DNA of 63,359 nucleotides from Bacteroidota bacterium. GTDB lineage: Bacteria > Bacteroidota > Bacteroidia > Flavobacteriales > JADGDT01. Shown in pieces: positions 1 to 63,359 of the stretch (its first letter is position 1; each line of letters starts with the position of its first letter). The DNA lies in the NCBI GenBank assembly GCA_039714315.1, contig JBDLJM010000004.1, positions 1 to 63,359 on the forward strand. Reading direction: 5' to 3'. Under the pieces are notes generated by a model. The model ran no database searches and was not told where the DNA came from. It worked only from the letters and a program-made list of their open reading frames with translations. A program made the position numbers and the translations under genes.

Positions 1-10
1 TTATATACAT

Positions 11-553
11 ATGAAATGGTATAATGAGCCTGTAAAATGGGACTACGAAAATGATACCCTATCAATGTTCGTCACTCAAAAATCTGATTACTGGCGCATA
101 ACCCATTACGGATTTATACAGGATAATGGACCTTTTTACTATACAAACATAGAAGGAGATTTTGAGGTAAGTGTTAAAATCAAAGGAAATTACAACACTC
201 TCTACGATCAGATGGGATTAATGCTGAGACTGGATGAAGAACACTGGATTAAAACAGGAGTTGAATATGTTGATGGTGTTTATAATCTAAGTACCGTAAC
301 CACAAACAAACACAGCAGCTGGAATATAATCCCCCTAAGGAGTAACCTGAAACAAATATGGATAAAAGCAATACGAAAAACAGATGCTGTTGAAATATAC
401 TACTCATTAGATGGTGAAATATACATAATGAGTAACATATCATACCTTCCAAAACAAAAAAACATTATGGCTGGTATGATGGCTGCAAGTCCAAAAGGTA
501 AAGGATTTGAAGCAACTTTCGAGGAATTTAAAATAACCGGACTCTCGAACTAG
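11..553 (+). CDS. DUF1349 (concanavalin-like beta-sandwich) protein
   Basis: A 180-residue protein resembling the DUF1349 family, a beta-sandwich fold related to concanavalin-A-like lectins. The MKWYNEP opening, the central GLMLRLDEEHWIKTGVEY stretch and the closing FEEFKITG are typical of it. No signal peptide is visible, so it is probably cytoplasmic. Family members are often encoded near sugar genes, but their biochemical role is poorly defined. The reading frame is open to the left edge of the window, so a longer start cannot be excluded, although MKW is the usual beginning. A strong hairpin terminator follows at 587-635, so it ends its transcription unit; its left neighbours are not visible. 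Confidence 0.75.
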   Translation: MKWYNEPVKWDYENDTLSMFVTQKSDYWRITHYGFIQDNGPFYYTNIEGDFEVSVKIKGNYNTLYDQMGLMLRLDEEHWIKTGVEYVDGVYNLSTVTTNKHSSWNIIPLRSNLKQIWIKAIRKTDAVEIYYSLDGEIYIMSNISYLPKQKNIMAGMMAASPKGKGFEATFEEFKITGLSN

Positions 554-586
554 ATTCAGGTATTTTTTTATTAAAAGTTATATATA

Positions 587-635
587 AAGCTGTCTCATTT
601 TTTTGATATTTTCAATCCTGAGACAGCTTTTTTTT
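587..635 (+). terminator. Rho-independent terminator after the DUF1349 gene
   Basis: An 11-bp perfect stem, AAGCTGTCTCA (587-597) pairing with TGAGACAGCTT (619-629), is followed by a run of eight T. It lies between convergent genes and could also help stop the leftward icmF transcript. Confidence 0.85.
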
Positions 636-694
636 CAATTTATAAGCATTAATTTCTGATCGCAGTTCCCAAACATAGCCGGGGAGAATAGAAA

Positions 695-3600
695 TTACAT
701 ATTTCTCCTGTACTGACCTCCTACTTCGAACAATGCCTGAGTAATCTGCCCGATAGAACACACTTTCCCTGCCTCCATAAGTACTTCAAAGACATTTTCG
801 TTGTGCACCGCTGCCTGCTGAACCTTATTAAGCATTCTCTTACTCTCTTCCGAATAACCCTCGTGAAGATTGTTGAGGTTATTAATCTGATTTTGTTTCT
901 CCTCCTCTGTAGCCCTTATTACCTCACGTGGAAGAACAGTTGGCGAACCTTTAGCACTTAAGAAAGTATTTACTCCAATGATCGGGAACTCTCCACTGTG
1001 TTTCAATGTTTCGTAATACAGTGATTCTTCCTGAATTTTAGAACGCTGGTACATTGTTTCCATAGCACCTAAAACACCTCCCCTTTCGGTAATCCTGTCA
1101 AATTCAGCCAAAACAGCCTCTTCAACCAAATCAGTAAGTTCTTCTGTGATGAAAGAACCCTGCATAGGGTTTTCATTCTTAGCCAGCCCTAATTCTCTGT
1201 TAATAATCAACTGAATGGCCATAGCCCTTCGTACCGACTCTTCGGTAGGTGTTGTTATAGCTTCATCATAAGCATTAGTATGCAGCGAATTTGTATTGTC
1301 ATAAATCGCATAAAGTGCCTGAAGAGTAGTTCTGATGTCATTAAAATCTATCTCCTGCGCATGCAACGACCTGCCCGAAGTTTGAATATGGTACTTCAAC
1401 ATTTGAGCCCTTGAATTAGCTCCGTATTTATGCTTCAATGCTTTTGACCAGATTCTTCTTGCAACGCGTCCGATTACAGCGTATTCGGCATCAATCCCAT
1501 TCGAGAAAAAGAACGACAGGTTTGGCCCGAATTTATTGATATCCATACCCCTGCTCAAATAGTACTCTACATATGTAAAGCCATTTGCCAGGGTAAGAGC
1601 CAACTGTGTTATTGGATTTGCTCCCGCCTCGGCTATATGGTATCCCGATATTGAAACCGAATAAAAGTTCCTAACCCCGTTTTGGATAAAATGCTCCTGA
1701 ACATCTCCCATCAGTCTCAAGGCAAATTCCGTAGAAAAAATACATGTATTCTGCGCCTGATCCTCCTTAAGGATATCGGCCTGTACAGTTCCCCTGACTT
1801 TAGTAACAGTCTCTGTTTTAATTTTATTGTAAACAGCAGCGTCGAGTACTAAATCACCTGTAACTCCAAGTAACATCAGTCCTAAACCATCGTTACCTTC
1901 AGGTAATTCACCCCTATAAACCGGCCGGTCAACACCTTTAGCCTTATATATTTCGTTGATTTTTTTCTCAACTTCCGCTTCTAAGCCATTTTCTTTTATG
2001 TAAAGTTCACATTGCTGATCAATTGCCGCATTCATAAAGAAAGCCAACATTATCGGAGCAGGACCATTAATAGTCATACTTACCGAAGTTGTAGCCGCAC
2101 ATAGATCAAAACCTGAATACAGTTTCTTAGCATCATCTAAACTTGCAATTGAGACTCCTGAATTTCCAATTTTCCCGTAAATATCAGGACGTGTATCAGG
2201 ATTACTGCCATAAAGAGTAGCACTATCAAAAGCAGTGGAAAGTCGCTTTGCCGGCATGCCCTTACTCACGTAGTGGAAACGACGGTTTGTACGCTCAGGT
2301 CCGCCTTCTCCGGCAAACATTCTTGTAGGATCTTCTCCTTCTCTTTTAAAAGGGAAAAGTCCGGCTGTATAAGGAAATTCACCTGGAACATTTTCCTGCA
2401 AATTCCAGTAGAGCAAATCGCCCCAGGCGGAATATTTAGGTAAGGAAATCTTTGGAATTTGGGTGTGAGATAAACTTTCGGAATGAGTTTTTATAGAAAG
2501 TTCTTTATCGCGAACTTTGAATTTATAAACTTCATCCTTGTATTTCTTCTTCTTGCCTTCCCAGGATTTAATTATCTCTAAATTATGAGGATCCAAATCG
2601 AGTTGGATCTTATTAAAACTTTCTTCCAGCTGCTTTATCAGCCTGTCTTTATCTTCAACTTCCGACTCCCGAAGAGTCTCAATAGTTTTTTGAAGAGCGA
2701 ACAGTTTCTGCGCAATTTCCTTTTGATCTCTGGTCCATTTGTCGTAGTTACGGTTGCTTTCGGCAATTTCCGAAAGATAACGTATTCTGTTAGGCGGAAT
2801 AATATAAACTTTTTCCGATTCTTCACTATCCGATAAAAGTTCTGATTTAAAAGAAACCTCACTTTTCTCTGAAATTAAGTTCATCATTTTCAGATAAAGC
2901 CTGTTCATTCCCGGATCGTTAAACTGAGATGCTATTGTTCCGTAAACCGGCATCTGATCAACGGCTTTATCAAATGCATTGTGATTGCGCTGATATTGTT
3001 TCTGAACATCCCTAAGTGCATCCAAAGCACCTCTCTTGTCGAACTTGTTAAGAGCTATAACATCGGCAAAATCTAGCATATCAATTTTCTCCAATTGAGT
3101 TGCCGCACCGTACTCGGGTGTCATTACATACAACGAAACATCAGAATGATCTAAGATCTCCGTATCAGACTGTCCGATACCCGAAGTTTCTAAAATAATC
3201 AGGTCATATTTAGCTGCCTTCAGTATTTGTATAGCTTCATGTACGTGTTGCGAAAGTGCCAAATTAGCCTGTCGTGTAGCCAGAGAACGCATATAAACCC
3301 TTGAATTATTAATAGAATTCATGCGTATTCTATCTCCCAACAAAGCTCCTCCGGTTCTTCTTTTTGACGGATCAACAGAAATAACCGCAATATCCTTATC
3401 GTCAAAGTCCATTAAAAATCTGCGTACCAACTCATCGACCAACGACGATTTTCCGGCTCCTCCGGTACCTGTAATCCCCAATACAGGTGTAGTAGATTTT
3501 TGTGCTATTAAGTGAATATCATTGAGAAAATCCTTCGATTCAACAGGAAAATTCTCTACCGAAGAAATCAACCTTGCTATTGCCCGGGCATCCTTTTTAA

Positions 3601-4075
3601 GAAAATCTTTTAACTCTCCATTTATATCTTCACCGCTTGCATAATCAGAATTTTTAACTATATCGTTAATCATTCCCTGCAGCCCCATTTCCCTGCCATC
3701 GTCAGGCGAATAGATTCTGGCAATACCGTAATTCATCAGTTCTTCAATCTCCTCCGGAAGAATTACTCCTCCTCCTCCTCCATAAATCCTGATGTGCTCT
3801 GAATTATTCTCCTTTAAAAGATCATACATATACTTAAAGTACTCCATATGTCCTCCCTGATAAGAAGTCATTGCAATTGCATTTGCATCTTCATGAATGG
3901 CAGTATACACCACCTCTTCAACCGATCTGTCATGCCCCAAATGAATAACTTCCACTCCGGTATTTTGTATAATCCGCCTCATTATATTGATCGATGCATC
4001 GTGCCCGTCGAACAATGAAGCTGCCGTAACAATCCTAATTTTGTTTTTTGGCTTATAAACCTCTATATCATTCAT
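695..4075 (-). CDS. icmF: Fused isobutyryl-CoA mutase IcmF (B12-dependent acyl-CoA mutase)
   Basis: A 1126-residue fusion of the three parts of a B12-dependent acyl-CoA mutase system. Residues 12-145 form the cobalamin-binding domain with D23-G-H25, the His being the expected lower cobalt ligand. Residues about 190-420 form a MeaB-like G-protein chaperone with Walker [12 protein letters not shown] (200-210), a [20 protein letters not shown]-type switch region and the base-recognition motif NKFD (343-346). The remainder is the substrate-binding mutase barrel, with [17 protein letters not shown] and [10 protein letters not shown] typical of IcmF rather than methylmalonyl-CoA mutase. IcmF interconverts isobutyryl-CoA and butyryl-CoA, and some members act on isovaleryl- or pivalyl-CoA. 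The built-in GTPase loads and protects the cofactor. It is transcribed alone, 550 bp from the next gene. Confidence 0.95.
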
Positions 4076-4195
4076 TGTTAATGTCTGCTTGTTTTATTTT
4101 TGCACTGCAATATAAAATATTTACAGGAGATACAGCCTCAGAGACTATATCAAAATAGCAAACCTTAACCGGAAAATAACTTACCCCTATAAACT

Positions 4196-4238
4196 AAAAA
4201 CACCTATTTCTATATTAATTTGAAATAAGTGTTTTTTT
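4196..4238. terminator. Hairpin terminator between tlpA-like gene and icmF
   Basis: An imperfect 13-bp stem (4198-4210 with 4222-4234, one mismatch) is flanked by an A run on the left and seven T on the right, so it could work on either strand. No rightward gene ends here, so its likely job is to stop leftward transcription before icmF. Confidence 0.6.
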
Positions 4239-4251
4239 AATTATTTTCTAT

Positions 4252-4400
4252 TTGGGCGGCAAACGGGCTATCCGTTATAGTTTTGCCCGGCAATTGTTTT
4301 CGCTAAATTCCGTTTAAGGAGTTCCTCCAATCACTCTTAAACAGAATATCTCAATACAATTGCCGGGCAAAAGCTGCCACTATTATCCCTGCCGCAGTAT
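4252..4400. repeat. Nested long-hairpin intergenic element (~145 bp)
   Basis: A perfect 17-bp inverted repeat, TTTTGCCCGGCAATTGT (4281-4297) and its complement (4356-4372), encloses a second stem GTTTAAG/CTTAAAC (4312-4318 with 4336-4342) and is itself enclosed by GCGGCA/TGCCGC (4256-4261 with 4390-4395) followed by GGG/CCC pairing. The whole would fold into one long, interrupted hairpin. From memory, elements with a GGGC..ATCCG left part and an ATCCCT right part recur in intergenic regions of other Bacteroidota, which suggests a non-autonomous mobile or REP-like element. There is one copy in this window and no ORF inside. Confidence 0.6.
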
Positions 4401-4473
4401 ACACATAATCCAACTCAAGCTGTAAACCGAAAACCCTTTGAACCTTGAACTTTTCCTTTTATCTTTCCTCTTT

Positions 4474-4500
4474 CCTGCCTGACTGAGTCACGCAGGCAGG
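4474..4500. repeat. REP-like 27-bp palindrome, copy 1
   Basis: An imperfect palindrome with arms CCTGCCTG and CAGGCAGG around a TGAGTCA core. TATCTTT heptads follow it. One of eight copies in the window. Confidence 0.85.
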
Positions 4501-4530
4501 TATCTTTTATCTTTTATCTTTTTCCTCTTT

Positions 4531-4557
4531 CCTGCCTGACTGAGTCACGCAGGCAGG
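4531..4557. repeat. REP-like 27-bp palindrome, copy 2
   Basis: Identical to copy 1 and 30 bp from it, separated only by TTTATCT heptads. Confidence 0.85.
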
Positions 4558-4626
4558 TATCTCTTTTATCTTTTATCTTTTTTCTCTCTTTTATCTTTTA
4601 TCTTTTTCCTCTTTCCTCTTTAAAAC

Positions 4627-5208
4627 TCACTCCGCCAAAAGCTTATCCAAAATCCCTCTCATACTCTTACCGTTCCAGTCGCTGGCTCCGGTTTCATCAA
4701 TCAGAATTTTTCCATTCTGATCTATTAGAAAAGTTGTTGGCAATGTATTTGTGAAAAGTTTTGCCGGTGCCTGCGATACCTGCTGGTAAACAGGTAAACT
4801 AAGGTCTTTCTTTTTCAAAAATGCTTCAGTTTTACTTCTGTCATCACTGGTTACGAAAAGAAAAGCAACTTTATCTCCGTAATCATTATACAGCTTCTGA
4901 AAACTTGGCATCTCGGCAACACATGGCGGACACCATGTAGCCCAGTGATTTACAAGAATAACCTTTCCCTGAAACTGAGCCAGAGAAACGGCATTACCTC
5001 CGGCATCCATCAACTGCCATTCATAATCGAATTTAGATAGCTGCTCTTGATTCTCTGCATTTTCAACAGATGGATTCAAAACCAAAACCCTTAACTTAGA
5101 AACAAGAACTTTAATTTCTTTCCCAACAGGGTTAGGCACCAGTATTATGGCTAAAAACGCTAGAAACGCTACATTCTTATAAAACTCTTTTGACTTTAAT
5201 ATTTTCAT
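4627..5208 (-). CDS. TlpA/ResA-like membrane-anchored thiol-disulfide oxidoreductase
   Basis: A 193-residue thioredoxin-fold protein. Residues about 11-27 form an N-terminal hydrophobic anchor, so the catalytic part should face the periplasm. The redox motif WCPPC lies at 92-96, preceded by ILVNHWAT, and the cis-proline region TLPTTFLID is present, as in the TlpA/ResA/thiol-peroxidase-like group. Such proteins keep periplasmic cysteines reduced, for example during cytochrome c maturation. No cytochrome biogenesis gene is nearby, so its partner is unknown. Repeat-rich gaps isolate it on both sides. Confidence 0.88.
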   Translation of the reverse strand: MKILKSKEFYKNVAFLAFLAIILVPNPVGKEIKVLVSKLRVLVLNPSVENAENQEQLSKFDYEWQLMDAGGNAVSLAQFQGKVILVNHWATWCPPCVAEMPSFQKLYNDYGDKVAFLFVTSDDRSKTEAFLKKKDLSLPVYQQVSQAPAKLFTNTLPTTFLIDQNGKILIDETGASDWNGKSMRGILDKLLAE

Positions 5209-5266
5209 TATTTACCTTATTTTCTTTTCACTATTAACTTTTTACCCTGAAATAAATTCAGGATCT

Positions 5267-5307
5267 GCTTTACCTCGCCGGTACTTTCGCTTTACCTCGC
5301 TGGTACT
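5267..5307. repeat. Tandem 22-bp direct repeat (two copies)
   Basis: The 19-bp segment GCTTTACCTCGCCGGTACT at 5267-5285 recurs at 5289-5307 with one change (C to T), a period of 22 bp. It is upstream of the tlpA-like gene in a gap of about 420 bp that is otherwise non-coding; a small hairpin CTGAA/TTCAG lies at 5248-5262. Confidence 0.7.
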
Positions 5308-5445
5308 CTAATCCCCAAAGCTCGGTGATAAAATTCAGCTGTTACTCTGTGATATTATTCAGCATTTCATAGGCTAAGCCTAAACACAGTACCCGGTAAA
5401 TCTCCTGACATCGATTTAGACTTTAGCCTTTTATCTTTTATCTTT

Positions 5446-5472
5446 CCTGCCTGACTGAGTCACGCAGGCAGG
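5446..5472. repeat. REP-like 27-bp palindrome, copy 3
   Basis: Same arms and core as copy 1, preceded by ATCTTT and followed by TATCTTT. Confidence 0.85.
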
Positions 5473-5493
5473 TATCTTTAGCCTTTTATCTTT

Positions 5494-5520
5494 CCTGCCT
5501 GACTGAGTCACGCAGGCAGG
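5494..5520. repeat. REP-like 27-bp palindrome, copy 4
   Basis: Identical to copy 3. The 21-bp spacer between them also reads in the TATCTTT heptad. Confidence 0.85.
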
Positions 5521-5576
5521 TATCTTTAATCTTTTATCTTTACCCTTTTATCTTTTATCTTTTATCTTTTATCTTT

Positions 5577-5603
5577 CCTGCCTGACTGAGTCACGCAGGC
5601 AGG
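5577..5603. repeat. REP-like 27-bp palindrome, copy 5
   Basis: Same arms CCTGCCTG/CAGGCAGG, placed after consecutive TTTATCT heptads and just downstream of the DUF6495-like gene. Confidence 0.85.
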
Positions 5604-5628
5604 TATCTTTAGCCTTTTATCTTTAAAC

Positions 5629-6102
5629 TTAACCTACAGCCTCACTCAAAGCCTTATAAATTCTGTCATCAGTTATCATACAGCCTTCGGTTATCAACTG
5701 AAACATTTCCTCATTACGTTTTTCATCAAACTTTTTCTCCCCTTTATACAGCTCTATCCTTTCGTCCATAATATTTTCGAAAAGTTTTCTTATCCCGTCA
5801 TTTGCCGTGAGGTCTATCTCCAATCCCTCGTTTATTTTCACAGAAATCATTCTGACCTTATTCTTCATAAAATAAAAGACCTTCAAATCTTTAGGACCGA
5901 CATGCTCCAGATATTCGGCATTTCCCAAAGCATCTTCCCACACTATATCGCTGAACAAATCCAGTTGCTCTTCTGTCATCTTCGGATTGGTTTCAACTAT
6001 CTTCTTCCATTCATCATTATCTATCTGCTGGCTTGCTAAAAACTCGGCAAATTTTTCATGAAAAATCTCAAATTGTTCTTTTGTTAACCTTGTATATTTC
6101 AT
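5629..6102 (-). CDS. Conserved Bacteroidota protein (DUF6495-like), unknown function
   Basis: A 157-residue soluble, acidic protein with no signal peptide, membrane segment or catalytic motif that I recognise. The opening MKYTRLTKEQFE and the mostly helical composition match a small family seen in Flavobacteriia that I recall as DUF6495. It is transcribed leftward, downstream of the biotin carboxylase/DUF4294 pair with a gap of about 95 bp, so it may share their transcript. Function unknown. Confidence 0.6.
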   Translation of the reverse strand: MKYTRLTKEQFEIFHEKFAEFLASQQIDNDEWKKIVETNPKMTEEQLDLFSDIVWEDALGNAEYLEHVGPKDLKVFYFMKNKVRMISVKINEGLEIDLTANDGIRKLFENIMDERIELYKGEKKFDEKRNEEMFQLITEGCMITDDRIYKALSEAVG

Positions 6103-6198
6103 AATTATGTTTGAGGTTTATTGTTTGTAGTTCAACTCATCATCGAACTCCAAAGCTGTCATCCGACAGGCAGGTAACTGCGTGCAAATAACGCAAAA

Positions 6199-6900
6199 TT
6201 ATTTTTCTTCGGAAACAGGCGGATCAAAATAAGGGTCATTCATATCCAGACTCTCCCAAAATGCAGATTCATACTCCAGAGACCCGTTTTCGAATGATTC
6301 CCTAAGAACGCTTTCAATAGCTAAATCCTGTTTATACTTGAATGGATTATATTCAGCCTTTAGCGAAAGGTTGAACATCTTCGCGGTAGTATTAGACCAA
6401 AATGCATTCCATCCGCTTTTATAATCTTTAATTATATTAAAAGCTGTTCTTCCTGATTGGCGGTAAAGAAGCTTTAGTAAAATTCGCCCTTCCGATTGTG
6501 TAAACTTTTTAAGAGTGGGTGCAAATTCTCCTTCGAGATAATCGTTTACTATTTTTATGTATTTTTTTTTGGCTGATTTACTTTTAATTCTCGACAGTCT
6601 GACATCCAACTGCTCTAATCTTTCCGCCGCTAAAATTGCGTATGGGTAAACTTTTTTTGTTCTCCTTCTTAAAATATAATACCTTTTTTTCTCCTCCCAT
6701 GAATTAAATTCAGGTCTGTTAAACACCATTACTTCCTTCAGCATAAAAACCTGCATTTCCTCTAAATCATAATCCAAGCTAATTATTGGATTAGCAATTA
6801 AACTATCCGTTTGGGTAGAATCAACAGATATATTCTGAGCAGAAATAAATCCGCTCAAAAGAAGCAAAACTAATACTATAACATTCGATTTCTTTTCCAA
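6199..6900 (-). CDS. DUF4294 protein, secreted
   Basis: A 233-residue protein with a signal peptide (residues 1-21, ending FISAQ) followed by a basic helical domain (LRRRTKKVYPYAILAAERLEQ and further Lys/Arg-rich helices) that matches DUF4294 of Bacteroidota. It should be exported to the periplasm; its role is unknown. Its start overlaps the 3' end of the upstream biotin carboxylase gene by 25 bases in another frame, which implies co-transcription and probable translational coupling, although no shared function is known. Confidence 0.78.
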   Translation of the reverse strand: MEKKSNVIVLVLLLLSGFISAQNISVDSTQTDSLIANPIISLDYDLEEMQVFMLKEVMVFNRPEFNSWEEKKRYYILRRRTKKVYPYAILAAERLEQLDVRLSRIKSKSAKKKYIKIVNDYLEGEFAPTLKKFTQSEGRILLKLLYRQSGRTAFNIIKDYKSGWNAFWSNTTAKMFNLSLKAEYNPFKYKQDLAIESVLRESFENGSLEYESAFWESLDMNDPYFDPPVSEEK

Positions 6901-8354
6901 TTGCTCTCTAAGTTAATTTGAGTGACAAGCTTTTTACTTTTTAGCCTGGCCAAATAAGATGCAGCAAATATAATGCCCATTTTCTCTTCCTGACGATAGG
7001 ATTCATCATATTTTTCAACTGAAAAATGATTTTTTATAAAATGCGTATCAAAATCCCCGCTTCTGAAAGCTTCATGCTTCATAACATATCTGCCAAATCC
7101 CAGCGTTGTTTTAGGTCCAACAACCTTATACTTCTGACATGCCTCAATCATTTTATCAATAGCTTCCTCTCTGTTACTACCATAGGTAATTAGCTTTGAA
7201 AGCATGGGATCATAATATATCGGAATTTTCATTCCTTCCTCATAACCGTCGTCAACTCTTATATTTTCTCCTTCAGGATGTTTATAATACCTCAACGCCC
7301 CAATATCGGGCAGGAAATTATTTCTTGGATCTTCAGCATAAACACGTAATTCTACTGCATGACCGTTTATTGAAAGATCATTTTGCAATATAGAAAGCTT
7401 TTCACCTCTGGCCACCTTTATTTGCTGCTCAACCAGATCAACTCCTGTAATGTACTCGGTTACCGGATGCTCTACCTGTAAACGGGTATTCATCTCCATG
7501 AAATAGAACTTTTTATTCTCATCGAGTAAAAACTCAACTGTTCCGGCTCCAACATAATTACAGGATTTAGCTACATCCACAGCAGCTTTTCCCATTTCTT
7601 CTCTCAGTTTATCATCCAATACCGAAGACGGTGCCTCTTCAATAACCTTTTGATGCCGGCGTTGAATAGAACACTCCCTGTCGAACAGGTGAATAATGTT
7701 TCCATGTTTATCGGCCAACACCTGAAATTCAATATGCCTTGGAGAGGTAATATATTTTTCTATAAACACTTCACCGTTTCCAAATGCTGATTTTGCCTCC
7801 GAAACTGCAAGCTTCATCTGTTCTTCAAATTCCTCCTTGTTTTCAACAATCCGCATCCCTTTTCCTCCTCCTCCTGCCGATGCCTTTATCAGAACCGGAT
7901 ATCCTATACTCTCACACAAAGCTTTTGCCTCATTTATATCCTTCACAGCCCCTTCAGTCCCCGGCAATAGAGGTATTCCATAATTCTCTACAGCTTCTTT
8001 TGCCCTCAGCTTGTCCCCCATCAAACGCATACTGCCCGATTCAGGACCTACAAATATGATACCGGATTGCTCCACCAATAACGCAAAATCAGCGTTTTCG
8101 GATAAAAAACCATAGCCGGGATGAATTGCATCAATCTTTTTATCCAAACACAACTCAATAATTCTCTCCTGATTTAAGTATGATTTGGCTGATGGCGACT
8201 CACCAATATAGTATGCTTCATCTGCATATTTAGTAAAAGGAGCATCTTTATCTGCCTTTGAATAAATAGCTACTGTTGTTATTCCCATTTTCTTCGCGGT
8301 CGACATTACCCTGATGGCAATCTCTCCCCTATTAGCGACAAGTAATCGTTTCAT
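6876..8354 (-). CDS. Biotin carboxylase subunit of an acyl-CoA carboxylase
   Basis: A 492-residue ATP-grasp enzyme that carboxylates biotin on a carrier protein using ATP and bicarbonate. It starts MKRLLVANRGEIAIRV and has the glycine-rich loop GGGGKGMR (161-168), RRHQK (232-236) and the catalytic/metal stretch EMNTRLQVEHPVTE (287-300). It stops after the biotin-carboxylase C-domain with about 40 extra residues and no biotinyl domain, as in the alpha subunit of multi-subunit acetyl/propionyl-CoA carboxylases. No carboxyltransferase or biotin carrier gene is adjacent, so its partners lie elsewhere and the substrate is open. Housekeeping AccC is an alternative, but the length and C-terminal tail favour the propionyl-type group. 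Confidence 0.9.
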   Translation of the reverse strand: MKRLLVANRGEIAIRVMSTAKKMGITTVAIYSKADKDAPFTKYADEAYYIGESPSAKSYLNQERIIELCLDKKIDAIHPGYGFLSENADFALLVEQSGIIFVGPESGSMRLMGDKLRAKEAVENYGIPLLPGTEGAVKDINEAKALCESIGYPVLIKASAGGGGKGMRIVENKEEFEEQMKLAVSEAKSAFGNGEVFIEKYITSPRHIEFQVLADKHGNIIHLFDRECSIQRRHQKVIEEAPSSVLDDKLREEMGKAAVDVAKSCNYVGAGTVEFLLDENKKFYFMEMNTRLQVEHPVTEYITGVDLVEQQIKVARGEKLSILQNDLSINGHAVELRVYAEDPRNNFLPDIGALRYYKHPEGENIRVDDGYEEGMKIPIYYDPMLSKLITYGSNREEAIDKMIEACQKYKVVGPKTTLGFGRYVMKHEAFRSGDFDTHFIKNHFSVEKYDESYRQEEKMGIIFAASYLARLKSKKLVTQINLESNWKRNRML

Positions 8355-8475
8355 GAATATTTATTTAATTAATCCATCTATATTATTACTAAGGATTTAT
8401 GAAAGTAAAAATTATTATTAAATTCAACTAATTTAGAGATGTATATATGTGGTAAAAAATAAAAAAACGTTTTCA

Positions 8476-8500
8476 TAGTGTATGAAATACACTATATTTA
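8476..8500 (+). promoter_or_regulatory. Operator-like inverted repeat overlapping a -7 box, upstream of the sugar transporter
   Basis: A perfect 7-5-7 inverted repeat, TAGTGTATGAAATACACTA (8476-8494), overlaps a Bacteroidota -7-like box TATATTTA (8493-8500). Placement over the promoter is what a repressor site would show. If transcription starts near 8507, translation must begin at 8521 rather than 8482. The binding protein is unknown. Confidence 0.55.
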
Positions 8501-8520
8501 CGGCCATAAAAAATGAGGAA

Positions 8521-9990
8521 ATGATTAAAGCACAACAAAAACTAAATAATGCTTTTTATGCATTATTGTCATTACCGGCCACTGCAATGGGATTTGCATT
8601 GTCTGTTCAAATTGCAGCCTTAAGCTGGATTTTATCTACAAAATACGGATTCGACATACACGAAGTGGGAATTGTATGGGCAGCTGGTCCCTTAGCGGGA
8701 ATTATTGCCCAACCAATTGTAGGAGCAATTTCTGATAACGTTTGGTTTCTAAACGGACGAAGAAGACCATTTATTCTTATTGGTGGTTTTTTGGCTGCAT
8801 TAATGCTTTTGGCTCTTCCAAACATTGATGTAATAGGCCACTCTTTAGGTTTTGACGGTGCTACCCTTGGAATTGCTATCGCTGTTGCTATTACCCTGGA
8901 TTTATCGATCAATATTTCGTTTAATCCAACGAGATCAATAATTGCCGATGTAACACCCGAAGGTAACAAAAGAACCAACGGCTATACATGGATGCAAACA
9001 ATATCAGGAACATTCGGAGTATTGGCATATGCGATCGGTGCTTATTTCAATAATTACTTTTTAATATATTTTGGGGTTATACTTGTGCTTTTATTCTCTC
9101 TGATCCCTCCGTTCTTTATCGAAGAGCCAAAAGAGATACAGAGCCACAACGATGTTACGGACAAAGAGAACACTAATACAAAAACTGATTACAAAGAAAT
9201 ATTTGAATCCATTTTACCCTTATTCGGATTCCTACTATATGGAGTTTATGTGATTATTAAACAACTTACTGACTTTAATGTTTCCGGAAACATAGTAGAA
9301 TACTTTGCAATTGGTTTAACCGTCATTCTTGGATTGAAGATAATTACAGGCGGCAGGAATAATGAAAATGATAAAAATGAATTTCAAAAAATACTGCTTG
9401 CTCATGCTTTCACATGGTGGGGAGTACAAAGTATGTTTGTTTACATGTTTGCCTACGTAAAAAGTAATATTCTGGGACATAGCCCCGATGCCGAACTGGC
9501 AACCGAAGCAAACAACCAAATAGGAGTTGTAATATCAATTTCTTTTTTGGTCCTAAATCTTGTTGGTGCAATTTTACCCGCACTGGTATTAGGACCCTTA
9601 GCAAAAAAGTACAGTCGTGTGAAAGTACACATGATATCAATAGCAATAATGGCCATTGGCTACGCAGGAATACTTTTCTTTGGCGACGGGCATAAATTTA
9701 TACTTTACGTAATGATGGCTGTAGTAGGTATTGGATGGGCATCAACCATATCTCTTCCTTTTGCAATTATGTCGGAAAGAGTAGATCAGGCTAAAATGGG
9801 ACTTTTCATGGGCCTCTTTAATCTTTCAGTGGTTTTACCACAGCTTGTTGCAAGTTTTAAAATGGGAGAAATTGTAAAACATGCCGAAAATAAAAATGTA
9901 CTGTTCATTATTACAACAGTTACATTGACAATTTCTGCTGTTTTATGGATTTTTGTAAAAGAACCACTATCTAAAAAAGCTGAAGCATAA
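8521..9990 (+). CDS. SLC45-type MFS sugar:proton symporter
   Basis: A major-facilitator transporter with about 12 membrane segments. The GRRRP motif (residues 92-96 counted from an ATG at 8482) and SDNVWFLNGRRRPFIL are typical of the SLC45/sucrose-maltose symporter branch. It probably imports a disaccharide or maltooligosaccharide with protons across the inner membrane. I prefer the start at 8521 (MIKAQQKLNNAFY, 489 residues), because an ATG at 8482 would put the N-terminus over an operator-like palindrome and a -7 box; the longer 502-residue form remains possible. A terminator at 10011 closes the gene as a single unit. The pullulanase at 11721 is a plausible functional partner. Confidence 0.87.
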   Translation: MIKAQQKLNNAFYALLSLPATAMGFALSVQIAALSWILSTKYGFDIHEVGIVWAAGPLAGIIAQPIVGAISDNVWFLNGRRRPFILIGGFLAALMLLALPNIDVIGHSLGFDGATLGIAIAVAITLDLSINISFNPTRSIIADVTPEGNKRTNGYTWMQTISGTFGVLAYAIGAYFNNYFLIYFGVILVLLFSLIPPFFIEEPKEIQSHNDVTDKENTNTKTDYKEIFESILPLFGFLLYGVYVIIKQLTDFNVSGNIVEYFAIGLTVILGLKIITGGRNNENDKNEFQKILLAHAFTWWGVQSMFVYMFAYVKSNILGHSPDAELATEANNQIGVVISISFLVLNLVGAILPALVLGPLAKKYSRVKVHMISIAIMAIGYAGILFFGDGHKFILYVMMAVVGIGWASTISLPFAIMSERVDQAKMGLFMGLFNLSVVLPQLVASFKMGEIVKHAENKNVLFIITTVTLTISAVLWIFVKEPLSKKAEA

Positions 9991-10010
9991 ATCTGGTATT
10001 TATCAAAAAA

Positions 10011-10050
10011 AAACGCTCTGAATCAGGCTTGATTTGGAGCGTTTTTTTTT
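10011..10050 (+). terminator. Rho-independent terminator after the SLC45-type gene
   Basis: The stem AAACGCTC/GAGCGTTT (10011-10018 with 10037-10044), with extra internal pairing, is followed by a T run to 10050. Confidence 0.88.
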
Positions 10051-10143
10051 TGATATTCATCCTATATTCTCAACTAATCATAAGCTCTATATACCTGTTT
10101 GTCTAAAATATAACAAAAACTATAGCTATCCGGAAAAATATAC

Positions 10144-10151
10144 TACTTTTG
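10144..10151 (+). promoter_or_regulatory. -7 promoter box of the acetate transporter
   Basis: TACTTTTG matches the Bacteroidota -7 consensus TAnnTTTG and lies 25 bp before the ATG. No clear -33 TTG is found at the right distance. Confidence 0.5.
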
Positions 10152-10175
10152 CCGGCTGAAAAAATAAAATTTTAG

Positions 10176-10730
10176 ATGGGAAATAATACTGCAAATCCGG
10201 CTCCGTTAGGACTGATAGGTTTCGGAATGACAACTGTGTTGTTAAATATTCATAACGCAGGAATTACTGCTCTTGACACAACGGTTATGGGTATGGGAAT
10301 TTTTGTTGGTGGTCTGGCACAGGTTGTAGCCGGTATACTGGAAGAAAAGAAAGATAACACTTTTGGCTTGACAGCATTTACCTCTTACGGATTTTTCTGG
10401 CTTTCGCTTGTTGCTATCTGGGCATTACCGGTACTTGGAATCGGAGAAGGACCGACAAAAGAATCTATGGGATACTACCTGATCATGTGGGGAATCTTCA
10501 CAGGAGGAATGTTTATCGCATCTTTAAAGCACAACAGAGCTACTCAGGTAATATTTGGAAGCTTAACACTACTGTTCTTCTTATTGGCAGCAGCTGATTT
10601 TACACATAGCACTACGATAAAAACTATCGCAGGATACGAAGGTATTTTCACAGGTCTGTCAGCTATTTATGCTTCATTAGGACAGGTAATCAATCAGGAA
10701 TATAAAAAAGAAGTAGTTCCTCTGGGATAA
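10176..10730 (+). CDS. satP: Acetate uptake transporter/channel (SatP/GPR1/FUN34/YaaH family)
   Basis: A 184-residue six-helix membrane protein with the family signature NPAPLGLIGFGMTTVLLNIHNAG near the N-terminus. Family members form hexameric, proton-coupled channels for acetate and succinate in the inner membrane. The length agrees with the family (about 190). It stands alone between a terminator upstream and hairpins downstream and has its own TACTTTTG -7 box. Its nearness to sugar transport and pullulanase genes hints at overflow-acetate recovery, which is inference. Confidence 0.88.
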   Translation: MGNNTANPAPLGLIGFGMTTVLLNIHNAGITALDTTVMGMGIFVGGLAQVVAGILEEKKDNTFGLTAFTSYGFFWLSLVAIWALPVLGIGEGPTKESMGYYLIMWGIFTGGMFIASLKHNRATQVIFGSLTLLFFLLAAADFTHSTTIKTIAGYEGIFTGLSAIYASLGQVINQEYKKEVVPLG

Positions 10731-10796
10731 ACTATTTCTATATAAAAAAGATAATACGAGCTTAGCTTGTATTTATTTTGAATAATTATTGAACGC

Positions 10797-10834
10797 TAAA
10801 ATGGTCAGCCTCTTTTGAGTCTGACCATTTTTTT
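10797..10834. terminator. Bidirectional terminator between convergent genes
   Basis: The stem AAAATGGTCAG/CTGACCATTTT has T runs on both strands and serves the acetate transporter (rightward) and the EEP-family gene (leftward). A second, weaker hairpin (AATAC.AGC/GCT.GTATT) lies at 10753-10773. Confidence 0.8.
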
Positions 10835-10842
10835 ATTACTTA

Positions 10843-11688
10843 TTATTTTCTTAAAAAATTTGCCCTTATCACTATTGGCATGTGATCCGAAAAATAAAAA
10901 ATACTGTTATTGGAAGAGTCAATCTTATAGGACAGTATTTCTATCCCGTTTTTAAAAAAGATGTAATCAATCATCACACCGTTTTCCGCATTAGAAATAT
11001 CAAAACCTCTATAAGTTGTCGGTCTGTCGTAATCTAATTCACCTGCTTTTGTATAACTGTCCATTACCCTCAATGAAAACTCAGGATCTACAAAATACTG
11101 ATAACTGCAACCTTCAATAGTTGAATTAAAATCGCCACCAATAAATACAGCTGAATTTTTTACTACTTCGTTTACTTTTTTCAACAATAATTCACTGCTC
11201 ATTTTTACAGCTACTTCCCCTTTATGATCAAAGTGTGTATTGAAATAAAAAAATTGTTTGCCGGCAGACTCAAACTCAGCCCATGTAACTACCCTTTTAC
11301 AACATGCATCCCAGCCTAATGATGGCTTATCAGGTGTTTCCGAAAGCCAAAACATACCGGAATCAAGCAATTTCACCCTGGTAGTATCAAAAAGAATCGG
11401 AACAAACTCCCCCGCTTCCTTTCCGTCATCTCGCCCCCGGCCTACATACGAATATTTTGTATTGTCTACTAAATATTTAAGCTGATGTACCAATGCCTCC
11501 TGAATACCCAATACCTCCGGATTATTCTTTTTTATTACAGCCAGTACATCATCGCGCCTGTTGAACCAAACATTTACTCCATCCTCCTCATTATCGTATC
11601 TTATATTATAGCTCATCAACGTAATCTCCTGGGAAATTATAATACCCGGCAAAAAAACTATCAGCATTAAAATAATTAGATTACGCAT
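10843..11688 (-). CDS. Secreted endonuclease/exonuclease/phosphatase-family hydrolase
   Basis: A 281-residue protein with an N-terminal signal peptide (residues 1-20, ending IISQ) and the Mg-dependent EEP fold. Motifs are MSYNIRYDN, the Glu of GIQEAL, GGDFNST and the closing SDHMPIV. Family members hydrolyse phosphodiester or phosphomonoester bonds in nucleic acids, inositol phosphates or lipids, and the substrate here cannot be told from sequence. It is exported, probably to periplasm or outside. The pullulanase gene lies 32 bp upstream on the same strand, so the two probably share a transcript. Confidence 0.85.
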   Translation of the reverse strand: MRNLIILMLIVFLPGIIISQEITLMSYNIRYDNEEDGVNVWFNRRDDVLAVIKKNNPEVLGIQEALVHQLKYLVDNTKYSYVGRGRDDGKEAGEFVPILFDTTRVKLLDSGMFWLSETPDKPSLGWDACCKRVVTWAEFESAGKQFFYFNTHFDHKGEVAVKMSSELLLKKVNEVVKNSAVFIGGDFNSTIEGCSYQYFVDPEFSLRVMDSYTKAGELDYDRPTTYRGFDISNAENGVMIDYIFFKNGIEILSYKIDSSNNSIFYFSDHMPIVIRANFLRK

Positions 11689-11720
11689 AGCTATTGTATG
11701 TAATTATTCCAGGTTAAGTT

Positions 11721-13748
11721 CTATTCCTTAAACAAAATAACAGCCGACACACCGGGAATATCAGCCTTCCCTTTTGAATAAATATTTTCATTTTCAGAAC
11801 CATCCAACAATACCTTATCTCCATCTAAAGCCAGTTTCCAACCTTCTCCAACTTCAATATTTTTTATTTCTTTAGAAACGTTTAAAATTACTTTTATCTG
11901 TTTCCATTTGTCATTTACAGCTTCACCGTTTATTGTATATGAAATTACTTCCTTGTCATCGTTGTTGTCGAACTTCAAATTTTTCTGGATCAACTCCGAT
12001 GATGTCATCTTAAAGGCAGGATGATCATTTCTCAATTTGATAAGACCTTTGTAATAATTAACAAGCTCCGAATTTTTTGTCTTCAACGACCAGTCAATCT
12101 TATTAATACTGTCATGCGATTCGTAAGAGTTCTCAACTCCCTGCTTTGTCCTTCCCATTTCAACTCCGGCATGTAAAAACGGAATTCCCTGAGAGGTTAA
12201 AACAATAGTATTCGACAGTTTAGACATCTTAATTATTTCTTCTTCAGAAGCCTCTTTATTAGAAGCTTTCAACTTATCGTAAAGAGTATGGTTATCATGA
12301 CAGGAAACGTAACTTATTGTTTGTAATGGTGATTTAGAATATGCTTCTTTCACATAATCAACTTTCGAATAATCTAAATCGGGATGTTGAGTAGAAGCTA
12401 TTATTCCAAACCTCACATCTTCTCTTTTTTCAAGGTTACCGCTAACATAGCCCTTACTTTCGTGATTGTTCCAGCTTCCTTTTATTCCATCCCTGATGTC
12501 GTCAGAGAAAACAGCAATAGTAGTCAGTTTTGATGCATTGGCTTTTATAGCTCTATCTGCAACCGGCAGGGGCGAATCTCCTGCAGTCCAGCCCTCTCCG
12601 TATACAAAAATACTTGAATCTACCTCCTTCACAGCCTTATCAATATCGTTCATTGTTTCTATATCGTGAATACCCATCAGGTCAAACCTAAATCCGTCAA
12701 GATGATACTCCTCAGCCCAGTATACTACAGACTCAACAATAAACTTTCTCATCATCTCACGGTCCGAAGCAGTTTCATTTCCACATGCCGAAGCATCACT
12801 GTATTTTCCGTCTTTCCACTGACGATAATAATACCCCGGTACAAGCTGATCGAAATTTGATTCATGAGTATATCCGGTATGATTGTAAACTACATCCAGA
12901 ACCACACGTAAACCGGCTTCATGAAAAGCCTTAACCATTTCCTTAAACTCTTTCACCCTAACCTTCCCGTCATAAGGATTTGTAGAAAACGATCCCTCAG
13001 GAACATTGTAATTCTGTGGATCATAGCCCCAATTATACTTATTCAACTCCGGTTTGGTTTCATCGATAGATCTGAAGTCGAATGCAGGTAGTATATGCAC
13101 ATGTGTAACTCCCATTTCTTTAATATGGTCTATCCCCGTACTTAATCCGTCTCCGTTTTTTGTGCCGAATTCCGAAAGTCCTGTAAACTTACCTTTGTTA
13201 CTTATCCCCGAACTCTCATCAATCGACATATCGCGAACCTGAATTTCATAAAGAATAATATCCTCAACTCCATTTAATTCAGGACGTTTATCTTCGTCCC
13301 AGCCTTCCGGATCAGTATCCCTAAGGTCAATAACCATTCCCCGTTTACCATTCACTCCTACGGCTTTGGCATAGGGATCAGCCTCTTCGGAATTCCACTT
13401 TCCGTCGCCTTTTATTTGAAAAGTATAATACTTATTTTTAATATCATCTTTTATATCAGTTGTCCAAACACCTTTGTCGGCTTTTTCCAACGAAATTTCA
13501 TCTGTGGAACTTCCTCCAATGCTTTCATCATACAACCTGATAACAACTTCTTCAGCATTGGGAGACCAAAGCTTGAAAGTTGTTTTTTCTTTCGAGTAAA
13601 TTACTCCTAAATCTTTCCCTTCATAAACAGGGTACGATTCATAACTACTATATTCCTCTTTTTTTTCCTCTGAACAGGCTATTACTGATATCATAACACT
13701 AAACAGTATCAATATTTTAAAAAAACTTCTAATTATATAAAAATTCAT
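11721..13748 (-). CDS. pulA: Type I pullulanase, surface-type lipoprotein
   Basis: A 675-residue alpha-1,6-debranching enzyme (GH13_14). Lipobox VIAC at 22-25 is followed by SEEKKEE, an acidic stretch like the Bacteroidota lipoprotein export signal, so the enzyme is probably on the cell surface. A CBM48-type domain (about 40-140) precedes the catalytic barrel. The diagnostic pullulanase motif YNWGYDP lies at 238-244, DVVYNH at 285-290, the nucleophile Asp356 in DGFRFD, acid/base Glu385 in YGEGW and transition-state Asp485 in CHDNH. All catalytic residues are present. It should debranch pullulan or glycogen/starch fragments and supply linear maltooligosaccharides, perhaps for the SLC45-type transporter nearby. 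Confidence 0.94.
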   Translation of the reverse strand: MNFYIIRSFFKILILFSVMISVIACSEEKKEEYSSYESYPVYEGKDLGVIYSKEKTTFKLWSPNAEEVVIRLYDESIGGSSTDEISLEKADKGVWTTDIKDDIKNKYYTFQIKGDGKWNSEEADPYAKAVGVNGKRGMVIDLRDTDPEGWDEDKRPELNGVEDIILYEIQVRDMSIDESSGISNKGKFTGLSEFGTKNGDGLSTGIDHIKEMGVTHVHILPAFDFRSIDETKPELNKYNWGYDPQNYNVPEGSFSTNPYDGKVRVKEFKEMVKAFHEAGLRVVLDVVYNHTGYTHESNFDQLVPGYYYRQWKDGKYSDASACGNETASDREMMRKFIVESVVYWAEEYHLDGFRFDLMGIHDIETMNDIDKAVKEVDSSIFVYGEGWTAGDSPLPVADRAIKANASKLTTIAVFSDDIRDGIKGSWNNHESKGYVSGNLEKREDVRFGIIASTQHPDLDYSKVDYVKEAYSKSPLQTISYVSCHDNHTLYDKLKASNKEASEEEIIKMSKLSNTIVLTSQGIPFLHAGVEMGRTKQGVENSYESHDSINKIDWSLKTKNSELVNYYKGLIKLRNDHPAFKMTSSELIQKNLKFDNNDDKEVISYTINGEAVNDKWKQIKVILNVSKEIKNIEVGEGWKLALDGDKVLLDGSENENIYSKGKADIPGVSAVILFKE

Positions 13749-13822
13749 AATCTAAATTTATATTCTGTTATTTAGTTTTCAATTCCCAAAAGTAAAAATT
13801 ATTACTCTAAACTGGTACTATC

Positions 13823-14770
13823 TTAACCCCGTAATTTTGAATTCAAAACCTCCTCAACCGAATCGTTATAATGCTCTATTGTTTGAGCTTTTTTTATTCT
13901 TTTATAGCTCTTTCGCTGATCTTCAAACAAAAAGGACAAATATTCCCACTGTGATTTCATCGTAACAAGTAAATGAGATGCCTGCAAACTGTCTCTATAA
14001 CTTTGAAATAATTCACTGTGAAAATTTGTTATTATTTTTTTCTTCTCAACATCATTGAAATTCCGCCCTTTAATCTCCGCAGCCAAAAATGGATTCATCA
14101 ACAATCCTCGCCCGATCATAAAATCATCTTGTTTTCCGCCAAACACTTTATTTAACTTATCTATTTCCTCTACACTCGTAATATCTCCGTTATAAATCAA
14201 CTTATGCCTGGATTTTTCAATCAGAGGTACAAATTTCAGTGGATCCGCCTTTCCTTTATAAAGCTGTTTGGCAATTCGCGTATGTACTGTAAGTTCTTTT
14301 ATTTCGAAATCGTTTAAAACTTCTATCAGTTTATATATTTCATTTTCATCGCTTAAACCAAGCCTGCATTTAACAGATAAGCCAACAGTTAATTTGGGAA
14401 ATACTTTTTCCAGTATATCTCTAACTTCATCAGGTTTAGCTACCAAAGCAGAACCAAACCCTCTTTTGGTAACCATCGGGTACGGACAACCCAAATTCCA
14501 GTTAAGCTCTTTATAGCCCCATTCCTCAATTTGCTTTGCCACATCGATAAAAATATCAGCATTACTCCCCAGTACCTGTGGCACAAATGGAATATCTATA
14601 TTGTTCTCCGGTAATAAATCTCTAAATGAAGACTTTTTAAAATCCTTGTTTTTTTCGAAACGCAAATAAGGGGAGTAGTATTTATCAACCCCTCCAAAAT
14701 ATTTTTTATGTAATCGTCGGTATGTATGATTTGTAAACCCCTGTAAAGGTCCAAAATGGATTTTATACAT
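13823..14770 (-). CDS. tRNA-dihydrouridine synthase (Dus family)
   Basis: A 315-residue FMN-dependent TIM-barrel enzyme that reduces uridine to dihydrouridine in tRNA. The catalytic Cys95 sits in NWNLGCPYP, followed by the KRGFGSAL loop, and the phosphate-binding end reads GDITSVEE...MIGRGLLMNPFL. The length matches the family. The C-terminal helical tRNA-binding domain is present. Which uridines it modifies (DusA, B or C type) cannot be decided. It is a leftward gene placed 74 bp upstream of the pullulanase start; sharing a transcript is possible but not obvious. Confidence 0.9.
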   Translation of the reverse strand: MYKIHFGPLQGFTNHTYRRLHKKYFGGVDKYYSPYLRFEKNKDFKKSSFRDLLPENNIDIPFVPQVLGSNADIFIDVAKQIEEWGYKELNWNLGCPYPMVTKRGFGSALVAKPDEVRDILEKVFPKLTVGLSVKCRLGLSDENEIYKLIEVLNDFEIKELTVHTRIAKQLYKGKADPLKFVPLIEKSRHKLIYNGDITSVEEIDKLNKVFGGKQDDFMIGRGLLMNPFLAAEIKGRNFNDVEKKKIITNFHSELFQSYRDSLQASHLLVTMKSQWEYLSFLFEDQRKSYKRIKKAQTIEHYNDSVEEVLNSKLRG

Positions 14771-14891
14771 TCTTTCTGTTTTGTTACAAAAATACGAAGA
14801 CTTAATTCTTTATAGCAAATAACTTTTTATTATAAGACCTCTCCTTTTAGATTAATTATACTTAATTTCGCTTATTTATAAACATTCTAAA

Positions 14892-15347
14892 ATGAAGAAT
14901 AAATTCAGTAAAATATTCGAAACCCGATGGAGCGATTTCGATGCAAACCACCATATGCGACATACAGTGTATAATGACTGTGCTGCACAATTACGTCTCG
15001 ATCTTTTAGTTGAAAGTAATTTCGACATGAAAAGAATAACAAAATTAGGACTGGGGCCGGTTTTACTTAGGGAAGAAACAAAATTTATTAAAGAGGTTCA
15101 TATAGGTGAAAACATAAGAGTTCATGTTGAAGTAATCGGACTTTCCGAAAGTGGTCACAGATGGAACATGCTACATCATATCTATAAAAATGAAGATACT
15201 TTAGTAGCAATAATAACAGTTGAAGGAGCATGGATCGATATAAAGCGAAGAAAACTGACTGCTCCACCGGAAGAATTAAACAAATACTTCCTGGAAAAAT
15301 TCAAATCCGATGATTTTAAATGGATAGAAAATAAGTTAAAATCTTAA
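14892..15347 (+). CDS. Acyl-CoA thioesterase, hot-dog fold (4HBT/YbgC type)
   Basis: A 151-residue single hot-dog domain. The motif RWSDFDANHHMRHTVYND places an Asp in the position of the catalytic acid of 4-hydroxybenzoyl-CoA thioesterase-like enzymes, followed by the central helix. These cytoplasmic homotetramers hydrolyse acyl-CoA thioesters; chain-length preference is unknown. It has its own start 120 bp from the divergent Dus gene. The TonB receptor begins 58 bp downstream and may be co-transcribed by read-through. Confidence 0.85.
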   Translation: MKNKFSKIFETRWSDFDANHHMRHTVYNDCAAQLRLDLLVESNFDMKRITKLGLGPVLLREETKFIKEVHIGENIRVHVEVIGLSESGHRWNMLHHIYKNEDTLVAIITVEGAWIDIKRRKLTAPPEELNKYFLEKFKSDDFKWIENKLKS

Positions 15348-15405
15348 GATCTGTTAAAAAGCCCATTTTCCACATTACAATTAATAACCTACAAACCGAT
15401 ACATT

Positions 15406-17634
15406 ATGTTTAGAAAAATACTTTTATCTGTATTTATCATTTGGAGCTCCCTATCATTTGCACAGAGTTTAAAAGTGAAAGTAATTGATAAAGTCAGCAG
15501 AGAACCAATTTCTTATGCTGATGTGTTTTTTTACGAGTCTAAAACAGGAACATCAACCGATGAAGAAGGATATTTTCACGCACAGGATTTTGCTTCGCAT
15601 CAATTAAAAGTCCTAATTTCGTTTATAGGTTACAAAACACTGTCAACAACTATCTACACATCCGAAGACGACATAGTTTTAGAGATGGAAAAAAGTCATA
15701 TAACCTTAGAAGACGTGATTGTAGCTGTTCCGGGTGGAAAACTACAAAGTGAAAACATTGTGGCTATCGAAAATCGCAAGCTAAATGAACTTTACACATC
15801 TTCGCCTATAAATTTAAGCGGAGCAATTGCAGAAATTCCGGGAGTTGATCAAATTTCGGTTGGTGCCAGTGTAGGTAAACCGATAATCAGGGGACTTACA
15901 GGAAACAGGATACTTACATATTCGCAGGGTATAAGAGTTGAAAATCAACAATGGGGTGCCGATCACGGTTTGGGAATAAGCGATATTGGAATAGAGTCAG
16001 TTGAAGTTATTAAAGGGCCTGCATCACTACTTTACGGCTCTGACGCATTAGCAGGTGTTATATACTTTGTTGATGAACGCTATGCAAAACAAAATAGCAT
16101 TGAAGGTTCTGCTCAAACAAAATATTTTTTCAACAATAAACAAACCCAAAATCAGCTTGGCTTAAAAATTAATAAAGGTAAATTCAGTCTCAATGCTTTT
16201 GGAGGATTAAACAAAGCAAGTGATTATAAATTACCCTCTAATGAGAACGTATATAATACTCGTTTCGAAGACCAAAATCTAAAGCTCTCTCTGGGCTATG
16301 CCGGCAAAAGTTGGATTTCCAACCTCAGATATTCATACTTCGAAAACTCGTATGGAATTGCGCAAGACTCTATTTATGATGGAAATAGTATTAATAAAAT
16401 AGAAATTCCTTTCGTAAGCCTAACAACTAACAGCCTGAGTTTCGACAATACTGTTTTTACGGGTGATTCAAAATTAAATTTGATTTTAGGATACTCAAAC
16501 GATGTACGTAAAGCCCATAAAGTTGACTTCAACAATGCGAATATAAATATGGGACTGGAAACATTTACTTATAATTTAAAATGGTATTCAACTAAAATAA
16601 ACAATAAATTTTCAATCATTTTGGGCTCTCAGGGAATGCATCAAAGCAACAAAAATTCCGGATTGGGAATGGTTATACCAGATTATGTAACAAGAGACAT
16701 AGGGCTATTCTCGCTGGTAAATTATAGCAGTGGAAATTTTGACATTCAGGGCGGATTAAGAGCAGATTACAGGTTGATTAATTCTGAAGAAAAGAAAGTT
16801 GGGGACTTTGTGAAGTTTCCCGAATTTACAAATGACTACAAAAGCATTAACTACTCTATAGGTTCGGTATATAAATTAAATAAAGCATATATCAGAGCTA
16901 ATTTATCTTCAGGTTTTAGAGCTCCAAACTCTGCCGAATTACTTTCCAATGGTAGCTTAGGAAGTGTTAACAGATACGTAAAAGGAAATCAAAATCTGGT
17001 CAGTGAATTCTCCAATCAGTTCGATATAGGATTAAATTATACAAACGACCACTTAAACTTTTCGGTAAATCCATTTTTCAACAACATAAACAACTACATA
17101 TTCCTGGCTCCAAAAGGTGAGTTAATTAACAATATTCCGGTTTACGAATACAAACAAAAAGATGCGATACTATACGGTGGCGAAATGGGAATTCACATTC
17201 ACCCTCATGGAGTGCACTGGCTACATATTCGCAGTGATATTTCAACGGTATTTGCAGAAGACAAAAATGGCAACCCGCTGCCACTTATTCCGGCTACAAG
17301 GATAAACAACACCTTAAAAGTAATGCTTTCCAAAGGGGATGTTTTCAGAATAAAAAATATTTTCATTCAGGACATCTACAAGTTTGACCAAAACAGAATA
17401 GGGCAGTTCGAAACAGAAACCCAAAGTTACAACCTCATTAATGCAGGTGCAGAATTAGAAATAAGGTTAAAAAATTACTCCTTCTTAATCGATACAGGAG
17501 TTAAAAACCTCTTGAACACTAAGTATATCGACCACCTTTCGAGGTTGAAATATATGGATATTGAAGGACAGGGAATCAATTTTTATATGGGCATTAAATT
17601 CAATATAGAAACACGGTTAAATACAACAAAATAA
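15406..17634 (+). CDS. TonB-dependent outer-membrane receptor with N-terminal carboxypeptidase-regulatory domain
   Basis: A 742-residue receptor. The signal peptide (1-19, ending SFAQ) is followed by a carboxypeptidase-D-regulatory-like beta domain (about 22-95), a plug (about 105-220) with IIRGLTGNRI, ENQQWGADHGLG and VEVIKGPASLLYGSDALAGVI, and a 22-strand barrel. There is a striking histidine cluster, HIHPHGVHWLH (five His in eleven residues), in the C-terminal part, and the plug stretch resembles that of zinc receptors such as ZnuD. Metal-complex uptake is therefore plausible but unproven. It is not paired with a SusD gene. The C-terminus is an ordinary barrel end, not a T9SS signal. Confidence 0.88.
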   Translation: MFRKILLSVFIIWSSLSFAQSLKVKVIDKVSREPISYADVFFYESKTGTSTDEEGYFHAQDFASHQLKVLISFIGYKTLSTTIYTSEDDIVLEMEKSHITLEDVIVAVPGGKLQSENIVAIENRKLNELYTSSPINLSGAIAEIPGVDQISVGASVGKPIIRGLTGNRILTYSQGIRVENQQWGADHGLGISDIGIESVEVIKGPASLLYGSDALAGVIYFVDERYAKQNSIEGSAQTKYFFNNKQTQNQLGLKINKGKFSLNAFGGLNKASDYKLPSNENVYNTRFEDQNLKLSLGYAGKSWISNLRYSYFENSYGIAQDSIYDGNSINKIEIPFVSLTTNSLSFDNTVFTGDSKLNLILGYSNDVRKAHKVDFNNANINMGLETFTYNLKWYSTKINNKFSIILGSQGMHQSNKNSGLGMVIPDYVTRDIGLFSLVNYSSGNFDIQGGLRADYRLINSEEKKVGDFVKFPEFTNDYKSINYSIGSVYKLNKAYIRANLSSGFRAPNSAELLSNGSLGSVNRYVKGNQNLVSEFSNQFDIGLNYTNDHLNFSVNPFFNNINNYIFLAPKGELINNIPVYEYKQKDAILYGGEMGIHIHPHGVHWLHIRSDISTVFAEDKNGNPLPLIPATRINNTLKVMLSKGDVFRIKNIFIQDIYKFDQNRIGQFETETQSYNLINAGAELEIRLKNYSFLIDTGVKNLLNTKYIDHLSRLKYMDIEGQGINFYMGIKFNIETRLNTTK

Positions 17635-17683
17635 CCAACATTTATGTTTTAACATATTGCTCCTTAATTTAAAATAATATAAC

Positions 17684-17691
17684 TACTTTTG
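17684..17691 (+). promoter_or_regulatory. -7 promoter box of purM
   Basis: TACTTTTG matches the Bacteroidota -7 consensus TAnnTTTG and lies 36 bp before the purM ATG. The -33 element is unclear. Confidence 0.5.
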
Positions 17692-17727
17692 CACAAATTT
17701 TTTTAGGTTAAAATAATTTATATTCAG

Positions 17728-18903
17728 ATGAGTTCATCAGTAAGTAAACGATATGCACAAAGGGGTGTTTCTGCTTCGAAAGAAGATGTACACAATGCTA
17801 TAAAAAATGTTGACAAGGGACTATTCCCTCAGGCATTTTGTAAAATTGTTCCGGATCACCTTACGGGTGATGAAGACTACTGTCTGGTTATGCATGCTGA
17901 TGGAGCCGGCACAAAATCCTCACTTGCATACATGTACTGGAAAGAAACCGGTGATATTTCGGTTTGGAAAGGAATTGCCCAGGACGCATTGATCATGAAT
18001 GTAGATGATCTTCTCTGTGTTGGAGCTACTGACAACATAATGCTATCTTCAACTATAGGAAGAAATAAAAACCTTATTCCGGGAGAAGTAATTTCTGAAA
18101 TAATTAACGGAACCGAAGAGCTATTAGCCGATCTGAAAGAACACGGTGTTAGTATTTACTCTACGGGCGGGGAAACTGCCGATGTAGGCGATCTGGTTCG
18201 TACAATAATTGTAGATTCAACAGTTACAGCCCGAATGAAAAGAAGCGATGTAATTTCTAATCACAACATACAGGGTGGCGATGTTATTGTTGGATTATCA
18301 TCATCGGGACAGGCTACTTACGAAAAAGAATACAACGGTGGCATGGGAAGTAATGGATTAACATCTGCCAGACACGATGTGTTTGATAAGTATTTAGCAG
18401 AAAAATTTCCTGAAAGTTTCGACTCAGCCGTACCGGAAGAATTAGTTTACTCAGGAAAAGTAAAATTAACTGATAATGTTGACGGATCGCCGATTGATGC
18501 CGGAAAATTAGTTTTATCGCCAACCAGAACCTACGCTCCTGTAATCAAAAAAATTCTTGAAAAACACAGAAGTGAAATTAACGGAATGGTTCACAATAGT
18601 GGTGGTGCACAAACAAAAGTTCTTCACTTTGTTAATGACGTTCACGTTATCAAAGACAACATGTTCGATGTTCCTCCATTATTCAAATTAATACAAGAAC
18701 AATCAGGAACCGACTGGAAAGAAATGTATCAGGTGTTTAATATGGGACACAGAATGGAAATTTATGTTCCGGCAGAATTAGCTCAAAGTATTATAGAAAT
18801 ATCTGAAAGTTTCAATATCGAAGCCAAAATAGTAGGTAAGGTTGAAACTCATAAAGGCAAGAAATTGACTATCAAATCAGAATTTGGTACTTTCGAATAT
18901 TAA
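17728..18903 (+). CDS. purM: Phosphoribosylformylglycinamidine cyclo-ligase (AIR synthase)
   Basis: A 391-residue PurM-family enzyme, about 40 residues longer than the E. coli protein, as is usual in this phylum. It closes the imidazole ring in purine synthesis using ATP. The N-terminal half has the dimer/ATP loop [27 protein letters not shown] and the GGETADVGD loop; the C-terminal half has the [11 protein letters not shown] loop and the [11 protein letters not shown] motif. It is followed by prfA and pyrF on the same strand with 119-bp and 66-bp repeat-filled gaps, a gene order I recall from other Flavobacteriia. Confidence 0.88.
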
Positions 18904-18904
18904 T

Positions 18905-19022
18905 AAATTGTTTGAGGTTTGAAGTTTGCATCTGCCTGTCGGCAGATTTGTTTGAGGTTAACTTTAACCTTTATAAAACCTCAAACACCAAACACCAAAC
19001 ACCAAACACCAAACACAAGACA
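18905..19022. repeat. Heptad (TTTGAGG / CAAACAC) tract between purM and prfA
   Basis: Left side: TTTGAGG-TTTGAAG heptads, an interrupted small palindrome TCTGCCTGTCGGCAGA (18931-18946) and a second TTTGAGG. Right side: about four tandem CAAACAC heptads (18981-19018). GTTTGAGGTTT (18910-18920) is complementary to AAACCTCAAAC (18976-18986), so the mRNA can fold. It fills the whole gap up to the prfA ATG. Confidence 0.8.
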
Positions 19023-20102
19023 ATGGCATTAATAGATCAATTACATCATATAAAAACCCGTTTCGACGAGGTTGCAGACTTAATTATCCAACCGGATATT
19101 ATTTCTGATCAAAAAAGATATGTTCAGCTAAATAAAGAATACAAAGACCTTGAAGTTGTTGTTGAGGCTTACAACAAATACAAAAGCCTACTTGACAACA
19201 TCGAGGAAGCAAAAGAAATTATTGCCGATGGCAGTGATGCCGAAATGGTAGAAATGGCGAAGATGGAGTTGGAGGAAGCACAAGAACAAATTCCTTCTAT
19301 AGAAGAGAATATCCGCTTTTTGTTGATCCCAAAAGACCCTGAAGACAGTAAAAACGTTGTAGTAGAAGTTAGAGCAGGAGCAGGTGGCGATGAAGCAAGT
19401 ATATTTGCAGGAGACCTATATCGTATGTATACAAAATATTGTGACTCCAGAGGCTGGAAGGTCGATATTGTAGACTACAATGAAGGAACGTCTGGAGGTT
19501 TCAAAGAAATGATCTTCAACGTAGCAGGAAACGATGTTTATGGAACCATGAAATATGAGGCAGGTGTACACCGTGTACAACGAGTTCCACAAACCGAAAC
19601 TCAAGGACGTGTACATACATCGGCAGCAACAGTAATGGTTAGTCCTGAAGCTGAAGAATTTGATGTAGAAATAAACATGAATGAAGTTCGTAAAGACTTC
19701 TTCTGTTCGTCAGGTCCGGGTGGGCAATCGGTAAACACCACATATTCGGCTGTTCGTCTTACTCACGAACCTACCGGTATTGTAGCACAATGTCAGGATC
19801 AGAAATCGCAACACAAGAACCTTGAAAAGGCATTAAAAGTACTTCGTTCCCGTCTATACGAAATGGAGCTTGCCAAAAGAAATGAAGCAGACTCTGAACG
19901 TCGTGCATCAATGGTGTCTTCCGGTGACAGATCTGCAAAGATCAGAACATACAACTACCCTCAGGGACGTGTAACTGATCACCGTATAAACCTGACTCTT
20001 TACAGTCTGAACGATATTATAAATGGTGATATCCAAAAAATAATCGACGAACTTACAATTGCTGATAATACTGCTAAACTTAAGGCAGGAGAAGAACTTT
20101 AA
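19023..20102 (+). CDS. prfA: Peptide chain release factor 1
   Basis: A 359-residue class I release factor that terminates translation at UAA/UAG. The GGQ peptidyl-hydrolysis motif is in [16 protein letters not shown], and the stop-codon tripeptide of the PxT form reads PQT in [17 protein letters not shown]. Domains follow the normal order: N-terminal helical domain, codon-recognition domain 2, catalytic domain 3. I place the start at 19023 ([16 protein letters not shown]), because the open frame upstream consists of intergenic heptad repeats and would encode a meaningless extension. Confidence 0.95.
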
Positions 20103-20107
20103 AATCT

Positions 20108-20158
20108 GTTTGAAGTTTGAGGTTTGATGTTGTCAACCACAAACCTCAAACTTCAAAC
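20108..20158 (+). repeat. Heptad stem-loop between prfA and pyrF
   Basis: GTTTGAAGTTTGAGGTTTG (20108-20126) and its perfect 19-bp complement (20140-20158) enclose a 13-nt loop. Both arms are heptad arrays (TTTGAAG-TTTGAGG and CAAACCT-CAAACTT). There is no T run, so it is not a classical terminator; it would form a stable hairpin in the prfA-pyrF mRNA 10 nt before the pyrF ATG. Confidence 0.8.
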
Positions 20159-20168
20159 ACCAAACAAT

Positions 20169-20981
20169 ATGAACAGAAAACAACTAGTATCGGAAATAAA
20201 AAGAAAGAAATCATTTTTGTGTATTGGTTTAGATACTGATGTTACAAAAATACCTAAACACTTATTAAGTGAGGAGGATCCAATTTTCGCCTTTAATAAA
20301 GAAATTATCGATGCTACACATGATTTAGCCGTTGCCTACAAACCCAATACAGCTTTTTATGAAGCACATGGTGTAAAAGGATGGATTTCTCTTGAAAAAA
20401 CAATAAACTATATTAACGAGAATTACCCCGAAATCTTCACTATCGCCGATGCAAAACGTGGAGATATTGGAAACACCTCAAAAATGTATGCTAAAGCTTT
20501 TTTAGAAGACCTGGATTTTGACTCCGTAACTGTAGCACCATACATGGGAAGTGATTCTGTTAAACCTTTTTTGGAGTTTAAAAACAAATGGGTAATCCTA
20601 CTTGGCTTAACCTCAAATCAGGGAGCATTCGACTTTCAGTTCATAAAAGACTCTGAAGGAAAAGAATTGAATCAACACGTGATGGAAAAAGCATCTGAAT
20701 GGGCAAACGATGAACAGTTAATGTTTGTTGTAGGTGCTACAAAAGCAGAATACTTATCTGAAATTAGAAAAACTATTCCGAAGCATTTTTTACTTGTTCC
20801 CGGAGTTGGTGCACAGGGCGGCAGTCTGTCTGATGTAGTCAAATTCGGTAAAAACGAAGATGTAGGGTTACTTATAAACTCATCAAGAGGCATAATTTAC
20901 GCTGATAAAACCGAAAACTTCGCATCGACCGCAAGAATGAAAGCCTCTGATATTCAAAGAGAAATGGAACAATATCTCTAA
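20169..20981 (+). CDS. pyrF: Orotidine-5'-phosphate decarboxylase (type 2)
   Basis: A 270-residue OMP decarboxylase that makes UMP in the last step of pyrimidine synthesis. The catalytic loop [11 protein letters not shown] carries the Lys/Asp array, FLCIGLDTD is the first phosphate/ribose strand and [11 protein letters not shown] the phosphate-binding end. The length and motifs fit the longer group 2 form. The start at 20169 ([14 protein letters not shown]) follows directly after the heptad stem; the upstream open frame is repeat sequence. A terminator at 21016 ends the purM-prfA-pyrF unit. Confidence 0.93.
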
Positions 20982-21015
20982 GATTTTATTTCTCAATAAA
21001 TTAAAAAATTTATCC

Positions 21016-21048
21016 AAGCCTGATACATACTTGTTTCAGGCTTTTTTT
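21016..21048 (+). terminator. Rho-independent terminator after pyrF
   Basis: The stem AAGCCTGA/TTCAGGCTT is followed by seven T. It closes the purM-prfA-pyrF unit. Confidence 0.87.
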
Positions 21049-21061
21049 ATTCTAAAAAAGG

Positions 21062-21069
21062 TATTTTTG
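21062..21069 (+). promoter_or_regulatory. -7 promoter box of the first beta-barrel gene
   Basis: TATTTTTG fits TAnnTTTG and lies 28 bp before the ATG, just after the pyrF terminator. Confidence 0.45.
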
Positions 21070-21097
21070 TTTTCAACAATCAACATTTCAAACCTTT

Positions 21098-21784
21098 ATG
21101 AATAAACTACTGCTATCCACTACTCTGCTAACTTTATTTAACCTCAATATATTTTCTCAAAATATTATAGTTGAAACAGGAGGAAGTGTTAACGCTTCTT
21201 TAATGGGAGGATCTAATTTAGGTATGATTCCGGGTGCAGGAGGAAAGATTGTAAACAGAATAAATTTTACAGAAACAAAATTTGTATTAAAAAACAGCGC
21301 AGGAATAACTACCTATGGGCAAAAACCTGTTAAGAGCGAGTACAAAAACAAAGCTTACGATTACCATTGGATGCTAGACGCTATGCTAGAATATAATTTC
21401 TTTGAGTTTGGCGGAATACGCTATAATAGATCAACGAGTTTTACTCCCTACGTAGGGGCAGGGGTTAACACTATCTACAGAAGTACTAAAGACTATGGCA
21501 GCAGAGCTGGAAGCGATGGATTATACCTTACACTTAAAAGCAGTCTGGGTTTGAAATACAGAGTAAACGAAACTCTTATAATTAACCTTGAAGGATATTT
21601 AGAATGGGATTTTAGCGATAAGCTGGACAATGACAACCTCAGACACACTCTGGAAATCCCGTCCGACACTCCAGAACTATTGCGATATGACCATTCGGTA
21701 CACTTCTCAATAGGCTTCACCTATATTATAGACAGAAGAACAAAAATGAACAAGCACAATCTCCCATGGAGTGACAATCTATAG
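21098..21784 (+). CDS. Outer-membrane beta-barrel protein, paralog 1
   Basis: A 228-residue exported protein with a signal peptide (1-20, ending IFSQ). Alternating polar/aromatic strands such as YRVNETLIINLEGYLEWDFSD, and glycine-rich turns (GGSNLGMIPGAGG), indicate a small outer-membrane barrel of eight to ten strands. Function unknown. It is clearly related to the next gene: shared features include the GVIPGGGGKI/GMIPGAGGKI loop, KFVLKNS, DYHWMLDAM, LEYDFSD/LEWDFSD and the terminal LPWSDNL. The pair is a tandem duplication. Confidence 0.75.
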   Translation: MNKLLLSTTLLTLFNLNIFSQNIIVETGGSVNASLMGGSNLGMIPGAGGKIVNRINFTETKFVLKNSAGITTYGQKPVKSEYKNKAYDYHWMLDAMLEYNFFEFGGIRYNRSTSFTPYVGAGVNTIYRSTKDYGSRAGSDGLYLTLKSSLGLKYRVNETLIINLEGYLEWDFSDKLDNDNLRHTLEIPSDTPELLRYDHSVHFSIGFTYIIDRRTKMNKHNLPWSDNL

Positions 21785-21882
21785 AACACACTTACATTCA
21801 ATCAATTAAAGACCAAATACACTTATTTTTTAGAGAAAAATCATTAAATTTATATAATAACTAATGAGACAAACTCTTAAAC

Positions 21883-22590
21883 ATGAATAAAGTATTAACT
21901 TTTATTCCTATTTTTCTACTGTTTACCTTTAATTCATATGCTCAAAATAACATTGTCATTGAATCAGGGTTTAGCGGAAATTTCTCAATTATGGGCACCT
22001 CAAGCCTGGGGGTCATTCCGGGCGGTGGTGGAAAAATAGATAACAGAATTAACTTTGCAGGTTCAAAGTTTGTCTTAAAAAACTCTTTTGGACTTACTAC
22101 ATACGGTAGAAAACCTCTGGATGGAGAAAAAGAAATAAATAAGGCCCTCGATTACCACTGGATGCTTGATGCTATGGCCGAATACAATTTTTTGAGGTTT
22201 GGCCAACTACATTACCACAGTATAAGACACTGGACCCCATACATTGGAGGAGGAATAAATACAATTTTAAGATTTACCGGAGATTACGCCAATAGAAAAG
22301 CCAGCAGAGGTATTTATTTCACAATAAAAGGCAGCCTTGGGATAAAATACCGGATTAACGAATTTTTTGTAATGAATGTTGAAGGATATTTAGAGTATGA
22401 TTTTAGTGATATGCTGGATAACAAGAACCGTAACATTGAAGAGCACCCTTCAGTATATCCGGATTTTCTCAGATATGATCATACTGCGCATTTCTTAATC
22501 GGGATTACCTATGTAATTCATAAAAGAGTCAGATACCCCAGACTTCCCTGGAGCGATAATTTATTCAAAAAAAATAAGAGGCCTTTTTAG
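21883..22590 (+). CDS. Outer-membrane beta-barrel protein, paralog 2
   Basis: A 235-residue protein that is a tandem paralog of the preceding gene, with a signal peptide (1-20, ending SYAQ). The barrel strands match along the full length (IVIESGFSGNFSIMG, YRINEFFVMNVEGYLEYDFSD), and the LPWSDNLF motif near the end is followed by a basic tail (KKNKRPF). The gap of 98 bp between the two genes has no clear terminator, so they may share a transcript. The stop codon lies inside the hairpin that ends the unit. Confidence 0.75.
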   Translation: MNKVLTFIPIFLLFTFNSYAQNNIVIESGFSGNFSIMGTSSLGVIPGGGGKIDNRINFAGSKFVLKNSFGLTTYGRKPLDGEKEINKALDYHWMLDAMAEYNFLRFGQLHYHSIRHWTPYIGGGINTILRFTGDYANRKASRGIYFTIKGSLGIKYRINEFFVMNVEGYLEYDFSDMLDNKNRNIEEHPSVYPDFLRYDHTAHFLIGITYVIHKRVRYPRLPWSDNLFKKNKRPF

Positions 22591-22600
22591 ACCTCTTATT
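22574..22600. terminator. Bidirectional terminator between barrel gene and der
   Basis: AATAAGAGG pairs with CCTCTTATT around a short T-rich loop. It overlaps the last codons of the rightward barrel gene and lies just past the der stop codon. Confidence 0.65.
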
Positions 22601-22604
22601 ATTT

Positions 22605-23912
22605 CTACTTTTTCCTAAAGTAAATCTGTATCGGAACTCCGGTAAAATCAAAATTCTCCCTAAGCTGGTTTTCTACATACCTCTTATAAGGATCTTTAAT
22701 ATACTGTGGTAAGTTCGCAAAAAATGCAAACTGAGGAGTATATGTCGGCAGTTGGGTACAGAATTTAATCTTTACAAATTTACCTTTAATTCCCGGTGGC
22801 GGATTATCCTGAACTATTTCCAGCATAACTTCATTAAATTTGCTGGTAGCTATTCTTTTCTTTCTGTTTTCGTGTACTTCCATTGCTGTTTCAACAGCTT
22901 TAAACACACGCTGCTTTGTTAAAGCTGACACAAAAACTATTGGATAATCTGTGAAAGGTGCAGTACGTGCACGAATTGCAGCTTCGTACTTCTTAGGTGT
23001 ATTACTATCTTTATCCTCGACTAAATCCCACTTATTCACCAATACAACAATTCCTTTCTTATTTTTCTCAGCCAGGTGGAAAATACTTAAATCCTGCGAT
23101 TCAATTCCACGTGTAGCATCAATCATCATCAAACAAACATCGGCGTTTTCTATAGCCCTAATAGATCGCATCACCGAGTAAAATTCCAGATCTTCATGAA
23201 CCTTACTTTTCTTCCTGAGTCCGGCAGTATCGACAAGAGTGAATTCCTGACCATATCTGTTATAATTCGAATCAAGAGAATCGCGTGTAGTTCCGGCTAT
23301 ATCCGTAACAATATTTCGCTCCTCACCAAGTAAAACATTAATAAGAGATGACTTCCCTGCATTTGGTCGACCTATCACGGCAAAACGGGGCAATTCATTC
23401 TCATCTTTCTCTTCTTCCGGTTCAAAAGATTCCACAACTGCATCCAACAAATCTCCTGTTCCACTTCCACTAATTGCGGCTACTGAATAATATTCGCCAA
23501 GTCCTAAAGAATAAAACTCTACGGCATCGGCATGCCTTGATGAATTATCAACTTTGTTAACCATTAAAAAAACCGGCTTCTTTGACTTTCGCAACAAGTT
23601 CGCCACCTCCATATCCATAGAAGTTACTCCTGCTTCGACATCTACAACAAAAATTATAGCATTAGCTTCATCTACAGCCAGGTCTACCTGCTTTCTTATT
23701 TCTGCCTCGAAAATATCATCCGAACCAACAATATAACCTCCGGTATCGATTATTGAAAATTCTTTTCCGTTCCACTCCGATTTACCATAATGACGGTCGC
23801 GGGTAACTCCGCTAACCGAATCAACTATCGCTTGTCTGCGCTGTGTCAGTCTATTGAAAAGCGTTGATTTTCCAACATTTGGTCTTCCTACTATCGCAAC
23901 TATATTTCCCAT
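22605..23912 (-). CDS. der: Ribosome-assembly GTPase Der (EngA)
   Basis: A 435-residue double-GTPase needed for maturation of the 50S subunit. Both G domains are complete: the first starts [12 protein letters not shown] with DTGG and NKVD, the second has [13 protein letters not shown] and NKWD. A KH-like domain (about 350-435) ends the protein. The length fits the family. It is transcribed leftward and follows era with a 67-bp gap, so the two ribosome-biogenesis GTPases probably form one operon. Confidence 0.96.
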
Positions 23913-23979
23913 TACAACTATTTTTTTTCGTCTCCCGACGTATTAATATTTATCTAGCTTTAGCTATTACACAAATTAT

Positions 23980-24861
23980 TTAAGAATTGTACCCGTATTT
24001 TTTAAGTTGACGGTCATTACTTCTCCAATTTTTATCAATTTTCACAACCAATTCGATATGAACATGCTTTTCGAAGAATTTTTGAAGATCTTTTCGCGCT
24101 TCGGTTCCAACTCTTTTAAGCATATTTCCCTTATGTCCGATAAGAATCCCTTTCTGGGTTTCCCGTTCAACATAAATGACTGTTCTCATCCTGATAATTT
24201 TCTCCTCCTCAAAAAACTCTTCTGTTACAACTTCTACAGCATAGGGTATTTCTTTCTTATAATGCATAAGAATTTTCTCCCTTACTATTTCATTAACAAA
24301 AAACTTCTCCGGCTTATCGGTTAATTGATCTTTGGGATAAAATGCAGGTGACTCAGGTAAAAGCTCCAATATTTTATTGAATACAACATCAACATTAAAA
24401 CCTTCCTTAGCAGATATAGGTAATACCATTGCATTTGAAACTTTCTCTTTCCAATAAGATATTTTTTCTTCTACACTATCCTGTTCTGCAGTATCAATCT
24501 TGTTAACCAATAATAATACCGGAACTTCAGCATTTCTAATTTTATTAAAAAATGCTTCATCCTTCAGCTCCTTTTCTCCAATTTCTACCATATACACAAG
24601 TATATCGGCATCTTGAAATGCAGACTTAACAAAGTCCATCATAGACTCCTGTAAACCATATGCAGGTTTAATAATCCCGGGTGTATCGGAAAACAATATT
24701 TGGAAATCGTCACCATTAAGAATACCGAGTATTCTATGACGTGTGGTTTGAGCTTTTGAAGTAATAATTGAAAGCTTCTCACCAACCAAAGCATTCATCA
24801 ATGTAGATTTTCCTACATTCGGGTTTCCGATAATATTCACATAACCAGCCCTGTGCTTCAT
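23980..24861 (-). CDS. era: 16S rRNA-binding GTPase Era
   Basis: A 293-residue GTPase for 30S maturation. The G domain has [16 protein letters not shown] and NKID, and the C-terminal KH domain carries GHKGNMLKRVGTEARKDLQKF, which binds the 3' end of 16S rRNA. The length is standard. It is the first gene of the era-der pair, and the tRNA cluster lies upstream on the same strand, ended by its own terminator. Confidence 0.96.
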   Translation of the reverse strand: MKHRAGYVNIIGNPNVGKSTLMNALVGEKLSIITSKAQTTRHRILGILNGDDFQILFSDTPGIIKPAYGLQESMMDFVKSAFQDADILVYMVEIGEKELKDEAFFNKIRNAEVPVLLLVNKIDTAEQDSVEEKISYWKEKVSNAMVLPISAKEGFNVDVVFNKILELLPESPAFYPKDQLTDKPEKFFVNEIVREKILMHYKKEIPYAVEVVTEEFFEEEKIIRMRTVIYVERETQKGILIGHKGNMLKRVGTEARKDLQKFFEKHVHIELVVKIDKNWRSNDRQLKKYGYNS

Positions 24862-24890
24862 ATTCTATCTATTTTAAAATAATAGTTAGC

Positions 24891-24916
24891 TAATACCAAT
24901 ATAAAATTGGTATAAA
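24891..24916. repeat. Short TACCAAT inverted repeat
   Basis: ATACCAAT (24893-24900) and ATTGGTAT (24906-24913) form a perfect 8-bp inverted repeat with a 5-bp loop, between era and the tRNA terminator. The arms resemble the ends of the element at 52681-52866, so it may be a minimal or decayed relative. Confidence 0.45.
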
Positions 24917-24953
24917 TTTACAACAAATAAATAACGCTATAATTTTGAAATAC

Positions 24954-24979
24954 AAAAAAAGGCTGAAAATCAGCCTTTT
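24954..24979 (-). terminator. Terminator of the initiator-tRNA cluster
   Basis: On the minus strand AAGGCTGA pairs with TCAGCCTT and is followed by seven T, immediately after the last tRNA gene. Confidence 0.88.
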
Positions 24980-24990
24980 GAATTTCTTAG

Positions 24991-25063
<73 letters not shown>

Positions 25064-25069
25064 ATGTAT

Positions 25070-25150
25070 CTTCTGTTGTTTGAGGCTTAACTGTTTAGAG
25101 CTTGAGCTTAACAACACCAAACTTCAAACAATTTAACTTTAAACAATTCT
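25070..25150. repeat. Heptad-type tract between tRNA copies
   Basis: The spacer between two tRNA genes contains TTTGAGG-CTTAACT style heptads and complementary stretches (GCTTGAGCTTAACAACACC, CAAACTTCAAAC). It uses the same words as the tracts at 18905 and 20108. Confidence 0.6.
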
Positions 25151-25152
25151 AG

Positions 25153-25225
<73 letters not shown>

Positions 25226-25314
25226 ATATACCTTATGATTGTTTATCCGTTTACAAGATTAATTGTTTATCTATTTCCTTAAATAATTAAAGACAAAAAC
25301 GAATAAAAACTTAG

Positions 25315-25387
<73 letters not shown>

Positions 25388-25400
25388 ATATTTGCGACTG

Positions 25401-25408
25401 CAAAGGTA
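25401..25408 (-). promoter_or_regulatory. -7 promoter box of the tRNA cluster
   Basis: TACCTTTG on the minus strand fits TAnnTTTG, 14 bp upstream of the first tRNA. The -33 element is weak. Confidence 0.5.
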
Positions 25409-25439
25409 ATAATATTTTCATTACATCCTAATATAAAAT

Positions 25440-25467
25440 AAAAAAGTCGCTACATCTCTGTAGCGAC
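25440..25467 (-). terminator. Terminator after the sulfide:quinone oxidoreductase gene
   Basis: GTCGCTACA pairs with TGTAGCGAC (9 bp, 4-nt loop) and is followed by six U in the minus-strand transcript. Confidence 0.9.
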
Positions 25468-25493
25468 CATAAAATATATGATTTGAAAAGCTT

Positions 25494-26849
25494 TTAGAAT
25501 CTAATTCCTCTTCGCATTAAATTCCAGTATAAGAAAGATAATCCGTAACGCTTCATCATCCACATTACCCATCTTTCTTTTGCTGTAAGCCAGTTAGGTA
25601 ACATTGGATCTGTCATACGAACACCGTCATAACCAAATTCGGCCAAAAGCATAGTATGATAAGATGTTACAAGAGGACAAGATGCATATCCCGAATATTT
25701 CATATCAGAGATAGGCTTGCCATTTACCAGGTTAACAATATTAGTCACAACAACAGGTGCTTGTTTACGTATACCTGCTCCTGTACGGGCTGTCGGTAAA
25801 TCGGTAACATCACCTACTCCAAATACATTTGGATAACGCTTGTGCTGTAATGAATATTGATCAATTTCCATCCAGCCTTTGTTTGGTCCTTCCTGATTAG
25901 CCAATTTTGTCTTTTGAAACCAACGAGGAGCCGACATAGGAGGAGCTAAGTGAAGCATATCGTAATTTATTACATAACGAGCTCCAACATGCTTCTCATC
26001 TAACTTGTGGTTTGCTTCTTCAACTTCATATTGTTCACCTTCTTCATCCCATACATAGCCAATACATCCCGCAGCATTACGCTCATCATTCACTACATAA
26101 TTAGAAACCCCATGAACACTTGGTAATTCAAGACGTTCGTAATGTGCTTCTTTTTTCTCCCCGTCAACCTTAACTAACTTATATCCATATCGCTGAGCAA
26201 TATCATACTTTTCGTTAGCTATCCTTTTCAATTCCGTCTTAAATGGCTCAACACCAAATATCATTGTACCGGGAGTAGCAAATACTAAATGTGTTTCTTT
26301 ATCTAAATTATGCTTTCTCATGTAATCAGCAGTAAGATACATGATTTTTTGCGGAGCTCCCGGACATTTAATCGGAGTCGCTGCCTGAGTAAACAAACCA
26401 ACTCCCTTTTTAAACTTTTGTAATACTTCCCAAGTGTAATCAGGATCAATATAATTTGAACAAACTCCATTTTTCCCCATTGCATCCTCTAAACCTTCAA
26501 TAAGGTCAAGTCTCATTTCAATACCCGGAGAAACAACTAAATACTCATACTCAATTGTATCCCCGTTTTTTAATGTAATAATATTTTTATCAGGATCTAT
26601 ATCTACAACATAATCCTTAATGCGTTTAGCTTTTGAAGGAAGAATTTCATCCATCGGTCGGGCAGTATGAGACTTAGGAACTACTCCTGCCCCAACTAAT
26701 GTCCATTCAGGTTGATAATAGTGTGTATCGGAAGGCTCAATTATTGCCACATCGAAGTCTTTTCCTCCGTAACGAAATAATTGAGAAGCGGTCATCATTG
26801 TACCAGTACCTCCTCCAATAAAAACAATTTGATGCTTTGTTGAACTCAT
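25494..26849 (-). CDS. sqr: Sulfide:quinone oxidoreductase, type II-like
   Basis: A 451-residue FAD enzyme that oxidises sulfide and passes electrons to quinone at the inner membrane. The N-terminal dinucleotide fold has FIGGGTGTM. The two redox cysteines of the type II (mitochondrial-like) group are present: Cys162 in IKCPGAPQK and Cys391 in GYASCPLVTS. YDMLHLAPPMSAP and YPNVFGVGDVTDLPTARTGAG are typical, and the C-terminal aromatic/basic helices could dip into the membrane. Residues about 241-291 look like an insertion relative to the human enzyme as I remember it and carry a third Cys (262). It is a monocistronic leftward gene with its own terminator. Sulfide detoxification or energy gain is likely. 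Confidence 0.87.
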   Translation of the reverse strand: MSSTKHQIVFIGGGTGTMMTASQLFRYGGKDFDVAIIEPSDTHYYQPEWTLVGAGVVPKSHTARPMDEILPSKAKRIKDYVVDIDPDKNIITLKNGDTIEYEYLVVSPGIEMRLDLIEGLEDAMGKNGVCSNYIDPDYTWEVLQKFKKGVGLFTQAATPIKCPGAPQKIMYLTADYMRKHNLDKETHLVFATPGTMIFGVEPFKTELKRIANEKYDIAQRYGYKLVKVDGEKKEAHYERLELPSVHGVSNYVVNDERNAAGCIGYVWDEEGEQYEVEEANHKLDEKHVGARYVINYDMLHLAPPMSAPRWFQKTKLANQEGPNKGWMEIDQYSLQHKRYPNVFGVGDVTDLPTARTGAGIRKQAPVVVTNIVNLVNGKPISDMKYSGYASCPLVTSYHTMLLAEFGYDGVRMTDPMLPNWLTAKERWVMWMMKRYGLSFLYWNLMRRGIRF

Positions 26850-26964
26850 TTTAGAATATATTTAATAATCTTTATATATAATTGTGTTGACATAACAAAA
26901 GAATGACATATTGACCGGTAAAACGATGATCTACGTCATGTTTTGCTAATTTATCATAAACAAA

Positions 26965-28908
26965 TCATCTATCCAAATTATCAAGTTCATTTTCCAGGTT
27001 CTCCCAATTCCCTAACAAATCATCGAGTTTTGACTTATCACTTTCATAGGTTTCAAACTTACCATCCTGGCTAACAATTCTTTCATAACCACCTGGCTCC
27101 GAAAGCTCTTTATCGAAAACAGCAATTTTCTCCTCTAATTCAGCAATCTTCTTTTCTAAATTATTAATTTGATTTTTTATACGTTTAATCTTCTTTTCAT
27201 TTTCCCGATTATTCTTCCACTCAAATTTATTTTTTGATTTGCCGACATTTTCAGGGTTATGAACAACTTCATCATCTTTTAACTCCAAAAGTCGCATATC
27301 TTCGATCTTTTTTTGATCCAAAAAGAAATTAATATCGCCTAAATGTTCTTTTATCACACCATCCCTAAACTCATACACTACATCCGAAAGCCCCTGTAGA
27401 AAATCTCTATCATGCGAAACCAATATCAAAGTTCCGGTATATCTTCGCAATGCTTCTTTTAAAACCTCTTTAGAGTTGATATCCAAATGGTTAGTAGGCT
27501 CATCAAGAATAAGTACATTATGAGGTTTTAACAATAACTTAGCCAGAGACAACCTACCTCTTTCACCCCCTGACAAAACTTTCACTTTCTTATCTACATC
27601 CTCTCCCTTAAATAAAAATGCACCTAAAATATCTCTAACCTTAGTTCTGCTTCTCTCATCTGCAGCATCTTCGAGAGTCTGTAGAACAGTGATATTATCA
27701 TCAAAAAGACCGGACTGATTTTGAGCAAAATATCCTATATCAACATTGTGACCTATTTTTAATTCACCGTCAAAATCCAATTCACCAGTAATCATTCTGG
27801 CCAAAGTTGTTTTACCCTGTCCATTTTGCCCGACAAATGCAATTTTTGATCCTCTTTCAATCATAAATTCCAGATTAGAAAGAACGTTTTTTTCACCGTA
27901 TGACTTTGACAAATTATTTGCTTCACAAACAATCTTTCCGGATTGAACTCCCGTTTCGAACTTGAGATTCATTGTTTGATTCTCAAAGCCTTCTACTTCG
28001 ATCCTTTCCATTTTGTCTAACTTCTTTATCAAAGACTGTGCAAATGCCGCTTTAGAAGCTTTATATCTAAATTTTTCTATGAGCTCTTCAGTATGCTTTA
28101 TTTCTTTATCCTGATTTTGTTTTGATTGAAGTTGTTTCTCATAACGTTCTTCACGAAGTATCAAATACTGTGAATAGGATGATTTATAATCAAATATCTT
28201 GCCTAATGAAATCTCAATTGTACGATTACAAACGTTGTCCAAAAACATTTTATCATGCGACACCAGCACCACAGACCCTTTGTAATTTTTTAAAAATGTT
28301 TCAAGCCATATTATAGACTCTATGTCGAGGTGGTTAGTTGGCTCATCGAGCAATAAAACATCTGGTTTACTAAGTAAGAGCTTCGCAAGTTCGATACGCA
28401 TTCTCCAACCTCCTGAAAATTCATTAGACTGCCTGTCAAAATCTTCCTTTACAAAACCCAAACCTTTTAAAACCTTCTCGATGTCGCCCTGAATTTGATG
28501 ACCTCCCAAAAGCTCAATTTTATCATTCAGATCGTTAAGATCATGAATAAGATCCATATATGAATCACTCTCATAATCGCTACGCTCTTCCAACTGCTTA
28601 TTAATTACAGCTATTTTCTCCTCTACTGCATTGAGCTCTGCAAAAGCTTTTTCTGCCTCTTCCTTTACTGTAAATCCGTCAACAAAATCAATATCCTGCT
28701 CTAAATATCCAACTCTCACATCTCTAATTACAACCACATTTCCTTTAGTAGGTTCCTGCTTTTTAGAAATAATCTTTAGCAAAGTTGATTTACCGGCTCC
28801 ATTTCTACCAACAAGTCCTATTCTATTACCTTTGTCAATTGTGAAATTAATTGAATCGAACAAAGGTCTTCCTACAAATTCAACAGTGAGATTATTTACT
28901 GATACCAT
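26965..28908 (-). CDS. ABC-F family ATPase with C-terminal coiled coil
   Basis: A 647-residue soluble protein with two ABC domains and no membrane segment. Walker A GRNGAGKSTLLK and GQNGQGKTTLAR, signatures FSGGWRMR and LSGGERGR, and Walker B VLLLDEPTNHLD and VLILDEPTNHLD are intact. Between the domains is the charged linker typical of ABC-F proteins; the C-terminus (about 560-647) is a coiled coil rich in Glu/Lys, as in Uup. ABC-F members act on the ribosome (translation-factor or antibiotic-protection roles) or on DNA; which applies here is not visible. A second, shorter ABC-F lies at 47326. Confidence 0.9.
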   Translation of the reverse strand: MVSVNNLTVEFVGRPLFDSINFTIDKGNRIGLVGRNGAGKSTLLKIISKKQEPTKGNVVVIRDVRVGYLEQDIDFVDGFTVKEEAEKAFAELNAVEEKIAVINKQLEERSDYESDSYMDLIHDLNDLNDKIELLGGHQIQGDIEKVLKGLGFVKEDFDRQSNEFSGGWRMRIELAKLLLSKPDVLLLDEPTNHLDIESIIWLETFLKNYKGSVVLVSHDKMFLDNVCNRTIEISLGKIFDYKSSYSQYLILREERYEKQLQSKQNQDKEIKHTEELIEKFRYKASKAAFAQSLIKKLDKMERIEVEGFENQTMNLKFETGVQSGKIVCEANNLSKSYGEKNVLSNLEFMIERGSKIAFVGQNGQGKTTLARMITGELDFDGELKIGHNVDIGYFAQNQSGLFDDNITVLQTLEDAADERSRTKVRDILGAFLFKGEDVDKKVKVLSGGERGRLSLAKLLLKPHNVLILDEPTNHLDINSKEVLKEALRRYTGTLILVSHDRDFLQGLSDVVYEFRDGVIKEHLGDINFFLDQKKIEDMRLLELKDDEVVHNPENVGKSKNKFEWKNNRENEKKIKRIKNQINNLEKKIAELEEKIAVFDKELSEPGGYERIVSQDGKFETYESDKSKLDDLLGNWENLENELDNLDR

Positions 28909-28960
28909 GTTATAAATTTTGAAATATTCTGCAAAAATGGTGTTTTTTAATGAGTTTATA

Positions 28961-28993
28961 AAAAAAAAGCCTCCACAACTAAGTGAAGGCTTT
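28961..28993 (-). terminator. Terminator of the gldKLMN operon
   Basis: On the minus strand AAAGCCTTCAC pairs, with one mismatch, with the downstream GTGGAGGCTTT, followed by eight to nine T. It lies between gldN and the ABC-F gene. Confidence 0.85.
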
Positions 28994-29017
28994 CAATTTT
29001 ATTAGAAATAATGGATA

Positions 29018-29917
29018 TTAATAATTCCACAAATCCATTTCGAAATCTCTTATTCTTGATTTCACCTTACCGGCTTCAAGAAGCTGGAACATGGCGTTTT
29101 CCTTTATATATTCCGATACTTTTCTATCTCCATAAACATTATCTTCCTTGTAAATAACACCGAGAAAACGACGAGCATTTAAAAGGTTATCATAAGATAA
29201 AGAGAATGATGTATTTTTAGGATTAAATACCTTTGTCTTGCTCATAACCTCACGTGTATCAGGATACCAAACCCAAAATAGCTCAACCATATCAGGGTTT
29301 TCACTATCCATTTCGTTCACGTCAGGTGAAACCGGAGCAAGCGCCAGTAATCGGTATTTCATCTCTCCATTACGTTTGTCGAAATACCAAATTCCTTTCG
29401 TCTTAATCTGAGTAATATCTCTTGACGTCAATGAAGTTCTCACAATATACTCAGGAGATACAGGCTCTCCGGCATTATACTGTTCAATTCCAACATCTAA
29501 GGTATCAACTCTGACCAATGACTCATTAATTTCATTCAGTGATTTTCGTGCTGTAAAATAATCATCAGAATAAACTTCTGTTATCTCACCATTTTTTATA
29601 CCCCTCAACAATGCGTCAAATAATGATCTACGCTCATTACCAATATTCATAGTATCGATAGGGTAATAATAAGCAAGGTTTAATTTCTCATTAAGATCTA
29701 GTATCTCCCATACAGTTGTTGACCACATAATATCCCTGTCGTCAATATATCCATAATCCATCGGACTATCTTTTTCCTCAACGAGTTCTCCTTCATCATT
29801 CTTCACTACATTATTTTTGGTAATTTCGTCCGGAGTTTTTGCATTCAGTAAATTTTGTGCATTTACAATACCTGTAAAAGCAACAGCAAAAATTAGTAAT
29901 AAATATTTTCTAATCAT
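29018..29917 (-). CDS. gldN: Type IX secretion/gliding protein GldN (PorN)
   Basis: A 299-residue periplasmic component of the T9SS with a signal peptide (1-20, ending VNAQ). The central part DRDIMWSTTVWEILDLNEKLNLAYYYP and the later KGIWYFDKRNGEMKYRLLALAP are characteristic of GldN/PorN. In the known machine, PorK/GldK and PorN/GldN form large rings at the inner face of the outer membrane and contact GldM. It is last in the operon gldK-L-M-N, 34 bp after gldM, and a terminator follows. Confidence 0.93.
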   Translation of the reverse strand: MIRKYLLLIFAVAFTGIVNAQNLLNAKTPDEITKNNVVKNDEGELVEEKDSPMDYGYIDDRDIMWSTTVWEILDLNEKLNLAYYYPIDTMNIGNERRSLFDALLRGIKNGEITEVYSDDYFTARKSLNEINESLVRVDTLDVGIEQYNAGEPVSPEYIVRTSLTSRDITQIKTKGIWYFDKRNGEMKYRLLALAPVSPDVNEMDSENPDMVELFWVWYPDTREVMSKTKVFNPKNTSFSLSYDNLLNARRFLGVIYKEDNVYGDRKVSEYIKENAMFQLLEAGKVKSRIRDFEMDLWNY

Positions 29918-29951
29918 GGGTTCTATCCTTTATGATTCCTTAAATATAATA

Positions 29952-31535
29952 TTAACGTCCTGTAATTGTAACAACTATCGGTGAAACTCTAGCAATTTTA
30001 TAACTAGCATTACCCGGTATTTGTACTTTTATATCACGTATTGTAATTTCTGATCCAATTGGCACACGTTTTAATGCATCATTTACCCTGCGGTCAGTTT
30101 TATTACCCCTAACCTTAAAAGTTGGTTTCCCAGGTATTTTAAGATTAAAAGATACCACCTTAAGTTTCAAATCAAACTCAAAGTTTGGAAGTCTAGCTTC
30201 AATTGGCAATTTTGTAAGGTTAGTTACAGGCAGCTTAATTTCCGGTTTTCCTCCAATAGCTCCCATCGGCATAGGAATATCTTTAATACGATATTTTTGA
30301 GCCGGGAATGTTTTGGTAGAACCATCAGCCATAGTCGCAGTTACAACTATGTTTGCCTCACGTCCCCTAACAGTAGTTACGTTAGCAATGTATTTTCCTG
30401 CACTCTTTTGTCTTAAACCTGGACCAGTAACTTTAAGTTTGTTAGCAGGTACACCAGGAACAGAAACAGATATCGGGTTCGAAACACCGCGATAAAGTAC
30501 ATTCATCTTGTCGGCAGAAATAACAACTGCAGGCTCGTTTACATTATATCTACTTATAAACGGATATTCTTTTGGTTCAGATCCATCTTCAGATTTAACT
30601 CTGATAACTCCTCCCCAACTAAATTCTCCTGTTGATGAAGTTGGGATTTCAACAATACCTGCTCCTCCTTTAAGAGAAAGTTTTTTCTCTGAATTATCAA
30701 GTCTGTTTCCGTTTGCATCTACTTTCCACAAGTACATGTCGGGCTCTAACGTAGAGTCGTATGCAGCCAACATTAACTTTGCCTCGAATTTAGCACCTTT
30801 CATTACAGTTGTTGAACTGGCAATTGGCAAAGCTGTCATTTTATTAACAGTAATTTGCTCTCCAAGTGCCTCATCTGCAACTTTCTGCATAACACTTGAC
30901 TGTGCATTTCTTACATCTGCTTTAATTTGAGAGATGAAGGTCATTGCTGCTGCCAAAGGATAATGCTCAAACCTTTGTTTAACCCAAGGAATTTTAGCAC
31001 CATCCGGAGTAATAATAGGATCAGTATTTAAAGAAGTTTCGATTTGCTGCTTAACCGCAGGATTTTTAGTCATTGTTAACAATAACTCTCTATAATCAGA
31101 AACAGCATTTTCTAATTCTGCACCCCTTCCTCTTTTTGGATCACCTCCGGGAAATAATATTTCATCTCCGGCTTTAGAATCCATGTCGCCCCATGGCAAA
31201 TTACCATCTTCATCGCGCTCGCCTGCTCTATTCTCGAATTCTTTAGTAATATCATCTAACAAAGCTACCACCTTATTAGATTCAATTTTAACCTCTGTAG
31301 CGCGCTCATAAATAACGCTATACTTCTCCGGGTTATTTTGATTTTTTGATTTTAAATCATTATATATAAAATCACTACTATAAACTAACTGCTTTGTAGT
31401 AGAATTTATACTATCATTAATATTTCCGAATGCCAAAAGAACTTCTTTCGATACATTCAAAGCCAGCATAGCCATTAACACGAGATACATCATGTTAATC
31501 ATCTTCTGCCTATTACTTAATTTTCCTGCTGCCAT
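29952..31535 (-). CDS. gldM: Type IX secretion/gliding motor protein GldM (PorM)
   Basis: A 527-residue protein with one N-terminal membrane helix (about 12-34, MMYLVLMAMLALNVSKEVLL) and a long periplasmic part made of several Ig-like domains, ending in the KIPGKPTFKVRGN and ITIRDIKV region typical of GldM/PorM. GldM dimers span the periplasm and connect the GldL motor in the inner membrane with the GldK/N ring. It follows gldL by 21 bp, so the two are translated from one mRNA. Confidence 0.95.
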   Translation of the reverse strand: MAAGKLSNRQKMINMMYLVLMAMLALNVSKEVLLAFGNINDSINSTTKQLVYSSDFIYNDLKSKNQNNPEKYSVIYERATEVKIESNKVVALLDDITKEFENRAGERDEDGNLPWGDMDSKAGDEILFPGGDPKRGRGAELENAVSDYRELLLTMTKNPAVKQQIETSLNTDPIITPDGAKIPWVKQRFEHYPLAAAMTFISQIKADVRNAQSSVMQKVADEALGEQITVNKMTALPIASSTTVMKGAKFEAKLMLAAYDSTLEPDMYLWKVDANGNRLDNSEKKLSLKGGAGIVEIPTSSTGEFSWGGVIRVKSEDGSEPKEYPFISRYNVNEPAVVISADKMNVLYRGVSNPISVSVPGVPANKLKVTGPGLRQKSAGKYIANVTTVRGREANIVVTATMADGSTKTFPAQKYRIKDIPMPMGAIGGKPEIKLPVTNLTKLPIEARLPNFEFDLKLKVVSFNLKIPGKPTFKVRGNKTDRRVNDALKRVPIGSEITIRDIKVQIPGNASYKIARVSPIVVTITGR

Positions 31536-31556
31536 TTTTCTTAGTAACTTTATTTA

Positions 31557-32378
31557 TTACTTATTAACATTCATGGCAGATAACATACCTCCATATACAT
31601 TATTAAGAGAGGAAAGATTTTCTGTCAATTCTTTAACCTGAACATGCATTTTCTTTGCATCTTCTACCGATACAGCAATATTTTTAACCATATCGCCACT
31701 TGCAGATACCTGATCGGTCATATTACTGATCTGGTCACTATACATTTGATTCATCGATTTTACCTGATCAGCAGCTCTATTAAGCTCATCTCCATAATTT
31801 ACTGAAGATTCTGCAGCTTTCATAAACGACCTATTAATATCAGCCTGAGCAGAAGTCTGCGCAGCATGAGTTTCGTAATAAGTATTAAGTGTACTCATAT
31901 GATTAGCAGCAATAGCCAACTGATCAGAATATGATTGTGCATTTCTGTTTGCATCGACAACAGTTACTAAACCTCTTGTCGCTTCAGAAAACTTATCAAT
32001 TCCAGCTCCAAGTTTCTCAACCTTATCGGCATTAAACTTAGCATCATCGAATATTCTGTCTAATTTATCAGAAAAAGCTTTTTCTATATCTCCATTGCTT
32101 GATGCTTTTGCACTACTTTTAGCAAAAGTACTTGGATCAGCATTCTCTGCCAACTCAGGATATACTCTTTCCCAATTCAATTCAACGTGCTGAGGTTCAA
32201 AAGCAGAAACAATAAATATAAATGTCTCTGTTAACAGTCCTGCTCCAATTATAAAATCTCCATAAGGAAGGTGCAGAATTTTAAACATTGCTCCAAAAAT
32301 TACAACTGCCGCACCTAAACTATAGATGTAGTTCATTCTTTTCTTTCCCTGCAATGTATCAAAGTCAATAAATGCCAT
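31557..32378 (-). CDS. gldL: Type IX secretion/gliding motor protein GldL (PorL)
   Basis: A 273-residue inner-membrane stator-like protein. Two helices occupy about 15-36 and 40-60; the second contains the buried acidic residue Glu51 (GLLTETFIFIV) expected in the proton path that drives the motor. The C-terminal 200 residues form a long cytoplasmic helical/coiled region. The sequence MNYIYSLGAAVVIFGAMFKI is a GldL hallmark. With GldM it forms the motor that powers gliding and T9SS export. Both the membrane part and the tail have normal length. Confidence 0.95.
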   Translation of the reverse strand: MAFIDFDTLQGKKRMNYIYSLGAAVVIFGAMFKILHLPYGDFIIGAGLLTETFIFIVSAFEPQHVELNWERVYPELAENADPSTFAKSSAKASSNGDIEKAFSDKLDRIFDDAKFNADKVEKLGAGIDKFSEATRGLVTVVDANRNAQSYSDQLAIAANHMSTLNTYYETHAAQTSAQADINRSFMKAAESSVNYGDELNRAADQVKSMNQMYSDQISNMTDQVSASGDMVKNIAVSVEDAKKMHVQVKELTENLSSLNNVYGGMLSAMNVNK

Positions 32379-32434
32379 GGTATTCGTTTTTTTTAGTATT
32401 AATGATTATTGTTTTAGTGTATTCTTTTTTATTA

Positions 32435-33781
32435 TTAAGGCATTCCTGTTCCCTGGTAACTCTGAACAGTTCTGAAGCCTATAAACGATCTTGCCGTATC
32501 TTTATACTCGTAATCTCTTGTACTTACCTGCAAATAGTAAGCAACATCTTTCCAGGATCCACCTCGTATAACTTTTCTCTTATTGTTCGTGTCTTCGTAA
32601 TTTGGATTCATTGTTGACACAAAGTAATAAGCCGATACATCATAAGCTGTATTTGTCCATTCAGAAACATTACCGGCCATATTATACAAACCGTAATCAT
32701 TAGGGAAATATGCATCTGCCTGTACAGTATAAAGAGCCCCATCAGCAAGATAATCACCTCTCATAGGCTTAAAATTAGCCATGAAGCAACCTCTGTCGTC
32801 TTCGGCATAAGGTCCTCCCCAAGGATAAGTTGCATATTCAAGACCACCTCTGGCTGCATACTCCCATTCAGCTTCAGTAGGAAGTCTGAAAGGATTAATT
32901 GTAGCCTCCTTATTCGATTTTAAGAAATCGTTCTTATACTTTGTTCTCCAGGCACAAAAAGCCTTAGCCTGATCAAATGAAACACCCACAACAGGGTAAT
33001 CATTATAGGCAGCATGCCAGAAATAATCTCTTTGCATCGGCTCATTATAAGAATACGAGAAATCTCTAACCCATACAGTTGTATCGGGATATATCTCTAA
33101 TTCCTTCTGATGAACAAAATCTTTTCTATTTCCTCCTTTTTTGATAGCCTTTTGAAGGTCTACCCAGTAATATCTATACTTGAGTTTTCTGGAATCAAGA
33201 TTTCTATCACCATAGAACCTCTCTTCCATTGGCAGATACATTGAGTCCATTATCTCTGCATACTCAATGCTAGGATATCTATTCACATCCCAAACAATCT
33301 CTTTAGACCAATCTAAATAACGGCCTTCAAGCATATCCGATTCATCAATAGCACTGGCGTTCTTATCAATTAAGTATTGATAATACGGACTTTCAGACGT
33401 ATCAACATCTTTAAACCTATAGTACCCCAACCCTTCATCGTCGGTAAGGTTTTCTTCATAAGCCCTCATAGCCAGATTATATCTCACCAATGAGTCTCTT
33501 ACCCAATGAACAAATTGTCTGTACTCATTATTTGTTATTTCAGTTTCATCCATATAAAATGAAGCAACTGATACCGTTTTAGATGGAGCTGTCATAGTTG
33601 ACGCTACATCGTAGTCTGCGGCTCCCATTGTGAATGACCCGGCAGGTATATATGACATACCATATGGTTGTTCCGGAATCCAAGACTTTCCTGTTTCAGC
33701 CCCTACTAACTCACCTCGATGATTTTTACTACAACCTATCAAACTAAGCGCGGCTATTCCTAATACAAATATTCTTTTCAT
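32435..33781 (-). CDS. gldK: Type IX secretion/gliding lipoprotein GldK (PorK)
   Basis: A 448-residue outer-membrane lipoprotein. The lipobox LIGC puts the acylated Cys at 17; the residues after it (SKNHRG) are not acidic, consistent with anchoring on the periplasmic side. The rest is a formylglycine-generating-enzyme/sulfatase-modifying-like fold: MSYIPAGSFTMGA, LPTEAEWEYAARGG, YNMAGNVSEW and RKVIRGGSWKD. The catalytic function is thought to be absent in GldK. It is first of the gldKLMN set and has a promoter-like element of its own, while porP/sprF lies 93 bp upstream. Confidence 0.95.
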   Translation of the reverse strand: MKRIFVLGIAALSLIGCSKNHRGELVGAETGKSWIPEQPYGMSYIPAGSFTMGAADYDVASTMTAPSKTVSVASFYMDETEITNNEYRQFVHWVRDSLVRYNLAMRAYEENLTDDEGLGYYRFKDVDTSESPYYQYLIDKNASAIDESDMLEGRYLDWSKEIVWDVNRYPSIEYAEIMDSMYLPMEERFYGDRNLDSRKLKYRYYWVDLQKAIKKGGNRKDFVHQKELEIYPDTTVWVRDFSYSYNEPMQRDYFWHAAYNDYPVVGVSFDQAKAFCAWRTKYKNDFLKSNKEATINPFRLPTEAEWEYAARGGLEYATYPWGGPYAEDDRGCFMANFKPMRGDYLADGALYTVQADAYFPNDYGLYNMAGNVSEWTNTAYDVSAYYFVSTMNPNYEDTNNKRKVIRGGSWKDVAYYLQVSTRDYEYKDTARSFIGFRTVQSYQGTGMP

Positions 33782-33827
33782 GAATAATGGATTTTATCCT
33801 TATTTAAGTTAGATACCATAAGAATCG

Positions 33828-33857
33828 TAAACCTATAATATTTTTTGCCTTTTTCAA
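33828..33857 (-). promoter_or_regulatory. Putative gldK promoter
   Basis: On the minus strand TTG (33857-33855), a 19-bp spacer and TAGGTTTA (33835-33828) match the -33/-7 arrangement of Bacteroidota with one mismatch. The -7 box is 47 bp before the gldK ATG. Confidence 0.5.
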
Positions 33858-33874
33858 CATAATTTAAAAAAAGT

Positions 33875-34813
33875 TTACAAAAATCTTACATTCCTATTCT
33901 TCTTACTTTTTTTTACTTTTTCTGCAAACGAAAAACAATACTTCACACTTAACTCATGCGAACCGCCACTTTGTGAAAACGATCCTATTTTATTAACGCC
34001 AAAATCATATGAATAATACAATTTCAAATCTTCCAACAGACTATACCCTAACAAGATAGAAGCAGAATCCTGCCATCTATAAGTACTGCCTACTATCAAG
34101 TTTTCATATATTTCAGCATTAACATTTAAATCAAATTGATATGCACTCATATCAGTTCGCAACATTATATTTGGTATTATTTTAAACGCAGAATTTAATC
34201 TTATCGTATATCCTGATGTAAAGTAATACTGTCTTTTTTGAGAGATTATTACTTCATCAAACGAATTATTTTGTTCTAAAAGGTTCAAAATTGAAAAACC
34301 AACGTACCATTTCTTTGCCATATATTGGAATCCTATACCGAAATTCGGAGCCCATGAACTGGTTTTTCCGTAAAAAATATCCGGGTCATTTCCCGCTTCG
34401 GTTTCCGGAGTCACAAAATTTAAATCGCTCAATGACATATTCAGTACTCCTACTTTTAACCCCATACTAAAAATCGCATCCTTTAAATAGATCGAATATG
34501 CATAATTCCCCTCTATCTGGATACGATTATATTTCCCTAATTTATCATTATATACCGCTAAACCTACCCCCATATTCTTTGTCAGCTTTGGCATTGCTGC
34601 ATTCACTCCCATCAAAACAGGTGCTCCATCTATTCCCGTCCACTGCGATCTGTAAAATGCAGAAACACACAATTCATCCCCATCGGCAATAGTCGATGGA
34701 TTAAACACATTTTTATTAAACATAAAATGAGTTAAATTAGGCGATTGTTGTGCAAAGATGCTAATGTTTAAAAACATTAACAAAGCAACATTTAAAAGTA
34801 GTCTCAGCTTCAA
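33875..34813 (-). CDS. PorP/SprF family type IX secretion membrane protein
   Basis: A 312-residue outer-membrane barrel with a signal peptide (1-21, ending IFAQ). The opening SPNLTHFMFNKNVFNPSTIADG, with YRSQWTGIDGAP shortly after, is the hallmark of the PorP/SprF family. Members assist export or surface anchoring of particular T9SS substrates, or belong to the motor-associated PorP-PorK-PorL-PorM-PorN set. Its position directly before gldK copies the porP-K-L-M-N order of Porphyromonas, which favours the core role here. It lies 74 bp downstream of the arginase-fold gene. Confidence 0.92.
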   Translation of the reverse strand: MKLRLLLNVALLMFLNISIFAQQSPNLTHFMFNKNVFNPSTIADGDELCVSAFYRSQWTGIDGAPVLMGVNAAMPKLTKNMGVGLAVYNDKLGKYNRIQIEGNYAYSIYLKDAIFSMGLKVGVLNMSLSDLNFVTPETEAGNDPDIFYGKTSSWAPNFGIGFQYMAKKWYVGFSILNLLEQNNSFDEVIISQKRQYYFTSGYTIRLNSAFKIIPNIMLRTDMSAYQFDLNVNAEIYENLIVGSTYRWQDSASILLGYSLLEDLKLYYSYDFGVNKIGSFSQSGGSHELSVKYCFSFAEKVKKSKKNRNVRFL

Positions 34814-34887
34814 ATCTTAAGAATTGGTTAAGTTCTATTTCCTGAGCAAGATAAATAAAATGTTTTTCTTTTCCTACAAGCTATTTT

Positions 34888-36051
34888 CTACAATAATTTT
34901 CTATAAGCTTTCCACCACCTATCAGGAATCTCCTGGTCTGCCGCTTTCAGGTAATCCTCATGCGAACAAGGTATTAGGGCATGTCTGGTATAATTGGAAT
35001 TTGCACTATCCGGAAATGGAACATCCAGCCACCACCTGTCAGTTTTGTTAGATTTATAGAAATATAGCTCCTCATTATCTACAGGAACGATATATTTATA
35101 ATATTCTTCTTTTGTACAATAAGGATAATCATCAGCTCTAAAAGCAACTCCTTCAACAAAATACCATATCATCTGTGCAATCAAGTGAGCGGTCTGGCCT
35201 TCCCTATCCAACACTGCATTATATTCATAAATCCCAAATGAAGAAACTTTATCACTGATTCCGGCATAGCGGGTAATAGCACATAAATCCTCCCCATAAA
35301 ATCCATTTGGTGAAGAATTTCTGTTTGCAGGTGCATCACTACGTCTTATTGCCCCCAGGTCAACACTAACAATATCAGCATCCCTTAAAATAGGCTCAAC
35401 AGTACTGATATCTTTAGCTACATTTCCCAAACGAATAGCATCGAAATACAACTGATCCATTAAATCAATTTCCTCCTGCGAATTGAAGTATGTTTGATAG
35501 CCAATATTTGAATAATTAAACAGATTACCGGGTTGACCTAAAATAATATGACTCAAATAAGAATTTGAATCCAGTTTTCCATCAACATTCCCAAGATTAA
35601 ATCTGGAATCCACACTGACTAAATTTACGGTTTGTTCCAGACTGTCATACGCTCTATAAGATGCATAAGTTAAGTCCTGTCCCCCTCCTATTACTATTGG
35701 AATAATTTGTTTTTTCAAAAGAAATACAGACACTTCTCTGAGGGCCGAATAAGTATCAGCAACTTCAAATCCCGGATACAAATCACCTAAATCTGCAATT
35801 TTCACATCCCATGATCCCATAAACAGCTTGTAAAAATACTTCCTGACAGTATCAAAACCGTGGCCGGTTTCATTATTTCCAACAGCCGACCTTCCCTCGT
35901 TAACAAACACAAGAGCAAGTTTTACATTTTGTAAATCAGGTATGCCTGATGCTGTATGCTTCAAAACATGTTGTCCAATACTTGTTTCAGGTAAAGTATT
36001 TGAAAAATCAAGAATGGAATCATCAATAGGTGTAAGAAAATCTTCTATCAT
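34888..36051 (-). CDS. Arginase/formimidoylglutamase-fold protein with degenerate metal site
   Basis: A 387-residue member of the ureohydrolase superfamily, usually annotated formimidoylglutamase. The fold markers are there, but the metal ligands are mostly replaced. GGGQD at 122-126 has Gln where the family has His; DSRFN at 148-152 stands where DxHxD is expected, losing His and the second Asp; D231-L-G233 replaces the DxD pair. Only two of the usual six ligands remain, so hydrolysis of guanidino compounds is doubtful. Its ATG overlaps the topA stop (TAATG), so translation is coupled, and porP/gldK follow. I infer a non-enzymatic or altered role tied to this locus. Confidence 0.75.
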   Translation of the reverse strand: MIEDFLTPIDDSILDFSNTLPETSIGQHVLKHTASGIPDLQNVKLALVFVNEGRSAVGNNETGHGFDTVRKYFYKLFMGSWDVKIADLGDLYPGFEVADTYSALREVSVFLLKKQIIPIVIGGGQDLTYASYRAYDSLEQTVNLVSVDSRFNLGNVDGKLDSNSYLSHIILGQPGNLFNYSNIGYQTYFNSQEEIDLMDQLYFDAIRLGNVAKDISTVEPILRDADIVSVDLGAIRRSDAPANRNSSPNGFYGEDLCAITRYAGISDKVSSFGIYEYNAVLDREGQTAHLIAQMIWYFVEGVAFRADDYPYCTKEEYYKYIVPVDNEELYFYKSNKTDRWWLDVPFPDSANSNYTRHALIPCSHEDYLKAADQEIPDRWWKAYRKLL

Positions 36052-38420
36052 TATTTCTTCTTAGCAGTTTTACTGGTTGTTGCTTTCTTTGGAGCTGCTT
36101 TCTTAGTTCCTTTTTTTCCGGCTTTTTTTGTTTTATCAGACTCCTTTTCCAATTTCAAACAGTCTTCTCTTGTTAAAGTTAAAGGATCTGTATCTTTAGG
36201 AATTTTAACGTTTTTCTTTTCAATTTTGATATATGGTCCCCAACGTCCCTTTAAAATCTCAATCAAAGGTTCTTCTTCATCAAAAGCCTTAATAAACTTC
36301 TCTCTGTCAGCCTGACGTTTCTCTTCTATCAGCTCAATACAACGGGATAATTCGATAGTTAGAGGATCATCCCCATCTTTTTCTTTTATAGAAACAAACT
36401 TACTATCGTGACGAACATATGGTCCAAAACGTCCTATAGCAACAACAACCTTCTTCTCTTCATATGTTCCCATATCGCGTGGCAGTTTAAACAGATCCAT
36501 CACTTCTTCAACCGTAATTGTGGATATAGACTGATCTTTTCTTAAACTTGCGAATTTTGGTTTCTCTACTTCTTCTGTTGTCCCTATTTGAGCCATTGGT
36601 CCATAACGACCTATACGCACAAGAATTGTATTACCGGAAGCCTTGTCTACTCCAAGTATCCTCTCTCCTGAAGCTCTTTCTGAGTTTTCTTTTACATCTT
36701 CAACCTGGTTATGAAACCCTGAATAGAACTCACCAATCATCTTTGTCCATGGTGCCTTACCTTCAGAAATTGAATCGAACTCCTCTTCTACCCTTCTTGT
36801 GAATCCGTAATCCAGAACATCTTCAAAATTTTCTACCAAAAAACCGTTTACTACAGTTCCAATATCGGTTGGTGCCAGCTTTCCTTTTTCAGCTCCAAAG
36901 CCTTCACTTATCTTCTTAACCTCAATTTTAGAATCCTTCAGTACTAGTCTGTCAACTTCACGCTGATTTCCTTCAGTAAAAAGTTTTTCTATATACTCCC
37001 TGCGCTGAATGGTAGAAATCGTTGGTGCATATGTTGACGGACGTCCAATACCCAGTTCTTCAAGTTTCTTTACCAAAGAAGCTTCGGTAAATCTTGATGG
37101 CGGTCTTGAAAATCGTTGATTTGCAACTATTTCTTTTACCTGCATTATTTCGTCAACCGTAAGTTTTGGCAATACTCCTTTTTGTTCTTCCTGATCTTCA
37201 TCATCAGTTCCTTCAAGATAAACTTTTAAAAATCCGTCAAACTTAATAACCTCTCCTTTTGCATTGAAGTCGCTATCAATTTTAGTCCCTGATATTTTTG
37301 CAGTGGTACGCTCTATCTGTGCTTCACTCATTTGTGACGCAATAGTACGTTTCCAAATAAGTTCGTATAAACGTTTCTGATCACTGTCAGCACCTGCATC
37401 CTGACGCATCAGGCTTGTTGGTCTGATGGCTTCGTGAGCTTCCTGTGCTCCTTTATTTTTTGTAGCAAACCTTCGTGGATTTGAATACTCTGAACCATAT
37501 AACTCACTGATACTATCAGCAGCAGCATTAATAGCATCATCAGAAAGATTCAAACTATCAGTTCTCATATAGGTTATTAACCCCGATTCGTATAAACGCT
37601 GTGCAACAACCATTGTTTTCGAAACTCCAAAACCTAATTTCCTGGATGCTTCCTGTTGCAGGGTTGAGGTGGTAAATGGTGCAGAAGGCGAACGTTTTGC
37701 AGGTTTTTTAACAACCTCATCAACCTTAAAATCACTCATATTAGCCCCTTCCAGAAATTTCAAGGCCTCATCTTTACTATTGAATTTCGATGCGTACTCG
37801 GCCTTAACTAATTTTTTATCTGAATTATAAAACTCTCCTACAACTTTATATGATGAAACTGCTTTAAAGTTTTTTATCCCTTCTTCTCTTTCAACAATCA
37901 GCCTTACTGCAACACTTTGTACTCTACCTGCCGAAAGTCCGGCTTTAATCTTTCGCCATAACACAGGTGAAATTTCAAAACCAACTAACCTATCCAGTAC
38001 CCTGCGGGCCTGTTGTGCATTTACAAGATTATAATCTATATCACGTGGATTATCGATGGCTCTGGTAATGGCCTTCTTTGTAATCTCATGAAAAACAATA
38101 CGTTTTGTTTGATCTTCCTTGAGTTTTAAATTCTCAAACAGATGCCAGGCAATAGCTTCTCCTTCACGATCCTCATCGGATGCTAACCAAACAGTATCAG
38201 CTGCTTTAGATAACTTCTTTAGTTTTTTTACAACCTCCTTCTTATCCTTCGAGATTTCATATATAGGTTTGAAATTATTTTCTATATCAATCCCCATGTC
38301 TTTCGACACAAGATCACTAATATGTCCAAAACTCGATTCTACCTGAAAATCTTCCCCTAAAAATCCTTCTATTGTCTTCGCCTTAGCAGGTGACTCGACT
38401 ATCACTAAATTCTTTGCCAT
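36051..38420 (-). CDS. topA: DNA topoisomerase I
   Basis: A 789-residue type IA topoisomerase that relaxes negative supercoils. The Toprim domain begins MAKNLVIVESPAKAKTIEGF, and the catalytic tyrosine is in ESGLITYMRTDS. The C-terminal part carries repeated GRWGPY/GRFGPYV-type modules instead of zinc fingers, and a Lys/Ala-rich tail (about the last 25 residues) for DNA contact. I choose the start at 38420, because an earlier ATG at 38489 lies within the predicted promoter. It is the first gene of the block leading into the arginase-like gene, porP and gldK. Confidence 0.94.
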   Translation of the reverse strand: MAKNLVIVESPAKAKTIEGFLGEDFQVESSFGHISDLVSKDMGIDIENNFKPIYEISKDKKEVVKKLKKLSKAADTVWLASDEDREGEAIAWHLFENLKLKEDQTKRIVFHEITKKAITRAIDNPRDIDYNLVNAQQARRVLDRLVGFEISPVLWRKIKAGLSAGRVQSVAVRLIVEREEGIKNFKAVSSYKVVGEFYNSDKKLVKAEYASKFNSKDEALKFLEGANMSDFKVDEVVKKPAKRSPSAPFTTSTLQQEASRKLGFGVSKTMVVAQRLYESGLITYMRTDSLNLSDDAINAAADSISELYGSEYSNPRRFATKNKGAQEAHEAIRPTSLMRQDAGADSDQKRLYELIWKRTIASQMSEAQIERTTAKISGTKIDSDFNAKGEVIKFDGFLKVYLEGTDDEDQEEQKGVLPKLTVDEIMQVKEIVANQRFSRPPSRFTEASLVKKLEELGIGRPSTYAPTISTIQRREYIEKLFTEGNQREVDRLVLKDSKIEVKKISEGFGAEKGKLAPTDIGTVVNGFLVENFEDVLDYGFTRRVEEEFDSISEGKAPWTKMIGEFYSGFHNQVEDVKENSERASGERILGVDKASGNTILVRIGRYGPMAQIGTTEEVEKPKFASLRKDQSISTITVEEVMDLFKLPRDMGTYEEKKVVVAIGRFGPYVRHDSKFVSIKEKDGDDPLTIELSRCIELIEEKRQADREKFIKAFDEEEPLIEILKGRWGPYIKIEKKNVKIPKDTDPLTLTREDCLKLEKESDKTKKAGKKGTKKAAPKKATTSKTAKKK

Positions 38421-38457
38421 ATTAAATGTAATTTGAGCTTCCCCATATTTGGGGTTA

Positions 38458-38490
38458 CAAAGTAACAAAAAACCATTTTTGGTTTCCAAA
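38458..38490 (-). promoter_or_regulatory. topA promoter
   Basis: On the minus strand TTTG (38490-38487), a 21-bp spacer and TTACTTTG (38465-38458) fit the -33/-7 pattern. The expected start near 38450 leaves a short leader with a 5-bp hairpin CCCCA-TATT-TGGGG (38441-38454) before the ATG at 38420. Confidence 0.55.
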
Positions 38491-38947
38491 ATTTTTTTTA
38501 ACTCTTGCTAAATTAATAGTTTTTTTTCGTCTGTGAAATTTTTTATTACATCACCTACTCATTAACACTCAGCCTATAACAACAAAAAACATCAATCTAA
38601 CACCACTTATTTTTAAGTTATATTTTTCCAAAATTAAATTTACCCACACACTATATTGAAGGGAAAATAGGTCATTTACCTAAGCACAAAGAGACTATGA
38701 TGACCAATTTTAGATGACAGTTCAATTATTAAGTTACTTTACCTTCAATTATATTGCACTATACATGAACTTACTTTAATTCATAAAAAACTCACCAATA
38801 ACAATAAAATTAGAAATCTAAATTTACACTATATTTTAATTATCCATAACTACAGAAGTAAGTTAATCGTTTTTTAGGCATAGAAAACATTCTATCTTCC
38901 GGCTTAACAGCTTATATTCATTATACATAATAAATAGACCCTGACAA
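38491..38947. other. Non-coding divergent gap between topA and miaB
   Basis: About 460 bp of AT-rich sequence with no ORF of note, no repeat unit of the heptad or REP type and no clear hairpin terminator. Apart from the two promoters at its ends I see nothing identifiable; it may hold a decayed gene or distal regulatory sites. Confidence 0.6.
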
Positions 38948-38980
38948 TTTGACATATTATGCTTTTATATTGTATTTTTG
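38948..38980 (+). promoter_or_regulatory. miaB promoter
   Basis: TTTG (38948-38951), a 21-bp spacer and TATTTTTG (38973-38980) match the Bacteroidota consensus exactly. Transcription should start near 38987, which excludes the upstream in-frame ATG at 38978 as the start codon. Confidence 0.7.
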
Positions 38981-39010
38981 CCAACTGTTAATTATACATA
39001 TAGAATTTTG

Positions 39011-40456
39011 ATGGAAAAAGTGATTGATGAATCCAAGCAGGGCGAGGTCTTAAAAACCTCTAAACTCAATGGAGAAAAGAAGTTATTTATAGAAAGTTAC
39101 GGTTGTCAGATGAATTTCTCTGACTCAGAAATTGTAGCTTCTATAATGGAGGAAGAAGGTTATTCCACAACCCAGAATCTCGAAGATGCCGATTTGGTTT
39201 TGGTAAATACATGTTCGGTTAGAGATAAAGCAGAGCAGACTATCAGAAAACGACTTGGACAATACAAAACTGTACAGAAAAAATATAACCCCAACATGAA
39301 AGTAGGTGTTATGGGATGTATGGCCGAACGTTTGAAAGTACAGTTTCTGGAAGAAGAGAAAATTGTAGACATGGTAGTAGGACCTGATGCCTATAAAGAT
39401 TTGCCAAATCTTGTTAAAGAAGTACAAAGTGGTAGAGATGCGGTTAATGTTCAACTTTCTTTGGAAGAAACGTATGCTGACATTAAACCAATCAGATTGG
39501 GAGGAAATGGCGTAACGGCCTTTGTTTCTATTACAAGAGGCTGCGACAACATGTGCACATTCTGTGTAGTACCTTATACAAGAGGACGTGAAAGAAGTAG
39601 AGATCCTGAAACTATTTTGAAGGAAATAAAAGGTCTTTGGCATCAGGGGTACAAAGAAATTACTCTTTTAGGGCAGAATGTAGACTCTTACTTATGGTAT
39701 GGCGGAGGAGCAAAAAAAGACTTCCACAAAGCTGATGATAAAGCACAAAAAGAAGCTCTTCGCTTTGGTCAACTGTTAGACATGGTAGCTAATGCAGTAC
39801 CTAAAATGAGAATAAGGTTTGCTACCTCAAACCCGCACGATATGTCGATGGATGTTATTCACGCTATAGCAAAACACCGCAATATCTGTAATTACATTCA
39901 CCTTCCGGTTCAATCGGGTAGTACACGGATTTTAAAAGCGATGAATCGTCAACATTCTCGTGAAGAGTATATGGAGAAGATCGACAAAATAAAGGAATTG
40001 ATTCCCGACTGTGTTATCTCTCATGATTTGATTAGCGGTTTTCCAACAGAGACCGAAGAAGATCACAAGGATACATTGAGCCTGATGGAATATGTAAAAT
40101 ACGGATTCGGATATATGTTTGCATACTCTGAACGTCCTGGAACCGGCGCTGCTAAAACTATGGAAGATGATATTCCACTGGAAGTAAAAAAACGTAGATT
40201 AGCTGAAGTTATAGATTTACAAAATAAACACTCGCATTACAGGCATCAACAACAAATTGGTAAAGTTCATGAAGTTTTAATAGAAAACGACTCTAAACGT
40301 TCCGATAAAGAATGGCAGGGCAGAACTTCACAAAACTCTGTTGTGGTTTTCCCAAAAGAAAATTACAAAGTTGGTGATTTTGTAAATGTTGAGATAAAAG
40401 AAGCTACTACTGCAACCTTAAAAGGTGTTGCTGTAGGATATTCGGAAAATAACTAA
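39011..40456 (+). CDS. miaB: tRNA-2-methylthio-N6-dimethylallyladenosine synthase MiaB
   Basis: A 481-residue radical-SAM methylthiotransferase that modifies A37 of tRNAs reading UNN codons. The N-terminal domain has the three auxiliary-cluster cysteines (YGCQMNFSDSE, NTCSVRDKA, GCMAER), and the radical-SAM motif is GCDNMCTFCVVPYTRGRERSR shortened around CxxxCxxC. A TRAM RNA-binding domain ends the protein. I start it at 39011 (MEKVIDESKQGE) because the promoter lies immediately upstream. A 15-bp perfect stem separates it from the sigma-54 activator gene. Confidence 0.94.
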   Translation: MEKVIDESKQGEVLKTSKLNGEKKLFIESYGCQMNFSDSEIVASIMEEEGYSTTQNLEDADLVLVNTCSVRDKAEQTIRKRLGQYKTVQKKYNPNMKVGVMGCMAERLKVQFLEEEKIVDMVVGPDAYKDLPNLVKEVQSGRDAVNVQLSLEETYADIKPIRLGGNGVTAFVSITRGCDNMCTFCVVPYTRGRERSRDPETILKEIKGLWHQGYKEITLLGQNVDSYLWYGGGAKKDFHKADDKAQKEALRFGQLLDMVANAVPKMRIRFATSNPHDMSMDVIHAIAKHRNICNYIHLPVQSGSTRILKAMNRQHSREEYMEKIDKIKELIPDCVISHDLISGFPTETEEDHKDTLSLMEYVKYGFGYMFAYSERPGTGAAKTMEDDIPLEVKKRRLAEVIDLQNKHSHYRHQQQIGKVHEVLIENDSKRSDKEWQGRTSQNSVVVFPKENYKVGDFVNVEIKEATTATLKGVAVGYSENN

Positions 40457-40474
40457 CTTAGTTCATATATTTCT

Positions 40475-40512
40475 GTTCAAAGTTCATAGAACAAACCCTA
40501 TGAACTTTGAAC
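40475..40512 (+). repeat. 15-bp perfect stem-loop between miaB and the sigma-54 activator
   Basis: GTTCAAAGTTCATAG (40475-40489) pairs perfectly with its complement (40498-40512) across an 8-nt loop. The arms are themselves GTTCAAA-GTTCATA heptads. No T run follows, so read-through into the next gene is likely. Confidence 0.75.
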
Positions 40513-40545
40513 CACACAAAACGCAGCAGACTTTGAACTCATAAT

Positions 40546-41814
40546 ATGCCAACAATACAGGAAATAAAAAGACGATTTGAAATTATCGGCAATAACTATG
40601 GCATGAACAGGGCCATCGATAAAGCCATACAAATTTCGCCTACGGATATATCGGTATTAATAACCGGAGAAAGTGGTGTTGGTAAGGAAAGTATCCCGAA
40701 AATAATACACCAACTTTCGCACCGTAAACACGGGCCCTACATAGCCGTAAACTGTGGAGCAATCCCCGAAGGAACTATCGACAGTGAACTATTTGGACAT
40801 GAAAAGGGTGCATTTACGGGTGCTACAACCACCAGAAAAGGGTATTTTGAAGTCGCAGACAGCGGGACTATATTTCTGGATGAAGTTGGAGAATTGCCGC
40901 TCACTACGCAGGTTAGACTTCTGCGAATATTAGAAACGGGCGAATTTATGAAAGTTGGCTCTTCAAACATTCAAAAAACCAACGTTAGAATTATTGCAGC
41001 TACAAACCTTAACATGGCAGAAGCTGTACACAAACAGAAATTCAGAGAAGATCTTTTTTACAGACTTAATACGATAGAAATTCATCTTCCTCCTTTAAGG
41101 GAACGAAAAGAAGACATTCATTTATTGTTCAGAAAATTCGCTGTTGATTTTGCCGAAAAATACAGAATGCCAATATTAAGACTCGACCCGGATGCTGTTA
41201 AGGTTCTCGAAGAATTTAGATGGCCTGGAAACATCAGGCAACTTAGAAATTTTGCAGAACAAATATCGGTTGTAGAAAAAAGCCGGCTGATAACACCGGA
41301 AATTCTAATCCATTATTTACCTGAAACAAAACAACACAATTATCCTACAGTAACCGGTTCTGAAGAAAAAAATGATGCTTTCTCCAACGAAAGGAATATG
41401 CTTTACAATATTCTTTTCGAATTAAGATCGCAAATAGACGACCTAAAACAATTAACTCTTGAATTTTTAAAAGAGAATCAAAATCCGGCTTTTTACGAAA
41501 AAAACCATGAACTGATAACCAAACTCTTTAAAGAAGAAAAAGAAGAAAGTGATTCCTCGAAATCTACAGCTTTAATCCATGTGGCAAACACATTACCGAT
41601 TGAATATGAAAATAAAAATGATAATGAGTTCTACGACGAAACACAACATATCATAGATATAGAAGAATCGGATAGCTTATCGCTTGTAGACAAAGAAATT
41701 GAACTTATTAAAAGATCTCTCGAAAAACATAAAGGCAAAAGAAAGGATGCGGCAAGAGAACTGGGGATTTCGGAACGAACATTGTATCGAAAAATTAAAC
41801 AATTTGATTTGTAA
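40546..41814 (+). CDS. Sigma-54-dependent transcriptional activator without sensor domain
   Basis: A 422-residue enhancer-binding protein. The AAA+ domain starts within the first 20 residues; Walker A GESGVGKE at 41-48, the sigma-54 contact loop GAFTGA at 88-93 and Walker B GTIFLDEVGE at 107-116 are intact, and RWPGNIRQLRN follows. The C-terminus is a Fis-type helix-turn-helix (KRKDAARELGISERTLYRKI). There is no receiver, GAF or PAS domain, so activity must be set by other means. It lies between miaB and lptE, a position I recall as conserved in Bacteroidota. Targets are unknown. Confidence 0.9.
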   Translation: MPTIQEIKRRFEIIGNNYGMNRAIDKAIQISPTDISVLITGESGVGKESIPKIIHQLSHRKHGPYIAVNCGAIPEGTIDSELFGHEKGAFTGATTTRKGYFEVADSGTIFLDEVGELPLTTQVRLLRILETGEFMKVGSSNIQKTNVRIIAATNLNMAEAVHKQKFREDLFYRLNTIEIHLPPLRERKEDIHLLFRKFAVDFAEKYRMPILRLDPDAVKVLEEFRWPGNIRQLRNFAEQISVVEKSRLITPEILIHYLPETKQHNYPTVTGSEEKNDAFSNERNMLYNILFELRSQIDDLKQLTLEFLKENQNPAFYEKNHELITKLFKEEKEESDSSKSTALIHVANTLPIEYENKNDNEFYDETQHIIDIEESDSLSLVDKEIELIKRSLEKHKGKRKDAARELGISERTLYRKIKQFDL

Positions 41815-41945
41815 GTTAATGGAGTTATGAATACTTGGAGTTTTGAATACTTTTAACTCTAGGCACTTTTAACCCTAGCTCTAAACAGACTAAATATTTC
41901 ATTATATATACATTATAATTTACTACATTCGAAAAAAATAAAATA

Positions 41946-42470
41946 GTGAAAAAAATAATACCTAATATTCCCAAAACAATAATAGCAGTAATAATATTAC
42001 TTACTTCATTGCAATCATGCGGAATATATTCTTTCACAGGGGCCTCTATTTCTCCTGATGTTAAAACTGTTCAGATTGATGAATTCCCTAATTATGCACA
42101 ATTGGTTAATCCGGCTTTATCGCAGACATTCACTCAGGGTTTACAGGATTTGTTTTTGAATCAAACAAATTTAAGCTTAGCTAACAATGATGGAGATTTG
42201 CAGTTTGAAGGTGAAATTACAGAATACAGGATAACTCCATCGGCTACTACAGCAGAATCAAAAGCAGCACAAAACCGTTTAACAATTGCAGTAAAAGTTA
42301 GGTTTTACAACAATAAGGACGAAGAACAGAATTTTGAAAAATCATTTTCGCACTACGAAGACTTTAGTGCAAACGAGCAGCTTTCGGGATCGTTCGAAGA
42401 TGAATTGGTAAATTTGATACTGGAACGAATTTTTGAAAATATATTTAACGAATCGGTGGCAAACTGGTAA
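41946..42470 (+). CDS. lptE: LptE-family LPS-assembly lipoprotein
   Basis: A 174-residue lipoprotein that begins with GTG at 41946. The lipobox-like LQSC puts the acylated Cys at 25, followed by GIYSFTGAS, which has no acidic export signal, so it should face the periplasm. The stretch ISPDVKTVQIDEFPNYAQLVNP and the C-terminal EDELVNLILERIFENIFNESVANW-type helix match the Bacteroidota LptE family, the partner that plugs the LptD barrel during LPS insertion. The next gene starts at the overlapping TAATG, indicating coupled translation. Confidence 0.87.
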   Translation: MKKIIPNIPKTIIAVIILLTSLQSCGIYSFTGASISPDVKTVQIDEFPNYAQLVNPALSQTFTQGLQDLFLNQTNLSLANNDGDLQFEGEITEYRITPSATTAESKAAQNRLTIAVKVRFYNNKDEEQNFEKSFSHYEDFSANEQLSGSFEDELVNLILERIFENIFNESVANW

Positions 42471-43270
42471 TGAACACAAAAGATTTCATACAACTACTTT
42501 CTAACGAAAAGGCTGTGGCAAACATAGATTTGAAACAGCTGGATACCGTATTGGAAAACTTCCCCTATTTCCAAAGCGCAAGAATGTTGTATCTGAAAAA
42601 CCTGAAATTAAACAATAATTTTCGATTCAACTCGTATTTAAAAACAACAGCGGCCTATGTAAGCGACAGAACGGTACTGTTTGAATACATTACAAAAGAG
42701 CCTGAAGAAAACATCCTTCAGGAAGCAGAAAGCTCTCAAAAAACAGAAAAGAAAGATAAGTTGCAGGAAGCCATTAAAGCTTCCGAAAATATTAGCATCA
42801 ATAAAAAAGAGGAGAAGAAAATTGAAACCGAACCGAAACCTGTTCATGACACTTTAAACTTCTCAGAGGATGACAAATTTTCGTTTAACGAATGGTTACA
42901 ACTGTCAAATGTTCGTCAAATCCATAGAACTATTGATGAAAAAATAGCTGAAAAACATGAATTATCTAAACAGAATAAAAAAATTGACAGTGATAAAAAG
43001 TCAAATTTTGACCTTATAGACAAATTCATCGACAGTAATCCAAAACTTAGGCCAGTACCAAAGGATGAAGCTGTTTCGGGTAATATAGCACTATCGAGCA
43101 CTAAGGAAAATGACGGTTGGATGACCGAGACTTTAGCCCAGGTTTATGTTGAACAAAAAAAATATTCTAAGGCTATTAAAGCTTATAAGATTTTAGGCTT
43201 GAAATATCCGGAAAAAAGTGGTTTCTTTGCCGACCGTATAAGGTCAATAAAAAAATTGTCCGAATATTAG
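42470..43270 (+). CDS. TPR-like protein of the lptE-secG locus
   Basis: A 266-residue soluble protein without signal peptide. A globular N-terminal helical segment (LLSNEKAVANIDLKQLDTVLE to about residue 75) is followed by a Lys/Glu-rich low-complexity linker and a C-terminal TPR-like pair of helices (ETLAQVYVEQKKYSKAIKAY, LGLKYPEKSGFFADRI). The family is conserved next to secG in many Bacteroidota, but I know no function. It overlaps the lptE stop codon by one base and precedes secG by 33 bp, so it is in the same operon. Confidence 0.7.
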   Translation: MNTKDFIQLLSNEKAVANIDLKQLDTVLENFPYFQSARMLYLKNLKLNNNFRFNSYLKTTAAYVSDRTVLFEYITKEPEENILQEAESSQKTEKKDKLQEAIKASENISINKKEEKKIETEPKPVHDTLNFSEDDKFSFNEWLQLSNVRQIHRTIDEKIAEKHELSKQNKKIDSDKKSNFDLIDKFIDSNPKLRPVPKDEAVSGNIALSSTKENDGWMTETLAQVYVEQKKYSKAIKAYKILGLKYPEKSGFFADRIRSIKKLSEY

Positions 43271-43303
43271 AGCGATATTAGAAAAAGAAAATTTTATTAA
43301 CTT

Positions 43304-43654
43304 ATGAATGCTTATACACTATTTGCGATTTTGATACTAATTGTATCATTACTTTTAATCCTTGTTATCATGGTTCAAAACCCTAAAGGAGGAGGACTAA
43401 GTTCTTCTTTCGGCGGTGGCGGAGGTCAAATGCTTGGAGGAGTTAAGCAAACTAACGATTTCCTTGAAAAAAGTACATGGACACTAGCTGCTGCTCTTGT
43501 TGCATTTATTCTGGTTTCGAATTTTGTAATTCCAAGAAACAATACAAACATTCAGGATCAGACAGAGCTTAAAAATGTACTTGATGATGCTCCACAGGTA
43601 AACACTCCTGTTGCTGAACCAGTTGAACAAGAGAAGACAGAGGAATCGAAATAA
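43304..43654 (+). CDS. secG: Preprotein translocase subunit SecG
   Basis: A 116-residue inner-membrane subunit of SecYEG. Two membrane segments (about 3-23 and 58-76) flank the cytoplasmic loop MVQNPKGGGLSSSFGGGGGQ, the family signature. The C-terminal extension of about 35 acidic residues is usual in this phylum. A terminator at 43683 ends the miaB/activator/lptE/TPR/secG run. Confidence 0.93.
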   Translation: MNAYTLFAILILIVSLLLILVIMVQNPKGGGLSSSFGGGGGQMLGGVKQTNDFLEKSTWTLAAALVAFILVSNFVIPRNNTNIQDQTELKNVLDDAPQVNTPVAEPVEQEKTEESK

Positions 43655-43682
43655 TTTCGAACCTGACAAAATATCTTAATTA

Positions 43683-43717
43683 AATGCCGACTTAATGACA
43701 AGTCGGCATTATTTTTT
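43683..43717 (+). terminator. Rho-independent terminator after secG
   Basis: AATGCCGACTT pairs perfectly with AAGTCGGCATT around a 6-nt loop and is followed by ATTTTTT. Confidence 0.92.
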
Positions 43718-43740
43718 GTATTAAATCTGACAAAAAATAA

Positions 43741-43770
43741 TTGGCACAATTTCTGTCAACAATGCATTTG
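43741..43770 (+). promoter_or_regulatory. groESL promoter
   Basis: TTG (43741-43743), a 19-bp spacer and TGCATTTG (43763-43770) match the vegetative -33/-7 pattern with one mismatch. No CIRCE-type inverted repeat is present, so heat control by HrcA is not supported here. Confidence 0.6.
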
Positions 43771-43793
43771 TAGCAAAGTTAAAACTAATTTAC

Positions 43794-44054
43794 ATGAGTA
43801 TAAAACCACTTGCTGACAGAGTGCTTATAGAGCCTACTGCAGCTGAAACAAAAACTGCTTCAGGAATATTTATTCCCGATAATGCAAAAGAAAAACCTTC
43901 ACAGGGTAAAGTTATTGCCATAGGAAACGATGAAAATTTAACGGTTAAGGTTGGTGATACCGTAATTTATGCAAAATTTGCAGGTACAGAAGTAACTCAC
44001 GAAAGTACTGAATATCTGATAATGCAGGAATCGGAAATATTGGCGATTATATAG
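43794..44054 (+). CDS. groES: Co-chaperonin GroES
   Basis: An 86-residue chaperonin lid, slightly shorter than most Bacteroidota versions (about 91). It starts [12 protein letters not shown] and has the mobile loop [15 protein letters not shown] that docks on GroEL; the C-terminal strand ESEILAII is intact. It forms a heptamer that caps GroEL. It is first of the groES-groEL pair, with a promoter at 43741 and an 89-bp gap to groEL that carries a REP-like palindrome. Confidence 0.96.
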
Positions 44055-44057
44055 GAA

Positions 44058-45778
<1,721 letters not shown>

Positions 45779-45819
45779 TCAGAAAATGATAAAATGAGTT
45801 AATGTGTTCATAAAAAATG

Positions 45820-45853
45820 AAGCCGGAATATCGAAAGATGTTCCGGCTTTTTT
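45820..45853 (+). terminator. Rho-independent terminator after groEL
   Basis: AAGCCGGAA pairs with TTCCGGCTT and is followed by six T. Confidence 0.9.
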
Positions 45854-45901
45854 ACGACTCTATTTTTTTCCACTCAGAGTGCGACAGGCTTTTATCTCTT
45901 T

Positions 45902-45928
45902 CCTGCCTGACTGCGTCACGCAGGCAGA
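45902..45928. repeat. REP-like palindrome, copy 7 (variant)
   Basis: Differs from copy 1 by A to C in the core (CTGCGTC) and by A at the last position of the right arm. Confidence 0.75.
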
Positions 45929-45956
45929 TATCCTTCTTCTTTTATCTCTCCTCTTT

Positions 45957-45983
45957 CCTGCCTGACTGAGTCACGCAGGCAGG
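45957..45983. repeat. REP-like 27-bp palindrome, copy 8
   Basis: Identical to copy 1, followed by TATCTTT. Confidence 0.85.
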
Positions 45984-46105
45984 TATCTTTTTTCTTTCCT
46001 CTTTTTTCTTTCCTCTTTTATCTTTCTTCTTTAAATAATCATTACAATATTTACTTAACTTTGTACTCCTAATTCCATTAATTAACACAAACTTGAAAAA
46101 CTAAA

Positions 46106-46771
46106 ATGAAACAATATTTCATACTTGCTATTATATTTTTCACAATTACCACAGCAGTAAACGCCCAAAATTCTTTTAAACCGGAAAGCAGTATCGGCAT
46201 AAAATTAGGAGGTAACATATCCAGGGTGGCATTTGATCTGCCAATAGAACAAAATTTAAATTACGGATACCTCGGCGGCATAGTTTTCAAACATAAATCG
46301 GAAAGAAAGCTGGGCATTCAGCTGGAGTTGAACTATATGCAAGCCGGATGGAATGAGAAACTTGACACTATAAATACTTATATAAGACGCTTAAATTATA
46401 TTCAGGTACCGATTATGACCCATATAAACATTGGTGAAGGAAAAACGAATCTAATATTTAACCTAGGAACTTACGTTTCTTTTCTTATTTCTGAAAGTGA
46501 TGAGATAAACTTTATAGTTGAAGAAGAGGTGTTAAAATACTACAACGAACCCTTAAGCAATAATACAGAGTTTGGATTCACCGGCGGACTTGGAATTGTA
46601 AGAAAAACATCCATAGGAACTTTCCAGATTGAAGCCAGATTTAATCAGAGCTTAAATAATATATTCAAATACGAAGTTAATTCGCAGGAGTATCCTTTTT
46701 CGGCTTCCAAAAACCAAACACTGGAAGTAACACTATCATATCTGTTGAACCTTAAATCCCGTAAAAAATAA
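46106..46771 (+). CDS. PorT-like outer-membrane beta-barrel protein
   Basis: A 221-residue exported protein with a signal peptide (1-20, ending AVNAQ). The sequence alternates strands and turns typical of the small Bacteroidota outer-membrane barrels (SIGIKLGGNISRV, LGIQLELNYMQAGW, LNYIQVPIMTHINIG, FNLGTYVSFL), close to the outer-membrane-beta-barrel/PorT-family domain. The true T9SS PorT cannot be claimed from this evidence. A terminal aromatic-polar strand (TLEVTLSYLLNLKSRKK) is in place. It has an independent position 82 bp before dgkA. Confidence 0.72.
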   Translation: MKQYFILAIIFFTITTAVNAQNSFKPESSIGIKLGGNISRVAFDLPIEQNLNYGYLGGIVFKHKSERKLGIQLELNYMQAGWNEKLDTINTYIRRLNYIQVPIMTHINIGEGKTNLIFNLGTYVSFLISESDEINFIVEEEVLKYYNEPLSNNTEFGFTGGLGIVRKTSIGTFQIEARFNQSLNNIFKYEVNSQEYPFSASKNQTLEVTLSYLLNLKSRKK

Positions 46772-46852
46772 TTAATCTAAACTTCCAAAGTAATATATAA
46801 GCATTAACTCTAAGCATGAAATAGGCAAATACCAAACAAAAACAGCCGATAT

Positions 46853-47227
46853 ATGAAACAAAAATTCTCAATATCAAAAAGAATAAAAAGCTTTGGATTT
46901 GCATTCAACGGATTGAAGATTTTACTAAAAGAGGAACACAATTCCCGGATTCACCTATTAGCTGCTGTGGGAATAGTAATCGCCGGATTTTTATTTAACA
47001 TCTCTACTCCGGAATGGATTGCTATAACTTTTGCTATCGGCCTCGTAATAACACTGGAATTGATTAATTCGGTAATTGAAAATTTATCTGACTTTATATC
47101 TCCCGAAAAAAATAGTTCTATTAAGAAAATAAAAGATCTGTCGGCAGCAGCGGTATTAGTAAGTTCAATTACCGCACTGACTATAGGACTAATTATTTTT
47201 ATTCCAAAAATCCTGACTCTTTGTTAA
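46853..47227 (+). CDS. dgkA: Diacylglycerol/undecaprenol kinase (DgkA family)
   Basis: A 124-residue inner-membrane kinase. Three predicted helices and the family motif ELINSVIENLSDF...KIKDLSAAAVL are present; the His usually found between these two parts is Ser here. Family members phosphorylate diacylglycerol or, in most bacteria, undecaprenol for cell-wall lipid recycling. The N-terminal amphipathic segment KRIKSFGFAFNGLKILL is also typical. The gene is the last of a rightward pair and converges on an ABC-F gene. Confidence 0.87.
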   Translation: MKQKFSISKRIKSFGFAFNGLKILLKEEHNSRIHLLAAVGIVIAGFLFNISTPEWIAITFAIGLVITLELINSVIENLSDFISPEKNSSIKKIKDLSAAAVLVSSITALTIGLIIFIPKILTLC

Positions 47228-47252
47228 GAAATACCAGCTTAAATTAGGAAAT

Positions 47253-47288
47253 AAAAAAACTTGGTGCTTTTTCAGGCAACACCAAGTT
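47253..47288 (-). terminator. Terminator between dgkA and the ABC-F gene
   Basis: AACTTGGTG pairs with CACCAAGTT; the minus-strand transcript continues with seven U, favouring leftward termination of the ABC-F gene. Confidence 0.7.
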
Positions 47289-47325
47289 ATTAATTCTATT
47301 AAACTAAAAGATTATTATTGCTAAT

Positions 47326-48963
47326 CTACTTTTTCAAATCAATCTCTTTCAGGTTCTTCATCCTGTTTCTCTCTAAAAAATCATCTATGGTTTCGAAGTG
47401 CTCTATAACTCTTCCATCCTTGAATTCAAAAACTTTTTGTGATAAGCCCTGAAGAAAATCCCTATCGTGAGATACCAATATCAACGTACCATCGAACTCT
47501 AATAATGCCTCTTTCAACACATCTTTCGATTTCATGTCGAGGTGATTCGTTGGCTCATCCAGTATCAACACATTTACCGGTTCCAGAAGCAACTTAACCA
47601 TTGCAAGTCTGGTTCTTTCTCCCCCTGAAAGCACACTGACTTTCTTATCAATATCATCTCCTCCGAACATAAATCGCCCCAGAATATTCTTTATCTGGGT
47701 TCTAATATCTCCTTTTGCAACCTCATCTACTGTCTGGAAAACTGTTAATTCCGGATCTAATAACGAAGCCTGATTCTGAGCAAAATATCCCACTTTAGCA
47801 TTGTGCCCTAAAGTACAATTACCATCAAACCCGATCTCTCCCATAATGGCTTTAATCATTGTTGATTTACCTTCACCATTCCTACCCACAAAAGATACTT
47901 TTTCACCTCTGGCGATAGACATATTCACCTCTCTAAACACTTCTTTTTCTCCATAACTCTTAGACAGCTCTTTAGCAATTACCGGATAATCGCCCGACCT
48001 GCTGGCAGAGGGAAATCTAAGTTTCAGAGATGAATTATCTACTTCATCTATTTCAATTATCTGAAGTTTTTCAAGCATACGTTCGCGTGATGTCACCTGA
48101 TTGGTTTTAGAATACGTTCCTTTAAAACGCTCAATAAATGCTTTATTATCGGCTATAAACTTCTGTTGCTCCTGATATGCTTTTACCTGATGTGCCCGAC
48201 GTTCTGCTCTTAGTTGCTGATAATGAGAATAGGTAGCTTTATAGTCGTAGATCTTACCCATCGTTACCTCAATAGTTCTGTTGGTAATATTATCTACAAA
48301 TGCCCTGTCGTGTGATATAACAATTACTGCCTTTGCTTTATTGACAAGAAAGTTTTCTAACCAGACTACAGATTCAATATCGATGTGATTTGTAGGCTCA
48401 TCCAAAAGAATTAAATCAGGCTTTCTCAACAGAATTTTAGCCAACTCAATTCTCATTCTCCATCCACCGCTAAACTCATTTGTTTGCTGTTTAAAATCCT
48501 CTCTTTTAAAACCTAAACCAAATAATGCTTTCTCTACCTCCGCATCGTAATTAATCTCTTCGATAGAGTAATACTTCTCGCCTAAATCACTTACTTTTTC
48601 AATAATAGACATGTAGGTGTCCGACTCGTAATCTGTCCGGGTTTCCAACTCCTTATTTAGACTGTCTATTTCGTCGCGCAGCTTAAAAATATGACTATAG
48701 GCTTTTGATGCTTCCTCAAAAACAGTACAATTATCTTCAGTTAATAAATGTTGTGGTAAATATGCAATTACACTGTCCTGAGGGTGTCTTATACTTCCCT
48801 TTGTTGCCTTTTGTGCACCTGCTATAATTTTCATCATAGTCGATTTTCCGGCACCATTTTTACCCATCAGGGCTATTTTGTCATTCTCATTAATAGCAAA
48901 AGAAACATCGCTAAACAAAGTATGACCACTAAACTCTACTCCTATCCCATCTACAGAAATCAT
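47326..48963 (-). CDS. ABC-F family ATPase (YbiT-like)
   Basis: A 545-residue protein with two ABC domains, no membrane segment and no C-terminal coiled coil. Walker A GKNGAGKSTMMK and GRNGEGKSTMIK, signatures FSGGWRMR and LSGGERTR, and DEPTNHID/DEPTNHLD Walker B motifs are intact. The linker (about 240-310, YQEQQKFIADNKAFIERF) is the arm that contacts the ribosomal tRNA site in ABC-F translation factors. The compact form resembles YbiT/EttA-type members. It is clearly different from the longer homolog at 26965. Confidence 0.9.
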   Translation of the reverse strand: MISVDGIGVEFSGHTLFSDVSFAINENDKIALMGKNGAGKSTMMKIIAGAQKATKGSIRHPQDSVIAYLPQHLLTEDNCTVFEEASKAYSHIFKLRDEIDSLNKELETRTDYESDTYMSIIEKVSDLGEKYYSIEEINYDAEVEKALFGLGFKREDFKQQTNEFSGGWRMRIELAKILLRKPDLILLDEPTNHIDIESVVWLENFLVNKAKAVIVISHDRAFVDNITNRTIEVTMGKIYDYKATYSHYQQLRAERRAHQVKAYQEQQKFIADNKAFIERFKGTYSKTNQVTSRERMLEKLQIIEIDEVDNSSLKLRFPSASRSGDYPVIAKELSKSYGEKEVFREVNMSIARGEKVSFVGRNGEGKSTMIKAIMGEIGFDGNCTLGHNAKVGYFAQNQASLLDPELTVFQTVDEVAKGDIRTQIKNILGRFMFGGDDIDKKVSVLSGGERTRLAMVKLLLEPVNVLILDEPTNHLDMKSKDVLKEALLEFDGTLILVSHDRDFLQGLSQKVFEFKDGRVIEHFETIDDFLERNRMKNLKEIDLKK

Positions 48964-49085
48964 ATTGCATCTATTTTTAAAAATGCAAAACTAAACAAAA
49001 CACAATAACTGCAAAGAAATATTCTGAAGCTAAATGAATTTATGACGAAGAAAGATAATTCGGATCTTTTTAAGAATTAAAAATT

Positions 49086-49955
49086 CTACGGAACTACAAA
49101 TCTGAAATAGTTCTCATATATACGAACTTCAAACTTTGAAAACTCACCGATAATTTCGCCATCAATTTGTAGCAAATAAGGTTCATTAGTTGTTACAATA
49201 GCTTCTTTTGTTTTTACCTGTTGAATATAATCAAGTAGAGGCAACTCTTCCGAAATTTTGCTAAGTCCCATCATCAAAATAGCTTCAATCGAAAAATCCT
49301 TTATATTACATAGCTCGAAATATCCGTCTGATATACTTCCTCCCGGATTGATAATTATTCCTGAGCCATATTTTGAGGCATTTGCAAATGAAAGCATGTA
49401 ACCCCTCCAGGTATATTTTATGCCATTTGATTCGATTATAAAATCCTTTTCTTTACTATCTACCATAGCAGCTATCAGATGCTTTGCATAAGCCATAAAT
49501 CCTCGTTCCGGCTCACGTTCAAAATTACTGACTATTTCGGCATTGGTTCCTATATCAGCCAAATGCACACATAATCTTCCATTTATTTTAATTACATCCG
49601 AATTTATAAATTTATTGGAAAAAACAGCATCCGTAAGGGCATCTAAACTATTTGTTGACAGCGAAACTTCTTTTGCAGTTCCATTTGCCGACCCCAACGA
49701 TATTAGTCCGAAAGGAACCCCTAAATAAGCCATTTTTTGGACGGCACAATTCATTGTACCATCACCTCCCACTACAACAATTCTATCGGGAATAAATTCA
49801 CTCAATAAAACAGATAAATCACTATTGTTAACCTTTTTCGTAAAATATGTTTTAAAATTGATATGGTGGAGTTCGCAGAGAGACTTAATATCCTCTACAA
49901 CTTCCGACTTATCAATTCCGCCTGATATTGGATTTATGAAAAAAAGTATTTTCAT
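49086..49955 (-). CDS. Diacylglycerol/lipid kinase family protein (YegS/BmrU-like)
   Basis: A 289-residue soluble lipid kinase. The start ILFFINPISGG, the ATP-binding GGDGT at 63-67 and the substrate-loop SLGSANGTAKE are family hallmarks; the usual ND of this last motif is replaced by NG, a variation to note. Members phosphorylate diacylglycerol or related lipids. It is divergent from the App1-type phosphatase (151-bp gap), and the two would carry out opposite steps between diacylglycerol and phosphatidate, if the activities are as predicted. Confidence 0.85.
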   Translation of the reverse strand: MKILFFINPISGGIDKSEVVEDIKSLCELHHINFKTYFTKKVNNSDLSVLLSEFIPDRIVVVGGDGTMNCAVQKMAYLGVPFGLISLGSANGTAKEVSLSTNSLDALTDAVFSNKFINSDVIKINGRLCVHLADIGTNAEIVSNFEREPERGFMAYAKHLIAAMVDSKEKDFIIESNGIKYTWRGYMLSFANASKYGSGIIINPGGSISDGYFELCNIKDFSIEAILMMGLSKISEELPLLDYIQQVKTKEAIVTTNEPYLLQIDGEIIGEFSKFEVRIYENYFRFVVP

Positions 49956-50106
49956 TTCAACATTTTATATTTCACAGTTTACAAGTTAATTATTTAATAT
50001 ATTATTCTGATACTTTTTTTTGCCTATATCTATATTTAAAAATACAACATCACAAGCTTTTTACTTGTTATAGTTTTTGTAAATTTGATAAAAAACTTAT
50101 CAATAA

Positions 50107-51090
50107 GTGGCTAGAACTCCTTACATATTTCCATTTCAAGGCATAAGAACTGCCGATAAAATATATTTCGAAGGACAGATTCTTCATGTTTCAGGTTCGG
50201 GAAATATTAGTAAACCTACAGATAGTATTTGGAGAAACTTAAAAAGGACTTTCCAACTATACACTCCTGTTAAGATAAAAAAAACAAATAGAGTTTTAGA
50301 AATAATCCTAAATAACAACAAATACTTAGCCCACCTTGATAAATACGGTTACTTCAACATAGATATTGAAATTGGAGATACAAATATTGAAAAATTAAAT
50401 GAAGTAAAATTCTTTCTTGGAAATTCCCAAATATACATAAACAGAGACATTGGCCTGTCCTCATTGCTAATCAATAACAAAGAATTTGAAACAGGTGTAT
50501 TAAGTGATATTGACGATACTATTATTGTTTCCCACTCAACAAACAAACTAAAAAAAACTGCCTTGGTGGGCTTAAAAAATGCATATTCAAGAAAAATAGT
50601 TACAGAAACAAAAGAACTATTCGAAACGCTTGATTCAAAGGGGTGTCAGTTTTTTTATGTTTCCAACTCCGAAACAAACCTGTATCTGTTAATAAAATGG
50701 ATGCTAAGGATAAATAACCTTCCAAACGGACCTGTTTTTTTAAAGCGTATAAAGAACTACAAAAATATATTCAGAGTGAGGTATCACAAAGAGTTTGAAA
50801 TTAAATACAGACATAAAATAGGGCGTATAATAAATATCCTGGAGTTATTCCCTACGAAAAAATTCATTTTAGTTGGTGATAGCGGTCAGGGTGATCCGGA
50901 AATCTACAGACTAATTGCATCAACTTACCCAAACCGAATAATTGCAGTATTAATTAGAGACATTACTAATTCGAAACGAAGAGAGACTTTAATAAAATAT
51001 GAAAATGAACTGAAAAAAACTGGAATTCCATTCCTGCACTACTCAGAAAACAAACCTGTAAAAAACTTTATAGAAACTATTGAATTTTAA
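50107..51090 (+). CDS. App1-type phosphatidate phosphatase domain protein (DUF2183)
   Basis: A 327-residue HAD-superfamily phosphatase resembling the catalytic domain of yeast App1, which releases phosphate from phosphatidate to give diacylglycerol. Motif I DIDDT lies at 134-138, YVSNSE is motif II, and LVGDSGQGDPEIY carries motif IV Asp residues. An N-terminal beta-rich part (1-120) precedes the core, as in other DUF2183 proteins. The start codon is GTG, immediately after an in-frame TAA (50104-50106), so no upstream start is possible. It is paired divergently with a lipid kinase gene. Confidence 0.83.
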   Translation: MARTPYIFPFQGIRTADKIYFEGQILHVSGSGNISKPTDSIWRNLKRTFQLYTPVKIKKTNRVLEIILNNNKYLAHLDKYGYFNIDIEIGDTNIEKLNEVKFFLGNSQIYINRDIGLSSLLINNKEFETGVLSDIDDTIIVSHSTNKLKKTALVGLKNAYSRKIVTETKELFETLDSKGCQFFYVSNSETNLYLLIKWMLRINNLPNGPVFLKRIKNYKNIFRVRYHKEFEIKYRHKIGRIINILELFPTKKFILVGDSGQGDPEIYRLIASTYPNRIIAVLIRDITNSKRRETLIKYENELKKTGIPFLHYSENKPVKNFIETIEF

Positions 51091-51113
51091 AATGTGACCA
51101 TTAGAAACTTCCT

Positions 51114-51737
51114 CTAATAAAGCAGCTCTACATCTCCCAAACCTTCCCTTACAATCTCTATCTCTCCGCCTGTTAAATCAACAATTGTTGAAGCCACATT
51201 CATACCATATCCTCCGTCGATTACTATATCTACAAGCTTATCATACTTTTCGGCTATCAGTTCAGGGTCTGTTGTATATTCAATAATCTCATCTTCATCG
51301 TGTATAGATGTAGAAACTATTGGATTGCCCAACTCTCTTACAAGTTCCCTTGCAATATTATTATCAGGAACACGAATACCAACTGTTTTTTTGGCTTTAA
51401 AGACCTTCGGAAGGTTATTATTCCCATCTAAAATATAAGTAAAAGGCCCCGGAAGAGTTCTTTTTAGAAGTTTGTAAGTGCTATTATCTATTTGTTTAGT
51501 ATAGTCTGATAAATGACTAAGATCGTGACATACAAAAGAGAAATTTGATTTGGCAAGTTTTACACCTCTAATCCGGGCAACTCTCTCCATAGCTTTATTT
51601 TTGGTAATATCGCAACCTAAACCATAAATTGTATCAGTAGGGTAAATTATCACTCCTCCTTTGCGCAATACATTTACAACCTTTTCAATTTCCCGTTGGT
51701 TAGGGTTTTCAGGATATATTTTAACGATTTCAGCCAT
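51114..51737 (-). CDS. Sua5/YciO/YrdC-type threonylcarbamoyl-AMP synthase
   Basis: A 207-residue protein of the YrdC fold with PTDTIYGLGCD and GPFTYIL, ending in VREGLGDVELLY. It has no Sua5 C-terminal domain, so it is of the short TsaC/YciO form. The family makes threonylcarbamoyl-adenylate for the universal t6A37 tRNA modification; YciO-like paralogs may have weaker or other activity, and this one reads more like YciO (KAKKTVGIRVPDN, IDGGYGMNVAST). The gene lies between convergent and leftward neighbours, with no clear operon. Confidence 0.85.
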   Translation of the reverse strand: MAEIVKIYPENPNQREIEKVVNVLRKGGVIIYPTDTIYGLGCDITKNKAMERVARIRGVKLAKSNFSFVCHDLSHLSDYTKQIDNSTYKLLKRTLPGPFTYILDGNNNLPKVFKAKKTVGIRVPDNNIARELVRELGNPIVSTSIHDEDEIIEYTTDPELIAEKYDKLVDIVIDGGYGMNVASTIVDLTGGEIEIVREGLGDVELLY

Positions 51738-51874
51738 AAAAATTTGTTAGTTTGTTTACCCGCCTTTTCAGTAACAACATCACTAATTTACCAAAAAAAT
51801 ACTAAAACCAATTACAGATTAAAATTATAGGAGGATTAATTTTTTTCTATCTAAAAAAATAATTGGATAAAAGT

Positions 51875-51900
51875 AAAAAAGAGTGCCTTTCGGCACTCTT
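51875..51900 (-). terminator. Terminator after the transaldolase-like gene
   Basis: AAGAGTGCC and GGCACTCTT form a perfect stem around GAAA; six U follow in the minus-strand transcript. It lies between the aldolase and Sua5/YciO genes. Confidence 0.93.
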
Positions 51901-51909
51901 CTATATCAT

Positions 51910-52566
51910 TTATTTATTTCCTTTGCTATAATCCGCTAAAAACTGAGCCAAACCGCTATCAGTTAAAGGATGCTTCAATAAACCTACAATTGCACCTATC
52001 GGAGCAGTTATAACATCTGATCCAATTTTTGCACACTCAATAATATGCATTGTATGACGAACAGAAGCAGCTAATATCTGAGTTTCATAACCATAGTTAT
52101 CATAAACCATTCTGATTTCTTCAATCAGGTGTAACCCATCTGTTGAAATATCATCTAATCTACCGATAAATGGCGAAACATAAGTTGCTCCCGCTTTTGC
52201 CGCTAAAAGTGCCTGACCTACAGAAAAAACCAATGTACAGTTAGTTCTTATTCCTTTCGAGCTAAAATATTTGATTGCTCTGATTCCTTCCTTAATCATT
52301 GGAACTTTAACTACGATATTTGGATGAAGGTTTGCCAGCTCCTCTCCTTCCCTAATCATACCTTCAAAGTCGGTAGCAATTACCTCAGCACTAACATCAC
52401 CATCTACAATTTCGCAAATTTGCTTGTAGTGATTTATAATATTATCAGCTCCTGTAATACCTTCTTTCGCCATCAATGAAGGATTTGTAGTAACACCGTC
52501 TAATACCCCTAATTCTTCAGCTTCTTTTATTTGCTCTAAGTTGGCTGTGTCTATGAAAAACTTCAT
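51910..52566 (-). CDS. Fructose-6-phosphate aldolase/transaldolase-like protein
   Basis: A 218-residue TIM-barrel enzyme of the short transaldolase family (TalC/Fsa). [13 protein letters not shown] and [14 protein letters not shown] open the barrel; the Schiff-base Lys is expected in [17 protein letters not shown], and [29 protein letters not shown] follows. Such proteins transfer dihydroxyacetone or C3 units between sugar phosphates in the non-oxidative pentose-phosphate pathway; some cleave fructose-6-phosphate. Which reaction dominates cannot be decided. It is monocistronic, with its own terminator 10 bp past the stop. Confidence 0.9.
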
Positions 52567-52680
52567 CTTAATTTATTTTGTTTGGTTATTATTTTTGAAT
52601 TATTCATTTCAAACTAATCTTTAATAATTGTAATTATCAATAATTAATTAGATTTTTTGAAATGACAGGCTAAAATAACA

Positions 52681-52866
52681 ATTAATACCAAATGCACATC
52701 AAAATGCCCTGTAAATTATTCGGGAGAGTCAATTTTCAATTGCCCTCATGATGTGCTTCGCAATTCTTTGTCCCTGACTGACGGCAGGCAGGTTTTCAAT
52801 TTTATCTTTTTAAAACCGAAAACACTTTGATTTCAATAGAGCATTCTGAAATTCATTTGGTATAAT
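52681..52866. repeat. Element with TACCAAATG inverted ends (186 bp)
   Basis: The left end ATTAATACCAAATG (52681-52694) and the right end CATTTGGTATAAT (52854-52866) are complementary with one bulged base. Inside, GCACATCA and TGATGTGC form another inverted pair and a REP-like half site (CTGACTGACGGCAGGCAGG) lies near 52774. No ORF. Structure and size suggest a miniature inverted-repeat element; no target duplication was identified. Confidence 0.5.
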
Positions 52867-52906
52867 AACATTCTCTCTCTTTATTTTTACCTGACTTTAA
52901 AAACAA

Positions 52907-52947
52907 TTTACCCCGGGCAGTGTTTCTAAACTATCTACCCGGGGTAA
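52907..52947 (-). terminator. Probable terminator after the acyl-CoA ligase gene
   Basis: TTTACCCCGGG and CCCGGGGTAAA form an 11-bp perfect stem with a 20-nt loop; the minus-strand sequence then runs TTGTTTTT, only a moderate U tract. Confidence 0.6.
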
Positions 52948-52981
52948 AAATAAAATTTGATAAAATATCTCTTAACTCAAC

Positions 52982-54772
52982 TTATTCAATATTGTATATT
53001 TTATTGTATTGTTCTTTATATTTTTCAATAATAGGCTTTCTTTTAAGCTTTAGAGTAGCCGTAAGTTCTCCGGAATCTACACCCCATGTACTAGGGAAAA
53101 GTTCAAACTTTTTAACTCTTTCATAACCGGCAAATCCCTGGTTGTATTTATCTACTTCCTCTTCAAACTTTTTTATTACTCTATGATCCTGAATCATCTC
53201 CGAATCTGAAGTATAGCCAATATTATGTCGTCTACACCACTCATGTAAAGTAACAAATGAAGGTACTATAAAGGCAGCCGGATGTTTTTGTCCTTCTCCT
53301 ACTATCATAACCTGCTCTATAAAGATTGATTCTTTGAATTTATTCTCCATCACCTGTGGAGCTACATACTTACCTCCCGATGTCTTGAAAATTTCTTTCT
53401 TACGGTCGGTAATTTTAAGGAACCTGCTTTCAACCATTTTCCCAATATCTCCGGTATGGAACCAACCATCCTCCATTACTTCAGCAGTTTTTTCAGGAAG
53501 ATTAAAGTAGCCCATCATCACATTTGCTCCTTTAACCAATATTTCTCCTTCTCCTTCTTCTTTCCCCTCCTCAGGTGCTATTTTCACTTCTACTCCCGGT
53601 AAAAGCGGCCCAACAGTACCATAATATTTTCCGTTATCACTAGGTAAATTCACTGCTACTACAGGCGAAGTTTCAGACAAGCCATACCCTTCATAAACAG
53701 GTATTTCTGCAGCGGTAAATACTTTAGCCAAACGCGGCTGCAGAGCTGCAGCACCAACAAATATCTGAACCATATTTCCGCCAAGAGCTTCACGCCACTT
53801 ATTGAAAATAATCTTATTGGCAAGTTTTAACTGAAATTCATAGAACCATCCGTTTTTACCATTCATCTCATGCTTTAAGCCAAGGTTAAGAGCCCAAAAA
53901 AACAATGATCTTGTAATTCCGCTCAATTCACCTCCTTTTGAGGTAATTTTATCATAAACTTTTTCCAAAAGACGGGGAACAGTTGTAAACATATGAGGCT
54001 GTACTTCTTTCATATTTTCACCAACCAATTCGATACTTTCGGCATACCAAATACTAATTCCATTAAAAAGATAATAGTACGAAACAGCTCTTTCGAAAAC
54101 ATGGCAAAGCGGCAAAAAACTCAATGCTCTCCAACCTAACTCGTTCGGAAAACCTCCGGAAATAGCAGCTAACTGGTGAATAATATTTTTGTGCGACAAC
54201 ATCACTCCTTTTGGCTTTCCGGTGGTTCCGGAAGTATAGATAAGAGTAAATAAATCATCCTCTTTAACTTCTATCTGAATATCTTTTACTTTCGACGGAA
54301 GAACAGCATTCTCTCCTCTTTCCACAAGTTTTTTCCACGACTCAACTCCTTCGAGGTCATCGAACGAATACACGGCTTTCACCTGAGGGTTAGCTTTAGG
54401 AATATCCTTTATTTTATCATAAATCTCCTGATCTCCAACAAATAGCACCTGCGACTGACAATCATTTATAATATATTCATATTCTTCTGTATTGATGTTC
54501 GGATAAATTGGCGCATTTACCGCTCCAATTTTGGCAATCCCCATATCTACTAACATCCATTCGCTCCTGTTTGCTGAAATAACAGAAACTACATCTCCTT
54601 TGCCAATACCCAAATCAAGCAAACCATAGGCTATGTTTGTAGATACTTCACGAAACTCCTGTGCTCCGTATTTACGCCATTTGCCATTCTCTTTACCTGC
54701 AATTACAGTATCTAAATTATGTTCTGCAATTATTTTATCCAGCTGGAATATTCTAGAGATCTTATTTTCCAT
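52982..54772 (-). CDS. fadD: Long-chain fatty acid--CoA ligase (AMP-forming)
   Basis: A 596-residue AMP-binding acyl-CoA synthetase that activates fatty acids with ATP and CoA. The phosphate loop reads YTSGTTGKPKGVMLSHKN, the adenine motif YGLSETSP, and the hinge region GWFHTGDIGKMVE precedes RKKEIFKTSGGKYVAP with the C-terminal catalytic Lys. The protein is of the FAA1/FadD15-like group with a longer core and no membrane anchor. It is a single gene with a likely terminator 35 bp past its stop; no beta-oxidation genes are adjacent. Confidence 0.92.
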   Translation of the reverse strand: MENKISRIFQLDKIIAEHNLDTVIAGKENGKWRKYGAQEFREVSTNIAYGLLDLGIGKGDVVSVISANRSEWMLVDMGIAKIGAVNAPIYPNINTEEYEYIINDCQSQVLFVGDQEIYDKIKDIPKANPQVKAVYSFDDLEGVESWKKLVERGENAVLPSKVKDIQIEVKEDDLFTLIYTSGTTGKPKGVMLSHKNIIHQLAAISGGFPNELGWRALSFLPLCHVFERAVSYYYLFNGISIWYAESIELVGENMKEVQPHMFTTVPRLLEKVYDKITSKGGELSGITRSLFFWALNLGLKHEMNGKNGWFYEFQLKLANKIIFNKWREALGGNMVQIFVGAAALQPRLAKVFTAAEIPVYEGYGLSETSPVVAVNLPSDNGKYYGTVGPLLPGVEVKIAPEEGKEEGEGEILVKGANVMMGYFNLPEKTAEVMEDGWFHTGDIGKMVESRFLKITDRKKEIFKTSGGKYVAPQVMENKFKESIFIEQVMIVGEGQKHPAAFIVPSFVTLHEWCRRHNIGYTSDSEMIQDHRVIKKFEEEVDKYNQGFAGYERVKKFELFPSTWGVDSGELTATLKLKRKPIIEKYKEQYNKIYNIE

Positions 54773-54928
54773 CTTATCAGTATTATGAATTAGTCATTAA
54801 ACTTAATGATTTTTAATAAAAAAATAAAATTTTAACTCCTTTATATATACAACGATCAATTTTAATGTTAAAAAATTGCAAGATTAATAATTCAACTATC
54901 TAAAATTCAACAATAATTTAATTTAAAC

Positions 54929-54954
54929 AAAAAGCCCCACAATTGTGCGGGGCT
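54929..54954 (-). terminator. Terminator after lipoprotein paralog 1
   Basis: AAGCCCC and GGGGCTT plus further pairing around CAATTGTG form a near-perfect palindrome, followed by five U on the minus strand. Confidence 0.85.
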
Positions 54955-55003
54955 TATTTATACACATAATATGCTATAATTGATTTAGATCTATTGTTTC
55001 GGT

Positions 55004-55630
55004 TTAATCACTTACTCTTTCAGAGAATCCGTCAAAATCATAAAGAACTCTTCCCTTACCACATTCAATCAAGCAATCAAGCGGATCGCCATAATCATCG
55101 TGCATAAATCGCGCTATATACAAACCTGATATGCCGCCATTAACCATTTCACCGGAAATAGAACAAACATAATCTGCCGGAGAATTACCAACAGACATAG
55201 TTATCTTCGTAAAAACAGTGAAATTAAATTCATCGCCTATAACACTTGCTTCTGCACATGTTACTGTTACATCCCCGCATTTATAGCTAACATCTACTGC
55301 TAAATGCATATTATCCTGTTGACTAAATGTAACTTCAACATCATTGAATGCACATCCCGCAACGTCAGCCTCTACATTACTACACTCCAGTACTACCGGA
55401 CTAATTCTATATGTACCTTCTATCATAGGAGGGTTCTCTCCTTTAAAAATGTGCATATTATTAGCTTTCATTTTGTGTATAAAATCTAAAGGAACAATAT
55501 CAGTTACTTCGCGAGGGTATTCCGGATCATCTGAAGAACCTCCAACTACATCCGAATCTTTGGTACATGACACTAAACTCATTCCAATTATCAGAATCGG
55601 AATAAACAATATTTGAATTAACTTTTTCAT
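55004..55630 (-). CDS. Lipoprotein of unknown function, paralog 1
   Basis: A 208-residue lipoprotein. The signal sequence ends in LVSC (acylated Cys at 22), followed by TKDSD, an acidic motif suggesting surface export. It carries eight further cysteines and looks beta-rich; I know no family. The next gene upstream is a paralog of the same length, sharing NPPMIEGTY/DPPAIEGTY, ECSN/DCSN, FTVFTKITM/FTVFSRITM, ARFMHDDYGDPL/ARFMYDDLGDPL and GFSERV/GLSERI. Both genes also share a leader sequence. A surface-bound, disulfide- or ligand-binding role is conceivable but unsupported. Confidence 0.7.
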   Translation of the reverse strand: MKKLIQILFIPILIIGMSLVSCTKDSDVVGGSSDDPEYPREVTDIVPLDFIHKMKANNMHIFKGENPPMIEGTYRISPVVLECSNVEADVAGCAFNDVEVTFSQQDNMHLAVDVSYKCGDVTVTCAEASVIGDEFNFTVFTKITMSVGNSPADYVCSISGEMVNGGISGLYIARFMHDDYGDPLDCLIECGKGRVLYDFDGFSERVSD

Positions 55631-55653
55631 TTTAGTAAGGTTTTATGTATTAA

Positions 55654-55681
55654 CCTACTCTTTAGCTTTTCGGTATCTGCT
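55654..55681 (-). promoter_or_regulatory. Conserved leader box of lipoprotein paralog 1
   Basis: A 28-bp segment (plus-strand core CTCTTTAGCTTTTCGG) is repeated at 56456-56483 with one mismatch. Both copies end 24 bp before the start codon of their gene. It could be a shared promoter, leader or operator. Confidence 0.6.
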
Positions 55682-55805
55682 TTTTACTATTTTTTTATAA
55701 TTAATAATTTAGACTTATCATGAAATGAGATATTACAATATCTAATTCTCAGTAAACACAGTACTACTGAGTGTACAACACCAATAGCATAAATACTAAG
55801 AATCG

Positions 55806-56432
55806 TCAATTAACTATTCTTTCTGATAATCCGTCAGAATCAAAGAAAATAATACCTTTTCCTACTTCCATCATACTGCCCAAAGGGTCACCCAAATCGT
55901 CATACATGAAGCGTGCTACCTTAGTATCAACTATCCCTTCTTCTATTATTGTTCCGGATATGACACATACAAAGACTGCCGGATTAACTTCCTTATGCAT
56001 TGTAATACGCGAAAACACAGTGAAATTACGCCCCTCTCCCATGATATAGGTATCTTTGCTTGAATCACATTTTCCTCCTTCATAATTACTATCAAAGCAA
56101 TAATTATGACTAATAACCAGAGATTTATCTCCAACAACATGATTATAAAAACTAACCTTTATATCAGGTAGATAGCAACCATCCATATTTTCAACCAAAT
56201 TACTACAATCAAATTCACAAGGACCAATTATATAAGTACCTTCTATCGCAGGAGGATCATCTCCTCTGTTAATAGTCATTTTCAATCCTTCCAATTCCTC
56301 TAAAATAGTAGATGATACGAGTTCTACAACCTCATCAGGATATACTTCCAGTTCCTTAGTGTCATCCTTCGAACAAGAGCAAACACTTATAACTATTATA
56401 GATACAAGCATTCTAAAAATTAAAGTTTTCAT
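55806..56432 (-). CDS. Lipoprotein of unknown function, paralog 2
   Basis: A 208-residue lipoprotein with Cys in SVCSC/SKDD; the residues after it (SKDDTKE) fit an acidic export signal, so surface display is likely. It is a full-length paralog of the gene at 55004, with the same number of residues and the same ordered motifs. The cysteine pattern is partly conserved. The 175-bp gap between the two genes shows no terminator but includes paralog 1's own leader box, so each may be transcribed separately. Function unknown. Confidence 0.7.
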   Translation of the reverse strand: MKTLIFRMLVSIIVISVCSCSKDDTKELEVYPDEVVELVSSTILEELEGLKMTINRGDDPPAIEGTYIIGPCEFDCSNLVENMDGCYLPDIKVSFYNHVVGDKSLVISHNYCFDSNYEGGKCDSSKDTYIMGEGRNFTVFSRITMHKEVNPAVFVCVISGTIIEEGIVDTKVARFMYDDLGDPLGSMMEVGKGIIFFDSDGLSERIVN

Positions 56433-56455
56433 TTTTTACAAGATTAAAATAACTT

Positions 56456-56483
56456 CCTACTCTTTAGCTTTTCGGAATCTGCT
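56456..56483 (-). promoter_or_regulatory. Conserved leader box of lipoprotein paralog 2
   Basis: The 28-bp twin of the box at 55654-55681 (27 of 28 positions identical), at the same 24-bp distance from the start codon. Confidence 0.6.
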
Positions 56484-56944
56484 CCTACTAAAACAATATC
56501 AAAAGATTATATTATAGTAGATCATTTATTAAACATATTAAATTACCAGATAATACATGTTAGAGACATAAATTCTATTCTAGAACTCTAATTAAATATT
56601 TAATAAAACTAAAAGGTGAGAGGGTAATTTATCAGAAACTGAAAAAAATCAGCATCCTAAAATGTGTTATTCACAAATGCATTATCGGTAAATTAATAAT
56701 AACAAGGCGGGTATTAGTACTATAATGTAAACGAATTATTTATACTAAGCACACTACCTTTAAATGAAGATTAAGCGCTTAATGCCTAAGCAGATTTGAA
56801 GATTATCAGGTAATAAAGGTTTCATTGCCAATAGCAAAGTTAAGCAATCACGATAAGACAAACAGTTTCCGTAGTCATAATTTAATGTTAATCTACTACT
56901 ACAGAACATATTAAACTTTTCTAAAAATTTAACTTTTCATAAAG
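56484..56944. other. Non-coding gap between the lipoproteins and the sus operon
   Basis: About 460 bp of AT-rich sequence without an ORF or a repeat of the families above. The only clear structure is the perfect 14-bp palindrome ATTAAGCGCTTAAT at 56770-56783. Otherwise I see nothing I can name. Confidence 0.6.
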
Positions 56945-56973
56945 AAAAAAGCCCCGAAATAAATTCGGGGCTT
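56945..56973 (-). terminator. Terminator of the susCDE operon
   Basis: AAGCCCCGAA and TTCGGGGCTT form a 10-bp stem; six U follow on the minus strand. Confidence 0.9.
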
Positions 56974-57033
56974 CCTACAGAGAATGAGAAGTAGTTTACA
57001 TTTCCTTCTTATTCATTATTTTGATTCAATATA

Positions 57034-58518
57034 TTATTGAATTGTACCTGTACCGTTAACAAAATCAAGAGTAACAACCTGACCTGTTGACCCAGCTACA
57101 GCAGCCTGGTCATCACCGGCACCTCTGTACTCAATCACTCCGTCAATCACATTAAATTCAGCTTGCCACCAGTCTACTGCATTTCCATCAGCATTAGTTA
57201 AAGTAGCAGCAGCAACATGCATACGTACATTAGCATCAGCAACTAGTGAAGGTGAAGTAATCACCTTAGCAGAATTGTCAACTGTAAATTTAGTAGCTTC
57301 CTGAGCAGCATCCCATCCACCGAAAGCATCACCAATACCGTGAATATTTGGAGCATTAATTTCAATAGTTTCAGTTTCAAGGTTTACAACTATTGAATAG
57401 TAACCAGCTTCTGCAACTGTACCATTGTCTCCTCCTTTTCCATAAACACCATCAGTTTCACCAGCAGCAAGATCAATACCAAATGAAGGACCCCAATCTA
57501 ATTCAGGTGAGAATTTAAATCCTGGATCAGTTGCCTCAGGATCAACCCACTGAATAGAATAAAATAAATGAGGATTACTATGTACAGGAATCATTTCGAT
57601 ATATTGTCCATCTGCCCAGCCCCATGCGCCAGAACCAACAGAACCACCTGTCATATATAATACATCAGGGAATTCTGGTGGAGGTAATTCACCTGCATCT
57701 TCAGTTGTGATAGTTAAACCTGCGATACCTTTTTCACCACTTACCCAGTTGAAAGAGAAGTTTAATAACTGGTCTGTTACTATTTCAATATCACCACCAT
57801 CTGCAGTTAAAGCATCAACAGTACCACCGTAAGAAAGTACCGGACGAACATGATCATCTGCAAATCCGGCTGCATCAGCTTCATTCCATGCAACATCTTC
57901 AAGAACAAATTTCCATGCTGTGTTAAATCTAATTTTAAATTTAGCTCTAAGCTCAACAGAAGCAGCTTCAAAAGTTGCAGCATCGGCACTACCTGAAGTT
58001 AATTCAGCTTTGTCTCCTGTAACATTTATTTCAATGTTATTGATTTTCATCACCCAAAACTTAGACGTATTTTCATCAGTCATGATATAGTACAATCCTT
58101 CAGAAGGAACTGTATAAGTGTCTGTTGCTCCCGCTGCGAGAGTACCAGCTACATAATCAAAAGCCTCACCTGCTTCTTCTTCCTGAGTTACTTGAGTAAC
58201 ATCTGTTGCTCCAATTGAAGATTCATTCCCATCAACTACTTTGGATAATGCTATTTCACCAGCCGAAAGGTAGTGAATACCATACATCATACCGGCTCTT
58301 CCAACTTTAGTAGCAAAATCACTACTTGGCTCCACCATTTGAGGAGTATCTATAGCTAAAGTTTTATCTCCTGTTGCAGAACCTTTTATATAGTATCCGT
58401 CTGCCAAATATTCTATTGGATCATCGCCCGGCTCATCTTTACTACATGAACTATTTAAGGATAAAATAGACCCAAACAACACTAAGAATAGTGTTTTAAT
58501 AAAATTAATATTCCTCAT
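57034..58518 (-). CDS. susE: SusE/SusF-like outer-membrane glycan-binding lipoprotein
   Basis: A 494-residue lipoprotein. Cys25 in NSSC is followed by SKDEPGDD, an acidic export signal. The architecture is an N-terminal beta domain followed by repeated starch-binding-like modules (LYMTGGSVGSGAWGWADGQYIEM, FYSIQWVDPEATDPGFKFSPE, AGYYSIVVNLETETIEI), as in SusE and SusF of Bacteroides. Such proteins hold maltooligosaccharides at the surface for SusCD. It is third in the operon susC-susD-susE. The alpha-glucan assignment rests on these modules and the presence of pullulanase elsewhere in the window. Confidence 0.82.
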   Translation of the reverse strand: MRNINFIKTLFLVLFGSILSLNSSCSKDEPGDDPIEYLADGYYIKGSATGDKTLAIDTPQMVEPSSDFATKVGRAGMMYGIHYLSAGEIALSKVVDGNESSIGATDVTQVTQEEEAGEAFDYVAGTLAAGATDTYTVPSEGLYYIMTDENTSKFWVMKINNIEINVTGDKAELTSGSADAATFEAASVELRAKFKIRFNTAWKFVLEDVAWNEADAAGFADDHVRPVLSYGGTVDALTADGGDIEIVTDQLLNFSFNWVSGEKGIAGLTITTEDAGELPPPEFPDVLYMTGGSVGSGAWGWADGQYIEMIPVHSNPHLFYSIQWVDPEATDPGFKFSPELDWGPSFGIDLAAGETDGVYGKGGDNGTVAEAGYYSIVVNLETETIEINAPNIHGIGDAFGGWDAAQEATKFTVDNSAKVITSPSLVADANVRMHVAAATLTNADGNAVDWWQAEFNVIDGVIEYRGAGDDQAAVAGSTGQVVTLDFVNGTGTIQ

Positions 58519-58567
58519 AACTTTTGTTAAAATTTAATTATATCTATTGTTTTTGTTATTTACTAAA

Positions 58568-60052
58568 TTATTTTCCCAAATTTGGATTAGCGTCTATAGC
58601 CCATTGGGGTATTGGGTAAGTCAAATTTGAACCGTCAGCAACAGCATCCTTTTCCCACCAGGCTTCACCAAACTTACCAAATCTGATTAAATCCTGACGG
58701 TTGTGACCTTCCCAGAACATCTCATGTTTACGTTCCAATAAAACATCATCCAAAGTTGCTCCACTTAAATCTGCCAAACCTGCACGACTTCTTGTCATAT
58801 TCATCTCTGCATCACCACTTTTACCCTGACGAACAGCAGCCTCTGCCTTCATCAATAGGACATCGGCATATCTAAAAATTGGATAATCATTACTTAGATC
58901 TTGCATTGCGCCAACTTTCACCTCAAATTTATTAGCTCTTACTCCTGAATCATAAGCCTCTTTTGCAGAAAAACTCTGATCCATATGTAATGCAGGTATA
59001 TCAACTGTAAACACAAGTGGTTCATTTGAACGCTCACTAATTAATACTGTTGTTCCGTCAATAGCGTACTGCTTCCCCACTAAAAAGTACTTCTCCTTAC
59101 GTAAATCAGCATCGTCAAAACTATTATAATAGTCTGCCATTACAGCAAATCCATTCCAAGGACCGGTTGCCATATCAAATGTTGCCTGACTCTGATAGTG
59201 AAGCGTTCTCATATGAAGGTTGAAATTCGTAAAGTTAATTTCATCATATGGTATAGTGAAAATATTCTCTACAGAGTTATCATTATTAGTAACAAATGGA
59301 GCTGATACCCCTGCCTCTAGTGAATACATTCCTCCATCAATTACAGCCTGAGCTGCAGCCTCAGCTTTTGCCCATTCCGGAGTACCAGTATACACCTCAG
59401 CATTAAGATACATCTTCGCCAATATTGTATAGGCTGTATATTTATTGACAACAGTTTTAGATGATGTTTCAGGAAGAAAATCTATATTATCTTCCAGCTC
59501 TTTCACTACCTCTGCAAACACTAATGCTCTATCCATTTTCTCTGGAGATGGATCTGCTTCTGAAAACGAAGTAACATAAGGAACACCTCCATAATTATCT
59601 ATTAATAAATAGTAATAGTATGCTCTCATTACTTTCATTTGGGCAATTATTGGGACTACATCAGGATTATCGCCAGATGGTTCCAAGGTTTCAATTACCT
59701 GATTAGCCTCATTAACACCTCCATAAAAGAAATCCCACATCTGACTAACAGATTCAGTCTGATTATTCCAGTTATGCAAATGTAAATCTCGCCACTTACC
59801 TCCATCATCCCAATCGGTATGACGTGTTGGTGCACAAACCGCATCACCGGTAACTTCTTGTGCAAACCACCATCCACCATTATCTGTCATCCTCTGTAAT
59901 TGTTTGTACACAGGAGCCGGAAGAAGTTTTACCTGACCAGCATTCTCTGGAAATTTTTCAACCGGAATTTGGTTATACAGGTCTACATCTAACTTTGTAC
60001 AAGACAAAGTCATAAATCCTGTTGCTATTATTGATAATATTATTCTTTTCAT
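58568..60052 (-). CDS. susD: SusD/RagB-family outer-membrane glycan-binding lipoprotein
   Basis: A 494-residue lipoprotein with Cys18 in TLSC. The helical TPR-like SusD core is recognised by the N-terminal NQIPVEKFPENAG, the middle KVMRAYYYYLLIDNYGGVPYVT and the C-terminal FRYADVLLMKAEAAVRQG and ERKHEMFWEGHNRQDLIRFG, all of which are standard. It forms the lid over the SusC channel and captures the oligosaccharide. It follows susC with 9 bp between the coding regions, hence one mRNA. Confidence 0.93.
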   Translation of the reverse strand: MKRIILSIIATGFMTLSCTKLDVDLYNQIPVEKFPENAGQVKLLPAPVYKQLQRMTDNGGWWFAQEVTGDAVCAPTRHTDWDDGGKWRDLHLHNWNNQTESVSQMWDFFYGGVNEANQVIETLEPSGDNPDVVPIIAQMKVMRAYYYYLLIDNYGGVPYVTSFSEADPSPEKMDRALVFAEVVKELEDNIDFLPETSSKTVVNKYTAYTILAKMYLNAEVYTGTPEWAKAEAAAQAVIDGGMYSLEAGVSAPFVTNNDNSVENIFTIPYDEINFTNFNLHMRTLHYQSQATFDMATGPWNGFAVMADYYNSFDDADLRKEKYFLVGKQYAIDGTTVLISERSNEPLVFTVDIPALHMDQSFSAKEAYDSGVRANKFEVKVGAMQDLSNDYPIFRYADVLLMKAEAAVRQGKSGDAEMNMTRSRAGLADLSGATLDDVLLERKHEMFWEGHNRQDLIRFGKFGEAWWEKDAVADGSNLTYPIPQWAIDANPNLGK

Positions 60053-60061
60053 CTTGTATAA

Positions 60062-63049
60062 TTAAAATCCAACATTAAGTCCTAAAGTAAATGATCTTGT
60101 CTTTGGATATACATTATATTGGTCTATCCCTTTATTATCATTATCTCCATAATCCATCTCAGGATCTATTCCAGAATATCCACTTAGAACAAATACATTA
60201 TTTACATTAAAATACAATCTTGCCTTACGTAACCAATTTACATTATCTGTATCGAAATTATAACCTAGTGATATATTTTCTAAACGAATAAATGAACCAT
60301 CCTCTATATAATAATCAGAATATATTGGAGGATCTGATAAAACTCCGGTCAAATCCTTGGCATCTGTCAATGCATTGTTAGTTGGTAATATAGAAGGGTT
60401 GCCAAATATCATTTTTGTAACATTTAACACTTCAGCACCATAAACTGCTCTAAAAACAAGATTCATATCAAAGTTTTTATACAGTGTGATATAATTCGAC
60501 CATCCTATCTCAAAATCAGGTAATGCACTTCCCAAAACTTGTCTTTGATCATCCCCTTGTTTCAACATTCGCTGAAGTTCATCGTAATTTTTCAATTTTC
60601 CTTGCTTGTCGTAGAACAACCACTCTCCATTTGTTGACATACCGGCATATTTATATCCGTAAAATGTTCCAAATGACATACCTGGAGCAACACGCTGCGA
60701 AGCTACACCTACCATACCCGGTCCTTGTATCCACCCGGTTTCTTTGAAATCTAAATTAAATTTCTCATCTCCTAATGCAATTATTTCCTGTCTGTTAGCT
60801 GAAAAAGAAAAAGATGTTTTCCAGTTAAGATTTTCATTATCTATAACAAAAGCTTCAAGGAACAATTCTATTCCTGTATTATTTACCTCACCTCCATTAT
60901 ACCATATATACTGATGCTTGTATGGAGGAACAGGTACTCTGTATTCTCCCAACAAATCATATGTACGTTTATTATAATACTCTATTGATCCGGATATTCG
61001 ACTGTTTAGAAAAGCAAAATCTAAACCAATATTAAGTTCGGCATTTGACTCCCATTGTAAATTTGGATTTGCATTATTTGTTAAACCAAAAACAGGAATA
61101 GGTTTACCTGTTTCAGGATCGATTGCAGTTCCCTGAATTCCAACATATGGTACTGAAAGATAATTTCCAATTTCCTGATTTCCGGTATAACCATAACCAG
61201 CACGTAATTTCAATTGATCTATAAATTCTGAATCACTTAGGAAATCCTCTTTAGAAAGAACCCAACCTACAGATCCCGATGGAAAAATTCCCCATTTTTT
61301 ATTTGTTCCAAATCTTGAAGAACCATCTCGACGCAATGTTGCTGTTACATAATATTTCGAGTTATAATTATATGCTGCACGTCCAAAAAATGATATCAAT
61401 CTGTTCTCTTCTTTAAATGAAGTTATACCACCTAAGCCCACGATTGATAGAGCTTCTAAATTATTAGACTCTACATAGTCCGACATAGGACCTGTTCCAG
61501 AGGCTTTAAACCCGGTTTTAGTATCCTCCTGAAATGAATAACCTACAACAGCATTCAAATTATGAACATTGGAAAAAGAATTATTATAAGAAAGTGTTGA
61601 TTCTATTAATTTAGACTCAAAGTTATCATATTCTCTTTTTCCCTCTCCTCCTGTGGTTGTTGCTTCGCTATAGCTTGGTACAAAAAAGAATGATTCATGA
61701 TCATTTCTAACATATCCCATATTAACTCCGGCCTTTAGACCTTCAATAATTTCAAAATCAGCTTTAAAGTTTCCATTTATTCTTTTTGCATCACGTTCAT
61801 TTTGAATATCATCTATCAAAGCTACAGGGTTTGAGTAATTGAACCTGTCAGAACGATTATAAGAACCATCTTCGTTATAAATTGGATCGGTTGGATTATG
61901 TTGAATCATTTGGAAAATTACGTCCTGAAATCCATTTCCATCATATTTTACATAATTATTATGTTCAATAGTAGCAGAAAGATTACCACTTAAGGTAAGA
62001 CGGTTATCCAAAGACTTCTGAGTCATGTTTATACGAGCAATATCACGAGATTTACTAGATCCATTTATAACACCTTTAAAGTCTAAATGAGATATAGAAG
62101 CACGGTAATTAAAATCTTCAGCTCCACCAGAAAAAGCCAAGTTATACGACTGTGAATGCCCTGTACGGAAAACTTCATCCTGCCAATCCGTATCTGCACC
62201 TCCGTCAGAGAAATTTTTACCTGTATCTGATGCATATTCTCTCAGTTCAGATGCACTAAGTAAATCGAATCGTTTTGCAACAACATCCATTGAATTGTAG
62301 GTATTGAAATCAACAGTTGTAACGCCATCTTTATTTCCTTTCTTAGTTTCTATCAGGATAACACCATTCGCTCCTCTTGACCCATAAATAGCTGCTGAAG
62401 ATGCATCTTTCAATACGTTGAATGATTCTATATCTTCAGGAGCAATAGAAGTTGGATCAGCTCCGGGAACCCCGTCAATTACATACAATGGATCTGTATT
62501 AGAGCCAAATCCTGAAGACCCTCTAATTTTAATCGAAAATCCTCCATTTGGATCCCCTCCTTTTTTTGAAATTTGAACCCCTGGAGTTTTACCTTGCAAA
62601 CCCTGAATAGGATCTGTCAATACTCCAGTATTAAGTTCAGAAGCTTTTATACTAGCTACCGCACCAGTTTTATCTTCTTTTTTCTGAACACCATAACCAA
62701 CAACAACAACATCTTCCAAAACAGCTGCATCAGGCTCCAGGCTTGGACTCCAAACCTGATCTGAACCAGAACTTAATGTTATAGTTGATTCTTTGTACCC
62801 CATAAAAGAAGCACTTAACGTAAACTGACCATCTTGAACTTGATCATCTGTAACATCGATGGAATAGTTTCCATCGAAATCTGTTGTTGTACCATTTGTA
62901 GTACCGACAACAAGTACTGACGCCCCGGGAAGGGGTTCCCCGTTCTCATCATTTACTACACCTGATATATTTTGTGCTATCAGATTAGTAAATGACAACA
63001 GAGTAAACGCCACCATTAGCATGGTAGCCTTCAAGTAAACTTTCCTCAT
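60062..63049 (-). CDS. susC: SusC/RagA-family TonB-linked outer-membrane transporter
   Basis: A 995-residue TonB-dependent transporter. The signal peptide (1-25) is followed by a carboxypeptidase-regulatory-like domain (about 27-110, ISGVVNDENGEPLPGASVLV), the TonB box region EDVVVVGYGVQKKED, a plug with IRGSSGFGSNTDPLYVIDGVPG and ASSAAIYGSRGANGVI, and a barrel to the C-terminus. The length is normal. With SusD it forms the bin-like uptake complex. It is first of susC-susD-susE, with a promoter at 63083 and complex upstream repeats. Confidence 0.95.
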   Translation of the reverse strand: MRKVYLKATMLMVAFTLLSFTNLIAQNISGVVNDENGEPLPGASVLVVGTTNGTTTDFDGNYSIDVTDDQVQDGQFTLSASFMGYKESTITLSSGSDQVWSPSLEPDAAVLEDVVVVGYGVQKKEDKTGAVASIKASELNTGVLTDPIQGLQGKTPGVQISKKGGDPNGGFSIKIRGSSGFGSNTDPLYVIDGVPGADPTSIAPEDIESFNVLKDASSAAIYGSRGANGVILIETKKGNKDGVTTVDFNTYNSMDVVAKRFDLLSASELREYASDTGKNFSDGGADTDWQDEVFRTGHSQSYNLAFSGGAEDFNYRASISHLDFKGVINGSSKSRDIARINMTQKSLDNRLTLSGNLSATIEHNNYVKYDGNGFQDVIFQMIQHNPTDPIYNEDGSYNRSDRFNYSNPVALIDDIQNERDAKRINGNFKADFEIIEGLKAGVNMGYVRNDHESFFFVPSYSEATTTGGEGKREYDNFESKLIESTLSYNNSFSNVHNLNAVVGYSFQEDTKTGFKASGTGPMSDYVESNNLEALSIVGLGGITSFKEENRLISFFGRAAYNYNSKYYVTATLRRDGSSRFGTNKKWGIFPSGSVGWVLSKEDFLSDSEFIDQLKLRAGYGYTGNQEIGNYLSVPYVGIQGTAIDPETGKPIPVFGLTNNANPNLQWESNAELNIGLDFAFLNSRISGSIEYYNKRTYDLLGEYRVPVPPYKHQYIWYNGGEVNNTGIELFLEAFVIDNENLNWKTSFSFSANRQEIIALGDEKFNLDFKETGWIQGPGMVGVASQRVAPGMSFGTFYGYKYAGMSTNGEWLFYDKQGKLKNYDELQRMLKQGDDQRQVLGSALPDFEIGWSNYITLYKNFDMNLVFRAVYGAEVLNVTKMIFGNPSILPTNNALTDAKDLTGVLSDPPIYSDYYIEDGSFIRLENISLGYNFDTDNVNWLRKARLYFNVNNVFVLSGYSGIDPEMDYGDNDNKGIDQYNVYPKTRSFTLGLNVGF

Positions 63050-63067
63050 TTCTGTATATAATTAGTT

Positions 63068-63081
63068 AAACTTTCCTAAAA
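63068..63081. repeat. Box B, copy 1, upstream of susC
   Basis: The 14-bp sequence AAACTTTCCTAAAA recurs exactly at 63271-63284. This copy is in the predicted 5' leader of the susC mRNA. Confidence 0.65.
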
Positions 63082-63082
63082 A

Positions 63083-63112
63083 CAAATTTATCATTGTATT
63101 TGGGTTGACAAA
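63083..63112 (-). promoter_or_regulatory. susC promoter
   Basis: On the minus strand TTTG (63112-63109), an 18-bp spacer and TAAATTTG (63090-63083), a perfect -7 box. It lies 33 bp before the susC ATG. Confidence 0.7.
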
Positions 63113-63119
63113 AAAAAAA

Positions 63120-63136
63120 ATGTACAAAATACACTT
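63120..63136. repeat. Box A, copy 1, just upstream of the susC promoter
   Basis: ATGTACAAAATACACTT, matching 15 of 17 bases of the copy at 63343-63359. Its location next to the -33 element fits an activator or repressor site. A third partial ATACACTT occurs at 63185-63192. Confidence 0.6.
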
Positions 63137-63221
63137 AGTCATTTTTCCTGATCAACATCCTCTATTCTCGTCTGAGTGTCCCTGATACACTTGACTTTAC
63201 AAGAATATGACAATGACACTG

Positions 63222-63272
63222 TTTTTGTTAAAATTCAATTTAGAATGATTCTAAATTGAATTTTAACAAAAA
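63222..63272. repeat. Perfect 51-bp palindrome upstream of susC
   Basis: Two 25-bp arms (63222-63246 and 63248-63272) are exact reverse complements about a single central G. About 18% GC. Neither strand continues with a U tract beyond the stem, so it is not a typical terminator. It lies 173 bp before the susC start. Confidence 0.9.
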
Positions 63273-63284
63273 ACTTTCCTAAAA
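63271..63284. repeat. Box B, copy 2
   Basis: An exact second copy of AAACTTTCCTAAAA. It abuts the right arm of the 51-bp palindrome. Confidence 0.65.
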
Positions 63285-63342
63285 TGAGTTTCATCCATTA
63301 TTTCATGCTATTCAACCACTTAACACTGTCGTTCGTCAGTAG

Positions 63343-63359
63343 ATGTACTTAATACACTT
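63343..63359. repeat. Box A, copy 2, at the window edge
   Basis: ATGTACTTAATACACTT, the second copy of box A, ending at the last base of the window. The order A then B, read toward susC, is the same as in copy 1. Confidence 0.6.

Follow-up and report, generated by a model that had tools for sequence, protein, structure and literature searches.

The question raised by this locus is why a long and perfect palindrome should lie upstream of a susC-susD-susE/F-like operon encoded on the minus strand. The window analyzed here, a stretch of 63,359 nt, comprises contig C4 in full, one of 273 contigs in a draft MAG, and ends 87 nt past the palindrome, which reads TTTTTGTTAAAATTCAATTTAGAAT G ATTCTAAATTGAATTTTAACAAAAA (63222-63272). 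The coordinates of the features discussed are collected in Table 1. The initial annotation had described a perfect 51-bp palindrome with 25-bp arms around one central base, and pairing of the arms confirmed this description. Its statement that such a length is beyond chance also holds. When the window was simulated five times with a Markov model, the longest arms of any perfect inverted repeat (loop of at most 12) were 9 to 12 nt, compared to the 25 nt observed. The 25-nt arms form the longest perfect inverted repeat not only of the window (runner-up, 15) but also of 820 kb of its own genome (runner-up, 22), and the single-strand fold energy of the palindrome as DNA is -20.9 kcal/mol (z = -10.3).

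TABLE 1 Palindrome, candidate regulatory elements, and operon genes in the window
Feature	Position	Strand	Remarks
Perfect palindrome	63222-63272	.	25 + 1 + 25; arms 100% complementary
Left arm; right arm	63222-63246; 63248-63272		25 nt each; 1-nt loop
Candidate Fur box ATTTAGAATGATTCTAAAT	63238-63256	.	Palindrome center; 18/19 to Riemerella box
17-nt core	63239-63255		Exact match to Fur-box core
Outer TTAAAAT	63228-63234	+	12 nt outside; differs at 1 base from Fur half-site TTAGAAT; mirrored at 63260-63266
AAGTGTA-N5-TACACTT dyad, copy 1	63118-63136	-	1 mismatch; just upstream of predicted susC -33 element
Dyad, copy 2	63174-63192	-	2 mismatches
Dyad, copy 3	63341-63359	-	2 mismatches; at contig end
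Predicted susC promoter P1	63083-63112	-	TTTG 63112-63109, N18, TAAATTTG 63090-63083
Weak -7-like element TATTCTTG	63200-63207	-	1 mismatch to TAnnTTTG
susC-like TonB-dependent receptor	60062-63049	-	PF07715, PF00593, PF13715
susD-like lipoprotein	58568-60052	-	PF07980
susE/susF-like protein	57034-58518	-	PF16411

Two simple identities for the palindrome are disfavored. No U tract follows it on either strand, and its arm is T-first and A-last; both features speak against an intrinsic terminator, already discounted by the initial annotation. The same annotation had suggested looking for the arm sequence elsewhere in the genome and in relatives, and this search showed the palindrome to be single copy. 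With up to three mismatches allowed, the arm found only itself and three 3-mismatch strays, and the palindrome was absent from 84,980 genomes scanned for its pattern, a set that possibly does not include the own genome. Because it is single copy and absent from that scan, it does not belong to a REP/MITE-type family of mobile palindromes, and the proposal that it is the scar of a mobile element, for which no relatives were found, was abandoned. Rfam returned sub-threshold hairpin matches, none above the gathering score.

A survey of 820 kb from the own genome and ~310 kb from two congeners (~1.13 Mb) found 77 perfect inverted repeats whose arms were 13 nt or longer, the longest being 31+31 in the congener G002, so length alone is not extraordinary in this genus. 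Most of these repeats look like terminators because of their position and their U tracts: 62 of the 77 lie no more than 100 nt past a stop codon, and a U tract is present in 48 of these 62 and absent from 14. The palindrome differs from this majority in being long, U-less, and located in the upstream region of a gene, a combination that is extraordinary for the genus. The 62-bp palindrome of G002 (L111:8668-8729) is perfect, has no spacer, and lies between convergent genes, and further long perfect inverted repeats without a U tract are found at gene ends (L079:9300, L084:13737, and L090:14104). Spacer-less perfect palindromes of 28 to 32 bp that contain GC-rich segments and are REP-like in appearance occur at L082:1502-1533, L086:4494-4525, and L087:6391-6418.

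A possible identity is suggested by the center of the palindrome, where only the central base separates the 19-bp sequence from the Flavobacteriales Fur box ATTTAGAATTATTCTAAAT. This is the Fur box of Riemerella anatipestifer, which belongs to the same order. There, EMSA showed that Fur binds promoters bearing the box, and the motif is located upstream of genes for TonB-dependent receptors and heme uptake (PMC5609570, PMC10986502). The sites are intergenic in both organisms. The palindrome had been described as beyond common operators; this was not borne out, because its 19-bp center is a near-exact Fur box of the order. Conservation of the motif points the same way. Across 198 genomes of the order, the core TTTAGAATNATTCTAAA has 26 exact occurrences, compared to 0 for the reversed control, and all 20 of the sites inspected were intergenic. 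The motif is often found ahead of genes with iron, heme, or Fe-S functions. The genes that these inspected exact cores precede or flank include hemA (4 genomes), feoB, sufS, and nqrA, as well as genes for an HmuY-like protein with a heme ABC binding protein, a thioredoxin-reductase-like flavoprotein (4), and SusC/RagA (4).

The exact core (TTTAGAATGATTCTAAA) is present in one copy in the own genome. When up to two mismatches were allowed, 12 core sites were found in 820 kb compared to 2.2 expected from a Markov background, and in a half-site permutation test, the real motif ranked first of 150, the next permutation reaching 11. Neighbors of these sites include sufB, two FeMo-cofactor-family genes, folE (GTP cyclohydrolase), and genes for RseC, a multiheme cytochrome c, a molybdopterin oxidoreductase, and a Crp/Fnr regulator. 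The congener G001 retains the site at folE and at a FeMo-cofactor gene. In the surveyed stretches of G001 and G002, the core was not enriched (1 seen versus 1.7 expected), and a looser, ICE-type pattern with one mismatch was not above the control in most relatives. A Fur-family protein is encoded in the own genome (L212:1715-2152, PF01475, E = 2.6e-28), an assignment at the family level that fits Fur or Zur/PerR. The ICE box of Irr, an alpha-proteobacterial protein of the Fur family with heme and Fe-S targets, is TTTAGAA-N3-TTCTAAA; the window core presumably fits this consensus letter for letter, although Irr comes from a phylum other than that of the window. At L289:852-1562, a regulator of the Crp/Fnr family is encoded whose N terminus bears an FNR-like Cys-X2-Cys-X5-Cys motif, and a degenerate Fur-box-like site lies 44 nt upstream of it (L289:1590).

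We favor, with moderate confidence, the reading that the palindrome is an iron-responsive Fur operator whose dyad symmetry extends far past the usual 19 bp. What survives of the initial interpretation is that the palindrome is real, beyond chance, no U-tract terminator, and probably regulatory; what does not is its separation from common operators and its origin as a mobile-element scar.

The genomic setting fits this reading less readily. susCDE looks like a starch system and not an iron system, which counts against Fur. A distance of 188 nt separates the box from the susC start, and one of about 160 nt from the predicted transcription start, compared to at most ~100 nt from the start codon for the Riemerella boxes (PMC5609570), although the latter is a tendency in one species and not a strict rule. 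The window box further differs from its Riemerella counterparts in being nested in a 51-bp perfect palindrome. P1 was predicted from the Bacteroidota -33/-7 promoter consensus, TTTG / TAnnTTTG (PMC7366714). Judged by the same elements, the weak -7-like TATTCTTG could mark a second, hypothetical promoter, P2, and would put its -33 region inside a palindrome arm. Copies of TTTTAGGAAAGT raise the question of an ancient promoter duplication; of 2000 shuffles each, 11 matched their score when the operators were left out and 47 when they were included.

A distal position is not confined to the window. Four SusC/RagA genes from a different family of the order (L324, L325, L327, and L328) have the exact core 210 to 220 nt upstream and thus share with the window the 17-nt core and a similar distance. 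However, their receptors are only 27 to 31% identical to the window SusC, their arm sequences are unlike the window's, and in three of them the arms are just 9 long. The fourth, L328, resembles the window in having extended perfect arms (20+1+20). This site (L328:1489-1529, genome G085) is a 41-bp perfect palindrome on a Fur-box core, 220 nt upstream of its SusC/RagA gene. Among closer homologs, the palindrome was absent upstream of the SusC relatives examined at 53 to 57% identity, several of which have LacI-type operators upstream, and it was not shared by the other surveyed SusC genes. The orthologous susC region was not found in two congeners. An unrelated 16-bp inverted repeat lies upstream of the SusC gene on contig C20 of the own genome (G000).

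The outer arms call for a separate explanation. At the 20 other exact boxes, perfect arms are 8 to 13 nt long, L328 excepted, so the box needs no outer arms. By our own estimate, with a chance of ~0.33 per bp, the probability of an extension of the L328 size among 20 sites is near 1e-4. The outer TTAAAAT repeats may be extra Fur half-sites, judging from their one-mismatch resemblance to TTAGAAT, and L328 likewise has TTAAAAT 13 nt outside its central half-site. Inspection of the arms by eye revealed no further overlapping full Fur boxes, only 1-mismatch half-sites. Additional Fur contacts and template-switch perfecting of the dyad fit the arms equally well and cannot be told apart.

The latter process also underlies the first alternative, in which the palindrome is a by-product of mutation. 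On this view, a short dyad underwent template switching, which lengthened its arms and continues to perfect them, and the outer palindrome, perhaps even the core, is without function. For the arms alone, this explanation is as good as the Fur operator. Template switching can, in a single step, generate perfect stems as well as maintain them (PMC8794818), unrelated long perfect inverted repeats are common in the genus, and the palindrome sequence is unique, its arms being shared by none of the SusC relatives examined. However, the center matches a conserved operator exactly, and an independent extended palindrome is present on the same core before another SusC/RagA gene (L328), so as an account of the whole palindrome we consider a by-product unlikely. 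Less probable still is an RNA 3'-end hairpin, terminator-like or for processing, of a gene that lies beyond the contig end and runs in the susC direction. The last 87 nt have stops in all three minus-strand frames, and a gene could therefore end within them; the many surveyed repeats just past stop codons, 14 of them U-less, provide a precedent. The polarity of the arms and the missing U tract argue against such a hairpin, and so does the putative operator copy between the palindrome and the contig end, because of which this stretch looks regulatory. In addition, the exact Fur-box center would be a coincidence.

A supercoiling-dependent cruciform bound by HU-type proteins, as proposed for Escherichia coli hupA and the Porphyromonas capsule locus, would make use of the perfect AT-rich arms, the 1-nt loop, and the stable predicted fold, and it has a precedent in Bacteroidota (PMC3969353, PMC8757827). 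At that locus in Porphyromonas gingivalis, an imperfect 77-bp inverted repeat with a long loop and an antisense RNA were described, and like the palindrome, the repeat lies in the upstream or leader region of an operon; unlike the palindrome, it has no known Fur box. For a cruciform, as for a processed RNA hairpin, the sole positive support is the pairing itself, and we regard it as very improbable since the structure is not conserved in relatives and conservation lies in the 17- to 19-bp core, not the arms. An assembly artefact, either a fold-back or a chimeric contig tip, must be weighed in such a fragmented draft so close to a contig end. For instance, C82 of this assembly starts with 97 GC-rich nucleotides (0.60 GC) that are probably chimeric, after which its sequence is identical to the final 98 nt of C89; contig tips about k long can therefore be erroneous. 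Yet a 97-nt bad tip of C4 would reach inward only to 63263, short of the inner 31 bp of the palindrome (63232-63262), and there is no GC shift at the C4 end. The tip holds another local dyad copy and TTTTAGGAAAGT, and the center is a real motif. The fold-back, which the initial annotation had itself raised, is unlikely because both flanks stop pairing sharply after 25 nt, whereas a fold-back would run to the contig end. Taken as a whole, an artefact has very little probability. No end overlap with a neighboring contig was found for C4, and two candidate neighbors could not be placed there: the LacI gene near the C44 end, which sits beside a probable kduI, and the alpha-amylase gene at the C82 start, which adjoins C89.

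If the palindrome is indeed a Fur operator, iron-loaded Fur would bind the central box and block transcription starting near the palindrome, either from P2 as a distal susC promoter or from the promoter of a divergent gene located past the contig end. This block would be lifted when iron is limiting, and a sugar regulator would act alongside at the three AAGTGTA-N5-TACACTT sites. The outer arms may give further Fur dimers a foothold through the half-site-like TTAAAAT repeats; alternatively, template switching may have symmetrized an operator that was already palindromic. This would mean that in this lineage, iron as well as sugar metabolism gates an operon for outer-membrane starch uptake, and the Fur boxes located far upstream of SusC/RagA genes would suggest the same link in other families of the order. 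It would also provide a concrete case in which the dyad of an operator has expanded to a long perfect palindrome, making selection versus template switching testable. A bolder proposal, which we put forward as speculation and think rather unlikely, is that there is a class of super-extended symmetric Fur operators ~190 to 220 nt upstream of SusC/RagA genes, each occupied by several Fur dimers, at which iron status and a glycolysis/starch regulator of the NrtR type together set polysaccharide uptake.

The sugar side of this scheme comes from the distribution of the AAGTGTA-N5-TACACTT dyad. In the own genome, it precedes or adjoins pfkA, gapA, and the genes for pyruvate kinase, fructose-bisphosphate aldolase, and phosphoglycerate mutase, and it is also found at those for ROK glucokinase, 4-alpha-glucanotransferase, and alpha-amylase; the loci besides the window are L199, L207 to L212, and L225. 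One copy lies between pfkA and a divergent gene for a Nudix regulator of the NrtR/AraR type. The dyad is conserved in the congener G001, with 19 sites compared to 0 for the control, among them sites at pfkA, gapA, glucokinase, and aldolase genes. Because the dyad is common to glycolysis and starch genes, susCDE is probably part of a glycolysis/starch regulon, to which the palindrome would add iron control. A further copy in the window (TAGTGTATGAAATACACTA, 8476-8494) lies at the start of an MFS transporter open reading frame (8482-9990), and since the annotated start overlaps the dyad, the true start is probably downstream.
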